The position numbers and the translations under genes are program-made. DNA of 64,000 nt from Ehretia macrophylla (lineage: Eukaryota > Streptophyta > Magnoliopsida > Boraginales > Ehretiaceae): contig CM075765.1 in the NCBI GenBank assembly GCA_037974665.1, positions 13,573,501 through 13,637,500 of the forward strand, read 5' to 3'. Below, in pieces: positions 1 to 64,000 of this stretch; within the stretch, counting starts at the first letter, position 1, and each line of letters begins with the position of its first letter. Below the pieces are notes generated by a model, which saw only the letters and a program-made list of their open reading frames with translations, did no database searches and was not told the DNA's origin.

Positions 1-1248
1 AGCATATCACTTTTCTTACCCAAAGGTGAGAGTGATGATGCAATAGATTTCTCATTATTATAATCATATATTGCTTAGCATTATTGAAATTATTAATAGC
101 TTCCGATAAAAGTATATATCCAATATTTTAAAGTTGAGTACTCTCTTTAAAATATCTTTTATTTTGAGTATGTACTCATTATGATGATCATGATATTTGG
201 ATATATTACACTATAACTTGCTTAAATTTTTTCAGACATTAAAGTTATAAAATACATTTATTTGATATTGATAATAAACTTGACTTCTTAAAATTTTTAT
301 GGACTTTACGATATGAACTCTTAGTCTCTTATTATGTGATTTTATTCAAAAAATCTAGAGAATAGTAGGAGTAAGTTCATTTTTGTTTTATTATTTTCTT
401 TTCTTTTTTTAAAAAAATGAAAGGATTATAGAACTATATCTTATATTATTCAAAGTGAAAGTCATATTCTATCAATAAAGGCAAGAAGTCGCATCAATGT
501 CAATAAGGTATATTGAATACTTGATTTTGGTATTATCATGTGTTATATTCTTGGTTGAAACATGATTTTGGTATTATCATGTGTTATATTTTTTGTGCAA
601 ACATTAAGTGTTTTCTATATCCTGGGAAGGATTTTTGACGACTTTGTTTTATGAAAGTGATCCATTAAAGTACGTTAATTTGGTTAGGAAGAGAAATTTC
701 GGAAGCTATTCGTGTCATGTAAAGGTCCAATGACACAATTTGGTTTAAGGTAAAAACTCTTTTAGTCTAAGCACATTAAAGTTTTATGAAGGTGTCCATT
801 ATGTACATCACTTAAAGTGATAATTGTAGATTTTCATGAAAGTGCTAGCACATTATACGAAATACGAAAATTACGAGTAATCCTAATAATGTTTAATAGT
901 TGGATATATCAAAGTAATATTTTCCAGTTTTTCTTGTGCATATTTTGAGGAATTATAGTAAACTGGAATTGTTAAATTGTTGACATAAAAGTGGGGCCTT
1001 ATAGTTTATTTTAAGGATATGCATGCTATCTTGTTATATTGTTATTATTCCTCATTAAGATTTATCTAAGTAAATGGCTAGTATGTGATACATGGAAAGA
1101 GTTATATCGACAAATTAGATATAAAACCGCCATGATCCATATTGGTTGTTTGTTTAGATAAATATTATGATGTTATTGAGGTGGCCACTAAATGAATCCG
1201 ATAAAGAGTATCACAATTTTTATGTGATCATTTGGCTAAGTGGGAGAA
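1..1248. other. Non-genic AT-rich flank
   Basis: No convincing coding region is seen. A perfect 28-bp direct repeat occurs at 522-549 and 563-590. The last few hundred bases run into a purine-rich tract (about 1239-1248) that looks like the polypurine tract of the LTR starting at 1249. This stretch may therefore be decayed 3' internal sequence of that element, but no protein motif could be read in it. Confidence 0.4.
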
Positions 1249-1815
1249 TGTAAGAAGTTTTTTGTTAAGGTAGCATTCATGACCACATAAAATACAAAAT
1301 GAATTGTAATGGTTTAATGACCAAAGTCATTAACCAATATGTAACCTCCTACGTAATGAAATATTAGTGGATTCATGAAAAGACAAGAGGAATATGAAGA
1401 GTTCATGAATCTGATGCAATATTTAATTCAGCAATATTATGGTACATTTAGTGGGTAGGCTCATTATATCCCTACGTCATGGTATAACTTAGTGGGGTTA
1501 ATGGGCTAATTATAACCATATTATGGTGTACTTATTGAGGGGTTAGTGAGTTCATGAAATGTCATTTCTAATTAAATCTATGATAGGTGGAATTAATTGG
1601 AAGAACACTATATAAAGGACTCTTGATCCCTCCACTCGTCCATCCATAATATTTATTTTTCCATCACTTGACAAACATAAAAGTGCATAGAGTAAGGGGA
1701 GAGAAGATCAAGTTAGTCATATGGTGTGTATTAATTAATGATATACACCGTAAAAGTTATCCATATTAAATTTATATACTATTTTGTATATCTCTAAAAT
1801 GATTCAAGAATATCA
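1249..1815 (+). mobile_element. Degenerate LTR, 3' LTR remnant of a retroelement
   Basis: The segment begins TGTAAGAAG directly after a purine-rich GTGGGAGA tract, the usual polypurine tract/LTR junction of plant Copia elements. It contains a TATA-like ACTATATAAAGG near 1609 and ends ...ATATCA. No partner LTR, primer-binding site or TSD is visible, so the rest of the element is either left of the window or lost. The family is not determined and the right boundary is a guess from the CA end. Confidence 0.4.
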
Positions 1816-2000
1816 ATGTATGTTTTGCTTTTAATTATTTGATGATGTTATAATACATGGACTAAAGATCTGATTTTTTTCTTACACGGACTTCTATCCC
1901 CAAAGGGTTGGTTAATTGTATTTTTTCGTTGTTTTATGCAATCATCTTTTAACCAAAAAAAAGAAAATGCATATAGAAGTGTTGTGGACCAGATTAACAA

Positions 2001-2043
2001 GACCCACACACCTTTTTTTTTTGGGTCAAAGACCCATACACCT
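2001..2043 (-). repeat. Poly(A) micro-insertion with 13-bp target duplication
   Basis: GACCCACACACCT (2001-2013) and GACCCATACACCT (2031-2043) flank a 17-bp insert of nine T followed by GGGTCAAA. Read on the minus strand, the insert is TTTGACCC plus an A-tail. The direct repeats differ at one C/T position. This is one of about ten such insertions in the window. Confidence 0.65.
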
Positions 2044-2449
2044 TGCATAACTAATTTAACTAGGAGATAAGAGATTTAACATATTTCAAGTGGTTCGATC
2101 ATCCAGCTAGCAACACACAAACAATGAAAGTCTTTAACAACTTCAAGGCAATCAGACCCGATTGTACATTGAGAAAGAGAAAGGGAGGAAGCTAACAAGC
2201 AAGCTTCTTTTAAAGTTGACAAGTCTTAAAATGTTGGAGATATTCTTGGTTACACTAGTGAATTTAGAGTTTTTTTTTTAAAAAAAATTAATATGAACTA
2301 TGACCACAATTTAACTATTATACAAGTAATAGATTTTTTTTTAAAAAAATCTAGTGATAATTTATTGATTGTAGACTACATGGGTGTATTTTCAACTCAG
2401 CAATTAATGAGGTCTTGTGAGACGGCGTGCGCCAACTTGTCTGAACACT

Positions 2450-2507
2450 GCAAGCTACCCTCTTTTTTCTTTTTCTTTTTCTTTTTTTGTCGAAGCAAGC
2501 TACTCTC
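2450..2507 (-). repeat. Poly(A) micro-insertion with 13-bp target duplication
   Basis: GCAAGCTACCCTC (2450-2462) and GCAAGCTACTCTC (2495-2507) flank a 32-bp insert. On the minus strand the insert reads TTCGAC followed by an A-rich tail broken by three regularly spaced G. The interrupted tail resembles the degenerate poly(A) of a retroposed RNA. Confidence 0.65.
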
Positions 2508-2540
2508 TGAAAACAAATAAATTGTATGTAATCCAATGTT

Positions 2541-2717
2541 GAGTAATTCTAGATGTTATCTCATTTTCATTACTTATCTATGTTATGTGAATATTTAAAT
2601 GGCATGCTAAAATAATAAACATTTTATTTCTCTATCTTATTTTAGCATGTCAACTAAAAATCTACATAGAAAGTAACAAATAGATGATGAAAATAAGGTG
2701 ATATCTTACAATGTCTC
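2541..2717. mobile_element. Small foldback MITE (same family as 18310-18488)
   Basis: The two halves are inverted copies. The left arm (GAGTAATTCT..., 2541 on) matches the reverse complement of the right arm ending ...ATGTCTC at 2717, and the centre carries the inverted pair GCATGCTAAAAT/ATTTTAGCATG. Size and arm sequence match the copy at 18310-18488, which has a perfect 9-bp TSD. The TSD here is decayed (about 6 of 9 positions). The family assignment (Mutator-like) is borrowed from the better copy. Confidence 0.55.
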
Positions 2718-3336
2718 TTCCATTTATGTCTTGACCATTACTTACCAGACCAAATATATCTTTGAACAAGATCAATCTTGGTCCAAGCAAAAAATAATTA
2801 AGATGTATATTTGAAAAATTAATTCTTCTGAATAATTATAATAATAAAAAAAAGAATTAATTCTCACTTTAAACGATAGTTAATAAATAGAAGGTTGTCA
2901 CTCGTCAGCATAACGCCATAAAACTTTCTTTTCTTGGTTTAGGAGTACAGGAAAGTTCTTCAAAATCTAATAGTGTGTGGGCTCTACCAATGCATAGACT
3001 TCGTGCGTTAAAAATGAAATAGTGAAGTTCAAGACTTTTGTAGCGCACCCCCAAGAGTATAACACCATAGTAGGTATTGTTATTAAATAATGGTTCACAA
3101 AAATTCACCAGTTTGAAATCATAATATGAATAAGTGTGAAAATTACAACATGAATAAATGCAAACATCGCAAGATATATATTGGTCAAAAAACACCGCAA
3201 CACAAATGAACGTAAAAGTTGTAATATGAATAAATTTAAAGGTTACAATACAGATGAATATGAATTCTCAATACTGATAAGCGTGAAAAATAATACGATG
3301 ATTCAACGCTTATATACAATCAACAAGATTTGAAAT
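2718..3336. other. Intergenic, nothing recognised
   Basis: AT-rich sequence between a MITE and the left TSD (GAAAT, 3332-3336) of the large Copia element. It contains loosely repeated AATATGAATAA-type phrases at about 3124-3260. No gene or mobile element was recognised. Confidence 0.4.
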
Positions 3337-3801
3337 TGTTAGGATTTGCAAAACCTTATACTTTAAAAGTTATTTAACAAATCCTAAAATAACATGTTAC
3401 TACCCACGTCAATTCAAGAGAATAGGAAGATATAGACAGCGGAAGTATACCTGAATCCATTGCTGGAGGTAGATTAACGGGTTGAGATCTTCCAAATTAG
3501 TATGAACTTTGCCAAAGGTGTTATCTCTTTCTCTGTTAATGGAGATGCAGAAAAAAATAACGTACGTACAATTTGGGGACCATAACCCTAATATAACTTA
3601 TAAGTTTTAGATATTTCTAATTTGGCCCCTCATCAAATTAAAAATATCACTCAGGTATCTACACATTAATTTCATGACAATTATACCCACAAGCCTAAAC
3701 TTTATACTTAATTAGATCACTTTAATTAGGCTTAATTAATAGATAGCAAAACACATTTAAATATTTACATGTGTGGCCCCACATGTTGAAATTTCCCAAC
3801 A
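3337..3801 (-). repeat. 3' LTR of Copia-1
   Basis: 465 bp, beginning TGTTAGGATT and ending CCCAACA in + coordinates. It is nearly colinear with 15043-15506. The adjoining + strand ATCTCCCACTG is the complement of the polypurine tract, which fixes the orientation. Confidence 0.92.
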
Positions 3802-4209
3802 ATCTCCCACTGGGCCACATATGTAACCTTACAAATGTGTTTAACCTTATGAGCTCCAAAATTTGCTACCATAACCTTAGGGTATATCCGGACAATCTCG
3901 TCCATTGACTATATCGACATAGGATCAAAGCGGTCTTCGTCACATTTAGCCTAACTAAACCCATCAATGGTCATGTATACCAATACAACCAAATGGCATA
4001 GATCAATCATAGATGCGTAGCATAAAAAATTACATGAAATGTAATTCAAACATGTCTATTTCCAACTGGTCCTATTTTAGTAAGATCAAAATCGAACATA
4101 ATGTAACAGAGTGACATGAACTGAATGTCTATATTTTTTATTAGAAAATAACCAAATACATAAATGTGTCCAAAATCAAACATAAAGCAAATAAATGCAC
4201 AAACTCCTA

Positions 4210-4873
4210 CTAAAACACAATATCCTCATACAACACAACACCCATATAAGCAGTGTGCTCATGAAAGACCTTGGGTGGTAATGCCTTTGTAAACGAATCC
4301 GCTATCATGGAGTTTGTCCCAATGTCCTCTATGGATATTTGTCCACTCTGCACTCATTTTTTCACAACTAGGAACTTGATGTCAATATGTTTTGACCTAG
4401 ATGAGCTCCTATTGTTGTTAGAATATAGCACTGCTGACTTATTGTTACAATATAGTTTGAGTGGTCTTTCAATACCCTCCAGAATGCATAGCCTAGTGAC
4501 AAAATTATGCAGCCATATTCCATGGTTGGATGCCTCATAGCACACTACAAACTCGACTGCCATGGTGGAAGAAGCCATGAGTGCCTGCTTGGCACCCCTC
4601 CAAGATATAGCTTTGCCAGCCAACAGGTAAACGTAGCCTGATGTAGATCTCATACTATCTTGACATCCAGCATAATCGGAGTCGAAATACCCTATGATCT
4701 CCAACTTATCCAATCTCCTATATGTGAGCATGTAATCCTTTGTTCTCTACAAATACCTCATAACCCGTTTGTCTGTTTTCCAATTATCCATCCCAAGGTT
4801 ACTTAAATATCTGCCAAACATACCAACAATGTTCGCAATATCCGGTCACATACACACCTGAGCATACATTAGA
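4210..4873 (-). pseudogene. Copia-1 pol, 3' part: end of RT and RNase H
   Basis: The minus-strand reading resumes right after the nested insertion with the conserved copia phrase 'GSLMYAQ', whose first half lies at 10588-10620. It continues into RNase H with 'GYFDSDYAGC' and 'STSGYVY', then 'SKHIDIK', then the pol tail 'LPPKVFHEHTA' ending at a TAG (4210-4212). RNase H degrades the RNA of the RNA:DNA hybrid during reverse transcription. Family residues are visible, but at least one frameshift separates 4354 from the tail. The piece was cut from its N-terminal RT by the 4879-10582 insertion, whose TSD CTCCC is at 4874-4878. Confidence 0.85.
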
Positions 4874-4878
4874 CTCCC

Positions 4879-6500
4879 TGACCGCGTCGTTTTGCGCTAA
4901 AAAATAGTGAGGTTAAATGATTGAAAAAATTGCTTACCTCGAATTACCTCTAGCTATGGCGAGTAGAAGGTCGATCTACGGAGATTGGGTTATCAAATTA
5001 AGTTAAGTCCCTAATTTAGAATTGTTTGACTATCTCCCGTCACGGATAAGTTTGATTAAGTCAAAAAGTCCAAAAATCCAACAAGTACGGTAAATTAAGT
5101 CCAAAAGTCCAAGAAATGTCCAAAATGTCCAAAGATACGGTAGTAACAAGATAACATAATTTAGTCCAGGAGTGGTTAGTTCAATTTAGCGGGTCCATGA
5201 TTTGGAATGATAAGTTCGATCGGAGTATTTAAGTGTAATATTATAGATTCAAATTAAAAGAATAAATCATTCAAGAAATAGGGCTACAAGCTCCCACTTC
5301 TGAAGTTAGCCTTAAATACGTAAGTAATAAGACTAATTAATTAACAAGACTGAATATTTTGGTACAACCTAACAATATCCAACTTTTCAATTAATCTTCT
5401 TACTTATGTACTCCGAAGGTGCTGGTACAACCTAGCTAATTCCGTCCATGGTAGTCACGTACTGCCACTGTTTACAAAACTGGGCGTATATGTATTTTCA
5501 ATTAACTATAACATAACTACAAGAATATGCATAATTAATTGATAATACTAAGCAATTAAAGAATATGAGACTTTAATTAATCTAAATCTAAATATATACA
5601 AAAATATCCTCACTTATTTATCATTCCAAAAATAAGGGTCTAAAGTGTCATAATTAGATTTACAAAATAGAAATCGAAATTAAGAATAAAAGTTACCGAA
5701 TTTAAGCACGTCTTGATTTAGCTGGCTCGATTTCTCCGAAGCTATGGCGTTAATCCATAAGCCCGACCCTTATTTTAGGACCCTAACTAAACTAAACTAA
5801 CCTACTCCTAAGCTAAAATATGAAGAAAAGTGATTATATACAAAGAAAAAGGTGAAAAATAGCTTCTGCCCACTAGAGGAGCAGAAGCCTGGCTAAAAAG
5901 AGAAAAAATGGTTACCCAACGTTGCTGCAAAATCGCGACATTTATAGGCAAAACTTCAGGAGGGCGCTCGAGCGCCAGTCAGGCGCGCTCGAACGCCCTT
6001 CTGTACTTTTGATTTTTATATTTTTATCTGTCGTGTTCAGTCTACATTTTACCGCTTAATTGTCGGCCTTTTTCAAAAAGTGGTGCTCGAGCGCGGAAAA
6101 GGGGTGCTCGAGCGCTCTTCTGGCTGTGGTATGTGAACTTTGACTCCGAACTTTGACTTTGACATGTTCAGTTGACTTTGACCATTGATCGTTGACTTTG
6201 ACCGTTGACCAAAAAGTTGACCATGTCTATTCCAAGATTTTTCAGCGTCCTGAATCCGTTTTCGCACTCGATTTAGTCAAATTCAATCTCGAATTGCTCA
6301 TTTTGAAGTTGTTCTACCATTTTCCTTTAGTGTTGCGTTGAATATTCTCTCAAAATATTGGTTTTTATGGTCGTTTTTGCTCTTTCTTCCTTAAAACCTA
6401 TATTACACTAAATTTGTGTAAAATATACAATTAAGCTTGAAATAATAATGCAATATACATGATTCAATGGATTAAAGTTACTAAAAATACGGATTTATCA
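4879..6500 (-). repeat. 3' LTR of the nested Ty3-like element
   Basis: 1622 bp, colinear with 8997-10582. It contains a minus-strand TATA box (complement TTTATAG, 5941-5947). Upstream of that in transcription sense are GC-rich palindromes (5963-5998 and 6083-6117) and a dense TTGAC array (6125-6225). An A/T-rich block follows, ending GGATTTATCA. Confidence 0.9.
5941..6225 (-). promoter_or_regulatory. LTR promoter: TATA box, CG palindromes, W-box array
   Basis: Transcription of the element runs right to left. The TATA-like motif is at 5941-5947. Twenty to 55 bp upstream lies the 14-bp perfect palindrome GGCGCTCGAGCGCC (5963-5976) with a related copy to 5998, and two more CTCGAGCGC copies lie at 6083-6117. 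About 180-280 bp upstream (6125-6225) there are nine TTGAC cores, eight of them full W-boxes TTGAC(C/T). W-boxes bind WRKY factors in plants. A stress-responsive promoter is an inference. Confidence 0.55.
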
Positions 6501-8996
6501 ACCTCCTCAAACCCATTTTTTGCTTGTCCTCAAGTAAAGGCATCAATTACTTCATAGATTCAAAAATATTAAATTTAAGCAGTCAATGTATTCATACAGT
6601 TATATTTTATAAAACACATGATTAACAGTGAGTTTGTCTTCCAAACAATTTCACCCAAGAAATCGTTTTGTATCTAAAAGAAATGAAACCAACTTAATTA
6701 CAAAAAATCCTTTGAGCATTTTTAAACACTTGTAACTCAAGTAAGAGGTAAAAAATTAATCACGCAAAATTTGTAAAATCAAAAATATTTTCTAAGGATA
6801 GTCATGAAATGTTAAAACTCAACTACCTTCCAAATCATGTAATACTCTCTTAGATTTTTTTTTATATTTTTTTATATAAATTTTTTTATTTGTATTATTT
6901 TTTTTATGAATAGATGACTCGAATGGTAGATGTTGGTTAATTCAAAGACTTTCTTGAAGTATTGCCTTTCTTCGGTTAAATTGTGTTTGGTGAAAGAAGG
7001 CTTGTCTGACATGATTTGTATTGATAGCTTTTTCATAACCAAAAATGCTCAAAAATGGTTAGACGAAAGCATTTTGTTATGAGTTTATTTTCTGCCTCTT
7101 TTTGCTGAATCAACACTTTTGATATTTAAATGATATTGAGTGAGTCATCTAAACATTTTTTTTTTCAAAGGAGTATACCGATCTAGAAAAAAAAGTTAAA
7201 TTTTAATAGAACACAACATCTTACATTGAAAACATCTCAATCTACTCTTTTTTTTATAATTAATCAAAAAATTCTAATTGAATCATGTGACGTTGTTGGG
7301 ATGTAATAATAGTTAACAAGGTTTCAAAAAAATCTATATACAAACTCAACTCTTAGCGGCTAGTCATTTTTCCATTCCAAATTCAAATATTTTATCACAA
7401 TCTAACCATATTTCAACAATTAACCACTCAAATTTAATTATTATGAATAAATGAAGCAAGAGAAAAAAAAATTAAAAATTTTTAAAAAATTTAATAGGTG
7501 GTATCGACTATTTTCTTCTACCTCCTCAAACCCGAATCTTTCATTGCCCTCAATGTAAGAAAGTGATGCAATGCATTGCAAATTAAAAAGATAGATACAA
7601 CCTGATAAAAAAATTCCAAGCATTGTTCCTCAAATGGTTCTGAAAGAAGATTTGTCATTTAAAGCTCCAAACACCAACGTTAGTTATGAGGATAAAAACA
7701 AAGTGATACAAAACAAAATTTAAACTCAATGATATATGCAATTTGGTTTCGCAAGGACTAATTTTTTTTTATATATATATTTTTTGAATTTTTTTTTTAA
7801 CTTAAATTTTTATTTATTTTTATTTTTTAAAGTTTTTTATTTTTATTTTATTATTATTTTTATTTTTTTGTGCTGCTGCCGTCGAGGCTTAGGTTATAAG
7901 TCCCGACTGCAGTCTAGCACTCGAGCGCCTTCAAGGCACGCTCAAGCGCCCTACTGAAAACTTTTTTTTTTTAATAATATTATAACATAAATGTTAAAAA
8001 CGGAAATGAAAGAAAGGTTATAATCTTACTATATATATGTATAGTCATAAAAAACAAACCACACTATTTTATTAAACATGAAGACATTACATAAAAGAAA
8101 ATGAAAAATACAACAACATAAGACTATCTTTTAAACTTGGAAATACATGATTGACTTCAATCATTTCTAATATACCTACGATCTCACTTGATAAAGAGAT
8201 AAATAAGAAAAAGATAAAGGATAAAAATGCTTGCAAAATAGTACACAACCATGGCAAATTGATCAGCCGTGAGAGTCCCGAACATCATTGTGTTGAATAC
8301 AACAAAATAGAAAAATGAAAGAAAAAAATTTAGAAAGAGAGAGAAAGAGGAAGCGGTAAGAATGAATGAAGAGAAGAATGAGGGAAATAGGGTTTTAAAA
8401 ACCCGTCTGTTATGGCTAACGGCGCTCGAGCGGGAGATCAGGCGCTCAAACGTGGTTTTCCCGAATTTTTGGAAAATCACAAAATAGGAAGATATAATTT
8501 TCCTCAAACCTATTTTCTACAAAATAACAAAAAAAAATTTCGAAGAATAAAAAAATAATAATAATCAACTAGCCAGACCATTTAAACTCTTTTCTGGGGT
8601 TCAAGAGTTTGTGAAAAATGAGAACATATCAGGATTTTAGGCCATTTAAAGATGAAAAAAGATGTAATCTTTCTCAAACCTATGTTCTATAAAATCGCAT
8701 TTTTTTTTCTTTTTTAAAAAAAATTTAAGCTAGAGAAAGACTCATTTGATACGAAAGATAAATGACAGAAAATAAAAATTGAACCCTAACACCACAAGAA
8801 TCCCTAGATTGCCTCCTAGGAGCGCTAAGTGTAATGTCTTCAGCCAGACAAAGTCTATAAAATAACAAAATTGACTAAAATAAAAATGAAAACTAAAAAC
8901 TAAAAACTAAAATATATACAAATAAACAATAATATACATAAATCAAAGACTTATCTTATTTGATGAACACCGATCCCCGGCAATGGCGCTAAATTT
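6501..8996 (-). other. Non-coding interior of the nested Ty3-like element
   Basis: About 2.5 kb, very AT-rich, with no readable gag-pol motif. The polypurine-like module CCTCAAACC(C/T) (+ strand) recurs near 6504, 7519, 8501 and 8674, which suggests internal duplication. The CTCGAG-type palindromes of the LTR recur at 7917-7953 and 8420-8455. A segment near 8812-8850 (CCTAGGAGCGCTAAGTG and flanks) is of a kind I recall from plant Tat/Athila-type elements; that recollection is unverified. Confidence 0.6.
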
Positions 8997-10582
8997 TGAT
9001 CGCATCGTTTTGCGCTAAAAAATAGTGAGGTTAAATGATTGAAAAAATTGCTTACCTCGAATTACCTCTAGCTGTGGCGAGTAGAGGGTCGATCCATGAA
9101 GATTGGGTTATCAAATTAAGTTAAGTCCTTATTTAGAATTGTTTGACTATCTCCCGTCACGGATAAGTTTGATTAAGTCCAAAAATCCAAAAATCCAACA
9201 AGTACGGTAAATTAAGTCTAAAAGTCCAAGATATGTCCAAAGATACGGTAGTAACAAGATAAAATAATTTAGTCCAGGAGTGGTTAGTTCAATTTAGTTG
9301 GTCCATGATTTGGAATGATAAGTTCGATCGGAGTATTTAAGTGTAATATTATAGATTCAAATTAAAAGAATAAATCATTCAATAAATAGGGCTACAAACT
9401 CCCACTTTTGAAGTTAGACTTAGATACGTAAGTAATAAGACTAATTAATTAACAAGACTAAATATTTTGGTACAACCTAACAATATCCAACTTTTCAATT
9501 AATCTTCTTACTTACGTACCCCGGAGGTGCTGGTACAACTTATCTAATTACGTCCATGGTAGTCACGTACTGCCACTGGTTTACAAAGCTAGGCGTACAA
9601 GTATTTTCAATTAACTATAACATAACTACAAAAATATGCATAATTAATTGATAATACTAAGCAGTTAAAGAATACGAGACTTTAATTAATCTAAATCTAA
9701 ATATATACAAAAATATCCTCACTTATTTATAGTTCTAAAAATAAGGTTCTAAAGTATCATAATTAGATTTACAAAACGAAAATCGAAATCAAGAATAAAA
9801 GTTACCAAATTTAAGCATATCTTGATTTAGTCGGCTCGATTTCTCAGAAGCTATGGCGTTAATCCATAAGCCCGACCCTTATTTTAGGACCCTAAGTAAA
9901 CTAAACTAACCTACTCTTAAGCTAAAATATGAAGAAAAGTGATTATATACAAAGAAAAAGGTGAAAAATCGCTTCTGCCCACTAGAGAAGCAGAAGCTCG
10001 GTTAAAAAGAGAAAAATTGGTTATCCAATGTTGCTGCAAAATCGCGACATTTATAGGCAAAACTTCAGGAGGGCACTCGAGCACCAGTCAGGCACGCTTG
10101 AGCGCCCTTCTGCACTTTTGATTTTTATATTTTTATCTGTCGTTTTCAGTCTGCATTATGCCGCTTAATTGTCAGCCTTTTTCAAAAAGTGACGCTCGAG
10201 CGTAGAAAAGGGCGCTTGAGCGCTCTTCTGGCTGTGGTAGGTGAACTTTGACTTTGACCGGCTCAGTTGACTTTGACCATTGACTGTTGATCAAACAGTT
10301 GACCAGGTCTATTCCAAGGTTTTTCAGCGTCCTGAATCCTTTTTCGCACTTGGTTTGGCAAAATTCAATCTCGAATTGCTTGTTTTGAAGTTGTTCTAAT
10401 ATTTTCCTTTAGTGTTGCGCCAAATATTCTCTCCTAATGTTGGTTTTTATGGTCGTTTTTGCTCTTTCTTCCTTAAAACCTATATTGCACTAAATTTGTG
10501 TAAAATATACAATTAAGCTTGAAATAATAATGCAATATACTTGATTCAATGGGTTAAAATTACTAAAAATACGGATTTATCA
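8997..10582 (-). repeat. 5' LTR of the nested Ty3-like element
   Basis: 1586 bp, beginning TGATCGCATCG and ending TTTATCA. It carries the same promoter layout as the other LTR: TATA complement at 10050-10056, CTCGAG-type copies at 10072-10108 and 10191-10222, and six TTGAC(C/T) motifs within 10231-10300. Many differences from 4879-6500 are CG to TG or CA changes. Confidence 0.9.
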
Positions 10583-10587
10583 CTCCC

Positions 10588-11563
10588 TACCGTTGATGCA
10601 GAGGGAATCTTCTGTATTTCCTTAACTTCAAGGTTGTTTTTCGGGCATTGGCTAAGACTGAACTTGTCTCCCTTAGCAATAGGGGTGTCACCTGGTTTAC
10701 TATCCTGCATGCCAAATCTTTTGAGCACTTTATCAATATAGCCCCTTTGTGATAATCCAAGAATACACTGTGAGCGATCTCGACGTATCTGGATCCCTAA
10801 TACAAAGGAGGCGTCACCAAGATATTTCATCTCAAAATTCTTTGATAAAAATCTCTTGGTATCATCGACATACAAACCAGGAATATGTGTTTACTCCCAC
10901 TGAACTTGTGATACACACAATCATCAACAACGTTTATCTCAAAACCAAATGAGATAATCACTTGGTGAAATTTGTAGTATCAATGACGAGAAGCTTGCTT
11001 GAGCCCAAATATAGATTTTGTCAATTTGCAAACCATATTCTTTGCATCTCCCAAGACAAAATTTTCTGGTTGCATATATAGATCGTTTCGTCAATGTCAC
11101 CATTAAGAAACGTTGTTTTGACATTCATTTAATGAAGCTCAAGGTCAAAATGCGCAACAAGTGCTATGATTGTCCTGAAAGAGTCATTCGTTGAAACCGG
11201 AGAGAAAGTCTCTTTAAAGTCAATCCCTTCCTTTTGTGTAAAGCCCTTAAATACAAGACGAGCCTTATACCTCTCCACATTACCCCTCGAATCCCTCTTG
11301 GTTTTAAATATCCATTTACAACCAATGGGCTTTGCACTGTTTGGTAATGGGACAAGTTCCCAAACCTTATTGTCTTGCATGGACTTGTACTTCTCATTCA
11401 TAGCTTCAATCCACTTTTGAGAGTTGGAACCTTGCATGGCTTGATGGAAGTTGATAGGATCATCTTCCACCATTCTATTATCTTCCTCATGTTCCTGGAA
11501 AATTACAATAAAATCGTCCGAAATTGCATTTCTCATTTCTCTAGTGGACTGTCTTAATGGCAC
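10588..11563 (-). pseudogene. Copia-1 pol: reverse transcriptase, N-terminal and central part
   Basis: Minus-strand fragments show copia RT landmarks in order: 'WIEAMNEKYKSM', 'GCKWIFKTKRDSRG', 'KARLVFKGFTQKEGIDF' and 'ETFSPV' (11563-11129), then frameshifted sequence, then 'KNFEMKYLGDASFVLGIQI', 'GYIDKVLKRFGM' and 'ASTVGS' (10875-10590). The catalytic YVDD is represented by 'MYVDD' at the start of the last fragment. Frameshifts fall at about 11129 and 10940, so the enzyme is dead. The coding region is cut at 10588 by the nested element and continues at 4873. Confidence 0.85.
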
Positions 11564-11809
11564 TGGTTCTTAAGGCTGTTGAGTTTGTTCCTCAGGGAAA
11601 ATTACCTCATCTTGAATGGGGGGTTGTTCAACATTGTGTGGTTGAAGGTCTGGATTCATTTCTTCTTCAATGATAGGTATAAAAACCTATACATTGTCAA
11701 AAGCAATAATAGGAATTGAAATTGATTCCTCTTTTTCCTCAAAGACAATGTCTTTGACCTTATTTCTTCCCCCAAACTCAACATCCTCAAAAAATGTTGC
11801 AGTTCCTGT

Positions 11810-12812
11810 CTAAAAAATTGTCCTAAGTTTGGGATCATAAAACTTATAGCCCCTAGATCGCTCAGCATAGCCAATAAAGTAGCTGCTCACAGTTTTGGAG
11901 TCCAATTTCTTTTCATGTGACCTATAAGGCCTTGCTTCAGCTGGACATCCCCAAACATGAAAGTGTTTTAAACTGGGTTTCCTGCTTGTCCAAAGCTCAT
12001 AAGGTGTTTTTGCAACTGCTTTAGTTGACACTCGGTTCAGAATATAAGCTGTATTTTGAGTGCTTCACCCCAAAGTGACTCTGGTAAGCTGGAATGACTA
12101 ATCATACTCCTTACCATATCCTTAAGAGTTCGGTTTCGCCTTTCAGCTACATCATTCATGCTAGGTGATCCTGGCATGGTGTATTGTGGGACGATTCCAC
12201 ATTCCTGTAGGAATTTAGCAAACGGTCCTGGACGTTATTCACCTGAACCGTCATATCTGTCGTAGTATTCACCACCACGGTCAGACCTGATGCTCTTGAT
12301 TCTTTTATTGAGTTGGTTCTCAACTTCAGCCTTAAATGATTTGAACACGTCCAAAGACTCTGATTTCTCATGTATAAGAAATAGGTACCCATATCTTGAG
12401 TAATCATCTATGAATGATATAAAGTATTGTTGACCATTCTAATATGCCGTAGGGAATGGTCCACAAATGTATGTATGAATCAATTCTAAGATGTACGTAG
12501 TTCTATTGGCACCTAATTTCTTTGATTTGGTCTGTTTTCCCTTGATATATTCAATACATACATCATAGTCTGTAAAGTCAAGGAAATCTAGAATCCCATC
12601 AGACACAAGTCGCTCAACTTTAATTCTAGAGATGTGACCTAAGCGTTTGTGCCATAATGAGGCCGAATTTCTTTATTAATTTTGCGTTTAGTACCACGTG
12701 ATTCCACATGAAAGGTTTCATTATATGACTCAATAGTATCTAGCAAATATAGGTTGTCATAAATGTTAAGAACACCAGTTCCAACAACATTTGAATTTAT
12801 AGATAAAGTAAA
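11810..12812 (-). pseudogene. Copia-1 pol: integrase remnant
   Basis: Conceptual minus-strand reading across frameshifts gives integrase landmarks: 'IRSDRGGEY' (second catalytic Asp region), 'DVAERRNRTLKDM' (catalytic Glu region), 'LPESLWGEALKTA', then 'KTPYELWTSRKPSLKH' and 'WGCPAEARPY' (12031-11810). These are standard plant copia DDE integrase signatures. At least two frame changes occur between 12400 and 12030, so the enzyme is not functional. Confidence 0.8.
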
Positions 12813-13973
12813 CTAATTGTTTCCAAATGAACAATAATAACCAGATTTGTCCAATAAAGAAACTGAAACCAAATTCCGTCTAAAAGATGGTACAACAAAA
12901 GTATCTATCAAATCCAAATAAAAACCAGTTCCTAACAATAACCTAAAATGCCCTATTGCCTCTACTTCCACCGACTTGCCATTGCACACAAAGATGTGTC
13001 TTTCAGCATCACTTGGCTTTCGGTAGCTCAGGCAACCTTGCATAGAAACGCTGATGTGAGTAGTTGCACCAGAATCTAACCACCATGTGTTTCTAGGTAC
13101 TGAAGCTAAATTTACTTCAGAACAGACCAAATTAAGAAAAATACCTTTCTTTGCACGCCACACGTGATACTTGGTACAATCCTTCTTCACATGTCTAGGC
13201 TTGCCACAAAATAAGCATCCCTCATTGTCTTTCTGTTGTTTCTTTGGTTCTGGACCCTTAGCAGCTTCATTATTTTTCCTCTTTTTGCCCTTGTCCTTAA
13301 AGGTGCTAGCCAAATGAGCACTTTCTGTCTTATCTTGCTTCAATCTTTATTCTTCTTGCACACAATAAGAAATAAGCTCATTGAGAGTCCATTTATCTTT
13401 CTGGCAGTTGTAACTAACCTTAAACTGGCTTAATTGTGCAGGAAGTGAGATTAATACTAGATGCACGAGTAAGTCATCAGACAGCTCGAGCTTAAGAGCC
13501 TTAATTTTTGAAGCAATATGAGACATTTCCATAATGTACTCCCTGATATTTCATTTGCCTTTATACTTCATGGAAATCAAGTTTTGCAAAAGTATGTTTG
13601 TTTTTGCCTTATTGTTTGTCGTAAAACGCTTCTCAATTTTGGCTAGGAAATCTTTGGAATTGGTTATCCCTTCGAACACAGCAACCCTAATTGCCTCCGG
13701 AATACTGCGCTTAATGATCATGAGACTCATGCGATTTGAGCGATCCCACTTCTCAAAGTTCCTCCTGTCATTAGGAGAACTTGCATCCGTAAGAGAAGCA
13801 GGCTTCTCAATCTGAAGCGCAAGGTCCATATCCATGCAGCCGAGAACAATGAGTATGTTCTCCTTCCAATCCTTAAAGTTTGTCCCATTAAGAATGGGAA
13901 TCGAGTTGATATTAGCAGATATTGTAGAAACACTAGTTGTATAGAGAACAAAGCAACAACCAAATATGCTCAC
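12813..13973 (-). pseudogene. Copia-1 gag and protease remnant
   Basis: The gag-like N-terminus (13973-13551) contains 'IPILNGTNFKDWKENI', typical of UBN2-type copia gag. It is followed after stops by 13532-13347 ('HLVLISLPAQLSQFKVSY') and by 13343-12813. The last carries a CX2CX4HX4C zinc knuckle ('CLFCGKPRHVKKDC') and the aspartic protease active site 'LDSGATTHI'. Two breaks, near 13550 and 13345, split gag. Gag packages element RNA and the protease cleaves the polyprotein. Confidence 0.87.
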
Positions 13974-14622
13974 ATTAATAACAAAGCCAAATAATCAACA
14001 AATTCAAATAATGGTAAACCCCATCTCAAGATACTTAGCACAACATTAATACTAAGTCTTTGGACTATAATATTAATTGTAAGTGGTACTCTTGTTGTAG
14101 TGATTAAATATTGATAATAAATCATGTCAAATAATAAATCTATGTTTGGATCTATTTATTATTCACATGTAAATCCTTATAATCGTCACATATTTACCAC
14201 CACAAGTATATGCGCAATGTGGTCAAATATTAACCTTCCTTTGGGCCGGCTAATATTCGCATGAATATGCACACGCACAAACATCCAACATCCTTCATGA
14301 ATAATCTACATAAGAGAGGTCACTTTGGTGACATCTTGTTTCAATTAGTCCAATTAGAATGTTAGACAACCTCAGTTTATTATTTAAAAGATATACCATA
14401 ATTATTTGAATTTGTAAGTTGTCCATATGAATATTCAATTTGCATTGAATCCATATATATTTCAAATATAATTTATGGCAGCAAATTCTCAATTTCAGAT
14501 ATAAAATAACATAAATGAAAAAACCAAAAAAGGATCATGAAGAAAGCAAATTAAATATATTGTCTTCATAAGCTTATCTGCTGCAATAAATACATATTCA
14601 TGTTCATTATTATACAAGGAAT

Positions 14623-14811
14623 GTCCTCAGCCTAGCGGCAAAGAAGCCACTCATGCATCTAAGAGGTCACGTGTTCGAAACTTGTAGCTGGCTTTATATT
14701 GTTATTATTACTTTTGTTATTCTGATCTGTTGCGTAGCTTTATAACATAAGGATCCTTTTTAAAAAAAATAAAAATAAAATAACTCATGAAAACTTCACA
14801 GCATACAAAAA
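14623..14811 (+). mobile_element. tRNA-derived SINE in the Copia-1 leader
   Basis: A pol III A-box-like CAGCCTAGCGG (14628-14638) is followed about 35 bp later by a perfect B box GTTCGAAAC (14673-14681). The body then ends in an A-rich stretch from about 14762 to 14811. A possible short TSD, AAGGAAT, sits at 14616-14622 and 14812-14818. It lies between the Copia-1 5' LTR and gag. The 3' limit is less certain than the promoter boxes. Confidence 0.55.
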
Positions 14812-15042
14812 AAGGAATTCATTGCCAAAATTTTTGAACCTTAGCCGCATCCTCCCTTTATTTTTATTTTTATTTTTTAGTTTTTGAATCCAAAACAGAT
14901 GCACACATGAACAGAATATGATGAACACCAAATATCCATTAAATCTCAAAACAGAAGATCAAAACCCTAAAGTTTTAGAAGTTTTTCAAAACTAAAAATC
15001 AATATTTTTCATGAATCGATTATAGGTGGCTCTGATACCACT

Positions 15043-15506
15043 TGTTAGGATTTGTAAAACCTTATTCTTTAAAAGTTCTTTAATAAATCCTAAAATAACA
15101 TGTTACTACCCACTTCAATTCAAGAGAATAAGAAGATATAGAAAGAGGAAGCATATCTGAATCCATTGTTGGAGGTAGATTAATGGGTTGAGATCTTCCA
15201 AATTAATACAAACTTTGCCAAAGGTGTTATCTCTTTCTCTGTTGATGGGGACGTAGAGAAAAATAACGTACGTACAATTTGGGACCATAACCCTAATATA
15301 ATTTATAAATTTTAGATATTTTTAGTTTGACCCCTCATCAAATTAAAAATATCACTCAGGTATCTACACATTAATTCCATGACAATTATACCAACAAGTC
15401 TAAACTTAATTCTTAATTAAATCACTTTAATTAGACTTAATTAATAGATAGCGCAACACATTTAAATATTTATATGTGTGACCCCACATGTTAAAATTTC
15501 TCAACA
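15043..15506 (-). repeat. 5' LTR of Copia-1
   Basis: 464 bp, TG...CA, nearly colinear with 3337-3801. It is flanked on the left by the initiator-Met primer-binding site (complement GCTCTGATACCA, 15029-15040) and on the right by the TSD GAAAT. Confidence 0.92.
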
Positions 15507-15589
15507 GAAATCTCATAAAAAGAGCATCATAAGAAAAATGTATGATTTAAGAGAAATAAATTCTATCTGCTTTTCTCTCTTTTTCTTTA

Positions 15590-15925
15590 GGGCATCCTCA
15601 ATAGAGTCTCTAAAATACAAAACTTTTTTAATTTGGGTATTTTTAGAGACCTCAGTCTCTAAAATCAACACTATTCATGGCAAAAGTACGTGGGGTCCAC
15701 CACTTTTGGCTTAGAAGATTCCAAAATAGAGACCTAGTCTCCATTTTCTTCCACAAATTTATTGAAAAAAATAGAGACTGGGTCTCTATATTGATATCTT
15801 TTAAGCCAAAAATGGTGGACTTCACGTACTTTTGTCATGAATAGTATTGATTTTAGAGACTAGAGTCTCTAAAAATATCCATATTAAAAAAAATTTATAT
15901 TTTAAAGACTCTATTGAGGATAGCC
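15590..15925. mobile_element. Full-length foldback Harbinger-like (Tourist) MITE
   Basis: 336 bp, and its whole length is an inverted repeat. The left end GGGCATCCTCAATAGAG and the reverse complement of the right end GGCTATCCTCAATAGAG start two arms of about 165 bp that pair with few mismatches and almost no loop. The TSD is TTA (15587-15589 and 15926-15928), the 3-bp TWA type of PIF/Harbinger. There is no coding capacity. The RNA would fold into one long hairpin. Confidence 0.85.
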
Positions 15926-16078
15926 TTATATTTTCCTTCTTTTTCTTTATGTTTCCCTTCTTTTCCTTTTTGGTCATGTACACGAGGGAGTCAACTGCTT
16001 TGAAAACAAACCACACCGGACAAAAGAAATTGAGTGCCAAACTGCTAAATGTCCTCGTGTGACGTGATACGAACTTTT

Positions 16079-16678
16079 TTTTGTTATTATTTTTGAGTAA
16101 ATTATTTATTTAATCTCGTATCTTTACTATTTATTTTGACTTAATGTATTCTTTCAATCTCGTATCTTTACTATTTATCTCAACTTAATCTTTATTTTTT
16201 AAAATTTTCTTTTTTAGTTCCGTATTTTTACCATTTATCCCAATTTAGTCATTATCTTTTAAAATATACACTTTTAGTCACGTGCTTATTTCATTAGATG
16301 TTTTGATAAAAAATAGTGAATGACTAACGTGGATCATAATGATAAAGATATTAGATAAAAAGATACATTTTAAAAGATAAGGACTAAGTTGAGATAAATA
16401 GTAAATGTACGAGACTAAAAAGACATATTTTAAAAGATAAAGATTAAGTTGTGACAAATGGTAAATGTATGAGACTAAAAATGTATATTTTAAAAGATAA
16501 ATATTAAGTTAGGATAAGTGGTAAAGATACGAGAATAAATATGTAATTTACCCTTTATTTTTTATTTAAATAAGGTTTAAATTATTTACATCATTTAAGA
16601 TATTATACATGAGATTTGATCTGAAAACTTCTCATATTTAAAGCAAGAATTATTCCACTAAACCAAATGACTAGTGGC
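16079..16678 (-). mobile_element. tRNA-derived SINE whose A-tail carries a nested MITE
   Basis: A perfect 17-bp TSD, ACGTGATACGAACTTTT, lies at 16062-16078 and 16679-16695. Between the copies, on the minus strand, are an A box TGGTTTAGTGG (complement at 16655-16665) and a B box GATCAAATC (complement about 16613-16621), then an A-rich tail. The tail is interrupted by the MITE at 16095-16553. Without the MITE and its TSD the SINE is only about 130 bp. Confidence 0.8.
16095..16553. mobile_element. Mutator-like MITE nested in a SINE tail
   Basis: 459 bp with inverted ends GAGTAAATTA.../GGGTAAATTA... and arms built of several degenerate repeats of a phrase like 'CTCGTATCTTTACCATTTAT'. A 9-bp TSD, ATTATTTTT/TTTATTTTT (16086-16094 and 16554-16562, one mismatch), is the Mutator size, although in T-rich DNA it is weak evidence alone. 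A second family member lies at 23500-23955. Confidence 0.75.
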
Positions 16679-16782
16679 ACGTGATACGAACTTTTCTGAA
16701 GGAGTAAAAAATTGAAGATAATAGAATAGGGCAAATGTGATATTAGTTGACTCAAATCATACTTTGACATTCTTAAAACATT

Positions 16783-17216
16783 GGGTAAATGGTATATTAC
16801 TCCCATGTGATTTACCAAAAGTACATGAAACTTTTATGTGGTTCCAAAATCACTACAGAACTCTCATGTGGTCAATCAAAATAGTGTATAGTACTCCTTC
16901 CGTCGGGAAAAAGTTAAAAATTAACCGCAAGTAAATGTCATACATGTAGTTTACGACCGTACAATATCAATTTCATATTACCCACTTACTTTTATACTTA
17001 TGTGGACCAAAATGCATCATTCTCAAAATCACAGAGGAGTCACAAACTACACACGTTCACTTGCGGTTAGCTTTTAAATTTTTATTTTTTATTTTTACAG
17101 AGGGCGTACCATACACCATTTTGATTGACCACAAATAGATTCCGTTGTGATTTTGAAATCACTTGGGGGTTTCATACACTTTTAGTAAGCCACATTAGGT
17201 AATATGTCATTTACCC
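16783..17216. mobile_element. Mutator-like MITE with perfect 9-bp TSD
   Basis: 434 bp. Inverted ends GGGTAAATGGTATATTAC and GGGTAAATGACATATTAC begin arms that pair over most of the element. The perfect 9-bp TSD TAAAACATT is at 16774-16782 and 17217-17225. There is no coding capacity. It belongs to a different family from its neighbour at 16095-16553, although both start GGGTAAAT. Confidence 0.88.
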
Positions 17217-17399
17217 TAAAACATTTATAAGTAAATAAGTAAAGACCAAGTTAAGTGTTCTTAAGAATATATGTGTAATATACTTTATTGGTTAAATAAT
17301 TAGTAAATATTTCTATTTAAAGAAAAGTACATGCAGAAGAGAATAAGAGAATTTTCTTACAAATGTATGGCAATACATGCATGCCATATTTAGTGGAGT

Positions 17400-17433
17400 T
17401 CATATATATTTTTTTTGTAAGCGTCATATATAT
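17400..17433 (-). repeat. Short A-tract insertion with 10-bp direct repeats
   Basis: TCATATATAT at 17400-17409 and 17424-17433 flanks a 14-bp insert of seven T then GTAAGCG, which on the minus strand is CGCTTAC plus A7. The structure matches the other micro-insertions but the 5' bases differ, and the flanking repeat is low-complexity TA. Confidence 0.4.
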
Positions 17434-17454
17434 ATTTATTTGCAATATCTGACA

Positions 17455-17500
17455 TTCTGTATATATACTATTTTTTTTTTTGGGTCAAATTTCTGTATAC
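17455..17500 (-). repeat. Poly(A) micro-insertion, core TTTGACCC
   Basis: TTCTGTATATATAC (from 17455) and TTCTGTATAC (17491-17500) flank a T-tract ending GGGTCAAA. On the minus strand this is TTTGACCC plus an A-tail of about 12, the same core as 2014-2030 and 24348-24365. The flanking repeats differ by a 4-bp TA slip. Confidence 0.55.
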
Positions 17501-17861
17501 TGTTGATCAACTATATTACGGCACTTGCATGGAAACCATCCCACTGAAAGAGTGATCATAAAATTCTTCTTTAGTGAGACACACTCGTGTTTCAGGTTAA
17601 GTGGCCATTATTATTATGTTCTTGCTAAATATGCAACATGCAAGCTTTTCATGCCTTTCTGTTTGTTTGCCTGGTCCATCTTGGCCACACACAATCATTT
17701 GAAAAAGGAGATATATCTTTATAATCTATTAGCATAATCCTATGAGAAATTAAGTATTCCACCAAACTATTTCTAGTTTCCTAATTTTCCTCACAATTAT
17801 GAGCTCATATTGTGGCATCATCTATTATCCCTTTGAAGATTGAAAAGATTATACTCACAAC
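17501..17861. other. Intergenic, nothing recognised
   Basis: Non-repetitive AT-rich sequence. The short open frames here lack any recognisable motif and I do not consider them genes. Confidence 0.4.
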
Positions 17862-17871
17862 ATGGTATAAC

Positions 17872-18084
17872 TTTCCTTATTTTTTTTCTTTTTTCTTTCA
17901 TGACGTGAGAACTGGCTGGCATAACCCAACCACCAATTGATAAACTTCTGGTGCAGCGGTGCACCCCAACGCATACACAAGTCAGTTAAGAGTGTGAACT
18001 TAATATGCAGTTAAGGAATTTTGAACTCAGACATGCTGGGTTTTACCTCTCATTATTGCCACTAGACTACAAGTTGTGGAAAAT
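17872..18084 (-). mobile_element. tRNA-derived SINE with A-tail and 10-bp TSD
   Basis: A perfect 10-bp direct repeat, ATGGTATAAC, lies at 17862-17871 and 18085-18094. On the minus strand, just inside the right copy, is an A box TAGTCTAGTGG (complement at 18059-18069), followed by a degenerate B box GAGTTCAAAATTCC (complement at 18015-18028). The far end is an A-rich tail (+ strand T-rich, about 17875-17900). Promoter boxes, tail and TSD together make this a strong SINE call. The family is unknown. Confidence 0.8.
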
Positions 18085-18309
18085 ATGGTATAACGTATTT
18101 GACAATTTCTTAAAGAATTAGAATACATTCAGTAATGAACTTTGAAATGAAGCAATATTGTTTCATAACTTGAAACAAATATGTCAGCTTCAGAAATATC
18201 TGTATAAACTTGTGAATGATGATCGTGCTAAACTTCAGAAATCGACATATGCTAGAACTCGTTATTAGTTTTAGGCGTCAAGTCTGATACAATATTGAGT
18301 TTTTGAAAA

Positions 18310-18488
18310 GAGAATTGTCATATATCACTCTATTTTTATCATTCAAATATCACATCTTACATGGACATTTAATTAACATATTAAAATAACAAAAATTTTA
18401 ATTTCTCTTTCTTCTTTTTAGTATGTCAACTAAGCATACACGAAGTAATATTTAAGTGATAAATATAAGGTGATATTTAGCAATTCTC
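18310..18488. mobile_element. Small Mutator-like MITE with perfect 9-bp TSD
   Basis: 179 bp, ends GAGAATTG...CAATTCTC, with arms pairing over most of the length. The perfect 9-bp TSD TTTTGAAAA is at 18301-18309 and 18489-18497. It shares arm sequence with 2541-2717. Confidence 0.82.
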
Positions 18489-19097
18489 TTTTGAAAATAA
18501 TAGACTAGCTTTACACATATGATACATATAAAAATAGGTATTACTTTAAAAGATTAAACTATTAAAGAGAAATTTCAATTATTTAATTTTTGATATCTTC
18601 AACATGTTGCTTTCTATGTAGCCCATTTTGTATGTGCGAGAGTGATAAATATTGTGTGGAAGCAAAACTTTATTTTAAAAAGCTAGCTACTAAGGAAGAC
18701 TTTATACCATCATGTATTTGAAAGAACTTCAATTTTAAACATAATTGAAAAATCAACACACCCTATTATGGCCACATCACATTCAATACCTTTGGAACCA
18801 ATGAAACTATTTCATTGAAAATTAAGTGCCTCAACCCCTAAGTGATCGAACCAGAATAGGATATGTTTTCTAAATCAATTAATTAATTAAATATGACACT
18901 TTAGTCCGGAAATGGAATAGTCACATTTCACAAGATGTATGAAAAAAGACCAACCTTGAATGATGAAAATCATTGCAAAAGTGCACGAAATGATTTACAA
19001 ATCAACAAGAACATCATAGAATTGGCATGCTTAAAGAATATAAATTGGCATGAAAGAGTTAGCAAGAGGAAAGTCAACACAGTATAAAAGTTGTGCA
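18489..19097. other. Intergenic, nothing recognised
   Basis: AT-rich sequence with a run of TTAAT repeats near 18880-18890. No gene or delimitable repeat was found. Confidence 0.4.
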
Positions 19098-20032
19098 TAG
19101 AAATGACAACAGGTAGGATACCAGCTAAAATTTATAAAATTAAACCAAAACCTAATTATTATAATTTTTTTATCAAACCCAACCCACAACCCGCTCAAGT
19201 TTGAAATTTTCTCACCAAACTCGTACCCATATAAATATTTTAAAACCCATGGATAGCTGACTCGATCAGATAATAAATTAAAATTCTTATTTAAATGAAA
19301 AAATATCCTAAAAATTATTTTGAAAAATAACTAAAATATTAATACAAGAAAACATAAAAGCAACAGTAATAACAATAAGATTATTCCTACTAAAATAAAA
19401 GACAAACTCAAAAGAACAAGAAGGAGAAAATAGATGAAGAAAAAAAATAAATGCACCTCTTTGATTCTAAGAGAAGATTGCTAAATTATTTAACATATTT
19501 GACATATTGTTAATGATGCTCAAGTGTAAATGCCGATTTTTTACAGCCTGTAGGTGTGCTAAGCTTATGTTCTTCATTCTTAAGAGAAAAAGATTGAATA
19601 AGTAAATAATTTTGAAGAAGTAGGGTAATTTGAGAGAGAGATGAATAGAGTAATAGAATGAGGTTTGAAAAAACTTAGGTAAATAAGTAAATAGAAACCC
19701 AATAGAGAGTGAAACGAAAGAAAAAGCAGGAAAAAGGTGGGAAAAACTAAATAGTAAAGGAGGAAAGAAGATAAAAAATAAAAAATAAAAAATAAAAAGA
19801 GAAATAGGGAATGATGTAAGGATTATGTATATATATATAATAAAGTAATAATCTAGTTTTTGGATTTCATGTTCTTTTTAATGTTTATTAATGCACTCTA
19901 TTGGATTACCTGTCGATAACCTCCTGTAAATCTCAAACCCTAACGGATAATCTATCAAATTAGTATTCGGGTTTGTAATAGAATCGAATAACTATCGAGT
20001 TCAAATTTAAAACCTACTAATTGTCATCCCTA
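19098..20032. mobile_element. Non-autonomous hAT-like element
   Basis: 935 bp. The left end TAGAAATGACAACAGG and the reverse complement of the right end TAGGGATGACAATTAG are hAT-type termini (TAGGGATGACAA class). The 8-bp direct repeats GTTGTGCA (19090-19097) and ATTGTACA (20033-20040) match at 6 of 8 positions, both differences being transitions, as expected for an old insertion. No transposase motif was seen. The interior includes an A-rich TAAAAAATAAAAAA tract near 19770. Confidence 0.65.
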
Positions 20033-20040
20033 ATTGTACA

Positions 20041-20616
20041 GTCTTCTTAATCATGTCTATATAAAATAACTAAAAAATCCAACTCTTAGATTCGTCTACA
20101 CGTACCATATTAGTAGGAAGATTAAGAACTGAACTAAGACTATCTCCAACATGCTCTTTAAAATAAATTTTTTTTAGCCATTTTAAGGGGTCAAATACTC
20201 AAACTGAGCTTCAACAAACTCTCTATCCATGGCTCTCTAAAACTGCGAGCTCCTTTTTTACGTGTAGGACTCAATAGATATAGAGAGTCACTTTTGTGAG
20301 TCACTATTTTTTTGTCTTTAGGTAATGATGTTGGTGTGGAATTAGAACAAGGAGTGACTAAAAATAAAGAGTATTATTAGAGAGAAACTGAAATATACTC
20401 ATAAAAATAGGGAGTCGTCTGTTTGGCTCCAATCATAGGGAAAAAATACTAAGGTTGTCTAGTGTAATAAATTTGGCAAAAAATTAGACTATTTTCAAAT
20501 TTATATTTTTATTACTTCAAATAAATAGGCCATCTTTTTCCACATTTAACGAATGTACATTTTGTCCTAAATCCTAGCATATATATCTATACAAAATAAG
20601 CAGAAGAGTTATATTA
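20041..20616. other. Intergenic with possible decayed MITE end
   Basis: A phrase GACTATCTCCAACATGCTC near 20139 resembles the start of Harbinger-type MITEs, but no matching right end was found. No gene was recognised. Confidence 0.35.
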
Positions 20617-20969
20617 GGGCCCAAACTAAGTTTAATATGAAATTCAAGGTTGAACTGTAAGACCTGTAGTGAAAGGGTTCAAACTTTTAAAAATGAGTGT
20701 TTTGTACACCCATAATTGACCACAAAATATTGAGTTAAATATCACTTTATTTTGATTAAGTATATAGAATATAACATTTTATCCCCCTATGTTTACTCTA
20801 GATCACTTAACCTTCTAATTTACTTATAATTTACATACATTGTTAAGGTGAAGTGATTTTAATTCAATATTTTGTGGTTGATCAATATGTAAAATACTTA
20901 CTTTTCAAATGTTTGAATCCTGTTATAAGGATTTTAAAGTTTAGACTTTAAATTTTATATAATTAGACC
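20617..20969. mobile_element. Foldback MITE-like element
   Basis: About 350 bp of imperfect inverted repeat. The left-arm phrase GGGTTCAAACTTTT...ACCACAAAATATTGAGTTAAAT pairs with the right arm around 20850-20930 (GGTTGATCAATATG, then GTTTGAATCC). The outer ends are less similar and no TSD was resolved, so the boundaries are approximate. Confidence 0.5.
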
Positions 20970-21413
20970 AAGTTCAACTTAAAATCACCATTTTACAAAT
21001 ATAATATGTCTTGAACCATTATTTCTCACTAGCAAAGACTTACATTAAATATTTCTATAATAAATTATATTAAATAAAAAATAATAATAAACCATTGCAT
21101 AGCGGCACAACGGGCACGGGCATCATGCAAGCACACGAGGGTCCGAGGGTGGTGGAGGTTGTTGAAAATCATAAGTAGCCATGACGTTGACAGTACCACA
21201 AGTGTCGACAGAAGGAAAGGAGTGGCTCTGATATATATATAAAATGCTAATCAACAATCTCGCACAGTATGTTCCCCGTCTTTTTGCTGTTTTTATGGAT
21301 CACTATCATCACTACACAACAACTGGATCCCATCGCACGAGCAGGATTATACATAAATTCACATTTTCCGTGGAAATAAATTTTCTTAAAAATGGTAGAC
21401 GTTATAAAAAGTT
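20970..21413. other. Intergenic, nothing recognised
   Basis: A short GC-richer patch (about 21100-21190) stands out in AT-rich DNA but shows no reading frame with recognisable motifs. Confidence 0.4.
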
Positions 21414-21910
21414 GGGTGAATTATACCGGACCATGCTGTAATAAATTGTAAGTGTACATAACCTTTTTTGGTTTAAAAACTCTCACCAGACCCTCATATG
21501 ATCATATAAAAGTACAAAGGACCCCTCTACGCTCAAATTTCTGTCTATGTAAATAATGAAAAATACAAAAAGACTTTTATACCCTTAGGAGTTTGAGAGT
21601 TGGGGGTGGGATGACGATCTTTGTGTTGTTGGAGAGAAAGAAAGAAGATGGGTTATTTTATTTATTTTTATAATTTTATTTATTTATTTTTTAATGAAAA
21701 TAGTAATTTGGTCAATTATTATAATTATTTTATTATAAAATTAGTTAAAAATTAATAAAAATCTCACTTCCGTTAAATTTGACGACGGGAGATCATATGT
21801 ACTTTTTAATGACGACAGGGGGGGGAGGGGAGTCTAGAGGGGGGTTTTGTACTACAGAAATGTCATGTACACTTAGATATGATCACAAAGAGATCTAGAG
21901 CAATTCACCC
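21414..21910. mobile_element. Mutator-like MITE
   Basis: 497 bp with inverted ends GGGTGAATT...AATTCACCC and a shared inner phrase TAAGTGTACAT in both arms. The 9-bp direct repeats TAAAAAGTT (21405-21413) and AAAAAAGTT (21911-21919) differ at one base. It contains a G-run (about 21819-21834). No coding capacity was seen. Confidence 0.7.
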
Positions 21911-22213
21911 AAAAAAGTTTAGCTAATAAAAGATGGAAATGATTTTTTTTTTATTTTAAATGGTAGATATTAAAAAACGTTTACCTAATAAAGAGTGAAT
22001 TTTACTTGTGTTGTTACTATTAAGGTTCACGCATTAGAAATAAATATACTGACCACAACCGTTTTTAATATCAAATCGAGGAAAAATGATGTGCACAGTC
22101 GTTCAAGTGGCTGATCATGTCCCAGTGTGGCACCCTCATTTCCCTGTTTAGAATTGTAACGTATCCCCGTTTTCTCATGATTTGACTTAAAAATGGCATA
22201 ATTATTTGTAAAC

Positions 22214-22255
22214 GACTTCACTAACTTTTTTTTTTTGGTCAAATGATTTCACTAA
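22214..22255 (-). repeat. Poly(A) micro-insertion, core TTTGACC
   Basis: GACTTCACTAA (22214-22224) and GATTTCACTAA (22245-22255) flank a T-tract ending GGTCAAAT, which is ATTTGACC plus an A-tail on the minus strand. Extending the repeats adds matches broken only by C/T differences, consistent with methylation decay of one copy. Confidence 0.62.
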
Positions 22256-22766
22256 TTAACTTCGAGTCAAAAGAATTAGAGAAAAAAAAAAAAGTTTATC
22301 AACTCAACGTTTTCAATCAGGAGTGAAGTACTCGTAATAAATTAAAAGAATAATTTTTCACATAGATAAGTTGTGAGTTCTATTTTTAGGGAAAGAAAAA
22401 AAAAATAATAATTTAAGTGAACGGTTCCTTATATTAGGAGTTATTTACAGGGGATAATCATGTTCCTTTATGAGATTGTTGCATTATCTAAATTTTTTTT
22501 ACGACCTTTAACTTTTACTCAAATTTCTCCATATATTAAATTTTACGCAATATTGCTATTTCAATTTTTTCTCCAAACATTATTTAATATAGAAATTAGC
22601 CTTATTATGCACATGCATATTCCTCCCGTGAGGTACCTGATTTCATGAGTCCCCGAAATGAAAGGGACACGTTCGAACGTGGGCATTTCAATTTATCTAT
22701 CGATTGTTATCGCTCGATCACCTTTTGAGATTTTAATTGCAATGGTTCCTTTACACTTAGCACACA
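22256..22766. other. Intergenic, nothing recognised
   Basis: AT-rich sequence without a supported gene. The short open frames at about 22460-22740 lack motifs. Confidence 0.4.
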
Positions 22767-22774
22767 AACTCATG

Positions 22775-23132
22775 CAGGGACGGAGCCATAAATTTTTATT
22801 AGTGGGGTTAAAATTCATAATTTTTTATTTATACGAGTACTTTTTTTTTAATGAGGGTTATTTAATTTTTTTAACTAAAAATATATAGATATATACTTTT
22901 TTTTCAAAAAATACATAAAAATTTTAACATTTTTATAGGTCAGTAAGGACTAAAATCCAAATTTTTTTTAACTATACGAGTAATTTTATTTTTTAGTAGG
23001 GGCTAATAATTTTTTTAACTAAAAATATATAAATATTTAATTTTTTTAAAAAAAATACATAATTTTTTTTAATATTTTTATAGGTCAGTGGGGGTTGCAG
23101 CTTCTACTGACCCTTACATACCTCCGCCAGTG
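22775..23132. mobile_element. Small hAT-like MITE with internal tandem duplication
   Basis: 358 bp. The ends CAGGGACGGAGCCA and (reverse complement) CACTGGCGGAGGTA are hAT-style termini. The 8-bp TSD AACTCATG (22767-22774)/AATTCATG (23133-23140) has one C/T mismatch. The interior holds two copies of a module of about 120-150 bp ending TTTTTATAGGTCAGT. Confidence 0.72.
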
Positions 23133-23140
23133 AATTCATG

Positions 23141-23499
23141 ACAGCTCTTTTCTCGCCGCTCTCGCTTCAAAGGCGTACAATAGTTACTATAAAAAAGGAC
23201 GTCGCAAATTCTTAATCAGTCGATTCTTCCCTGCCTTTCTCCCCATGCTCGAGTTTTTAATTTTATCAATGTCTTCTTTTAATCAAGATCTTCTCGCCTT
23301 CCCTATTTGCAAAATTAACCGATGGCATAACACCTCTTCACTTCGCACGCGAGAATACCATATTTTCATTTACATGCACATTTTCAATCATGAGTGAGGC
23401 AGTCAAAGTAGTTAAAAAGAGTAATTTTTCACACTACACGTTGAAAATTCTATATTTTATGAAGAAGAAAACAAATTAAGATTTATATTGATGATATAA
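23141..23499. other. Intergenic, nothing recognised
   Basis: Moderately GC-containing spacer between two MITEs. No gene or further repeat was recognised. Confidence 0.4.
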
Positions 23500-23955
23500 G
23501 GGTAAATTACCTATTTAGTTTTATATTTTTATTATTTGTCTTGTTTAATCCTTATCTTTTAAAATGTACTATTTTATTTTACATTTTTATCATTTATTCT
23601 AACTTAGTCCTTATCTTTCAAAATGTACCATCTTAGTTTAATATCTTTATCATTTATTTCAACTTAGTCATTATCTTTCAAAATACACCATCTTAATTAT
23701 CTTTATTATTATGGTTTACGTTAGTCCTTTACCATTTTTTCATTCAGAAATTTAACAGAATAAGCACGTGACTAAAATATACATTTTAAAAGATAAAGAC
23801 TAAATTAAAAAAAATAATAAAAATACAAGACTAAAAATGTATATTTTGAAATATAAAGATTAAATTGAGTTAAATAGTAAAAATACGAGATTGAAAAAAT
23901 AAAAATTAAATTAAGATAGATGGTAAAAATTTAAAACTAAATAGATAATTTGCCC
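23500..23955. mobile_element. Second copy of the 16095-16553 MITE family
   Basis: 456 bp. The inverted ends GGGTAAATTACCTATTTAG and GGGCAAATTATCTATTTAG, and internal repeats such as CTTATCTTTCAAAATGTACC with their inverted counterparts, match the 16095-16553 family in layout and size. No clear TSD remains. Confidence 0.72.
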
Positions 23956-24055
23956 GTTCCTATAAATATTAAGAAATGTACATCGGATGACAAGTGCTGC
24001 TAAATTGAAGTACATTGGAATAGGCCAGACACGTGCAAGAAATGGGATTACAAAC

Positions 24056-24103
24056 CATATCCGTAAATGACAAAAAAAAAAAAAAAAAAAACATATCCGT
24101 AAA
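24056..24103 (+). repeat. Poly(A) micro-insertion with perfect 12-bp repeat
   Basis: CATATCCGTAAA at 24056-24067 and again at 24092-24103 flanks a 24-bp insert of TGAC followed by 20 A. The flanking repeat is perfect and not low-complexity, which makes chance unlikely. Confidence 0.75.
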
Positions 24104-24294
24104 ACATAGAAAGCAAATTATGCTGCAGGCGCAATAATGATGCAGATAATGCGTGGACCCTGCTGATGCCTTTTAAATTTCTACCATTGTAGTTTAAAAA
24201 AAAAAAATTAGCAAAAAAATATCGACCATTGAGAGAAGAAAAAAGTTCCCTTGCCCACGCGCAACCGAATTTGTTCCAAACTTGGGAATTTTGA

Positions 24295-24418
24295 ATCAAT
24301 GAATAGTTCAATGACAAAAAAAAAAAAATCAATGAATAGTTGATTATTTTGACCCAAAAAAAAAAAGTTGATTATGGTATCTCTTTTGACCACAAAAAAA
24401 AAAATAGTTGACTATGGT
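24295..24418 (+). repeat. Three stacked poly(A) micro-insertions at one site
   Basis: Three insertions reuse one target. (i) ATCAATGAATAGTT (24295-24308 and 24328-24341) flanks CAATGAC plus an A-tail. (ii) AGTTGATTAT (24338-24347 and 24366-24375) flanks TTTGACCC plus A10. (iii) AGTTGATTATGGT/AGTTGACTATGGT (24366-24378 and 24406-24418) flanks ATCTCTTTTGACCAC plus an A-tail. Collapsing all three restores an ancestral site of about 24 bp. All A-tails are on the + strand. Confidence 0.78.
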
Positions 24419-24814
24419 TAACTTTTCAACTCGGTTGAGGAGAATGGATTTAGTCGCAATGTTATGAAATTATGAGAGTTAAATTAATGGTTGGTTTCTG
24501 ATTTAATAGCACCGAAGACTTGAACACGGATGCCATTATAAATTATCTATAGAGATATAATAAAATATAAAGAGAGAATTATTAAATTTTGTTCATAATG
24601 TTATAATACAATGAAAATATTTTTACCCCTCAATTGAATCATGTAGTCAACACTCAATACTTAATTAAATAAGATTATTAAAATACCCATTTCCAATGAT
24701 TATTTTTTAGTTTCTAAAGTGTCCATCCTTCACAATTTGAATCTTATAGTGATTTTATTCACAATGTCACATGTTTTTAAAGCATAGCACTTGAGGAAAA
24801 AGCTTTGGACTATT
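24419..24814. other. Intergenic, nothing recognised
   Basis: AT-rich spacer with no supported gene or repeat. Confidence 0.4.
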
Positions 24815-24819
24815 CACTC

Positions 24820-25348
24820 TGTAACATCCCGGCTAAGTGAATACTCCAAAGGGTAGAGGCCCACCAACGACTCCACATATACAGGTATTGTCCGCTTTGA
24901 GTTACCACATTGGGCCCCTCACAGTTTTGTCCCTTCCCGTCCACTTGGACTAGAAAAGGCGTCTGCTCGGATAAATGAACACTTCCACTTATATCCAATA
25001 GTCCAAAACCCTCTGCAGTCGATGTGGGATATTACATCCACCCCCCTCTTAGGGACCCAGCGTCCTCGCTAGCACAAAGATCGGGCTGCTCTGATACCAC
25101 TTTTGTAACGCCTCGGCTAAGTGAATACCCCGAAGACGCCCCGGCTAAGCGAATACCCTGAAGGACAAAGGCCCACCAACGATGCCACATATGCAGGTAT
25201 TGTCCGCTTTAGATTATCACATTGGGCCCCTCACAGTTTTATCCCTTCCTGCCCACTTAGACTAGAAAAGGCACCTGCACGGATAAAATGACACTTTTAC
25301 TTATATCCAGTAACCCAAAACCCTCCGCAGTCGATGTGAAATATTACA
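24820..25348 (-). mobile_element. TRIM (terminal-repeat retrotransposon in miniature)
   Basis: Only 529 bp. Terminal direct repeats lie at 24820-25036 and 25104-25348, starting TGTAAC and ending ATATTACA. The 67-bp interior contains, on the minus strand, a TGGTATCAGAGC primer-binding site (complement 25088-25099) and a GAGGGGGGTGGA polypurine tract (complement 25037-25048). The near-TSD is CACTC/CACTA. The right LTR has an extra copy of its CCCCGGCTAAG...GAATACCC segment (about 25110-25160). There is no coding capacity, so it depends on other retrotransposons for movement. Confidence 0.9.
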
Positions 25349-26239
25349 CACTATCTCTTCTCCTTTCGTATTTTGATAGATGAAATGAAAAATGTTGTGT
25401 ACTATTTGAATGGCCACGGCATCTATATTTAGCAACGTTTCATCTTCACATTGCAAGTTCTCATAGTGTTTGCTTCTTCTACATACTATGTTGCCTATGT
25501 TTTTCAAAATCAATTATTTCATCATATAATGAAAACTTTTGTATCAATGGAATGTTATATACTGTCTTTAGTGTCAAATATTGCCATTTAAGTTATTAAA
25601 CTTTTAAAAAATCATAAATTTGTCAGTACTTGACTCAACTTTATCTCAAAGTTAATGAATGTAAGTTGACAATACTTTTTTGACACATGCTGAAATCATG
25701 TAAAACAAATAATATCTTTTACATACCTGTCAATTTTGTTCGTCAACGAACTACTTAAAACTATCTTAAAAAGACATATACATGACAAAATGTCTGATTC
25801 TCTTATCGGGAGTGATCAAGCAATTTATCTCTAGTCTATATTAGAACAACTTTTATCACGTAACAACAAATAATGCGTTTTTTACTAAATTTATAAATTA
25901 CTTTCTTCTATTGTAATTACCTAACGATTTTGTTGTGACGCTAACTATTGAAGTAGCAAGTTTCCTTACATTTTGTTACTTACATATACATCTCCTCACA
26001 AAAGAAAACAAAATGTCAACTCTCAATAGTTAGATATAATTTCCTCAAATTTGATTAAATTCCTCTTAGTAAAATTGGATACAAAATGCAAAATGCAAAA
26101 AAAAAATCTCTAACTAGTTGTCGTGGCGCGTGAGAGGTACATAATAAGTGGAATGTCGAGTATCAATTGCAAAAAAAAACAAAAAATAAAAAACAAAAAA
26201 CAAAAAAGGCAATAAATTAGAGAAAATTTTCATTCTCTA
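25349..26239. other. Intergenic; probable promoter of the ARM/TPR gene at right
   Basis: No gene or delimited repeat. An A-rich tract (26170-26210) precedes the probable transcription start of the downstream gene. No clear TATA box could be chosen. Confidence 0.35.
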
Positions 26240-26524
26240 AATTTTGGGCTCCGAAAATCATACTTTCATTACAAGATCTTCTTTGCTGTCAGAGAGACAT
26301 TCAACGACCGTTTCTCACTCTTTTCTCTCTCTCTCTCTCTCTTCAAAAACCCACAAAAAAACAATACTAAAACCATCACATATTCTCAAAGTAAATTGCT
26401 TTTTGTGTAGCCAGCCAATAACACCATTTTTATTTTTATTCAATCAGTTTTTTTTTTTTTAGCTTAGCTCCATCTTTTTTGCTTTTTGAAGTTCATACAA
26501 TTCATCTAGCTGCTAATCACAGAG
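26240..26524 (+). other. Probable 5'UTR exon of the ARM/TPR gene
   Basis: A pyrimidine-rich leader with a (CT)9 run (26325-26342) and no long ORF ends at CAGAG|GTATCA, a plausible donor at 26524/26525. The nearest + strand coding exon is at 31302 behind an acceptor GCAAG. This would make a 4.8-kb 5'UTR intron that contains the Copia element at 27497-30377. The exon start is not visible, and the link is inferred from position and leader-like composition. Confidence 0.4.
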
Positions 26525-27496
26525 GTATCATTTTACTCTCTTTATTTCAATTCTTCTTTGGTTTTTGGTTTCCAAGTTTTGATTTTTCTTGTTTGAATTA
26601 TATTTATGTGTATATACACGCCGATGTGGCATAGTAAAGTTGTTGCTGTGTGATTTGAAGCTAGATTACGTATAATAGATTTCAAAGTAGGTCCGAAACT
26701 TTCTTGAATCCTGTGTATAGCGTGAGCTTCGGCCACTGAGCTGCCTAACCATATATATCAGTGCGGGTTGGCTACTCTTGTGATACTTGAATCTTTTCTA
26801 GTTCTTAATGATAATTGACCAGTGGGTATTGTTTTCTAGTGTTTTGTTTTAGGCTGTTTTGAGTACAGCATTTTGGTTTCTGAAATGGGGTTGAGTTTTT
26901 GCTCAAAAGCTTATTTCTTTTGTGTTTCTGTGATTGGTCTTTGTGGGGTGTTGGTTCTTGTGTAGATCTACTGGATATGGAAATCTATAAGCTTTATGCA
27001 TGATTTATCACTGATTTCGTTCGGTATAGAAAAGCTGGTTCTTTAGAAGGGAAGCTTCGTGCAACTGTAAAGTTGTCGCTAAGGTAAGACCGTGTACAGT
27101 ATACCCCAATGTGCATCCGAACATTTCCACCGTACATAGCAGGGGTTTCCAAGCTGCCCTTTTTAGTAAAGGTTGTTTAGAATTGGATGCTATACTTCTA
27201 TGTATTTCAATGTTTATGTAAGTCAATGAGGAATTTAGTGTACCTTACTGCAGTTGATTCAATGCGCTGAAAGAATGTTCATAACTGTTTGTATTTTTCC
27301 GATGTTCTTCTACTTTGTAAAACTGATAAAAAGTTTTGGACTGGTTTAGATAATCTGAAAACGGTATCTCTTTATCAGTTATTTGGCTTTGCATATGCTG
27401 CAAATTTTATGTAAAGGCCTCTTTCATCAGTTATTCTGGCTTTGTATATTGGATTGTTGATCGTTTCCAAGGTTCATCATTATGACTGCCTGCTCT

Positions 27497-27818
27497 TGTT
27501 GGGTTGTGGCTCAAGTGCAATGCCTAAGCCCGTTTTAAAGTTAAGTCCTAGTCCAGTAGGGATAGGGTTAGTGCCCTATAAATAGATATTTCTAGCTTTG
27601 TGTGTAGGGGTCTTAGAACCACTTTTTATACTCTGATTGAGAGAGCGTAATCGAGTCAAGGAGTGTTTGTGTGCACGAGTGAGTGAGGGTTTTATTGAGA
27701 AGTTGTATTCATTGAATTGCGTGATTAGTGGATTTTGTGGACATAGGTAGAGGCCGAACCACCTAAATTTGCGTGTTGATTTTTTAGTTTTATGTGTGTA
27801 CGTGTTTTCGTCCCAATA
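27497..27818 (+). repeat. 5' LTR of Copia-4
   Basis: 322 bp, nearly identical by eye to 30054-30377. It has a TATA box TATAAATA at 27577-27584. Confidence 0.88.
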
Positions 27819-28652
27819 AAGTGGTATCAAGAGCTAGGCTCAAAAGTTGGCAGTGACGAGAACACGTGCTGAGCGGAGTGGCACGAATCTGTGCGGAAAG
27901 AGGCTGTTGGTGGTACTGACGAAGTGCTGACGTCATCAGAAGGCTAGGGTTGACATCACTATTCTCCTTGCTGACGTCATTAAGAAAGAGAGAGAGAAAA
28001 AAAAACTTCTTGTTATTGCCGCCACCGTGAGAAGCCATCGGGGAAGAGAGTGCTACTTGTTGTAAGACAATTGTCAGAATCGCGACGACAAGGAGAGCTT
28101 TGTCGTCGCTGTCGGAGAAGAGCTTGAAGAAGTCGCGGTTGGGAAGTGGCGGTTGACGACATTGCCGGCGTCGAATTGGAGTGTGAATCACGCTAGAAGA
28201 GTTGCTGTCGTGCGAGAAAGCGATCGTCGTTGGTTGCACGTTGATCGGAGAGCCTGTTTGTGAGATTTGTGCGAGTCGGGTCACGGGTAAAGTGAAGACC
28301 CAGATCCTTGAGTCCGGATCTGGTGTGGTGAGCTTGAGTGTTTATGATTGTAGATTGTAGTTGATCTGATTTGATTGAGGATTTGATCCAGTGCTTCGCG
28401 GAATAGGGGTTTAAGGTGTACCTTAGGGCTGATTGGATGAGCTGAGGGTTCTAATCACGTGCAGCGTGCACAGGGGTCTTTGTGTGCTCTCTCTTTGACC
28501 AAACTTTGACTGAGTTGACTGAAGGCTAATTTTGAGTTGACAGTGTTGACCGAAGGCCTCCCTAGGGTTTTTCGAAGTGCTGAGTCCGTTTTGCGAAATT
28601 CCTACTGTATCACTGAGTTTTGGGTGAGTTTGGTATTTTTGAGGTTGATTTA

Positions 28653-30108
28653 ATGGCATCTACACCAAAATTTGAAGTTCCGGTGTTCAATGGGAAGATG
28701 AACTTCACTCTTTGGCAAAGAACGATACAAGACCTTCTCATACAACAAGGTCTTGACTGCGTTTGGGAGGATGAGATGCCTGAAAAGATGACTAAGACGG
28801 AATGGAGTTTGATGCAGAGAAAGGCAGTGAGTACAATTCCATTGGCCCTTGCTCTCGAGATCAAATACAGTGTGATGATGGAGACCACACCAAAGGGGAT
28901 ATAGGAGAAGCTTGAGAGTATCTATGGGTTGAAGAAAATAAGTAATCGATTGTGTTCGAGGATGGAGCTCTATTCGCTGAAAATGGAGGAGGGTACAACA
29001 ATCGAGGATCACATCAACATGTTTAACCAGCTAGTGTTTCGACTTCTGAGTGTGGGAGAGAAGTTGAAGGATGAAGAGCAAGCATTTCTTTTGTTGTCTT
29101 CTTTGCCGAAGTCATATAAGTCGTTGGTACAGACAATGCTGATAGAAAAGGAGACAATCAAATTGGATGAAGTTACAAGACTTCTACGTGAGTTTGAGAG
29201 AATAATGGAGAAAAGAAGTGCTACTGATGATGAGCATGCATTAGTTGAACAGGGTTCTGATGAAGGGAGGAGTAATAAGAGGAATGCATAGGATTCTGAT
29301 GAAGGGAGGAGTCATGAGAGGAATGGTTAGCGCAGCAATAGAAGACAAGATCTCGAGCTTGAGACCTAAGCAACAAGGAGTGCTACTATTGCGCGAAGAA
29401 GGGTCATATCCATGCGAAGTGCCCAAAATTTAAAGATGACTTGAAAGAGCTTCAAGGAGAGAAATTAAACAAAGGGTAAAGCTAAGTGTGAGGATGACTT
29501 GGGTTCGAACCCGTGTATCATTAAAGAGGATGAAATGCTCATGAGGAAGACTGATGATGATGAAAGTGGAGATTTCATGATGACTAAGCCCTTTGAAAAG
29601 TGACTGGGTATTAGATTCAGCTGCCACGTTTTACATCTGCAATGATAGAGCTAGTTTTGACACTTTGCGTGTTGGTGATGGATTTGGTATTATCACTGTT
29701 GGGAACAATCAGAAGGTGAAGATTGAAGGCGTTGGGAGAGTTCGTCTAAAGCTCAACAATAGTAGTGTCAAGATTCTTTCTAATGTGAGATTTGTGCCTT
29801 CTTGTGCTGTTAATATTGTTTCTTTGGGAGAGTTAGCGTCAAGAGGGTACAAGTATATTGGTGAGGGAAATTGCTGTAGAGTGTTTAGAGGAGGCAAGCT
29901 GGTCCTTCAAGGGAGGAAGAATGTGAAGCACGTTTGTCGCTTGGAGGGTTGCATAGTGCTTAAGAGCAAGGGAGGGCAGCCTAAGAAGTCTGTCGTGACA
30001 ACTGAGAGAAAGCGTGGTGGAGATACTTGGCACTTCTCGCCAAGGGAAGAATTTGTTGGGTTGTGGCTCAAGTGCAAAGCCCAAGCCCGTTTTAAAGTTA
30101 AGTCCTAG
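28653..30108 (+). pseudogene. Copia-4 gag and protease, truncated and mutated
   Basis: The ATG at 28653 opens a UBN2-type gag ('VPVFNGKMNFTLWQ', 'EDHINMFNQLVFRL', 'LLSSLPKSYKSLV'). It is interrupted by TAG at 28902 and another stop at 29289. A CX2CX4HX4C zinc knuckle ('CYYCAKKGHIHAKC') lies at 29381-29422 in another frame. The protease (from about 29593) has 'WVLDSAAT', with Ala where copia proteases usually have Gly after DS, then the pre-integrase-like 'LGELASRGYKYIG'. The last 18 codons of this frame (30054 on) are LTR sequence, so the protein would end in LTR-encoded residues. It is not functional as it stands. Confidence 0.82.
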
Positions 30109-30377
30109 TCTAGTAGGGATAGGGTTTGTGCCCTATAAATAGATGTCTCTAGCTTTGTGTGTAAGGGTCTCAAAACCACTTTTCGTACTCTGATTGAGAG
30201 AAAGCGTAATGGAGTCAATGAGTGTTTGTGAGCACGAGTAAGTGAGGGTTTTATTGAGAAGTTGTATTCATTGAATTGCGTGATTAGTGGATTTTGTGGG
30301 CGTAGGCAGAGGTCGAACCACCTAAATTTGTGTGTTGATTTTTTAGTTTTATGTGTGTGCGTGTTTTCGTCCCAACA
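30054..30377 (+). repeat. 3' LTR of Copia-4
   Basis: 324 bp, TGTTGGGTTG...CGTCCCAACA, paired with 27497-27818. Confidence 0.88.
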
Positions 30378-30382
30378 GTTCT

Positions 30383-31301
30383 TTGAGTTGGAATGATACC
30401 GGTGTTAGCCTGGTTTTTGATTTTGTCATAACTGGGAATTATGTAGAGGTAGAATGGTGTTGCTTTCGGTGTAAATTTTTATATGCTGGTCAGCAAGTTA
30501 AAAGTTGCCCAACAAACTGATTGATGTTGAGGATCTTTGATTCCATATAGAACCTGATGGTTATAGTAGATCCAAAGGAGGCATACATTATAATTACAAA
30601 ATTGCATGTTGCAGCAGTTTGTTTTAATGACAACAGGCAGGAATATCCGTTGTGTTAAAGTAAGTTAGTTAAAATGAATCACGGCGAGCTTGAGAACAAC
30701 CTTGATATGATATCAAACCAGACCAAACCAAGCCTTATCTCGCTAGGTGGGGTCAGCTACATTGATTTGATGATCATCATCATTTTTCTTGAGAGTTATC
30801 TCTTCAGTTAGGTCACTTAACATTGTACTGCAATAATACATTGCGTTGCTAGTAGGGACACCCCAACGGTAATTTCATGATGTCTCAAGTTCTTTAGAGA
30901 AACCCAACATGGATTTTATTCTGGTTGTCGGCTACCATGATGATGAAAAGACAAAAGCACGTGTTTTCTCTCTAATTAACAGTGTTTGGTAACAGGAAGA
31001 AGAAAATGTGACATTTGTCTCGTATAGTTTGTCATCCTTTAATGAGATTGTTTTGATACAGATGTACAATATGGTCATGGATAATTCTTATATCCACATG
31101 ACATGTTACTTACCCAAAAACTAACAAAATGCTTATGATTATTATAATACACCCATGGCCGATGTCAAATAAGTTCTCTCTCATTTTGCATTTCATGTAA
31201 TCTCAATACATCTAGCTGATCACTTTCTCTTTGCAATGTAGTGTTATAGTATCAGTAGTACGTCAGCAGCTGGATGATAAATTGATTTTGAGCTCTGCAA
31301 G
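30383..31301 (+). other. Presumed intron 1 (3' part) of the ARM/TPR gene
   Basis: No coding potential. A segment near 30715-30760 with 'GGTGGGGTCAGCTACATTGA' is of a kind I recall as dispersed in plant genomes, but I could not delimit it. The stretch ends with the acceptor GCAAG at 31297-31301. Confidence 0.35.
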
Positions 31302-31307
31302 TGTTGA

Positions 31308-31325
31308 ATGATTCATCTTTTATGA
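31308..31325 (+). promoter_or_regulatory. Five-codon uORF overlapping a possible start codon
   Basis: ATG at 31308 opens a five-codon frame (MIHLL). Its TGA (31323-31325) overlaps the ATG at 31322 as ATGA, six bases before the better-placed ATG at 31328. Such an arrangement could permit termination-reinitiation. Whether the mRNA includes 31308 depends on the acceptor at 31301. Confidence 0.45.
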
Positions 31326-31327
31326 GT

Positions 31328-34300
31328 ATGGATAAGGTATCTGCTGACTGCCCCTACCCAGGTTGCTTTTTCTGCGTCATGAAGGAAGGGAATCCAAGCA
31401 AGCGCAGAGCAAGTATATTGAAGTTTTTCCGGGAACTTCCTTCACAGGATGATGATGGTCAGGTTCTTCCAATTAGTGGGCTTTGGAACACTGCCATGGC
31501 ACACCCTAATGATCCTGAGTTCATTGAATTGGGGATATTTGAATGTATGGCAGCACTTATATGGAAGGGCTTAAAGAACCGCCGCTGGCTTTCGCATGAC
31601 CAAAATATATATATTCCATACTATGCAGCACATATAATTGGTTCCTATACTATGAACATGGAAGAATTTGCTGAAAGAGCTGTTCGTGCTGGAGTTATCC
31701 CACCCTTGGTTGAACTTCTCAGAGGGAGGTTAACATGGGTTGAACAGAGAGTGGCTGTACGAGCTCTTGGTCATTTGGCTACTTACGCCAGCACTTTTCC
31801 TTCTGTAGCAAATCATGGAGAGATCCTTGAGCTTTCCATTCAACTAGCAATGAGCTCACTTGAGATTGTTTACACACACTTCTACCAGTATGTTGACAGA
31901 AGGCTCAGTTATCACTGTGATCTTCTTACACGTGGCATGGGTGGTGTTGAAATGGAGTCCAGGAAGGCAGAAGAATGGGCTAGTCAGCTACAGTGTTGGT
32001 CCCTTCAGCTCATAAATTGCTTTGCATTCAAACCTGAATTTCTCCCTACTATATGCAAGCCAGAATTCCTGGTAAAACTTCCAGGCATGTGGGGAGGGCT
32101 TGTTAATGAAAATTCGCCAGCTGGTATTGGCTTATTACGGACTATTTGCCATCATAAGCTTGGTAGAGCACCGGTTGCTAACTGTCCTGGTATTGTGGAG
32201 GCATTGTGTAATATAGCACGCTCATCTGATGATTGGCAGTACATGGCCATTGATTGTCTTCTATGGTTGCTCCAAGACCCAAGTACCTGCCACAAGGTTA
32301 GTACTAGTTGTTAAACTGTTGCTCCGCGTTCCTATCATGCATGCATTTTTCTTTTTCGAGAATATTTTTGCAACTTGATTTCACTGCCTTTGGTTGGAGT
32401 AGCCGCATATTCATTTCTTAGTGGAACTGGGAATTCATAGTTTTGTAGTTGCCTTTGGTGGACATTGAATTATGTCACATTTGATTTGTTATAGCTCTGT
32501 CATTGAGCCAGTCTCCATCGCTGACGGTATATCTTTTATCGCATTGAGGCCATGAGATAAATAAAATCTGCTGCCTACAAGGGAAAAACTGGTTGTACAC
32601 TGAAGGAACATAAACTTTTGTACACTAAAAGGAACGGAAACTTTTTCTCTCCTTTGGGCACTATGCATTATTTGTTGACAATATCTCCACTCAGACTTTT
32701 AGTCCCAAACCTGCAGATGTTGGCCACTAAGAAAGGGGTGGCCCTTATATTATGATTATTTAGCATTTATTTGAGCCATGTTTTTGGTAGTTTCACTATA
32801 CATTGATAATGACTACTGAAGTTTGAGCTGCTGAAAAATCATTCTCATGTAAATCTCATTGACTATGCAGTAAATCCAGCACTGCGTGAAATTTGTAATA
32901 CTGCCATAGTTTTGCGTTGTTTTCCTTGGACTTAAAGTAATTATTTTTTGGCTGATGGTTCATGAATCTGGTACCTGGCAACATGAAGTATCTTCTCTAA
33001 TGTCTAATGCTATATTAATTTTCGACCTATGTAGGAGTGGAGACATTTTTATTCATGATGTTACATCCATGAATAATTTGATGTGTTTTTTCTTCTTTTT
33101 TTCTTTTTAATTCTCATTCTTTCTTGGGCTAATTATATTGTAGCGCTTTCATTCCTCTTGTATTCCTCTGCAATTTGAAAAAGATGACATTCAAATGACC
33201 TCTTGGTATAAATTGCTTGCCATTTCAGCATCTGTAGAGCCTAGGCTCGACAATCATTACTGATGACACAACTTTTGTGCTTGCTGCTTGTCCAATTTTG
33301 GACTACTTGCTCAATCATTCAATCGCATCATTCATTCTTCGTCGTGTGGTACTCATTTCAGTATTCAACAATTATTCCTATTAGCCAAAATGAAGTAACT
33401 CTTCGGAGGATTAAATTCTAATATTTCTATCCATTTTATAGGTAATTGATAAGGCAGTACCTGCACTTGTGGACCTTGCAGAGATCTCGACACTGGGGGA
33501 TCACAAAAAGCTGGGCGATTCTATTGTTAATGTTCTTCAAGAATGCATCCAATCACAAGGAACAGCGTCCAACTCAATAAGTAGCCGCACAAAAGAGGAG
33601 GTTGAGGAACTATTGAACTCCAGACAGAGGTTAAAATGGGAAAAGAATATGCCAAAAGAGGATCTTCATATTAAGCAGGCAGCAGCTCTGGTTGTAAAAC
33701 TTGAAGGAAATTCACTGTTCTCCTCAGGAAATATTTCAGGTGCTGCATTGAAGTATTCAGAAGCATTGGCATTGTGCCCAATGAGGTCAAAGAGAGAGAG
33801 AGTCGTGCTCTATAGTAATCGAGCTCAATGTCATCTTCTCTTGCAACAGCCTTTAGCAGCTATAAGTGATGCCACCCGTGCGCTTTGTATTCATAACCCA
33901 GTTAATCGCCATGCCAAAAGCCTTTGGAGAAGAGCTCAGGCCTATGACATGCTTGGCTTGGCTAAGGAAAGCTTATTAGATGCAATCTTATTTATAAATG
34001 AGTGTTCACAATCAACTGATCCTGATCTATCATTGAGGCAAAACAAGGTTCCAGACTACGCCGAACGCTTAGTTAAGAAGCAGATGCGTGCAGCTTGGTT
34101 ATTTAGAGAGGCTGCAATTAAACATGGCGGTGTCCACGGTGAGGGTGATGCTGGAGACATTTATGGCCAAGAAACAGACGACTCTGAGTGGGAAACGGCA
34201 AGTGAAAGTGATATAGGAAACGATGGAAGGGATGAAATTGGCGATGATGATGGTGATTGGAAGAATGACATTGAAAGGAAAGGTGCGTTTAATAAAACTG

Positions 34301-35178
34301 AAATCAATAGTATCATGATGCGACATTTCCTTCAGCTGTAACCATTATAACTAGTTTTAACTGCCTTTAACAAAAAGTTGGAGCGTAAATATACGCCTTC
34401 TGAACTCTACCTCATTAGCAATATATATTGTTTCATAAATCACCTCATTCATGTTCAATTCTCTTCCATAAATGAAATCATCTTCACTGTCACAATTAGT
34501 ACCTTGCATATTTTAGTTCATATTCACACACTTGTTGGTGAGTCTCATTCAATACACGTATCAGGAATATTTACTCTTGTGAGGAAAATATTTCTGTCTC
34601 ATACCTTCTTTCTATCAGTTAACTTTTCAAGTTTTTGGATGAAATTATTCTTGTTTGCATCCGATATATTCTAAAAGAATGCTACACTTCATACCTTTTT
34701 GACAAATCTCTTGTAGCTAATATATTGGTCTTTATGTTCGGTATATCACTGATGAAAAACATAGAATATCATGTCTGAGGAAATAGAAGTTAGTATTTCA
34801 TTTAGTTGCCCGTCAATGAAGGGTACCACATCTATGACAAACAACTACTAAAGAAGCAAATGCTTCAGGTAACAGTTCTTTGCCAATTAAGATCCATAAA
34901 CTATTATGAACTATATCATCACCTACTAAACAAAGCCATGATAAAATCTCAGCATGTCAAACCTTGAACCTTATTTGGAATGAGTGCTTGTCCTCTTTTC
35001 TGTTGGTAATGGTCATTTCTGCCGATAAATCACAAAACTACTGTCTTTTTGCTGATAAACGTGCTCGTGGAATTAGTATCTGAACATTCATCTTCTTGTT
35101 TCTGCTGAATCTAATTCTCTTTAATGGTCTGCAGACAAGCATGGATACGGTGCGCAGCTTACTGAAGATGAGGCATAA
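31328..35178 (+). CDS. ARM-repeat/TPR protein of unknown function
   Basis: Three coding exons: 31328-32296 (donor AAG|GTTAGT), 33442-34282 (acceptor TATAG, donor AAAG|GTGCGT) and 35135-35178 (acceptor CTGCAG). Together they give about 617 aa. The start at 31328 has the better context (A at -3, G at +4); an in-frame ATG two codons upstream at 31322 is possible. Exon 1 encodes a Cys-rich N-terminus ('CPYPGCFFC') and helical armadillo-like repeats ('GVIPPLVELLRG', 'AVRALGHLATYA'). Exon 2 encodes a TPR block at about residues 397-511 ('LEGNSLFSSGNISGAALKY', 'VVLYSNRAQCHLLL', 'SLWRRAQAYDMLG') and an acidic tail. I recall plant proteins of this type annotated as ARM-repeat/TPR-like (Arabidopsis At5g43120, from memory). 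ARM and TPR domains bind proteins, TPRs often chaperone C-termini; the partner and pathway are unknown. If intron 2 is retained, the frame ends at 34341 instead. Confidence 0.88.
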
Positions 35179-35530
35179 ATGTTTACAGTCAGAATCTTCG
35201 AAGTATGAGAATCACTTCTTGTTATGAAGGAACAAGAAGCTCTCTTTTGGAGAATATGATCACCATTACTTAAAACAAAGCTTGTCAAATGCATCAAGCT
35301 AGGCTCCCTAGAAACTCTCTATGTTGAGAAGATTTTGGTGGTGTGTTTTAGACATTTTGTATGTTCTTTTTTCTTTTTGTTTTTTCGATTTTCCTTCTCC
35401 TATTTTTGCTAGTAAAAAATCAGTTAGATAAAGATTTTGTTTCTGGAGGGTGTTTTTTCTCCTTAATTTCAGACTTTGATTACAGAATATTTCTGTTTCC
35501 TATTCAAAGCATTCATTGTATATAAACCCT
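35179..35530 (+). other. Probable 3'UTR of the ARM/TPR gene
   Basis: Non-coding sequence after the TAA at 35176-35178, with T-rich and ATAAA-like stretches (ATAAAG near 35428, TATAAACCC near 35521) that could direct polyadenylation. The cleavage site is not determined. Confidence 0.35.
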
Positions 35531-35883
35531 TTAGGACATTGGCTGCCTATCATCTTTGACTCTTCATGTGTTCACTTTTTACGATTCATGATTTTTGTTT
35601 TTTTTTTTTGGGGTTAGCCTAAGTAACATCTCTACACAATCAACTCATAATGGATAAGCAGTCAATATACTAGAGTTGAACCTTGCCATCACTTATCTGC
35701 ATGCATTGTTCTGTCTATGCAGTTGTATTTGGCTAAAATTTTAGAAATTCAGGAGTACGTTTTAATATATGCACTAAATTAATCAAAAAGTTTTAAACTT
35801 ACATTTTGGTAAATTTTACCTCCCCTTTCTTTGCCACTAGGCTACTCGTCGGGCACTCATATGAGTCATGTTTGTCTGACTCT
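35531..35883. other. Intergenic, nothing recognised
   Basis: AT-rich downstream flank with a T-run near 35600. No gene was seen. Confidence 0.35.
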
Positions 35884-36892
35884 CTTCTTGATAAAGGACT
35901 GTACAATAAGAGCTCATCATGTCAAGGTACTGCTACAAAGATATTAATTGAAGAGTTTGGAGGATGGTAGAAAGTACTTGTCACATTCTCAACAAACAAA
36001 GTGTACCTATTAGTGAGAGAACCAAACAATTATATAATAAAGGCCATAAATGGCTACTTAGTCAAAAAAAAAAAGGTCATAAATGGCAAAGTGAATGGCT
36101 AGGATACAATGAGGGAAGCCTAAGAGCAAGTTCAACATACTTGCCAAATTGCCACTTTAGTTAAAGTAGCTAGTAGAAGTCCAAAAACTACTTTCCAGCC
36201 TCTTTATTTAACTCTCCATTTTAGTTAACTTTTTTTTTTTTTTTTTGTTATTGCTGTTTCAGCGGACATGTATATCAACGTTCAAAAATTTATTTATATC
36301 ATGTAAGGGGCTTTGACCTACACGAGCATCAAGTAGAGGTAATGAAATAACATTTCACAACTTAAATTATATTAATATTATAATTTTTATTAAAACATAG
36401 TAGTTAATAATTAAAAATCAAAGATAAAAAAAGAGGTTATTAAGAAACGAGTTTAAAAAAAATATGGTGAGTTATTGGAGTATAATTAAATAGAGAGTCT
36501 AAAATGCGAATAAAATTGAAATAAATAATTTATAAAAGTAGATAATCACCAATTTAATTCTTTATTATGAAAAGAAAAAGAAAATTTATTAGACTTACCT
36601 TAAATTGTCATATCATTGTAACCATAAAAAGTCGTACAACTATTTGTGTTGTGAACATCTAACATTTTTTTCCCCTTTTCTTTAGCTATTTGAAATCATT
36701 GTTAGGTTAGAAAATGACATTTTAGGCTTCACTTATTGTACCCTAGCCATTCACTTTGCCATTTATGACCTTTATTAATCGTTTGGTTTCTTTCACTAAT
36801 AGGTACATCATCCTCCAACCTCTCCAATTAATATCTTTGTAACAGTACCTTGACATGATGTGCTCTTATTTTACAGTCCTTATCAAGAAAAG
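35884..36892. repeat. Long inverted repeat (foldback element)
   Basis: The left arm, about 35884-36130 (TCTTGATAAAGGACTGTA...), is inverted at about 36725-36892 (...ACAGTCCTTATCAAGA). Shared landmarks include CATCATGTCAAGGTACTG, AAGATATTAATTG and AAATGGCAAAGTGAATGG. The left arm is longer because it carries two extra insertions, one of them the micro-insertion at 36041-36087. The middle of about 600 bp is not inverted and includes a T-run. No TSD was resolved. It may be a foldback transposon or two copies of an element in opposite orientation. Confidence 0.75.
36041..36087 (+). repeat. Poly(A) micro-insertion with an internal empty-site control
   Basis: AGGCCATAAATGGC (36041-36054) and AGGTCATAAATGGC (36074-36087) flank TACTTAGTC plus 10 A. 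The inverted arm near 36750-36775 carries the same sequence with a single AGGTCATAAATGGC and no insert, so the ancestral site was empty and the direct repeat is a true target duplication. Confidence 0.8.
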
Positions 36893-38234
36893 GGGGTTGT
36901 TCTATTAAAACGTTTGCGGGCTCACATTCTCACTCTGATTCATGAAAAAGTGAAAATATCTAATATATATGTCAATTATAACATATACATAAGAGATGAT
37001 AAACGAGTAGTGAAAAAGTGATAATATCTAATATTTATTTATTTTTGTATAATAACAACTAAAATTGTGGTTGAAACTCAAATTTTTATCTCAGTGTCTT
37101 TCTACAAGGTCTTATAACATTCTCTTACTATATTAGTGATTGAATGTCCATGGGAAAAAGAAATGAAGAGGTTACGTATCTAATCGTACAGACAAATTTT
37201 GAGGTTTGAAAAAGTTATAATAAACTATTCTCTAAGAAGGAAATTTTTTGTCAAATAAGCTAAACATTTCCGCAATTTATTACATTTATCTAAAATTACA
37301 AAAGAAAATGTACAAGTCAACTGGATAAAATTTACCTGTCAATGAGACAATATGTACAAGCAAATGAGAAAACAAATATGTTATATTTTTACAAAAGTTG
37401 AAAAATCTATAAATACGAAAACAAAAAACGTTTTCCTTTAAAGAAAATATTGCAAATAAATGACTTTATCAACTGCAATTAAGCAAATACAATAACAACT
37501 TTGAGGCCTAATCGAGTGTAGATTCTATCTCAATTACCTTCCAACAATTATGTATGCAAAATTATAAGATTATCTCATATCGTCTCTTTGTTGCCTTTGC
37601 TAAAATAAATTCAATCTTGATATTCTCAAAATTTCTATGTTTCACTTTGAGTCGAATCAAAAAATACAAGAAGAAAAAAGTTACAACAAAAAGAGTAAAT
37701 AAAAAATAAACGACGAGCATACATATCCAACTATTATTATTATTTTTGGTTAGAAGATAATATTTATATTAACAAACAAAGGACACAAAAGAGATTTGGG
37801 TCAAACAAACTATACACAAGGTATAACAAGAAAAGAACATACTAAAACTAAAAACAATTACAAGGGTCAAGAGATGAGCCTACTAAAAGGCCTCCGAAAA
37901 TACCACAAAACTCTATGAAACTTACATAGTTCCAGGCTTTTATGGGAGAAAGAAAATATATATTTTTTTTGGTAAGAAAGAAAGGGATTCAAACCCCAAA
38001 ATCACTATTTTTTTTCTCATATCCAACTATTCAAATAGATAAGAAGTTACAACTTTTGTATCTACCTTTTGTATTGATTAAAATGACAATTATAAACCTT
38101 GAACGAAAATATAACAAACTTTTCCACGGCAAAACCAACCACCTTAGTTTGACCAAAAAAAAAAGAAAAAAAATACCAAAAACGGAAAATAACTATATTG
38201 GGGACCTCCCCATAGGTTTTTTTTTCTTTTGGTG
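36893..38234. other. Intergenic, nothing delimited
   Basis: AT-rich. The segment at 37730-37950 looks like the end of a dispersed repeat but has no boundaries I can prove. A T8GGTAAG tract near 37963 sits between A/G-rich repeats, and a TTTGACC plus A-tract near 38147 resembles the micro-insertion core but lacks clear flanking repeats. No gene is supported. Confidence 0.4.
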
Positions 38235-38242
38235 GTTGGGGA

Positions 38243-39279
38243 TAGAGCTGGCAACGAATTGTGGGTTAAGAAAAATAAGTCTGATTCGGTATATATGTTT
38301 AGTGGACTGAGTTGAGTTAGACTCAATTCTTGAAATATAGGACTTATCTCGGTTTATTTTATTTTTTATTAGCGTATTCTGAATTTTGATAGTTGGATTA
38401 ATAACGAAAAAAGCTTAAACTTAACTTTTTTTACGAAAAAGTTAATTTAACAATTAACAAGATATAAGTTGATTGATAATATTAATATAAATAATAAAAT
38501 ATTACTTAACAAACCATAAGTTCATGAGACACGGATACGTTACTAATAAACATAAAAAAAGAACATTACATAAATGCTTGAAGAAAGTTGGTGGAGAAGT
38601 TCTCTATTTTATTATGCTTATTGTGCGAGTGTTGGGCCTGTTGGTGGTGGTAGCGGTGGTGGTTGATAATTAAAATAGTTTGGAACATTTGAGTGTTGAG
38701 ATACAAGATATCTTCCAAGCGTTCCAGTTCTAAATTAATGATGAAATATATATTTACGTTAACAATAGTTACAAATTACATACCCATATTCTTCAAAGTA
38801 AGCAAAATGATTCCAAATATTTGAACATAATCGTTGTGAAAGATTTTCTTCCCCTATAGCCATAGATATTGTGTATTCTCTTGTAGTAAAATAAAGAGAC
38901 AATAAGTAGTAAAATAAATATATAGTTTTGTAGTAAAATGAAGTTGAATACACAAATTATTTATAAGAAAAATTACATGTACGAATTATAATCTCAATAT
39001 GGGCTTTATCTGGGCTCGAATTAGGCCTGAGCTGGGCTCGAGCTGAGCCTGAGCTGGACTCAAGCTGAGCTTATGAGCTGAGCTGGGCTGGGCTGAGCTT
39101 ATAGGTTGGGCTTGAGCACAAATGGGCTGGGTCTAAAAATATATGACCCAACTCAGTCTACCTATATGTGGTGAGCTAAGCCGAGTCGAACCCACTTTCA
39201 TTCGAGCTGGGTTTGGCTCAAATTTTTGTGTGTTGAACTGAACTGGGCTTGTATCGGCCCGGCCCAAATGCCACCTCTA
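38243..39279. mobile_element. Non-autonomous hAT element with perfect 8-bp TSD
   Basis: 1037 bp. The left end TAGAGCTGGCAACG and the reverse complement of the right end TAGAGGTGGCATTTGGGCC are hAT-type termini. The perfect 8-bp TSD GTTGGGGA is at 38235-38242 and 39280-39287. The right 280 bp is packed with degenerate GAGCTGGGCT repeats (39003-39270), as in the subterminal transposase-binding regions of hAT elements. No transposase coding sequence was found. Confidence 0.88.
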
Positions 39280-39287
39280 GTTGGGGA

Positions 39288-39624
39288 CCTTAATCCAATG
39301 TAGCAGTCAGAAGCATTCCAAGTTCTGACTTCTCTGTTGGTACCCACTTTCACACGTAACAAAACACCAATTGTATAGTGCTACAAGTATGAGAACGTCG
39401 TACTCTAATCATTTGGTTTATTATTATGATTCTCGTTTTAGATATAAGAAGTTTTGAAATTAATTTGTGATATATACGATATTTTTTAAAGTAATGTAAA
39501 ATTAATTTAAACATTATTTTCAATAAAAAAATTTGACAACGTTGCTTTCAAGACTAAGTAATTGGGTTGGGTTGTCGTGTATGATTTATTATAGTCAAAA
39601 TCCCAAGTATAATAAAACTTCGAG
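39288..39624. other. Intergenic, nothing recognised
   Basis: Short spacer between the hAT element and the next Copia element, with no features. Confidence 0.4.
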
Positions 39625-39995
39625 TGTTATGAAATATTGATATGTGGATATTTACTAGTATGCATCGACAGCGTGCTTCTGATTTGCAGCAGCCTGCTTC
39701 TGATTTACAGTAACTTACTTCTGATTTGCAGTAGCTTGCAACCAGCCTGCATCAGTAGCTTGCAAGCAGCTTGTATGAGCAACTACTGATTTGCAGCAGC
39801 TTTTGTAGCAACTTGCAACCAGTAGCCAGCTTTTGATTTGCAGCAGCTTATACTGCATCAGCGCTTGTGCAACCAGGAGCTTCTAAAACTCTATAAATAG
39901 AGAAGTTCTATTGAAATGTAAATTATTCAGAAATGAATAAGAGTTTCAGTTTTCTCTCTATACTATTTGTTGTCTTTTGCAGTTATTTTATAACA
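39625..39995 (+). repeat. 5' LTR of Copia-2, minisatellite-like U3
   Basis: 371 bp. U3 (39660-39880) is largely a degenerate tandem array of a unit of about 20 bp resembling GCTTCTGATTTGCAGCAGCC. TATA box TATAAATAG at 39892-39900. Confidence 0.88.
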
Positions 39996-40074
39996 CGTTA
40001 TCAGCACGAGACTCTACATACTTTGGTTTGGCAAGGTACGAATAATCTTTCTGTGTTTCAAATTATATTTTGAT

Positions 40075-40780
40075 ATGGAAAACATTGCAAAATGTGACTT
40101 TGCTATCCTCGATATCTCTGGAAAAAAATTTCTATCTTGGGTTCTTTATGCCAAGATACATCTTGATGCAAGAAATCTTGGGGAAACAATTAAAGAAAAT
40201 AGTGCATCCTAGCAGGATTGTGCAAAATCTTTGATATTCCTTCGTCATCACATCCATGAAGGATTGAAGATTGAATATCTTATTATCAAAAATCCCCTTA
40301 CACTTTGGAAGAATCTGAATGAAAGGTATAATCACCAAAAAACTGTGATTCTTCCAGAAGCTCGTTATGATTGGATGCACCTGAGGTTGAAAGATTATAG
40401 ATCTGTCAGTGAGTATAACTCCGTGCTGTTCAAAATTAGTTCTCAATTGAAATTATATGGAGAAACTATCACTGGATAAGACATGTTAGAAAATACATTT
40501 TCTACGTTTTATGCCACGAATATGCTCTTGCAGTAGCAATATCGTGAACGTAGATTTGCAAAATATTCTGAATTGATATCATGTCTTCTTATTGAACAAA
40601 ATAATGAGCTTCTAATGCAGAATCATCAATTATGTCCGGCTAGCATGGCCCTATTCCCATAAGTGAATGGAGTTGCATTCCCTTAAGTGAATACAACATA
40701 TGAACACGGTAATCGACGAGGTCGTGGCCGTGGCTGAGGACAAGGATTAAAGTTGCTTTTATAGTCATCTTACACTATAT
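40075..40780 (+). pseudogene. Copia-2 gag remnant
   Basis: The ATG at 40075 begins 'MENIAKCDFAILDISGKKF', then 'WVLYAKIHLDARNLG', 'NLNERYNHQKTVILPEARYD' and 'RYAKYSELIS'-like sequence, the pattern of a copia gag (UBN2 type). In-frame stops occur at about 40210, 40477 and later. A Gly/Arg-rich region ('RRGRGRG', near 40715) precedes where a zinc knuckle would be expected. Non-functional. Confidence 0.72.
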
Positions 40781-41163
40781 ACCATATAATTGCTTTAAAG
40801 AATATGATTGGAGCATGATTTAAGAAATAATTCGTTCATTCTTTATCTCAATTATCTTATGTTTACCACACATATGACATGTCATGTCAATATCTATACT
40901 TTGTCTTTTAACGTATACTAGTTTGATAATGTCAAATTTCACGAACCAGAAGTTTGTTGCTCTTGACTTATCAAGTAGTAATTATGGACACTCGATCCAT
41001 TTTTATGCGAATAAATACTGAGAAATAGTAACACATCCCAGGAGGATTGTGTAAAGTATTTTTCATTTATTATTTTATCCTTGAAGGATTGAAATTCACA
41101 TTATTATAGTGAAAATCCCACTAGAATTTATAGAAAGTCAAAATTTTCAGTTGGCTTAATATC

Positions 41164-41515
41164 ATTCCCTAAAGTGAATGGAATTAAAATTCTCTTATGT
41201 GAATTGAAATTAAATTCCCCGAAGTGAATCGAAAATTGCATTCCCTGAAGTGAATGAAACTAAAGTGGGTAGAATTACATTCCCTGAAGTGAATGAAATA
41301 GAAATCCTCTGAAGGAATATAATTGAAAATTCTCCAAAGTGAGTGGCATTAAATTTCCTTAAGTGAATGGATTTGAAATCCCCTGAAATCGCTAATATTT
41401 ATTTTCCTGAATAAAATAAAATTACATTCCCTGCAGGGAATGAAACTATATTATCCGGAGTGAATAGAGTTGTATTCTCCAAAATGAATGATATTGCACT
41501 TCTTGAAGTAACTGC
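41164..41515 (+). repeat. Degenerate tandem repeat inside Copia-2
   Basis: At least a dozen diverged copies of a unit of about 25-30 bp centred on ATTCCCTGAAGTGAATG, separated by AAT/AAA-rich linkers. Where a frame can be followed, the unit could have encoded a repeated acidic/hydrophobic peptide between gag and pol. That is speculative given the decay. Confidence 0.65.
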
Positions 41516-43551
41516 AATATCTACACATTAAATTGGTCATAGTCATGATCGTGGTTGAGATAATATGTCCCGCAAACAATGCTAAGGTTGATAGTCCTCA
41601 CCACCCAAAAGTGGAATAATGAGGAAAGGCATGAGAAAGCATGAACAACTATGACATTGACATTTGTGGTATGAATACGCTTTGAGTGTACCTGTTGTAT
41701 GCTTGGCGCAAGGCACATGTACTAGTTATTTAGTTTTACCAATCTAACTTGCTCCAGCATAGCTAATATAACATAACCTTGTGGCCCATAATTTCGAATC
41801 GTGGATGCATTATATTTTAGTAAGTCCATAACATCTTTGCTAAGATTAAAGATATTTGTGAAAACAAATATCTTATTGAGATCACAAATGAAGGTGATAA
41901 AGAATATATTTGCATTTTCTTTTAAATCCATGCCAGAAGCATGTATTTCAAAATTCTTTCTCTTTTTTATGGGTTGTATCATATAATCATACGAGCAATT
42001 GAATCACCTCTTGTGCAAAAGCAAAAATATCATAATCCAATTGTTCTCATGGTTTGACATAATCAACTTGGCTACCTAGGGGCGGTATTCATATCTTGAA
42101 CCCCTAGTTGATGATTATGTTAAAGCACGCTTTGGTGCTTGCTATTTAATGAGGACTTCTTCCCTTCATTAAAGGGACAGAAAATCACTACCTGAAGTTA
42201 GCATGAGATATTTAAGAGGAATCTGAAGTTCCCTGTGATATATCTTTGAGATCTCAATATAATATATGTTGGAGGACAATATTATTATCTCATTTGAATC
42301 TAAAGAATTAGCAATGTGAACTTGAAGTTCACATAATTATTTATTTGCACAATATTGCAAATAATTTATCAGATGCAAATAATATTGTGAAATCACAAAT
42401 ATTTGCTATGAATGTGTCAACACAAATTGTTGTCCCAGAAGGACATATAGTAAACGTCATAGCATATGCATTTGAGACACGCTAGAAGCGTAGTGTATCT
42501 GTCAGTGCAAAATATATTATACCTTTGAAAATGGAGAATACATGGAGACAAATATAGGAATTATGAATCCTGCAGATTTTATATCTTTAAGGAGCACGAC
42601 AGAACTAGCAAAATCAACCAACATTGGTAAATGCATAATCCTTGAAGAGATTGAAGAATAGTTGGTCCCTAGAGAGACCACACGCTTGGAATAAAACGAT
42701 GAGGATCCTAAACCACAAAGTGTGGATGAATGTCGACAAATACCTGATCGGCCAAAGGGAAAGAAGCAATATAGTGGAAACTCAGCTCACATGACAAATG
42801 TGAAATTCTCTTATGTGGGATTAAGGGGGAGCATTGTGAAGCAAACCTTATGTAATTTTCAATCTCACAACGCTTGGATACTTGCAAGCAGTGTACCATA
42901 TAGGTATCTATCCCTTAAATTGCTTAAAGCTTCGCAGGGAATGGGTTAGTATACTATATGGGTACGCTTTGGCTTATATCCTCATATGGTAACTGTAATA
43001 CCATTGTTAATTAGTTCCTATGCTTCTTATAGAAATGACAACAACTTGCCAATATAAATCACGTGATATTGATATTGAAGTTCCTGAAAAACTTGTTATG
43101 CTTGAAGCATATGATATTGAAGTTCTTAAATAACTTACTATGCCTGAAGCATATGACTTGAAATCCCGGGAAATGTAATCAATTACAAAGATCTTTGTAC
43201 AAATGAAAACATTCTGGAAGAAAGTGGTATAACCTTCTTAGTATATGTTGATATTCTGTTGGTCATATATCTTATTAAGAAGTATTATCTCCTTGAATTT
43301 ATCTCTATTTGCTATCAATTGCTTATTTTTTTATAATTTAAATTTGCCAATTATTGCTGAAATATATGCTAATGATTCTAGAATGTCATAAAGGCTCCTG
43401 AAGAGCTTATAAAAGTGAGAGTTTATCGACCTAAAGATCGAGTACTCATTGACAAGATAATATTCTATGGAAAGCATTAGAATGATAAATATTATATGAT
43501 TATTGTCCTAATATTGAAAAGGACGCTTGGGATGATAATGAGATAACTATT

Positions 43552-43900
43552 GGTCATGAAGTACCATGTCTTAGTCCTATTGATTCACTAATGTATCTTG
43601 CTAATAATAGAAGGCCAGAAAATTGTCTTCCATTAATTTGTTAATGAAATATAGTACAGTTCCAACCTGAAGGTATTAGAATGAAATTAATCACTTGTCG
43701 TGCTATCTATGTAGAACATCAAATATGGACTTATATTATCCAAGAATGATGATTTTATCATAGTCAACCCTACATATACTGATCATTTATTTGACCCCAC
43801 AAAGAAAGATCACAGACAACTCATGTATTTATTCGTGATAACGAGTATAATGTGGCAATCCATGAAATAGAACACGAGTGTTGTCCCTTCAAATCATGAT
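43552..43900 (+). pseudogene. Copia-2 pol remnant (end of RT and part of RNase H)
   Basis: 'GHEVPCLSPIDSLMYLANN' at 43552 matches the conserved copia stretch before RNase H. About 240 bp later 'PHKERSQTTHVF' matches the RNase H phrase after 'GYLSD'. The sequence between has lost its frame. Integrase and most of RT were not found upstream, so pol is deleted or unreadable. Confidence 0.6.
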
Positions 43901-44165
43901 GGGATTGTGACTATTCATGAGGCTAGGGGATAATATATTGATGCACTGTACTCTTTTTCTTTCACCAATGTTTTTCCTCCCACTGAGTTTTTCCTGGTAA
44001 AGTTTTAACGAGACAGGACAAATATGTTTGATATGATAGAAACATGTTGAACCGAAGTTTTTTTTCATGGATGAACTCCAAGTGGAAGTAAAACAGATGT
44101 TCATCAAATATTGATTTCAGTCAACTCAAAATATGCTTAGATGAGGGGGAGACAAATACACACTG

Positions 44166-46683
44166 TGTAACGCCCCGATCCCTCACGAGACCGGAGGCTC
44201 TAATGACCATGCTCTTCTCAACCCAATACCAAGCCCGGTCACAAAATTTTTCCTATTGGTTAAGTCCGGACCCGACACATGGACAGAGTCTTCCCTGTAC
44301 CGTGGACATTCTGAAAACCTGTAAACACTAAATAAAGCCACAACATAACAAGACATTCATTTATAACTAAAGATCTTAGCTTTAAGGCCATTCGAGCCTT
44401 AAGATATACAAACAGTTTAGATACAGACAAGCATGCATTCATAACTTAACTTCTTTACAAAACCGCTTATCATGTTACTCCATGATAACTTTTAAGTATT
44501 CTTAGAAATTGAAAACAACTAGTCATTCACTCCCAAGCATGCGAAGAAGCTAATAGCAGAAATATAAGTTATTACATGCCATGGTTCTAAATCTACCACT
44601 ACAACATCTATCCCTCAATTTGCAAACTATATAATATACACATATCACTTAGGTTACAAAATAGAACATAAAGTAAAGAAAACAAGTCCTACTCTCATCA
44701 ACAAGAACATAGTCCACCTCAGGCAACTAGACACAGCAACTAATGCAACTCCTCCAACTGCGCCACCTGAAACATGTTAGCGAGGTACGAGCAACTACTG
44801 TTGCCCAGTGAGGGATAAGGTCCCGGGGCGTGCAATGCAACAGGTAATACAGTTAAACAACAATAGCAATTAAACAATTCAAGAAACAATGATAGCTTCA
44901 ATAACCACACATTTAAAAGGATACATTTCACATAACCCCTATACTCCAATCTTCACTGGGTCTTCATTCACGATCCACGAACCACGATCATGATCACGAT
45001 AAGCCGGCATAACCCCAAACACTCCAGTGGGTGTACTCCGGATGTACCCCGATAATCCTACGACCCAACATCCCCTGGCAATCTCCGGACCAGGCGAATG
45101 AGGGACTAGGGCACGGAGTTTGAATATCCACCGGCAAGCCCTCTGCCGCCCAGCCGATATTCAACACATCCGCCCCTGACACTATGGTTGCGCAACCACT
45201 ATGCAATGCACTTTACAATGGCAAGTTAATGTCAATAATATAAGCAATAACACATAGGAGGATCAACAAAGTAGGTTGACCTCGATGCAATTAGAATAGA
45301 AACAATTATATAAGTAAATAAGCAGTTTTACAAAGGGACATATACAAGGTAAGCATAGAATCATACCAAAAGCTCCAAATGAACTTGAAACCACATATAA
45401 ACACTCAATAAGTCATGCCATGGGCTTAGTAGCATGAGTCAACCGAAAATGCACCTAAACCCCTTTGTTTTTCAAACTATTTCTCTTCCAAACCAAAGTT
45501 AATGATTCACGTTTGAGGGGAAACTACATCAATCCTCTAATTAACCCCTAAGGTACCCTTTCAACCCACAATTAAGCCCGATCACTCGCAATTGCCCCGA
45601 AAACCCCAAATTCTCTTTTATAGCTTTAAACTACACGTACCTCATCCAGGCTTCAAACAAGGGTTATCAAAGCTTCTATAGCACCTAGGTAGCCTAAGAA
45701 TACTAAAAGTAAAGCCCGAATCCACCCGGATTCGCCTTAACCCCGAAACCCCTTTATTAAAGTCGACTATTTTACGTTTTATGCGATATTAGAGCAATTC
45801 AAGTGCATGGGGATATTAGACTACCTTCATTAGCACCTAAGGCATCTATTAGGAGTGTTGAATCAAGCTAATACGTGCAATTACACAAAACCCTAGAAAA
45901 ACGTCACTATTTACCTCATAAATCAAACTAACGATTCTAACCGTTTAAAAAGCGAAACAATGGCTCAAATATGTTCTCTAGCACTTATAAACAAGGTATA
46001 ATAGCATAGATAATCAATACAATAGCATTTTGTCACATTTTCAACAAATCAAGAAAATAGCAACTATTTTAAAATGCGAAAATAAGCTGTGAAATCCCTC
46101 ACCAATGTGCGTAGGAACTCTCGGGAGGCTAGCAAACACCCTAAACTACTTTCTCCTAGCTTGGCTTGGCTTGGCTTGAATATTTGTTGAGCAAAAATCT
46201 CTATTTCTCCTCCTATGCTATTCTCGGATTTGCTACAGTAATTCCTGCATCATTTTTTTTTTTTTTTTTGTGTTTTGTTAAGTTATTAGCTAGGTGGTGT
46301 TGTATGAGCATATATATTAAATGTGGTCAAGTTAGGTGCTTAGTGGTCCACTAAAATGAACGTTGATAACCTTAAAACGAGCCTAAGGTGAAGAATATAT
46401 GCTAGCTAATTAAATTACTAAGTTATGTTACGTAACACTATTTATTGAACTATTAAAACATTTTATAAACGAGTGCTTCTATCGCTCCTAGCTCAATTGC
46501 ACATTTTTCCCATTCCTTTAACAATTAATATGATTTAATAAAAATGCTAATTCACTAATATAATGCAGGTTAAAAATGGAATGAATAGTGACCAAGAAAG
46601 ACAACAGGTAAAGCACATAATTTAATGTACAATTAATGGATGCAACATTTAAAAATGTGTACGGTAGAATCTCGGGTGTCACA
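44166..46683. mobile_element. 2.5-kb insertion in Copia-2, probable solo LTR
   Basis: The segment starts TGTAACGCCCCGA and ends CTCGGGTGTCACA, and the 5-bp flanks CACTG (44161-44165)/CACTA (46684-46688) nearly match. It interrupts the Copia-2 3' region, whose TACTCTTTTT phrase continues at 46688. It is GC-richer than its surroundings and has no gag-pol, primer-binding site or polypurine tract. Size and TG...CA ends fit a solo LTR of a long-LTR Ty3 element (Tekay/Del-like is a guess). A TTGGC tandem run lies at about 46155-46178. Confidence 0.65.
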
Positions 46684-46817
46684 CACTATACTCTTTTTCC
46701 CTTCGCCTAGGTTTTATTCCACTGGGTTTTCTTAACAATGTTTTTAATGAGATAGTGATTGAGTTTATAATGAGGTTTTAACGATGCATATTTTTATAGT
46801 GAATATCCAACGGGGAG

Positions 46818-47169
46818 TGTTATGAAATATTAATATGTGGATATTCACCAGTATGCATCAACAACGTGCTTCTAATTTGCAGCAGCCTGTTTCTGATTTA
46901 CAGTAACCTGTTTCTGATTTGCAGTAGCTTGCAACCAACCTACATCAGCAGCTTGTAACCAGTTTGTATAAGCAACTATTGATTTGCAGCAGCCAGCAGC
47001 CAGCTTTTGATTTGTAGCAGTTTATACTGCATTAGCGCTTGTGCAACCAGGAGCTTCTAAAACTCTATAAATAGAGAAGTTCTATTAAAATGTAAATCAT
47101 TCAAAAATGAATAAGAGTTTCAGTTTTCTTTTTATACTATTTGTTGTCTTTTGCAGTTATTTTATAACA
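46818..47169 (+). repeat. 3' LTR of Copia-2
   Basis: 352 bp, TGTTATGAAATATT...TTATAACA, preceded by the purine tract AACGGGGAG. It is shorter than the 5' LTR because repeat units are missing. Confidence 0.88.
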
Positions 47170-47699
47170 CCGAGTATAATCTTACGCAATTATAAAATAT
47201 CGACTTACTTCGATTAACTTGGTACGTGCTGTGTATCATAGAGATTAGATGGGGTGGTCGAGTAGTAATTTACTGCACTCACAATTTTATGTTTATTTTT
47301 GCTTTTTTATCACAAATATCGACAGAACCTTTATCTGAGCTGAACTATAAGTTAAGATGTATCACTATATTACAAAATTTGTAACTTTGGACCTGATGCA
47401 ATGTGATCCAACCTTAAATGTGTTCCTTCTTATTAAAATAAAAAAAACTATGATAACGTCACCGGAGTTTATCAAAACCGTCACGTTTAACGAGGCAACC
47501 CGCCCACGTGTCAGCGCTTTCAGATAGATCTTTGTTTCTTTCCGCAACTACACACTCAGCAAAATAATTAAATAAAAAAAGCAAAAAATACGTAAAATAT
47601 AAACTAAAAAAGTCAAAAATAGAAATAAACTAAATTCGTGTGTATATACACACACATAAGACAGTGTACGTATATATAACTTTGTAAAAAATTGGAGGA
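47170..47699 (+). promoter_or_regulatory. Probable ABCD1 promoter with ABRE/G-box and TATA
   Basis: Upstream of the leader exon there is a CACGTGTC element (47505-47512), which combines a G-box core with an ABA-response element, and further ACGT cores (AACGTCACC near 47455, GTCACGTTT near 47480). A TATA box TATATATAA is at 47671-47679. ABRE/G-boxes bind bZIP and bHLH factors. An ABA or jasmonate link would suit a gene acting in beta-oxidation and germination, but it is inferred. Confidence 0.45.
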
Positions 47700-47987
47700 T
47701 CCTGAAATAGCTCATCATCTTCTCTGCGTTTGCTAGGAAGTTTATTTATTAGCTAGGGTTAGTTTTATACGCTGTTCAAACGTTTCACACATGATTGTAT
47801 TATTTTACAATCATTTAATTAATTAATTAATTAATTAATTAATTAATTTTGTGTACAGATAAATACTAGGGTTTGGTGAAGATTTTTAGCTTCTAAGTAG
47901 ATCTTAACGCTTTTGCTTTGCTGATTTTTTGTTGTTCATCAACGAGAGCGAAAGCGACGCCGTTTTGAATTCGAGCTGCTGGATTAG
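47700..47987 (+). other. Probable non-coding first exon of ABCD1
   Basis: The leader-like sequence contains an (AATT)n microsatellite at about 47815-47849 and ends GGATTAG|GTGAGTATC, a near-consensus donor at 47987/47988. The next + strand exon with a good acceptor is at 57978, followed 77 bp later by the ABCD1 ATG. The resulting intron is about 10 kb and would hold the Copia element at 51481-56867. The exon could instead belong to an unrecognised transcript. Confidence 0.5.
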
Positions 47988-50900
47988 GTGAGTATCTTTG
48001 AAAAGTAACCTTTTTTTTTTTCTAAATTTTTAATATTTATTTATTTATTTAATTTTTTGTTTGGTTGATATAGAGTAGTGGAATTAGTGAAAATACGAAT
48101 GCAAATTAGTTTTTGAGTTGAGAAATGTTGAGGATTAGTTAGTGTGATTTTGCTATTGCGGTCGCAGTGTAGGGTTTGAGATTGAGAATTCAGATGATGA
48201 ATTAAGTTTTCGATTACTTTTTGGATCAAATTTTGTTATATTTTATGTTTAACAAGTTCATGGTGTTGAATGTTCATTCATTATCGATATTGTTTTGGTG
48301 ATTAGATATAACTAAGAGCTTAGCAAGTGCTCTGCAGTGCTTACTTTGCTTGGAACAGTTGCCGCATGATTAGTTGTTGTTAGAGGGCAGTGTGACCGAT
48401 TTAGTCATTGCACGTGGTTTATCGCTGGGGGCTGTTCATTGTTGGGAAGTAATTAGGCTGTCTAGGGCTGACGCCACAAGAATTGGGGTTGAACTTTTGG
48501 AAATTGTTATAATGGCCTTTGTCATATTGCACATAAAATTAAAAGATGCGAGGTGGAAGGAGTCAAGTTGTTTGTTGGCCGCAACGACTTTATTAACGTT
48601 TTTGCTGTTGTTGAAGTACTGAATGGGGAAATTTATTGGCTCCTGTATCGTTATTTGGTTATCAGAAATTAGTCACTTTCCGTATTTAATGCTAAAGGTA
48701 TGTGAGTTTTAATTTTCGTATTCAGCCAATTGTAGCTTCTTGAGCAAGGAGAAAGAATTCCTTGAATGTACATAAAATTCAGTTGGTGCAATTCTGTGCT
48801 GCACTTGGAGGAGTGCTTTTGTGCGTAACCATTGAAAGGGGAAACAAGTCACCACAAAATAAAGTGGTGGGGCCTGGGGTGGATGTTAATAGTTAAATCC
48901 ATATGTGGAGTATTCCTCTTCTCTAGTACAGATTTTATCTGTCGGTGAGCCTTGAACGTTCTTTATTGCATTAAAGACGGTCTTGTATTAAGTACTTTGA
49001 ATTAGTTGGAGAGGATGCACAATATTGGATTACAAGACGGTCATGTTCTTCAGGAATGTTAACTGTGGAGGACGAGAAGTGCTTACTGTGGATGTAAACA
49101 GATGCATCATTCATGTGAAAAACAAGAACGCTTGAATTTAGATAACTAGAATGGTTTTTATCATTTTACCTGTAAAAGAAAGGAGAAAATTTTGTAAGTG
49201 GACTTTATGCTTTCAGTCCTGCTTGAGTAGATATATGATTTAAGTAACTTGCTTGGTTTTTCTAGATTATAGTTAGATATGAAAATGCTTATTTGCCTAA
49301 AACTAATTGCTAGTGGGGTCAGTTGGATCGGTTTCCTCACAAAAATGGGGTCTGTTGAATCGGTTTCCTCATAAAAACATCGATATGATAAGTTGATAGT
49401 AACTTTGGTGACTGGAATATAGTTGTATTTTAGCTGATACGCTTTCCACATCTTCTTTTTCTTTTGATGATTCCATAAGTGAACTTATGACGTAATTCAA
49501 TGTCTCTATTTCCTTCTTTGCTACATGTGATATCTTTTCTTCTTAAGAAAGTTTTTTCTGGTTACTGGCCTACCAATGTCATATTTTGCATTTATACACA
49601 TAATTGTTGTGTACCTTCCATGAATCTCTATTTTTGTGCTTTTCATGTTACTTCATTGCGTATAAGGCTGCGATATGTCATAGGTGACATTAGTACTTAC
49701 TGGTGGTCTCTTGATATTTTTGACCTAGTGTTTTTTTTTTCCTTCTGAAAATATAGGTGGGAGAAGTTACAGTAGCTAGAATTGATTGGTATTTCAAATC
49801 TTGGCATTCCAAATTTAATTAGATAAAATCTTGTCATAGATCTATAGCGTTCCTAAACTCTATGAAAGGGAACATGTGAGATCTGTAGTTTGCTAGATTA
49901 AGCTACAAGGCCGCTATTTCTGTTTGCGTGTTCACGCATGTGTTTCTGTCCTTCATACATTTTAACTATATATAGATGTAACTAGTATAATTTGATTTTC
50001 CTGCTTTATACCATGTGCCTTTAGCAATTAAAGCTATTTTAATCTGGACTATATGCCCAGACGTGTAACAACTGTTGCAGAACATTAATGTTTCTGATTC
50101 CTTTGATCTGTTGCTATTCAGACTCATCAAGGTTGTTTGTATTATCTTTCTTAGAGTCACATGTTACAGCACAGCCATCATCTTTCTGTCATTTTTCTTT
50201 GCTGAATTGAAATAGATGTTTTGCAGATATTTTATGCTTAATTTCTTTTGAGGAGTATAGTTTTTACAACATATTGCACATGGACAAATTTGTAAGATAG
50301 ATCTTGATGGTCAAAGTAGGATCTCTGATATCCAAGCAGCATGTGCGTTTTCTGGGTTTTGCACTTGATGGAGCATGGTTTAGCATAATTGCCCTTAAAA
50401 GGTATCTAGCTTACCCATCTTATAGTGGTTGCTCTAAAGCATCTGCATTTAATTGTACTGTATGTTTGAGTTATTGCCATCATTTGTCCAAAAATGCTCC
50501 TAATGGTTCATCAGAATATGGTACATTAGCATTTTTTATAGAGCAAATAGAATCACAATGGCATGTACGATTGCCCCATACATGACAGCGACACTCTCTA
50601 AACTCGTGTTAAGGTGACAAAATAAGATGAAGTTAAAGAAATATTTCCAGATCTCACTTAACTTTGATCTGCTGGGAAGGTCTTAGGGATAGGGTAGGTC
50701 ACACTTATGTAGGGTGACATGTGGTCGGTATAATTGGGTAGGTTAAATTTTACAGGTTGTTAATAAACACTCAACTTCAAACGCTTTGCACACACCGACA
50801 CATGCATACACACACACATAAAATGTTATACTTTTATGTATATTTGTTTTTCATGGACTATGCATATGCATCTTTTGATGCAAGTTTTTATGGCTTCAAA

Positions 50901-51475
50901 TTGAGAAAGCTTCATGACTGATCATACTTGAACACCATTGCGCATGCATGCTGAATCTCAGTGGTTTATATTATACGAGTTATCAAGTGGCAGATCAATA
51001 TATCTTTAGAAAATGATTAACTTCTCTGTCTCTTCTCAGTATTATAGAATTAATAACATCCCATGTCTCTATGTATTATCAATGCTTAAAAAGTTGCTCA
51101 GAATTTCCGAGTACAATGATCATGTGGAAGTGGTGGCTGAGACCAATTAATCTTAGCTGTCCATTCCATGGTATTATCTAATTCTCGTAGAACTAAATAA
51201 TTCCCCTTAACTTGAAACATTTCCAACACGAAGTTTGAAGAGGAAGAGAAATGCTCTTACATTATGCACCACTTGGTCGCTAATAACTCTTTGTCTAAGA
51301 GAATAAATTTATCTCCATTGACAAATTAGTTCATTATATCAAATGCTTTCTGGCTAAGCTATAAGTTTCTTGACATGAATGTATTTAGCTCTTTGAATTA
51401 ATAAAAGTTGATATTTTACAACTTCTCACCTCTGAATGTTTCTTTTCTCTGCATGTGAGGGATATTTTCTGGTTT
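47988..51475 (+). other. Presumed ABCD1 5'UTR intron, left part
   Basis: No coding exon with recognisable protein similarity. Open frames at 48374-48622 and 50304-50585 have no motif. Transposon boundaries were not recognised here. Confidence 0.4.
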
Positions 51476-51480
51476 GTGTC

Positions 51481-51681
51481 TGATAATGATAAAAAAGAGA
51501 GAGAGACATTATAGAGAAGAAGAGAATTGCTTCATATGTATTAACAAGAACAAGCCTTTGATTTATAGGGCAATGATACAAGAAAAGGCAACAATAAAGA
51601 AGTGATACACATCTGTAAAATACACACACAACTCACAAACAATCTGTAAAGTAAACACAGATGTAAAGCATATTCTCAACA
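51481..51681 (-). repeat. 3' LTR of Copia-3
   Basis: 201 bp, TGATAATGAT...TTCTCAACA. It has a purine-rich GAGAGAGAGACA segment near its left end and is the unduplicated form of the LTR. Confidence 0.92.
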
Positions 51682-51688
51682 CTCCCCC

Positions 51689-52176
51689 TCAAGTTGGAGC
51701 ATATATATCATATGTGCCCAACTTGTTACAAATATATTCAACCCGAGGACCCCTTAAAGGTTTAGTAAAGAGATCAGCTAATTGATCATTTGAACTGACA
51801 TGTGAAGTAACAATTTCTTTAGCTAACACTTTACTTCTCACAAAATGACAATCAATCTCAATGTGTTTAGTCCGCTCATGAAACACGGGGTTTGATGCAA
51901 TGTGTATTGCTGCCTGATTATCACAAATTAATGTCATTGGTTGAGGACAATCAATCCCAATTTCTGTAACCAAGTGTTTGACCCATATCAATTCACATAC
52001 TCAGATTCTGCACTTGAACGAGCAACAATAGTTTGTTTCTTGCTTTTCCATGAAATAAGATTTCCTCCAATGAAAACACAATATCCAGAAGTGGATCGTC
52101 TATCGTCAGGAGATCCAGCCTAATCTGCATCAGAAAAACCAACAATTTCTGTGTGTCCTCTATTCTCATATAACAT
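51689..52176 (-). pseudogene. Copia-3 RNase H end, frameshifted
   Basis: The reading continues from pol in another frame with 'GHTEIVGFSDAD', an in-frame TAG where the family has Trp, '[27 protein letters not shown]', and after a small deletion '[10 protein letters not shown]', '[10 protein letters not shown]' and '[11 protein letters not shown]' (51991-51689). The lesions (frameshift near 52178, stop near 52120, deletion near 51995) abolish RNase H activity from this copy. Confidence 0.85.
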
Positions 52177-55047
52177 TCATTTTCCTGGGGCATTCTTGAT
52201 ATACCGAAGAATACGGATAACTGCATTCCAATGACTTTCTCGAGGTGAATTCAGAAACTGACTAACAACACTGACAGCAAAAGAAATGTCAGGACGGGTC
52301 ACAGTGAGGTAATTGAGTTTGCCAACTAGTCTTCTGTATTGTCCTGGATCTGATATCGGCTCCCCCTCATTAGGTATAAGTTTCACATTTGGATCCATTG
52401 GTGAGTCACATGGTCTTGAGCCCAGCATCCCTGTTTCTTCCAACATATCAAGTGTATACTTGCATTGTGAGATAAAGATGCCCTGATTAGATCGTGCAAC
52501 CTCAATGCCAAGGAAATAGTGTGACTCTCCTAAATCTTTTGTTTGAAACTGTTTATGCAAAAAGGTTTTTAGGTCCTGTATGCCTGTTGTGTCGTCTCCA
52601 GTTATAATAATATCATCAACATAGACAATTAGTAATAGATGTTTCCCAGCAAAATGTCTATAGAAGACTGAGTGGTCAACTCCACACCGTGTAAGTCCAA
52701 AATCAATGACGGCTTCACTAAATTTCCCAAACCATGCTCGAGGGGACTGCTTCAATCCATATAAAGACTTTTTTAATCGACAAACCTTATGTGACTCCCC
52801 CTGATCAACAAACCCTGGTGGTTGCTCCATATAAACTTCTTCCTCGAGCTCACCATTTAAGAAAGCATTTTTAATGTCAAGTTGGTGAAGCGGCCATTGA
52901 AACATTGCTGCAAGTGCCATAAACAGACGAACAGAAGGAAGCTTAGCAACTGGAGCAAATGTATCATCATAGTCAACTCCATAGACCTGAGTGTATCCTT
53001 TTGCAACCAAACGAGCCTTCAGCCTATCCACTTGTCCATTGGGAGAACGTTTGACTGTGTAGATCCATCGACAACCCACAACAGATTTTCCCTCAGGTAG
53101 ATCAACTAAGTCCCATGTACCATTTGAGCGTAAAGCAGACATTTCCTCAATCATAGCCGCATGCCAACCGGGGTGATCAAGAGCTTCTGATACAGTATGA
53201 GGAACAGAGACAGAGGAAAGAGAAGCAAGAAATGACGCATAGGATGGAGATAGAGCACAATACGAGACAAAATTAGAGATGGGGTGTTTAGTGGTGCAAG
53301 TACGTGTACCTTTTCGAAGAGCAATAGGGACATCCAGATCAGAGACTAAGGGATCAGGAAGTGGATCTAGAGTGGGCGAAGTAGATGGTACAAAATCTTC
53401 AACGAGTGGTCGTTGCTGTGGACGTCGTTGATATGTCTTTAGATCTTGACGATCCAAGCGAGAAAGGGAAAGATCAGGTAAATTAGGGCTAGTAGACGAT
53501 GGAGGATCCGCATGAAGATCAAAAAATGGAACGGGAAGAGGTAAATCGTCTATGATTGTATGAGATGAATGGGATGGAGGAACAAAATATGATTTGGACT
53601 CAAAGAAAGTTACATCAGCACACACAAAGAACTTATCTAACTCTTGGGAGTAGCACCGATAGCCTTTTTGATATCGAGCATACCCAAGGAAGATACACTT
53701 TGTGGAGCGAGGGCTTAATTTGTCTGAGCCAGGAGTAAGATTATGAACAAAACACACGCATCCAAAGACGCGTAAGGGTAAAAGATAGATGGATTGATGA
53801 GGAAAGAGGACAAAGAAGGGAATTTTGTCATTTAGGATAGATGATGGCATACGGTTAATAAGATAGCAGGCAATAAGGACAGCATCATCCCAAAAACGAA
53901 TTGGAACATTCATATGAAGAAGAAGTGTGCGAGCAGTCTCAATTAGATGGCGGTTCTTACGTTCAGCAACCCTATTTTGTTGTGGAGTATAGGCGCAAGA
54001 GGATTGATGAATGATACCTTTGGAAGACAAGAATGTGGAGAAGGCAGAAGAGAAATATTCTTTGGCATTATCACTGCGTAAGATGCGAATTGTAGTACCA
54101 AATTGATTTTGAATTTCAGCACAAAAATTTTGAAATATAGAAAAAAGTTCAGAACGATCTTTCATTAAAAATAACCAAGTGACACGGGAAAAATCATCAA
54201 TGAAGGTAACAAAATATCGATAACCAAACTTTGATACATGGCGACTGGGTCCCCAAATATCTGAGTGAATTAACTCAAATGGAGCCTGAGCTCTTTTATT
54301 GTAGCGATTAGGAAAGGAATTACGAGAGTGCTTTCCTAATTGACAAGACTCACACAAAACAGTACTAACATTATGTAAACTAGGAACCATCTTTTTTAGA
54401 TTTGCAATGGATGGATGGCCTAGTCTACTATGGATAAGTTCAGAAGTGGAGATAGCTGTGCATGCAAGTGATGTTTGGATATCAAGGTAGTAAAGACCAT
54501 TAGTTTCGTATCCTGTACCAATCCTTGCGCCCGTCTGCAGATCCTGAATAAGAACAGAATCAGATGTGAAGGTGACAGTACAATTAAAGAGTTTGGTTAA
54601 CTTGCTAATGGACAATAAGTTACAAGGAAAAGTGGGAATGTACAAGACAGATGTCATCTTAATAGATGACGTAGGATTCGCTACGCCTACTCCACGTACA
54701 GGAGTGAAAGAACCATCAGCAAGGGAAATAGGGGAAAAGGAAGTGGAAGAACGAAATTCAGAGAGTAAGGAGGGGTTACCGCTCATGTGATCAGATGCAC
54801 CAGAGTCAAGTATCCACTTACCAGAATGAGGAGAGTGAGACAAATTGGCAGTAGCAGTGGTGGCATGCGCAAGAGAAGCAGCGGATGATTGAGACACCTG
54901 TTGTGATACCTGGAACTGAAAAAACTGTAAGTATTCAGTTTCAGAGAAAGTATGTGTGAGCGGCTTATTTGGTGGATCTGTGGTAGAATTTGTATCAACA
55001 ACATCAATTTGAGCAACATTTGCAGTACCAGGTGGTTTACCATGCAA
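52177..55047 (-). CDS. Copia-3 pol: protease, integrase, reverse transcriptase (956-codon frame)
   Basis: This long uninterrupted frame contains the protease active site 'WILDSGASDHM', the integrase zinc-binding motif ('HSRLGHP', 'CESCQLGKHSR'), the DDE core ('IHSDIWGP', 'LRSDNAKEYFSS', 'RVAERKNRHL'), then RT ('GCRWIYTVKRSPNGQVDRLK', 'QLDIKNAFLNGELEEEVYM', catalytic 'VYVDDIIITG'). The order PR-INT-RT defines Ty1/copia. The first Met is internal: the frame reads on from gag through the zinc knuckle 'CTYCNKTGHTRDRC' (about 55100) after the TAG at 55186. It ends prematurely at 52177 by frameshift before RNase H. The enzymes would act in cytoplasmic particles and the nucleus; activity of this copy is doubtful. 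Confidence 0.9.
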   Translation of the reverse strand: MHGKPPGTANVAQIDVVDTNSTTDPPNKPLTHTFSETEYLQFFQFQVSQQVSQSSAASLAHATTATANLSHSPHSGKWILDSGASDHMSGNPSLLSEFRSSTSFSPISLADGSFTPVRGVGVANPTSSIKMTSVLYIPTFPCNLLSISKLTKLFNCTVTFTSDSVLIQDLQTGARIGTGYETNGLYYLDIQTSLACTAISTSELIHSRLGHPSIANLKKMVPSLHNVSTVLCESCQLGKHSRNSFPNRYNKRAQAPFELIHSDIWGPSRHVSKFGYRYFVTFIDDFSRVTWLFLMKDRSELFSIFQNFCAEIQNQFGTTIRILRSDNAKEYFSSAFSTFLSSKGIIHQSSCAYTPQQNRVAERKNRHLIETARTLLLHMNVPIRFWDDAVLIACYLINRMPSSILNDKIPFFVLFPHQSIYLLPLRVFGCVCFVHNLTPGSDKLSPRSTKCIFLGYARYQKGYRCYSQELDKFFVCADVTFFESKSYFVPPSHSSHTIIDDLPLPVPFFDLHADPPSSTSPNLPDLSLSRLDRQDLKTYQRRPQQRPLVEDFVPSTSPTLDPLPDPLVSDLDVPIALRKGTRTCTTKHPISNFVSYCALSPSYASFLASLSSVSVPHTVSEALDHPGWHAAMIEEMSALRSNGTWDLVDLPEGKSVVGCRWIYTVKRSPNGQVDRLKARLVAKGYTQVYGVDYDDTFAPVAKLPSVRLFMALAAMFQWPLHQLDIKNAFLNGELEEEVYMEQPPGFVDQGESHKVCRLKKSLYGLKQSPRAWFGKFSEAVIDFGLTRCGVDHSVFYRHFAGKHLLLIVYVDDIIITGDDTTGIQDLKTFLHKQFQTKDLGESHYFLGIEVARSNQGIFISQCKYTLDMLEETGMLGSRPCDSPMDPNVKLIPNEGEPISDPGQYRRLVGKLNYLTVTRPDISFAVSVVSQFLNSPRESHWNAVIRILRYIKNAPGK

Positions 55048-55185
55048 GCTCCAACATCTGTCGCGAGTATGACCTGTCTTGTTGCAATATGTACACTTTG
55101 GTCCGGAAGAGTCCGAACGTCTACCTCCCCGACCACGATCTCTTCCTCGATCTCCACGAGATATTCCATTAGGACGACCAATCGT

Positions 55186-55956
55186 CTAAGTGAAAAGGGT
55201 AGCTGCATCATCATTGTGTGGAGAGTCAGTAGTGATAGATGCACGGTTGAGGGCAGCATACACTTCAGGCATTGATGGAAGTGAAGAGCCAGACAAGATT
55301 TGCGAGCGAACTGAATGATAAGGAGGTGGAAGGCCCCGAATCATAAGGACAACAAAGAGTTGCTCTCGTTGTTGGCGATTAATGTCAGTGTCAGGAGGGA
55401 AAATCTCGTTATACTTTGCCAGAGCGCGTTGGTATCGACCAAAATAAATAGGGAGACCGCCTTCACCAAGTTGAATGTTCCAAAGATCATTTTCACCAAG
55501 TTGAATGTTCCAAAGATCATTAATCACATCATAAATGCGACTAATATTACTGGTATACATCTGTTGTGCCATAGTCCAAAGACGCTTGCAAGATTGAACG
55601 TCTGCAAGGATGAAGTGCAATTCTGTTTCAATGGATTGCAGTAGCAAACTGGTGAGTTGGGCATCAACTTGATCCCATAGTTCCAGTTTGTCTGATGAGA
55701 GTTTAGGTGGATCTTCAGTCAAGTACCGTGCTAAACCTTGTCCCCGAAACCATAATTTGAAAGAGGAGGCCCATTGAGTGTAATTGCGACCATTAAGTTT
55801 GGTTGTAGTAATAACTGGAGTACCAGAAAAGGTGGGAACAACAACCTTAATATCGGACATGGGTTCACTTGAAGTATCTCCTTTGGAGGTTTCTGCTAAA
55901 GAAGAGTCCATGATAAAAAAAAAAATGGTCGAGGCAAGGCAACAAAGGAACCTCAA
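55186..55956 (-). CDS. Copia-3 gag (256 codons)
   Basis: The ATG at 55956 starts a gag-like protein with 'TTKLNGRNYTQWASSFKLWF', 'LWDQVDAQLTSLLLQSIE' and 'GLPPPYHSVRSQILSG', features of the UBN2/retrotran-gag family. A 15-codon tandem duplication is visible ('NDLWNIQLGE' twice; + strand about 55470-55525). The frame ends at TAG (55186-55188) and stays open beyond it into the zinc knuckle and pol. A point mutation from CAG is the simplest reading. Gag assembles the particle that packages element RNA. Confidence 0.85.
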   Translation of the reverse strand: MRFLCCLASTIFFFIMDSSLAETSKGDTSSEPMSDIKVVVPTFSGTPVITTTKLNGRNYTQWASSFKLWFRGQGLARYLTEDPPKLSSDKLELWDQVDAQLTSLLLQSIETELHFILADVQSCKRLWTMAQQMYTSNISRIYDVINDLWNIQLGENDLWNIQLGEGGLPIYFGRYQRALAKYNEIFPPDTDINRQQREQLFVVLMIRGLPPPYHSVRSQILSGSSLPSMPEVYAALNRASITTDSPHNDDAATLFT

Positions 55957-56043
55957 TCAGTAGTAAAACAGAGGAATTTCATTTTTTTTTTTTAAAATTT
56001 TTTTTTTATAGAGCCTCTGTCCCCTGTTTTTTTTTTTTTAAAT

Positions 56044-56057
56044 TTAAAAGCTAATAC

Positions 56058-56093
<36 letters not shown>

Positions 56094-56618
56094 TATATAT
56101 AACAGTTAAGAAACTAAGAGAAAAACACATGAAGCATGCAAACCAAAGGCAAGACAGCAGCATCAATGGAGAGAGGTGGAAGAACCGAGCATGGTAGTGG
56201 TGGCCGTTGAGCATTCCGGCAAGTGGTGGTGGCGCGTGAGATGCACGCGCTATCGGTGGTGGCGCGTGAAGGCTACAGTGGCGACAGGTAAGGTAGTGTC
56301 TTGGTCGGATTTTGATGTTGAACAAGGTGGTGTGGTCAGATTGGAGATTAGAAGGCTGGAAGAGAGTGGATCGATGATTTCAGCAAGGGTTTTCAGTGTT
56401 TTGAGTTTTCGGGCGCGGGTGAGTGATGGGAAGGTGGTGGTGGATGTCGCCGTGAGGTGGAGAGGTAGATCGTGGTGTTGGTTTGCTGATTGATGTCTAT
56501 AACTGTGGTTTTAGGCTACTGCCGTGAACAGTACCGCCGTGAACAGTTTTTTTTTTTGGATAATGCTATATTGTGGTATACTGGGGTTTAATGTCTCCCA
56601 ACCAGGCTCTTGATACCA
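56044..56618 (-). other. Copia-3 leader and primer-binding site
   Basis: The untranslated leader between 5' LTR and gag contains a (TA)n run at about 56058-56091 and GC-rich GGTGGTGGCGCGTGA repeats (56224-56270). The primer-binding site complement GCTCTTGATACCA (56606-56618) abuts the LTR. Confidence 0.6.
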
Positions 56619-56867
56619 TGATAGTGATAAAAGAGAGAGAGAGACATTATAGAAAAGAAGAGAATTGCTTCATCTATATTAGCAAGAACAAGCCCTTGAT
56701 TTATAGGGCAATGATACAAGAAAATGCAACAATAAAGAAGCCCTTGATTTATAGAGCAATGATACAAGAAAAGGCAGCAATAAAGAAGTGATACACATCT
56801 GTAAAATACACACACAGCTCACAAACAATCTATAAAGTAAACACAGATGTAAAGCATATTCTCAACA
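56619..56867 (-). repeat. 5' LTR of Copia-3 with internal 48-bp duplication
   Basis: 249 bp. It matches 51481-51681 except for a second copy of the segment starting CCCTTGATTTATAG (about 56692 and 56740), plus scattered substitutions. Confidence 0.92.
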
Positions 56868-56872
56868 GTGTC

Positions 56873-57977
56873 AAAACTCAATAACACGAGATGCAGTTTC
56901 TTTTTCATTTCTTAAAATTTGTCATTTTGCCTCCTGAGAGGATTTGATCTCTGAAACTTTATCACAAAGCCCTTAGGAATTGCATTCTAGCCTCTCTAGC
57001 TGTGTATCTCTGCTCAGAGTAACAAAAGCAAGTCTTATAGTTGTGCACTAATGCACCATATAGTTGAAGCTATGGGTCTGTGAAACGGGGAATTAAGCAG
57101 CTGGAATTCTAGGTGTATGATAGCATCTCAGACTAAATCGGCACTAGCATGAGAAGTTTGAAAATAAAATCAAAGGAGTCGTGAAGAAAAGTTAGCATGA
57201 AGGCTGACAACATGTCTGTTATCTCCTAATTTACCATTTCACCATGCTTACTAATCAATTATTCTGCATATCTTGTATGTATCTATATTTGGAGCTAGAA
57301 TTTTCCTACCTTATAAGCGATATACTTTTACTTCTCAAAAAAGAAAAAAGAAAAAAAAGCAATCTACTTGTACCCCCCTCATAGTTGGGGCCTTCAAAGG
57401 GAAATATATATTAGTTGATCTTATCCTAACCCCATCTTTTTTCTAGCTAGGTTAGTTCTGAAAATTGAAGAAAGCTTCCTAACAATCATGTTTAGGCCAT
57501 TGCTTTAAATAACACATTGTACCTTTCCCCTAGAAGGAAGGGTTTCACGAGCAGCAACTGAATGGAAATTTTAGTGTAACTGGAGAGGTGTTGATTTCAC
57601 TCCATTAGGTAACTCATTTCTATGGTTTCTTAGTTTTTAAAGAAAATCTAATAACATATTGTGCGCCAGCCAATTCCGTTGGTCTTTCTGCCTCATTTAT
57701 GCAGGACAAGGAGTAATTGATGACTTATTGTATTTTAACCGTTTCTTTTAAATCTAGTATATAGGGGTAGAAGAGCCTTTTTCTTTGAGAAATGTGAGTT
57801 TTCAGACACCTATTTTTGCATTTGCCATGCCTTTTGATTGCTGCATGTAGGAGTTCTTTCATTTTATTCATAGCTTGCAAAGGAATGTATGACATTTCTG
57901 TGTTGTTGTGGGGCTATTCATTTTTACCTAATTTCTTGAATGTCAATTTAATTGTTTTTGCCCTATATTGACAACAG
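56873..57977 (+). other. Presumed ABCD1 5'UTR intron, right part
   Basis: No coding potential. A possible old micro-insertion lies at 57317-57373: GCGATATACTTTTAC and GCAATCTACTTGTAC flank TTCTC plus an A-rich tract with two G interruptions. The stretch ends with the acceptor TTGACAACAG at 57977. Confidence 0.45.
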
Positions 57978-58054
57978 GAAGCAATTTTCTCCCAGATAGT
58001 GGATACATTTTCCAGCTGTTAAAATTTACTGCTGGGGGAAGTTGATCTTTCGAC

Positions 58055-61000
58055 ATGCCTTCTCTACAACTTTTGCAGTTGACTGAGCACGGTCGAGGCC
58101 TTTTGGCCTCGAGGAGGTATTAAATATTACTCATTCTGCTATTTGTGGAGGATCTTTGTTTTCTCTTCTATCAATGAGAAACAAACCAGGCCTGGTTTTT
58201 CAAAACTATGTGGGTCTGCTAAATTTATCTTTCAATGCCATTAAGTTATCACAATCTCAAAGCTACATTAGGTAATGTTCACTCATTCAGCTATCTATGG
58301 AGGATCATCATCTTTCTCCTGTATCAAAAAGTAAACCAAAACAAACCAAGCCTGGCATTTTCCAAACTATCTGGGTCTGCTAGGATCTGTCAGCACTATT
58401 AAGTTAATGCAATCTTAAACCTATATTAGAAAGAACCCAACAGAGTATTTGCTAACTATTGGCTATCTAATGCAATTCTGATCCTGTATCAATAAATATA
58501 CAAAGGAATGATAAAGAGACCAGAAGCAAGATAGAAAAAGACAATTTCTGTGTTCATTCTGATTTCTCTATGATAATATACTTTCAGCGGCTTATTAAGA
58601 TATCAATTATACATAAGTTCAGCCTGAAGCTATTCAAAACTGCTCCATATCAAACATCAGCTTGCCCCTTCTTTTGCATATCCTTTATGGCGAGAACTTT
58701 TTATCATTGGATGTTGGTTGGTTCGTCATTGCTTTTCAATTACTAGGAAAGACCGTGTTGCTTTGTTGTCTAGTGCTTGTGCTATTTGTGTTGTGAGACG
58801 GGAAGTCTAATCTTTTCAAATTTTATTTTGTCTTGTCAAAGTACCTTTTCTTCAACTCATCTGCTGGATTTTGTATCTGCTTTTGCCATGCTTGGGAAAT
58901 CTTCTTTACGTTTAATGGAACTTGAGAGAATTTGTCTAATGAATTACATATGTTTTCAGCATAGATACTTCTGAAAACAAACATGTTTTCAGCATAGATA
59001 TCGAAAGATTGGCACCTTTTTAAATACTTAAACTTATTTTGATAGTAAAGAGATTAATTTTGGGAAAATATTGGCTGGCCCTAAGCTAGAGTAATCATGT
59101 TGCATCTTTTAAAACTCTGAATAGGATGAATGCCATGAATAAGTTAATCTGACGGTAATGTCGAACTGTTGTCAATCTGTTTTCCAAAATGAAGTGATTT
59201 AGTTTCATGAAACAAAAGAAACTTCACTTCGTTCACATAGACTTTATGTTGGGCATTCTGTGTACATTTGGCATTGAGGCAAAGTTGACTGAGATAATTT
59301 GTTGTTATGGATGCTAGCTTGGCCTGCTCTCTAATGTAAACAAGGTTTGCAATTCTTGGTACAGGAAAGCACTATTGCTTGCTTCTGGCATCATTGTTGC
59401 TGGTGGGACAGCTGCTGCATACGTGCAATCGCGAAATCTCTTTAGAAATGGAAATGCTTTTGCTAACAGCAATGGACACAAGGATGGTAAAGAATCATCA
59501 GACAAGTTGATTGGAAAAGATAATCATGTAAAGAAAAGTAGACAAAAGAAAGCAGGGTTGAGGTCACTTCAGGTTCTAGCTGCGATTCTTTCATCTCGTA
59601 TGGGCCGAATGGGGGCTGGGGACCTTTGCGCTTTGGTAGCGGTTGCGGTAAGCACATATCTAGTTGGAGCTGCTTGTGCCTATTTTTCTCAAAAATCAGT
59701 ATCCAAAATTTGTCATGCTTATGTCAATTCGTTTCCTTCTTTTGTTTTCACTTTTGGTGTTTCACTGCTCAATTGGCCCCTGCCAAACAACCGGTTTGGT
59801 CTTCTGTGATCTGCATTTAGGATTGAAAATTCAAATTTTGAATATTTAAGTAGTGATTTTTATTTTGGTTTCTATTATAAGAATGTGAAATAAATAGAAA
59901 CCAAAGAATTATGTTCAGTCAATACGTTTGATTTAGAAGTTTCTCCACCAGCATAAATACCATTTCTGCAGTTTCTGATCTGATTTTCTATTGATTTTTT
60001 ACAATTTTTTTGATAGTACAATCTGGGAAGGAGTGATTATATTGGAGTTGTATGGATGATTCATCTTATAAGTGACCTGAGAAATAATTTGAGTTGACAA
60101 TTTCCGCATGTTTCCTCTAGAACAGTTCTCTCTCCTGATCAGCCTGCACTCTTTTGAAAGTATTGTTACTTCGACAAGCATCTAGCAAGTATAGGTGCTT
60201 CAGTGCTTTTACAAGTATCATGTCAAGTGTCTATTTGCTCTCTGTAAAGTTTGTCAAGTGTCTAGCAAGTATATGTGTTTTTGAGACTCACCATCTTTGC
60301 CTACAGTAGAGTAAGCTTGAAGGCATGGGCAGAGAACATAATATGGTCCGGGAAACATGAAATGGCTATGTGTGTCGGCACCATTAGTTGCACGTACATC
60401 TCAAAATCTTCATGTGATTAGATTTGACACTTGCACCAATTGTTGCTGCTCTAACAGACCAAGTAAACATGATTTATATTCTAACGTTATATATTTGACA
60501 GTCGTGTGCCATTCTAGATGAGGATTTCTGTTCTCAAATTGCTTGTGCCCAAGACTTGGATATAATAGTTTATCGCCATAGGAGTTTCTCTCTTTTTGGT
60601 TTGATCTCGATGTTAATGGAGGCATCTGTTAATGTTGTTGAAGTTGCACTTGGTGGGGACTGAAATTGTGGTTCTGTTGTGTGACTTCTGAAGGGCGGTG
60701 TCAATAAAGGGCTTTCCGTTTTTTTACATTCTGATCATTCAAACATGTAATCCTGGTGGCATGAATGAAAGAACTCTCCTTTAATCCTCCATTATTTTGC
60801 AGGTGTTGCGGACTGCTGTAAGCAACAGACTTGCTAAAGTACAAGGGTTCCTCTTCCGTGCTGCTTTTCTTCGGCGTGTCCCAACATTTTTCCGTCTTAT
60901 TTTGGAAAATATTATTCTTTGTTTCCTCCAGTCAACCTTGCATTCTACCTCAAAGTATGTAACGGGGACCTTAAGTTTGCGATTCAGAAAAATCTTGACA

Positions 61001-63031
61001 AAGCTTATACATGATCATTATTTTCAGGTATTCATTGATACACTCTCTGTGTGGTCGCGTTGCCATCTGATATCCTCTCATTGCTACTCTCGTACGTCTT
61101 ATAGTAATATGCATCTCCAGTAGGTCATTTTTTCTCCTCTCCCCTTACTTTCCTGCTTAGCGGAACATCTTGGCTTGGTTATGCTCGTATATGTCCTCCA
61201 GAGCACTGTTGGTCTTTTTTGGTCTTTCCTTTTCTAGTCCTGATGTGGTTTCGGTTACAATTTCTAATTCTCAATTTGAACTTCGTTAAGTAGAAGATGC
61301 TGCAATTTGTATTCTCAATTCAAACTTATACAAGTTGAAAGCTGTTTCTAACTAACAAGATGCAGTTTTCTTTTATTTCTTTTAGAAAGGTTAGTATATA
61401 AGGAAAGGTTCCTCTTCTTTTTGGCCCCTGTGTGTGTGCGTCTTTCTGTGGAAGATGGAATGGAAACTACATCCATCTGGTTGCAAACTGTAATTCATAT
61501 GTGTGTGTATGTTACATGAACAAGCTCAGAGTTATTTAAAGTGCTATCAATATAGAAACATGTTGAAGTAACAGTCGGTCATAGGGTGTAATATTTCACT
61601 CGAGTTCTAATTATTGGCAATAATGCTTCTGCAATTTTCATGTTATGCAATAGGGCTGCATTCAGGTCACTGTGGTTCTCTATCTTTTGCTCTTTCGTAT
61701 TTTCGGGTTTCAAAGATTTCTTTTAGAGCTTGCATATAGATCAGATCTCCCTCCTCCTCAGTGTAAAAAAAAATAGGGAATTGATGATAGCCACCTCCTT
61801 CATAGAGGATTTGATAATACCCATTGTGCTTAGATGTCTATTTGACTTTATGTGATCAGTAATAGGAGCTAAAGTTATCTTCCCCACTTGGCTTTAAGCA
61901 TTCATGGTCACTTTCCATGGGATTTAATGCTTTCTTTGATATATGAGTTCCATTTAGTGGCCAGATTGCAAAATTACCCATGGCTCATCTGGATACGAGG
62001 CGAAGACCGTAAATTTTGCTTTATCTAGAGTATGGTACCATAAAAGCAGTTATAGGCGAGGTGAAGTTTATATTGTTCTCAAGTCAAATGCATGAACAGT
62101 ATTTATTGTGCATGACCAAGTGCAGTTGATGTATGAACATGCAAATTATTCTATGCTGCCATCCTTTGTGACTCATTGTTGCTTAATCTTTTTTATATGG
62201 GTTTCAGAATATGGCATACTACAAGCTCTCCCATGTTGATGGTCGGATTGATAACCCTGAGCAACGAATTGCAAGTGATGTACCAAGGTTCTGTTCGGAG
62301 TTGAGTGATCTTGTGCAGGAGGATCTTGTCGCTGTCACTGATGGGTTGTTGTATACATGGCGGCTTTGTTCATATGCTAGCCCAAAATATATTTTCTGGA
62401 TACTGGTAATTAGTTTTTCCTTGGACTGTTCCAATTGTATGAACTTTATGTTGGAATTTTGAGTCTGTAAATTGCATTTTATACACTCTGGCCATCATTC
62501 CTTTGGATTTTCACATTCTATTTTTCGTTATTCAAATGAATAGTTTGTAATCTCAACATATTATGTTACTCCCTAGGCTTATGTATTGGGGGCAGGGACC
62601 ATGATCAGAAAGTTCACTCCTGCATTTGGAAAACTAATGTCCGAAGAACAACAGTTGGAAGGGGAGTATAGGAAGCTTCACTCTCGAATAAGAACTCATG
62701 CAGAAAGCATAGCTTTTTATGGTGGTGAAACTAGAGAAGATTCTCACATTCAGCAGAAATTTAAGTCTCTTGTTCGGCACATGAGAGCTGTCCATCATGA
62801 CAACTGGTGGTTTGGCATGATTCAAGACTTTTTGTTGAAGTATCTTGGTGCTACTGTTGCTGTTATCCTGATTATTGAGCCCTTTTTTTCGGGAAATTTA
62901 AGGCCGGACACTTCAACCCTTGGACGAGCAGAAATGTTGAGTAATCTTAGATATCATACTAGTGTTATAATATCATTGTTCCAGTCTCTGGGAACTCTTT
63001 CGATAAGCTCGCGGCGGCTCAACCGTCTAAG
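58055..63031 (+). CDS. ABCD1: Peroxisomal ABC transporter ABCD1 (PXA1/CTS/PED3), N-terminal part
   Basis: Coding exons 58055-58116, 59365-59647, 60803-61027, 62208-62405 and 62577-63031 join in frame with GT/AG borders and encode the first 407 residues. The known plant protein is a full-size fused transporter of about 1,330 aa, so the rest lies beyond the window. It imports acyl-CoAs and jasmonate precursors into peroxisomes for beta-oxidation. Seen here: the N-terminus 'MPSLQLLQLTEHGRGLLASR', a hydrophobic segment at about residues 22-43, further membrane helices, the ABCD-type loop 'NPEQRIASDV' (about 206-215) and the EAA-like region 'RIRTHAESIAFYGGE' (about 293-307). No Walker A has been reached. 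Exon 5 ends at phase 2 (CTAAG|GTATTT). A non-coding part (57978-58054) precedes the ATG. ABCD1/PXA1 identity is from remembered family sequence. Confidence 0.93.
58126..58433 (+). repeat. Tandem duplication in ABCD1 intron
   Basis: Two diverged copies of about 150 bp lie head to tail just inside the first coding intron. Shared landmarks are CACTCATTC/ACTCATTC, TGGAGGATC, AACAAACCA, GCCTGG, AACTAT, TGGGTCTGCTA, ATTAAGTTA and CTATATTAG/CTACATTAG. Confidence 0.75.
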
Positions 63032-64000
63032 GTATTTACTTGCTTTACATGTTTCTTTAGTATTAACTTTTGAAACATCCTGAAAATGGTTATAACCCAG
63101 TTAGGTCTTCAGTGAGTGAGGTATGGTTATTAACAAACTTACAATTTTCGTTTTCATGTTTTGGTTTTGGCACAAAATAGCACTTCTCGGTGTTGAATGG
63201 CTGACACTACCTGAGAAACTGAGAGTTTTTCTAATTTTTCTGAAGGACATATGCTAATTATGCCAGATCTAAGGTGTCGGACATCTTTACTGCTTTGATG
63301 AGAGAAGTGTCTTCCATCATTTGTTAGTGACATGATTTATGAAAACAACTAAATAATCATTAAGAGGATAGAAAGGGGAGTAAATTTCCATCTGCATGTT
63401 TGATCTTACTGTATGTCCTTCCTATAGCGTACTGCATAGATAGTACTATGGAGACATATATGCATGTTACATATACATACACATACACTTGTACATCAAA
63501 CAACATGATTTTCTGTTATTCAGAGTATCAGGAGAGATTTCTGGAAGTTGAGAGAGGGAAATGGCAATATGAAGGTCATGAAATGTACAGGGATACATGT
63601 ATGTGCATGTGTTCATGCACATAAATTCTCCTGGTAGTTGGTGGAGTGGGAAGAAGGGGAGCTATCAGAGTGATGCTATCTGATTCATCTTTCACTGCGT
63701 TCTAGTGGATTAATGGTCCTTTGAATAGCATTGTGAACTGAACCCAAGTTGAAGAACAATTCTTTTCTGTTTTATTTAATTTTATTCTAAGAGTTGTCGA
63801 ACCATAGTCCTATTTTTGGTTGCTTTGTAGTATATGTTGTTTAATATTGAACACATATACTTTGGAAACATAGTTAGAATTCATCATGATATGTTGAAGA
63901 AAGAAAATATGCATACATCTAGCTGTAGTTCTCTAGTGCTAGCTTCACTGATTACTTCAAATGTGTTTTGCACATAGGTCAAAGTTATCCTTGGCTGTAA
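63032..64000 (+). other. ABCD1 intron, next exon not reached
   Basis: Following the donor at 63032, no segment encoding the expected continuation after 'RRLNRL' was found. An ACATACACATACAC-type repeat lies near 63467-63487. The intron therefore probably extends past the window. Confidence 0.5.

Follow-up and report, generated by a model that had tools for sequence, protein, structure and literature searches.

Ultra-short A-tailed insertions with a TTTGACC(C) end in Ehretia macrophylla: probable products of LINE-type target-primed reverse transcription

A-tailed inserts in the window

The stretch of Ehretia macrophylla DNA analysed here (the window; 64,000 nucleotides of contig CM075765.1) contains genes and Ty1-copia open reading frames. 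In addition, it carries very short inserts composed of a few nucleotides of body (the head) and a poly(A) tail, flanked by target site duplications (TSDs). Nine of them had been listed in a first-pass annotation, and on re-reading their sequences were as described there. They are given below together with one further occurrence of the motif.

2001..2043, minus strand: TSD, TTTGACCC, A10, TSD (GGTGTATGGGTC/GGTGTGTGGGTC); TT common to TSD and head; clean
2450..2507, minus strand: 13-bp TSD with one mismatch, TTCGAC, 26-nt A-rich tail with G interruptions, TSD; clean; read directly
17455..17500, minus strand: TSD AGTATACAGAA / AGTATATATACAGAA (change in TA-repeat length), (A)TTTGACCC, A11; older
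22214..22255, minus strand: old copy, TTTGACC, A11; TSD with three mismatches in 17
24056..24103, plus strand: TSD CATATCCGTAAA, TGAC, A20, TSD; AAA may be part of the head; clean
24295..24341, plus strand: TSD ATCAATGAATAGTT, CAATGAC, A13, TSD; clean
24339..24375, plus strand: TSD GTTGATTAT, TTTGACCC, A11, TSD; clean
24367..24418, plus strand: ATCTCTTTTGACCAC, A11, TSD (T)AGTTGAYTATGGT; clean
36041..36087, plus strand: TSD AGGYCATAAATGGC, TACTTAGTC, A11, TSD; clean
38148..38164, plus strand: TTTGACC, A10, without recognisable TSD; old copy or chance

The nine main places are thus clean, including the three in 24295-24418, apart from 22214-22255 and 17455-17500, which are older and have decayed TSDs. 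Two places that had been graded as weaker, 17400-17433 (an AT repeat) and 57317-57373 (A/G tail, three mismatches in 17), are both still doubtful. At 24295-24418 three A-tailed inserts are stacked in one target of about 20 bp, possibly an insertion hot spot. Insert 24339..24375 apparently sits within the left TSD copy of 24367..24418, and this nesting suggests that 24367..24418 is the older of the two.

Several other repeats of the window were considered as a source of the inserts and rejected. The element at 16087-16687 (minus strand, about 596 bp) starts with a tRNA-SINE-like head, in which some stretches resemble box A and box B, continues as a foldback repeat, and is flanked by the 16-bp direct repeat AAAGTTCGTATCACGT; a related copy lies at 39405-39530. 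Neither ends in TTTGACC-An. The 1.6-kb repeats at 4879-6500 and 8997-10582, about 4.1 kb apart and 91% alike, contain TTGACC/TTTGACC clusters and are told apart by short tandem duplications; the TTTGACC words of 4879-6500 have no A-tail after them.

Target site duplications and chance

For the window, A-runs of at least 8 were counted, and the downstream flanks were swapped between runs as a control. TSD-like repeats with a score of at least 10 were found at 9 of 67 A-runs and in 36 of 4,422 swapped-flank pairs (0.55 expected per 67), so that the TSD-flanked A-tailed inserts reported for the window are real. Six of these nine are clean, all of them on the original list, and three (17416, 56007, 2846) are of low complexity. 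Insert 2450-2507 stands outside these counts because its A/G tail is interrupted, and 22214-22255 and 17455-17500 fall under the cut-off because their TSDs have decayed.

A set of 234 kb comprised the window and 17 of 20 fetched ten-kb stretches; L016 and L018 were excluded as satellite repeats, L024 with no formal test behind its exclusion. In this set, 9 of 269 A-runs had inserts of 0-15 nt (two of them doubtful, L017 minus 1129 and window minus 17416) versus 0 of 807 controls. For inserts of 16-40 nt the figures were 2 of 269 and 0 of 807, and the longer length bins were dominated by one tandem repeat of L017. TGAC(C)(C) beside an A-run is associated with a TSD (Fisher p 0.0047 at a score of at least 10, 0.0014 at a score of at least 8).

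A comparison of direct repeats at motif loci with controls had also been proposed in the first-pass annotation. The 68 motif places obtained (L001-L008, L029-L088) all lie on contig C1 and mostly follow the order of the listing. Adding five from the window, one from L009 and one from L023 gives 75 loci, of which 63 remain after removal of near-duplicates. At a score of at least 9 a TSD was present in 28 of the 63 non-redundant loci and absent in 35, versus 3 of 1,500 swapped-flank controls; at a score of at least 10 the numbers were 27 and 0. The 28 still include L066, which was considered as a longer member with a 15-bp TSD and rejected, since the repeat family to which it belongs has minisatellite units within it; excluding L066 gives 27 of 62. 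The minimal TSD length is 9-15 in 28 of 29 loci, and the A-tail stands at the 3' end of the inserts. Among these 29 loci, A is found at -1 in 22 and at -2 in 19, preceded by a T-rich stretch, a pattern in which A's common to the tail blur the nick and the TSD scoring favours A's.

Copies in the genome

The assembly (1.58 Gb, 20 contigs) was scanned with the reversed pattern as control. TTTGACC-A8 was found 3,261 times (1,604 + 1,657) versus 34 (10 + 24), in line with the very large genome-wide number that had been expected from the window. The corresponding counts were 1,350 (676 + 674) versus 5 (1 + 4) for TTTGACCC-A8, 4,176 + 4,221 versus 116 + 151 for the motif with one mismatch and 1,978 (1,045 + 933) versus 43 (26 + 17) for [ACG]TTGACC-A8. 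No TTTGACCC-A10 was found in viral_contigs. Among the motif places listed for contig C1 the spread is uneven, with none, for example, between about 10.95 and 26.0 Mb. Loci L109-L125 (not L118) and L128 are members of a repeat family whose AAACCTATTCCACTAAAA minisatellite units hold an inherited TTTGACC-A run.

A preferred 5' boundary

In 22 of the 28 TSD loci the insert begins at the motif or inside its first four bases: the left TSD reaches up to the motif start in 12 and extends 1-4 nt into the motif in 10, owing to shared bases or shorter heads. In three it ends 2-3 nt upstream, and in three further upstream, namely in the rejected L066 and in the complex loci L071 and L083. The concentration of 22 of 28 in 5 of 45 allowed offsets differs from an even spread with p 2e-16, upstream ends being slightly penalised by the scoring. 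Of the upstream triplets, ACT was tested; it shows no enrichment in front of TTTGACCC, as ACTTTTGACCC-A8 accounts for 27 of 1,350 places (about 25 expected from base composition).

The frequency of [ACG]TTGACC-A8 shows that the boundary is a preference and not absolute, and indicates many 6-nt heads or variant ends. Since the length of the tail varies and that of the head does not, the position of the boundary seems to be counted from the junction of body and tail rather than from the primer. Two loci carry compound inserts, TTTGACC-A9-TCCTTCTCAACG-A17 in L047 and TTTGAC-A4GGA6GTC-TTTGACCC-A10 in L083, which give the impression of short units joined together, as though two short RNAs had been copied in succession.

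Longer copies with a coding end

Longer members with the same 3' end, a search for which had been suggested, were found; they have a coding end and the poly(A)-signal-like AATGAA. An AATRAA 4-25 nt before TTTGACC-A8 occurs at 386 places (control 1), and among the 100 of these listed many share AATGAA..TTTCCTTTTGACC-A. One of the AATRAA places, L150, aligns with L002 in three pieces over about 560 nt, which run from the coding end across the 3'UTR as far as the tail. L044 and L084 also match, over the 38 and 22 nt, respectively, that precede their tails; for L035/L036 a match exists only when the tail is counted in. Across the genome, 95 matches to the 48-aa coding end of L150 were found, most of them in open frames. 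By eye, and among the places listed, 14 of the 95 lie 338-563 bp before AATRAA places (three of them neighbouring near-identical copies) and one more precedes a TTTGACCC-A8 place. TTTGACC(C)-An thus also terminates a protein-coding repeat family, whose 3'UTR is about 440 nt long. Apart from near-duplicates, a weak 31-nt match between L039 and L050 and the few long copies, no upstream sequence common to the motif loci was detected at the search threshold used.

The family is presumably a LINE. In the sequence preceding the tail, 0.6 kb of L150 and 1.5 kb of L002, Pfam gave no RT-type domain, and it gave no match on L004 and L005. The zf-RVT profile yielded 8,454 candidates, of which 150 were scored and 20 loci (L089-L108; 16 with a recognisable tail) read. 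None of the 20 has a TTTGACC end, and by eye none of the 150 places listed lies next to a match of the L150 coding end. The ends read were as follows:

L089, L091: ACTTAGC(T)-An
L090, L108: CTAGC-An
L094-L099, L107: GGCTTAGCC-An
L100, L101, L104: GAATTATC-An
L102, L103: GAATTAAC-An
L092, L093, L105, L106: without such a tail

A second 3' end and an empty site

HCTTAGCC-A8 occurs 308 times (control 5). Among 16 fetched CTTAGCC-A8 loci, three have inserts of 8-9 nt with an adjacent TSD: L136 and L141 with 8 nt, and L148 with 9 nt, the last recognised by eye and scored low by the script. L143 and L146 have inserts of 19 and 29 nt, L134, L135, L138, L139, L142 and L149 look by eye like longer LINE-like copies, and five are unclear. 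The exact end ACTTAGCC is present in long copies such as L134 and in no zf-RVT locus read. Judged by its sequence, CTTAGCC is a second end close to those of zf-RVT LINEs. In the window the head TACTTAGTC is a near match to ACTTAGCC and resembles the ACTTAGC(T) end of L089 and L091. Of the original idea that the inserts are copies of one RNA, the part concerning an RNA ending in TTTGACC(C)-poly(A) is supported; 36041-36087 resembles another LINE end, and further heads exist.

For this last insert an empty site exists within the window. In a self-comparison, 35882-36123 was matched by a copy in inverted orientation at about 36722-36892, to which the first-pass annotation did not refer:

36758..36776, minus strand: paralogous empty site of 36041-36087, a single TSD copy AATAAAGGTCATAAATGGC and no insert

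In the alignment, TACTTAGTC-A11 and one TSD are missing from the inverted copy, and the two paralogues also differ by other indels. The site is paralogous, not orthologous, and formally a loss by recombination between the repeats could account for it instead. It represents one locus, with a head other than TTTGACC; no clean empty site for a TTTGACC head was found among the paralogues of L057, and no further poly(A) insert appeared as an indel between other repeat pairs of the window.

Origin of the inserts

The best fit is LINE-type target-primed reverse transcription with extreme 5' truncation, as originally proposed, and the longer members sharing the 3' end agree with it. The inserts were probably made by LINE machinery which mostly copied the tail and about 6-8 nt of the body, with a preferred truncation boundary. 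An RNA ending in TTTGACC(C)-poly(A), LINE-like or another polyadenylated RNA, would be engaged at its tail by LINE enzymes, an endonuclease would nick AT-rich target DNA, and the poly(A) tail would prime reverse transcription. The copy would usually stop about 6-8 nt into the RNA body, and second-strand synthesis would then produce TSDs of mostly 9-15 bp. The boundary may come from a protein-protected stretch of RNA, the rest being degraded, or from a block to the enzyme at this point. As a tentative extension, retrotransposition by LINE enzymes in this plant may mostly involve the tail plus the final ~8 nt of the RNA, this stretch being shielded by a protein on the tail and the remainder degraded or blocked. 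The ~8 nt inserted would then record the footprint of this complex in the genome, and in the main family every insert would bring a W-box-like TTGACC, a WRKY site, to a new position.

A rather unlikely alternative is that the RNA is a passenger, Sadhu-like or gene-like and coding, which ends in TTTGACC(C) by chance and is carried in trans by LINE enzymes. The lack of an RT domain in the 0.6 kb (L150) and 1.5 kb (L002) before the tail and the 0 of 20 LINE loci with a TTTGACC end would agree with such an RNA; the copy number, and the 8-9-nt inserts produced also by the LINE-like CTTAGCC end, argue against it.

That the inserts form a micro-retroposon class of their own, in which LINE enzymes copy in full an RNA of 7-8 nt plus poly(A) that has a genuine 5' end, is also improbable, and a little more so. 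The preferred short boundary, which is unusual, speaks for it, as do L083 and L047, which by eye resemble two short A-tailed units joined by template jumping off a short RNA end. However, this possibility, raised in the first-pass annotation, is weakened by longer copies that share the end and a coding body, by the equally short inserts of the CTTAGCC end and by the common [ACG]TTGACC-A8; moreover, so short an RNA must itself be cut from a longer one.

DNA repair or slippage, either A-tract expansion beside a tandem duplication or filler DNA at breaks, is very improbable: break repair in plants is known to yield tandem duplications with filler, but it would not be expected to give a constant head, nor to make the motif 96- to 270-fold more frequent than its reversed form. 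Inheritance of the motif within larger repeats, the TSDs being internal repeats, holds for one subset, the (A/G)ATTTACTAAACTTTTGACC family including L066, and has hardly any likelihood as a general explanation in view of the scarcity of common upstream sequence and of the 3 of 1,500 swapped flanks.

Comparison with known systems

Truncation of LINE copies is a familiar phenomenon. Searches of the open-licence PMC literature gave no description of a class that numbers thousands and has a body of 6-9 nt and a preferred boundary, which does not prove that none exists. The inserts are presumably too short for homology-based repeat annotation, so thousands of TSD-flanked indels of roughly 25-50 bp would probably be missed and would represent a hidden output of LINEs. 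They may act as a source of A-repeats, presence/absence markers and possibly WRKY-type sites, and the preferred boundary offers a way to test how the RNA tail is gripped by the LINE complex of a plant.

Like plant SINEs, the inserts are short, non-coding, A-tailed and TSD-flanked. However, a body of 7-8 nt is too small for a Pol III promoter or a part of a tRNA, 5S or 7SL RNA, and scanning the window with Rfam and for tRNAs produced no hit that would indicate such a promoter or small-RNA origin.

The Sadhu elements, non-LTR retroposons of Arabidopsis, are described as about 900 bp long and non-coding, with poly(A), TSDs of 7-16 bp that often begin with A's, and partial 5'-truncated copies (PMC2848041). 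Poly(A), TSDs and 5' truncation are shared with the inserts, the TSDs of which tend to begin with AA after a T-rich stretch (29 loci); in contrast to Sadhu, the present family has a coding end and many ultra-short copies.

Short 5'-truncated insertions of human L1 show the hallmarks of truncation, poly(A), TSD and endonuclease site, the first three of which recur in the present inserts; the passages on them describe shorter somatic inserts and no class with an 8-nt body (PMC12016303).

The 5'-truncated copies of plant L1-type LINEs share with the inserts the poly(A), TSDs of variable length, a 3' end common with longer copies, and AATGAA or AATAAA before the tail. They differ from the inserts described here, in which the body is reduced to about 6-9 nt, the boundary is a preferred one and the copies number in the thousands.
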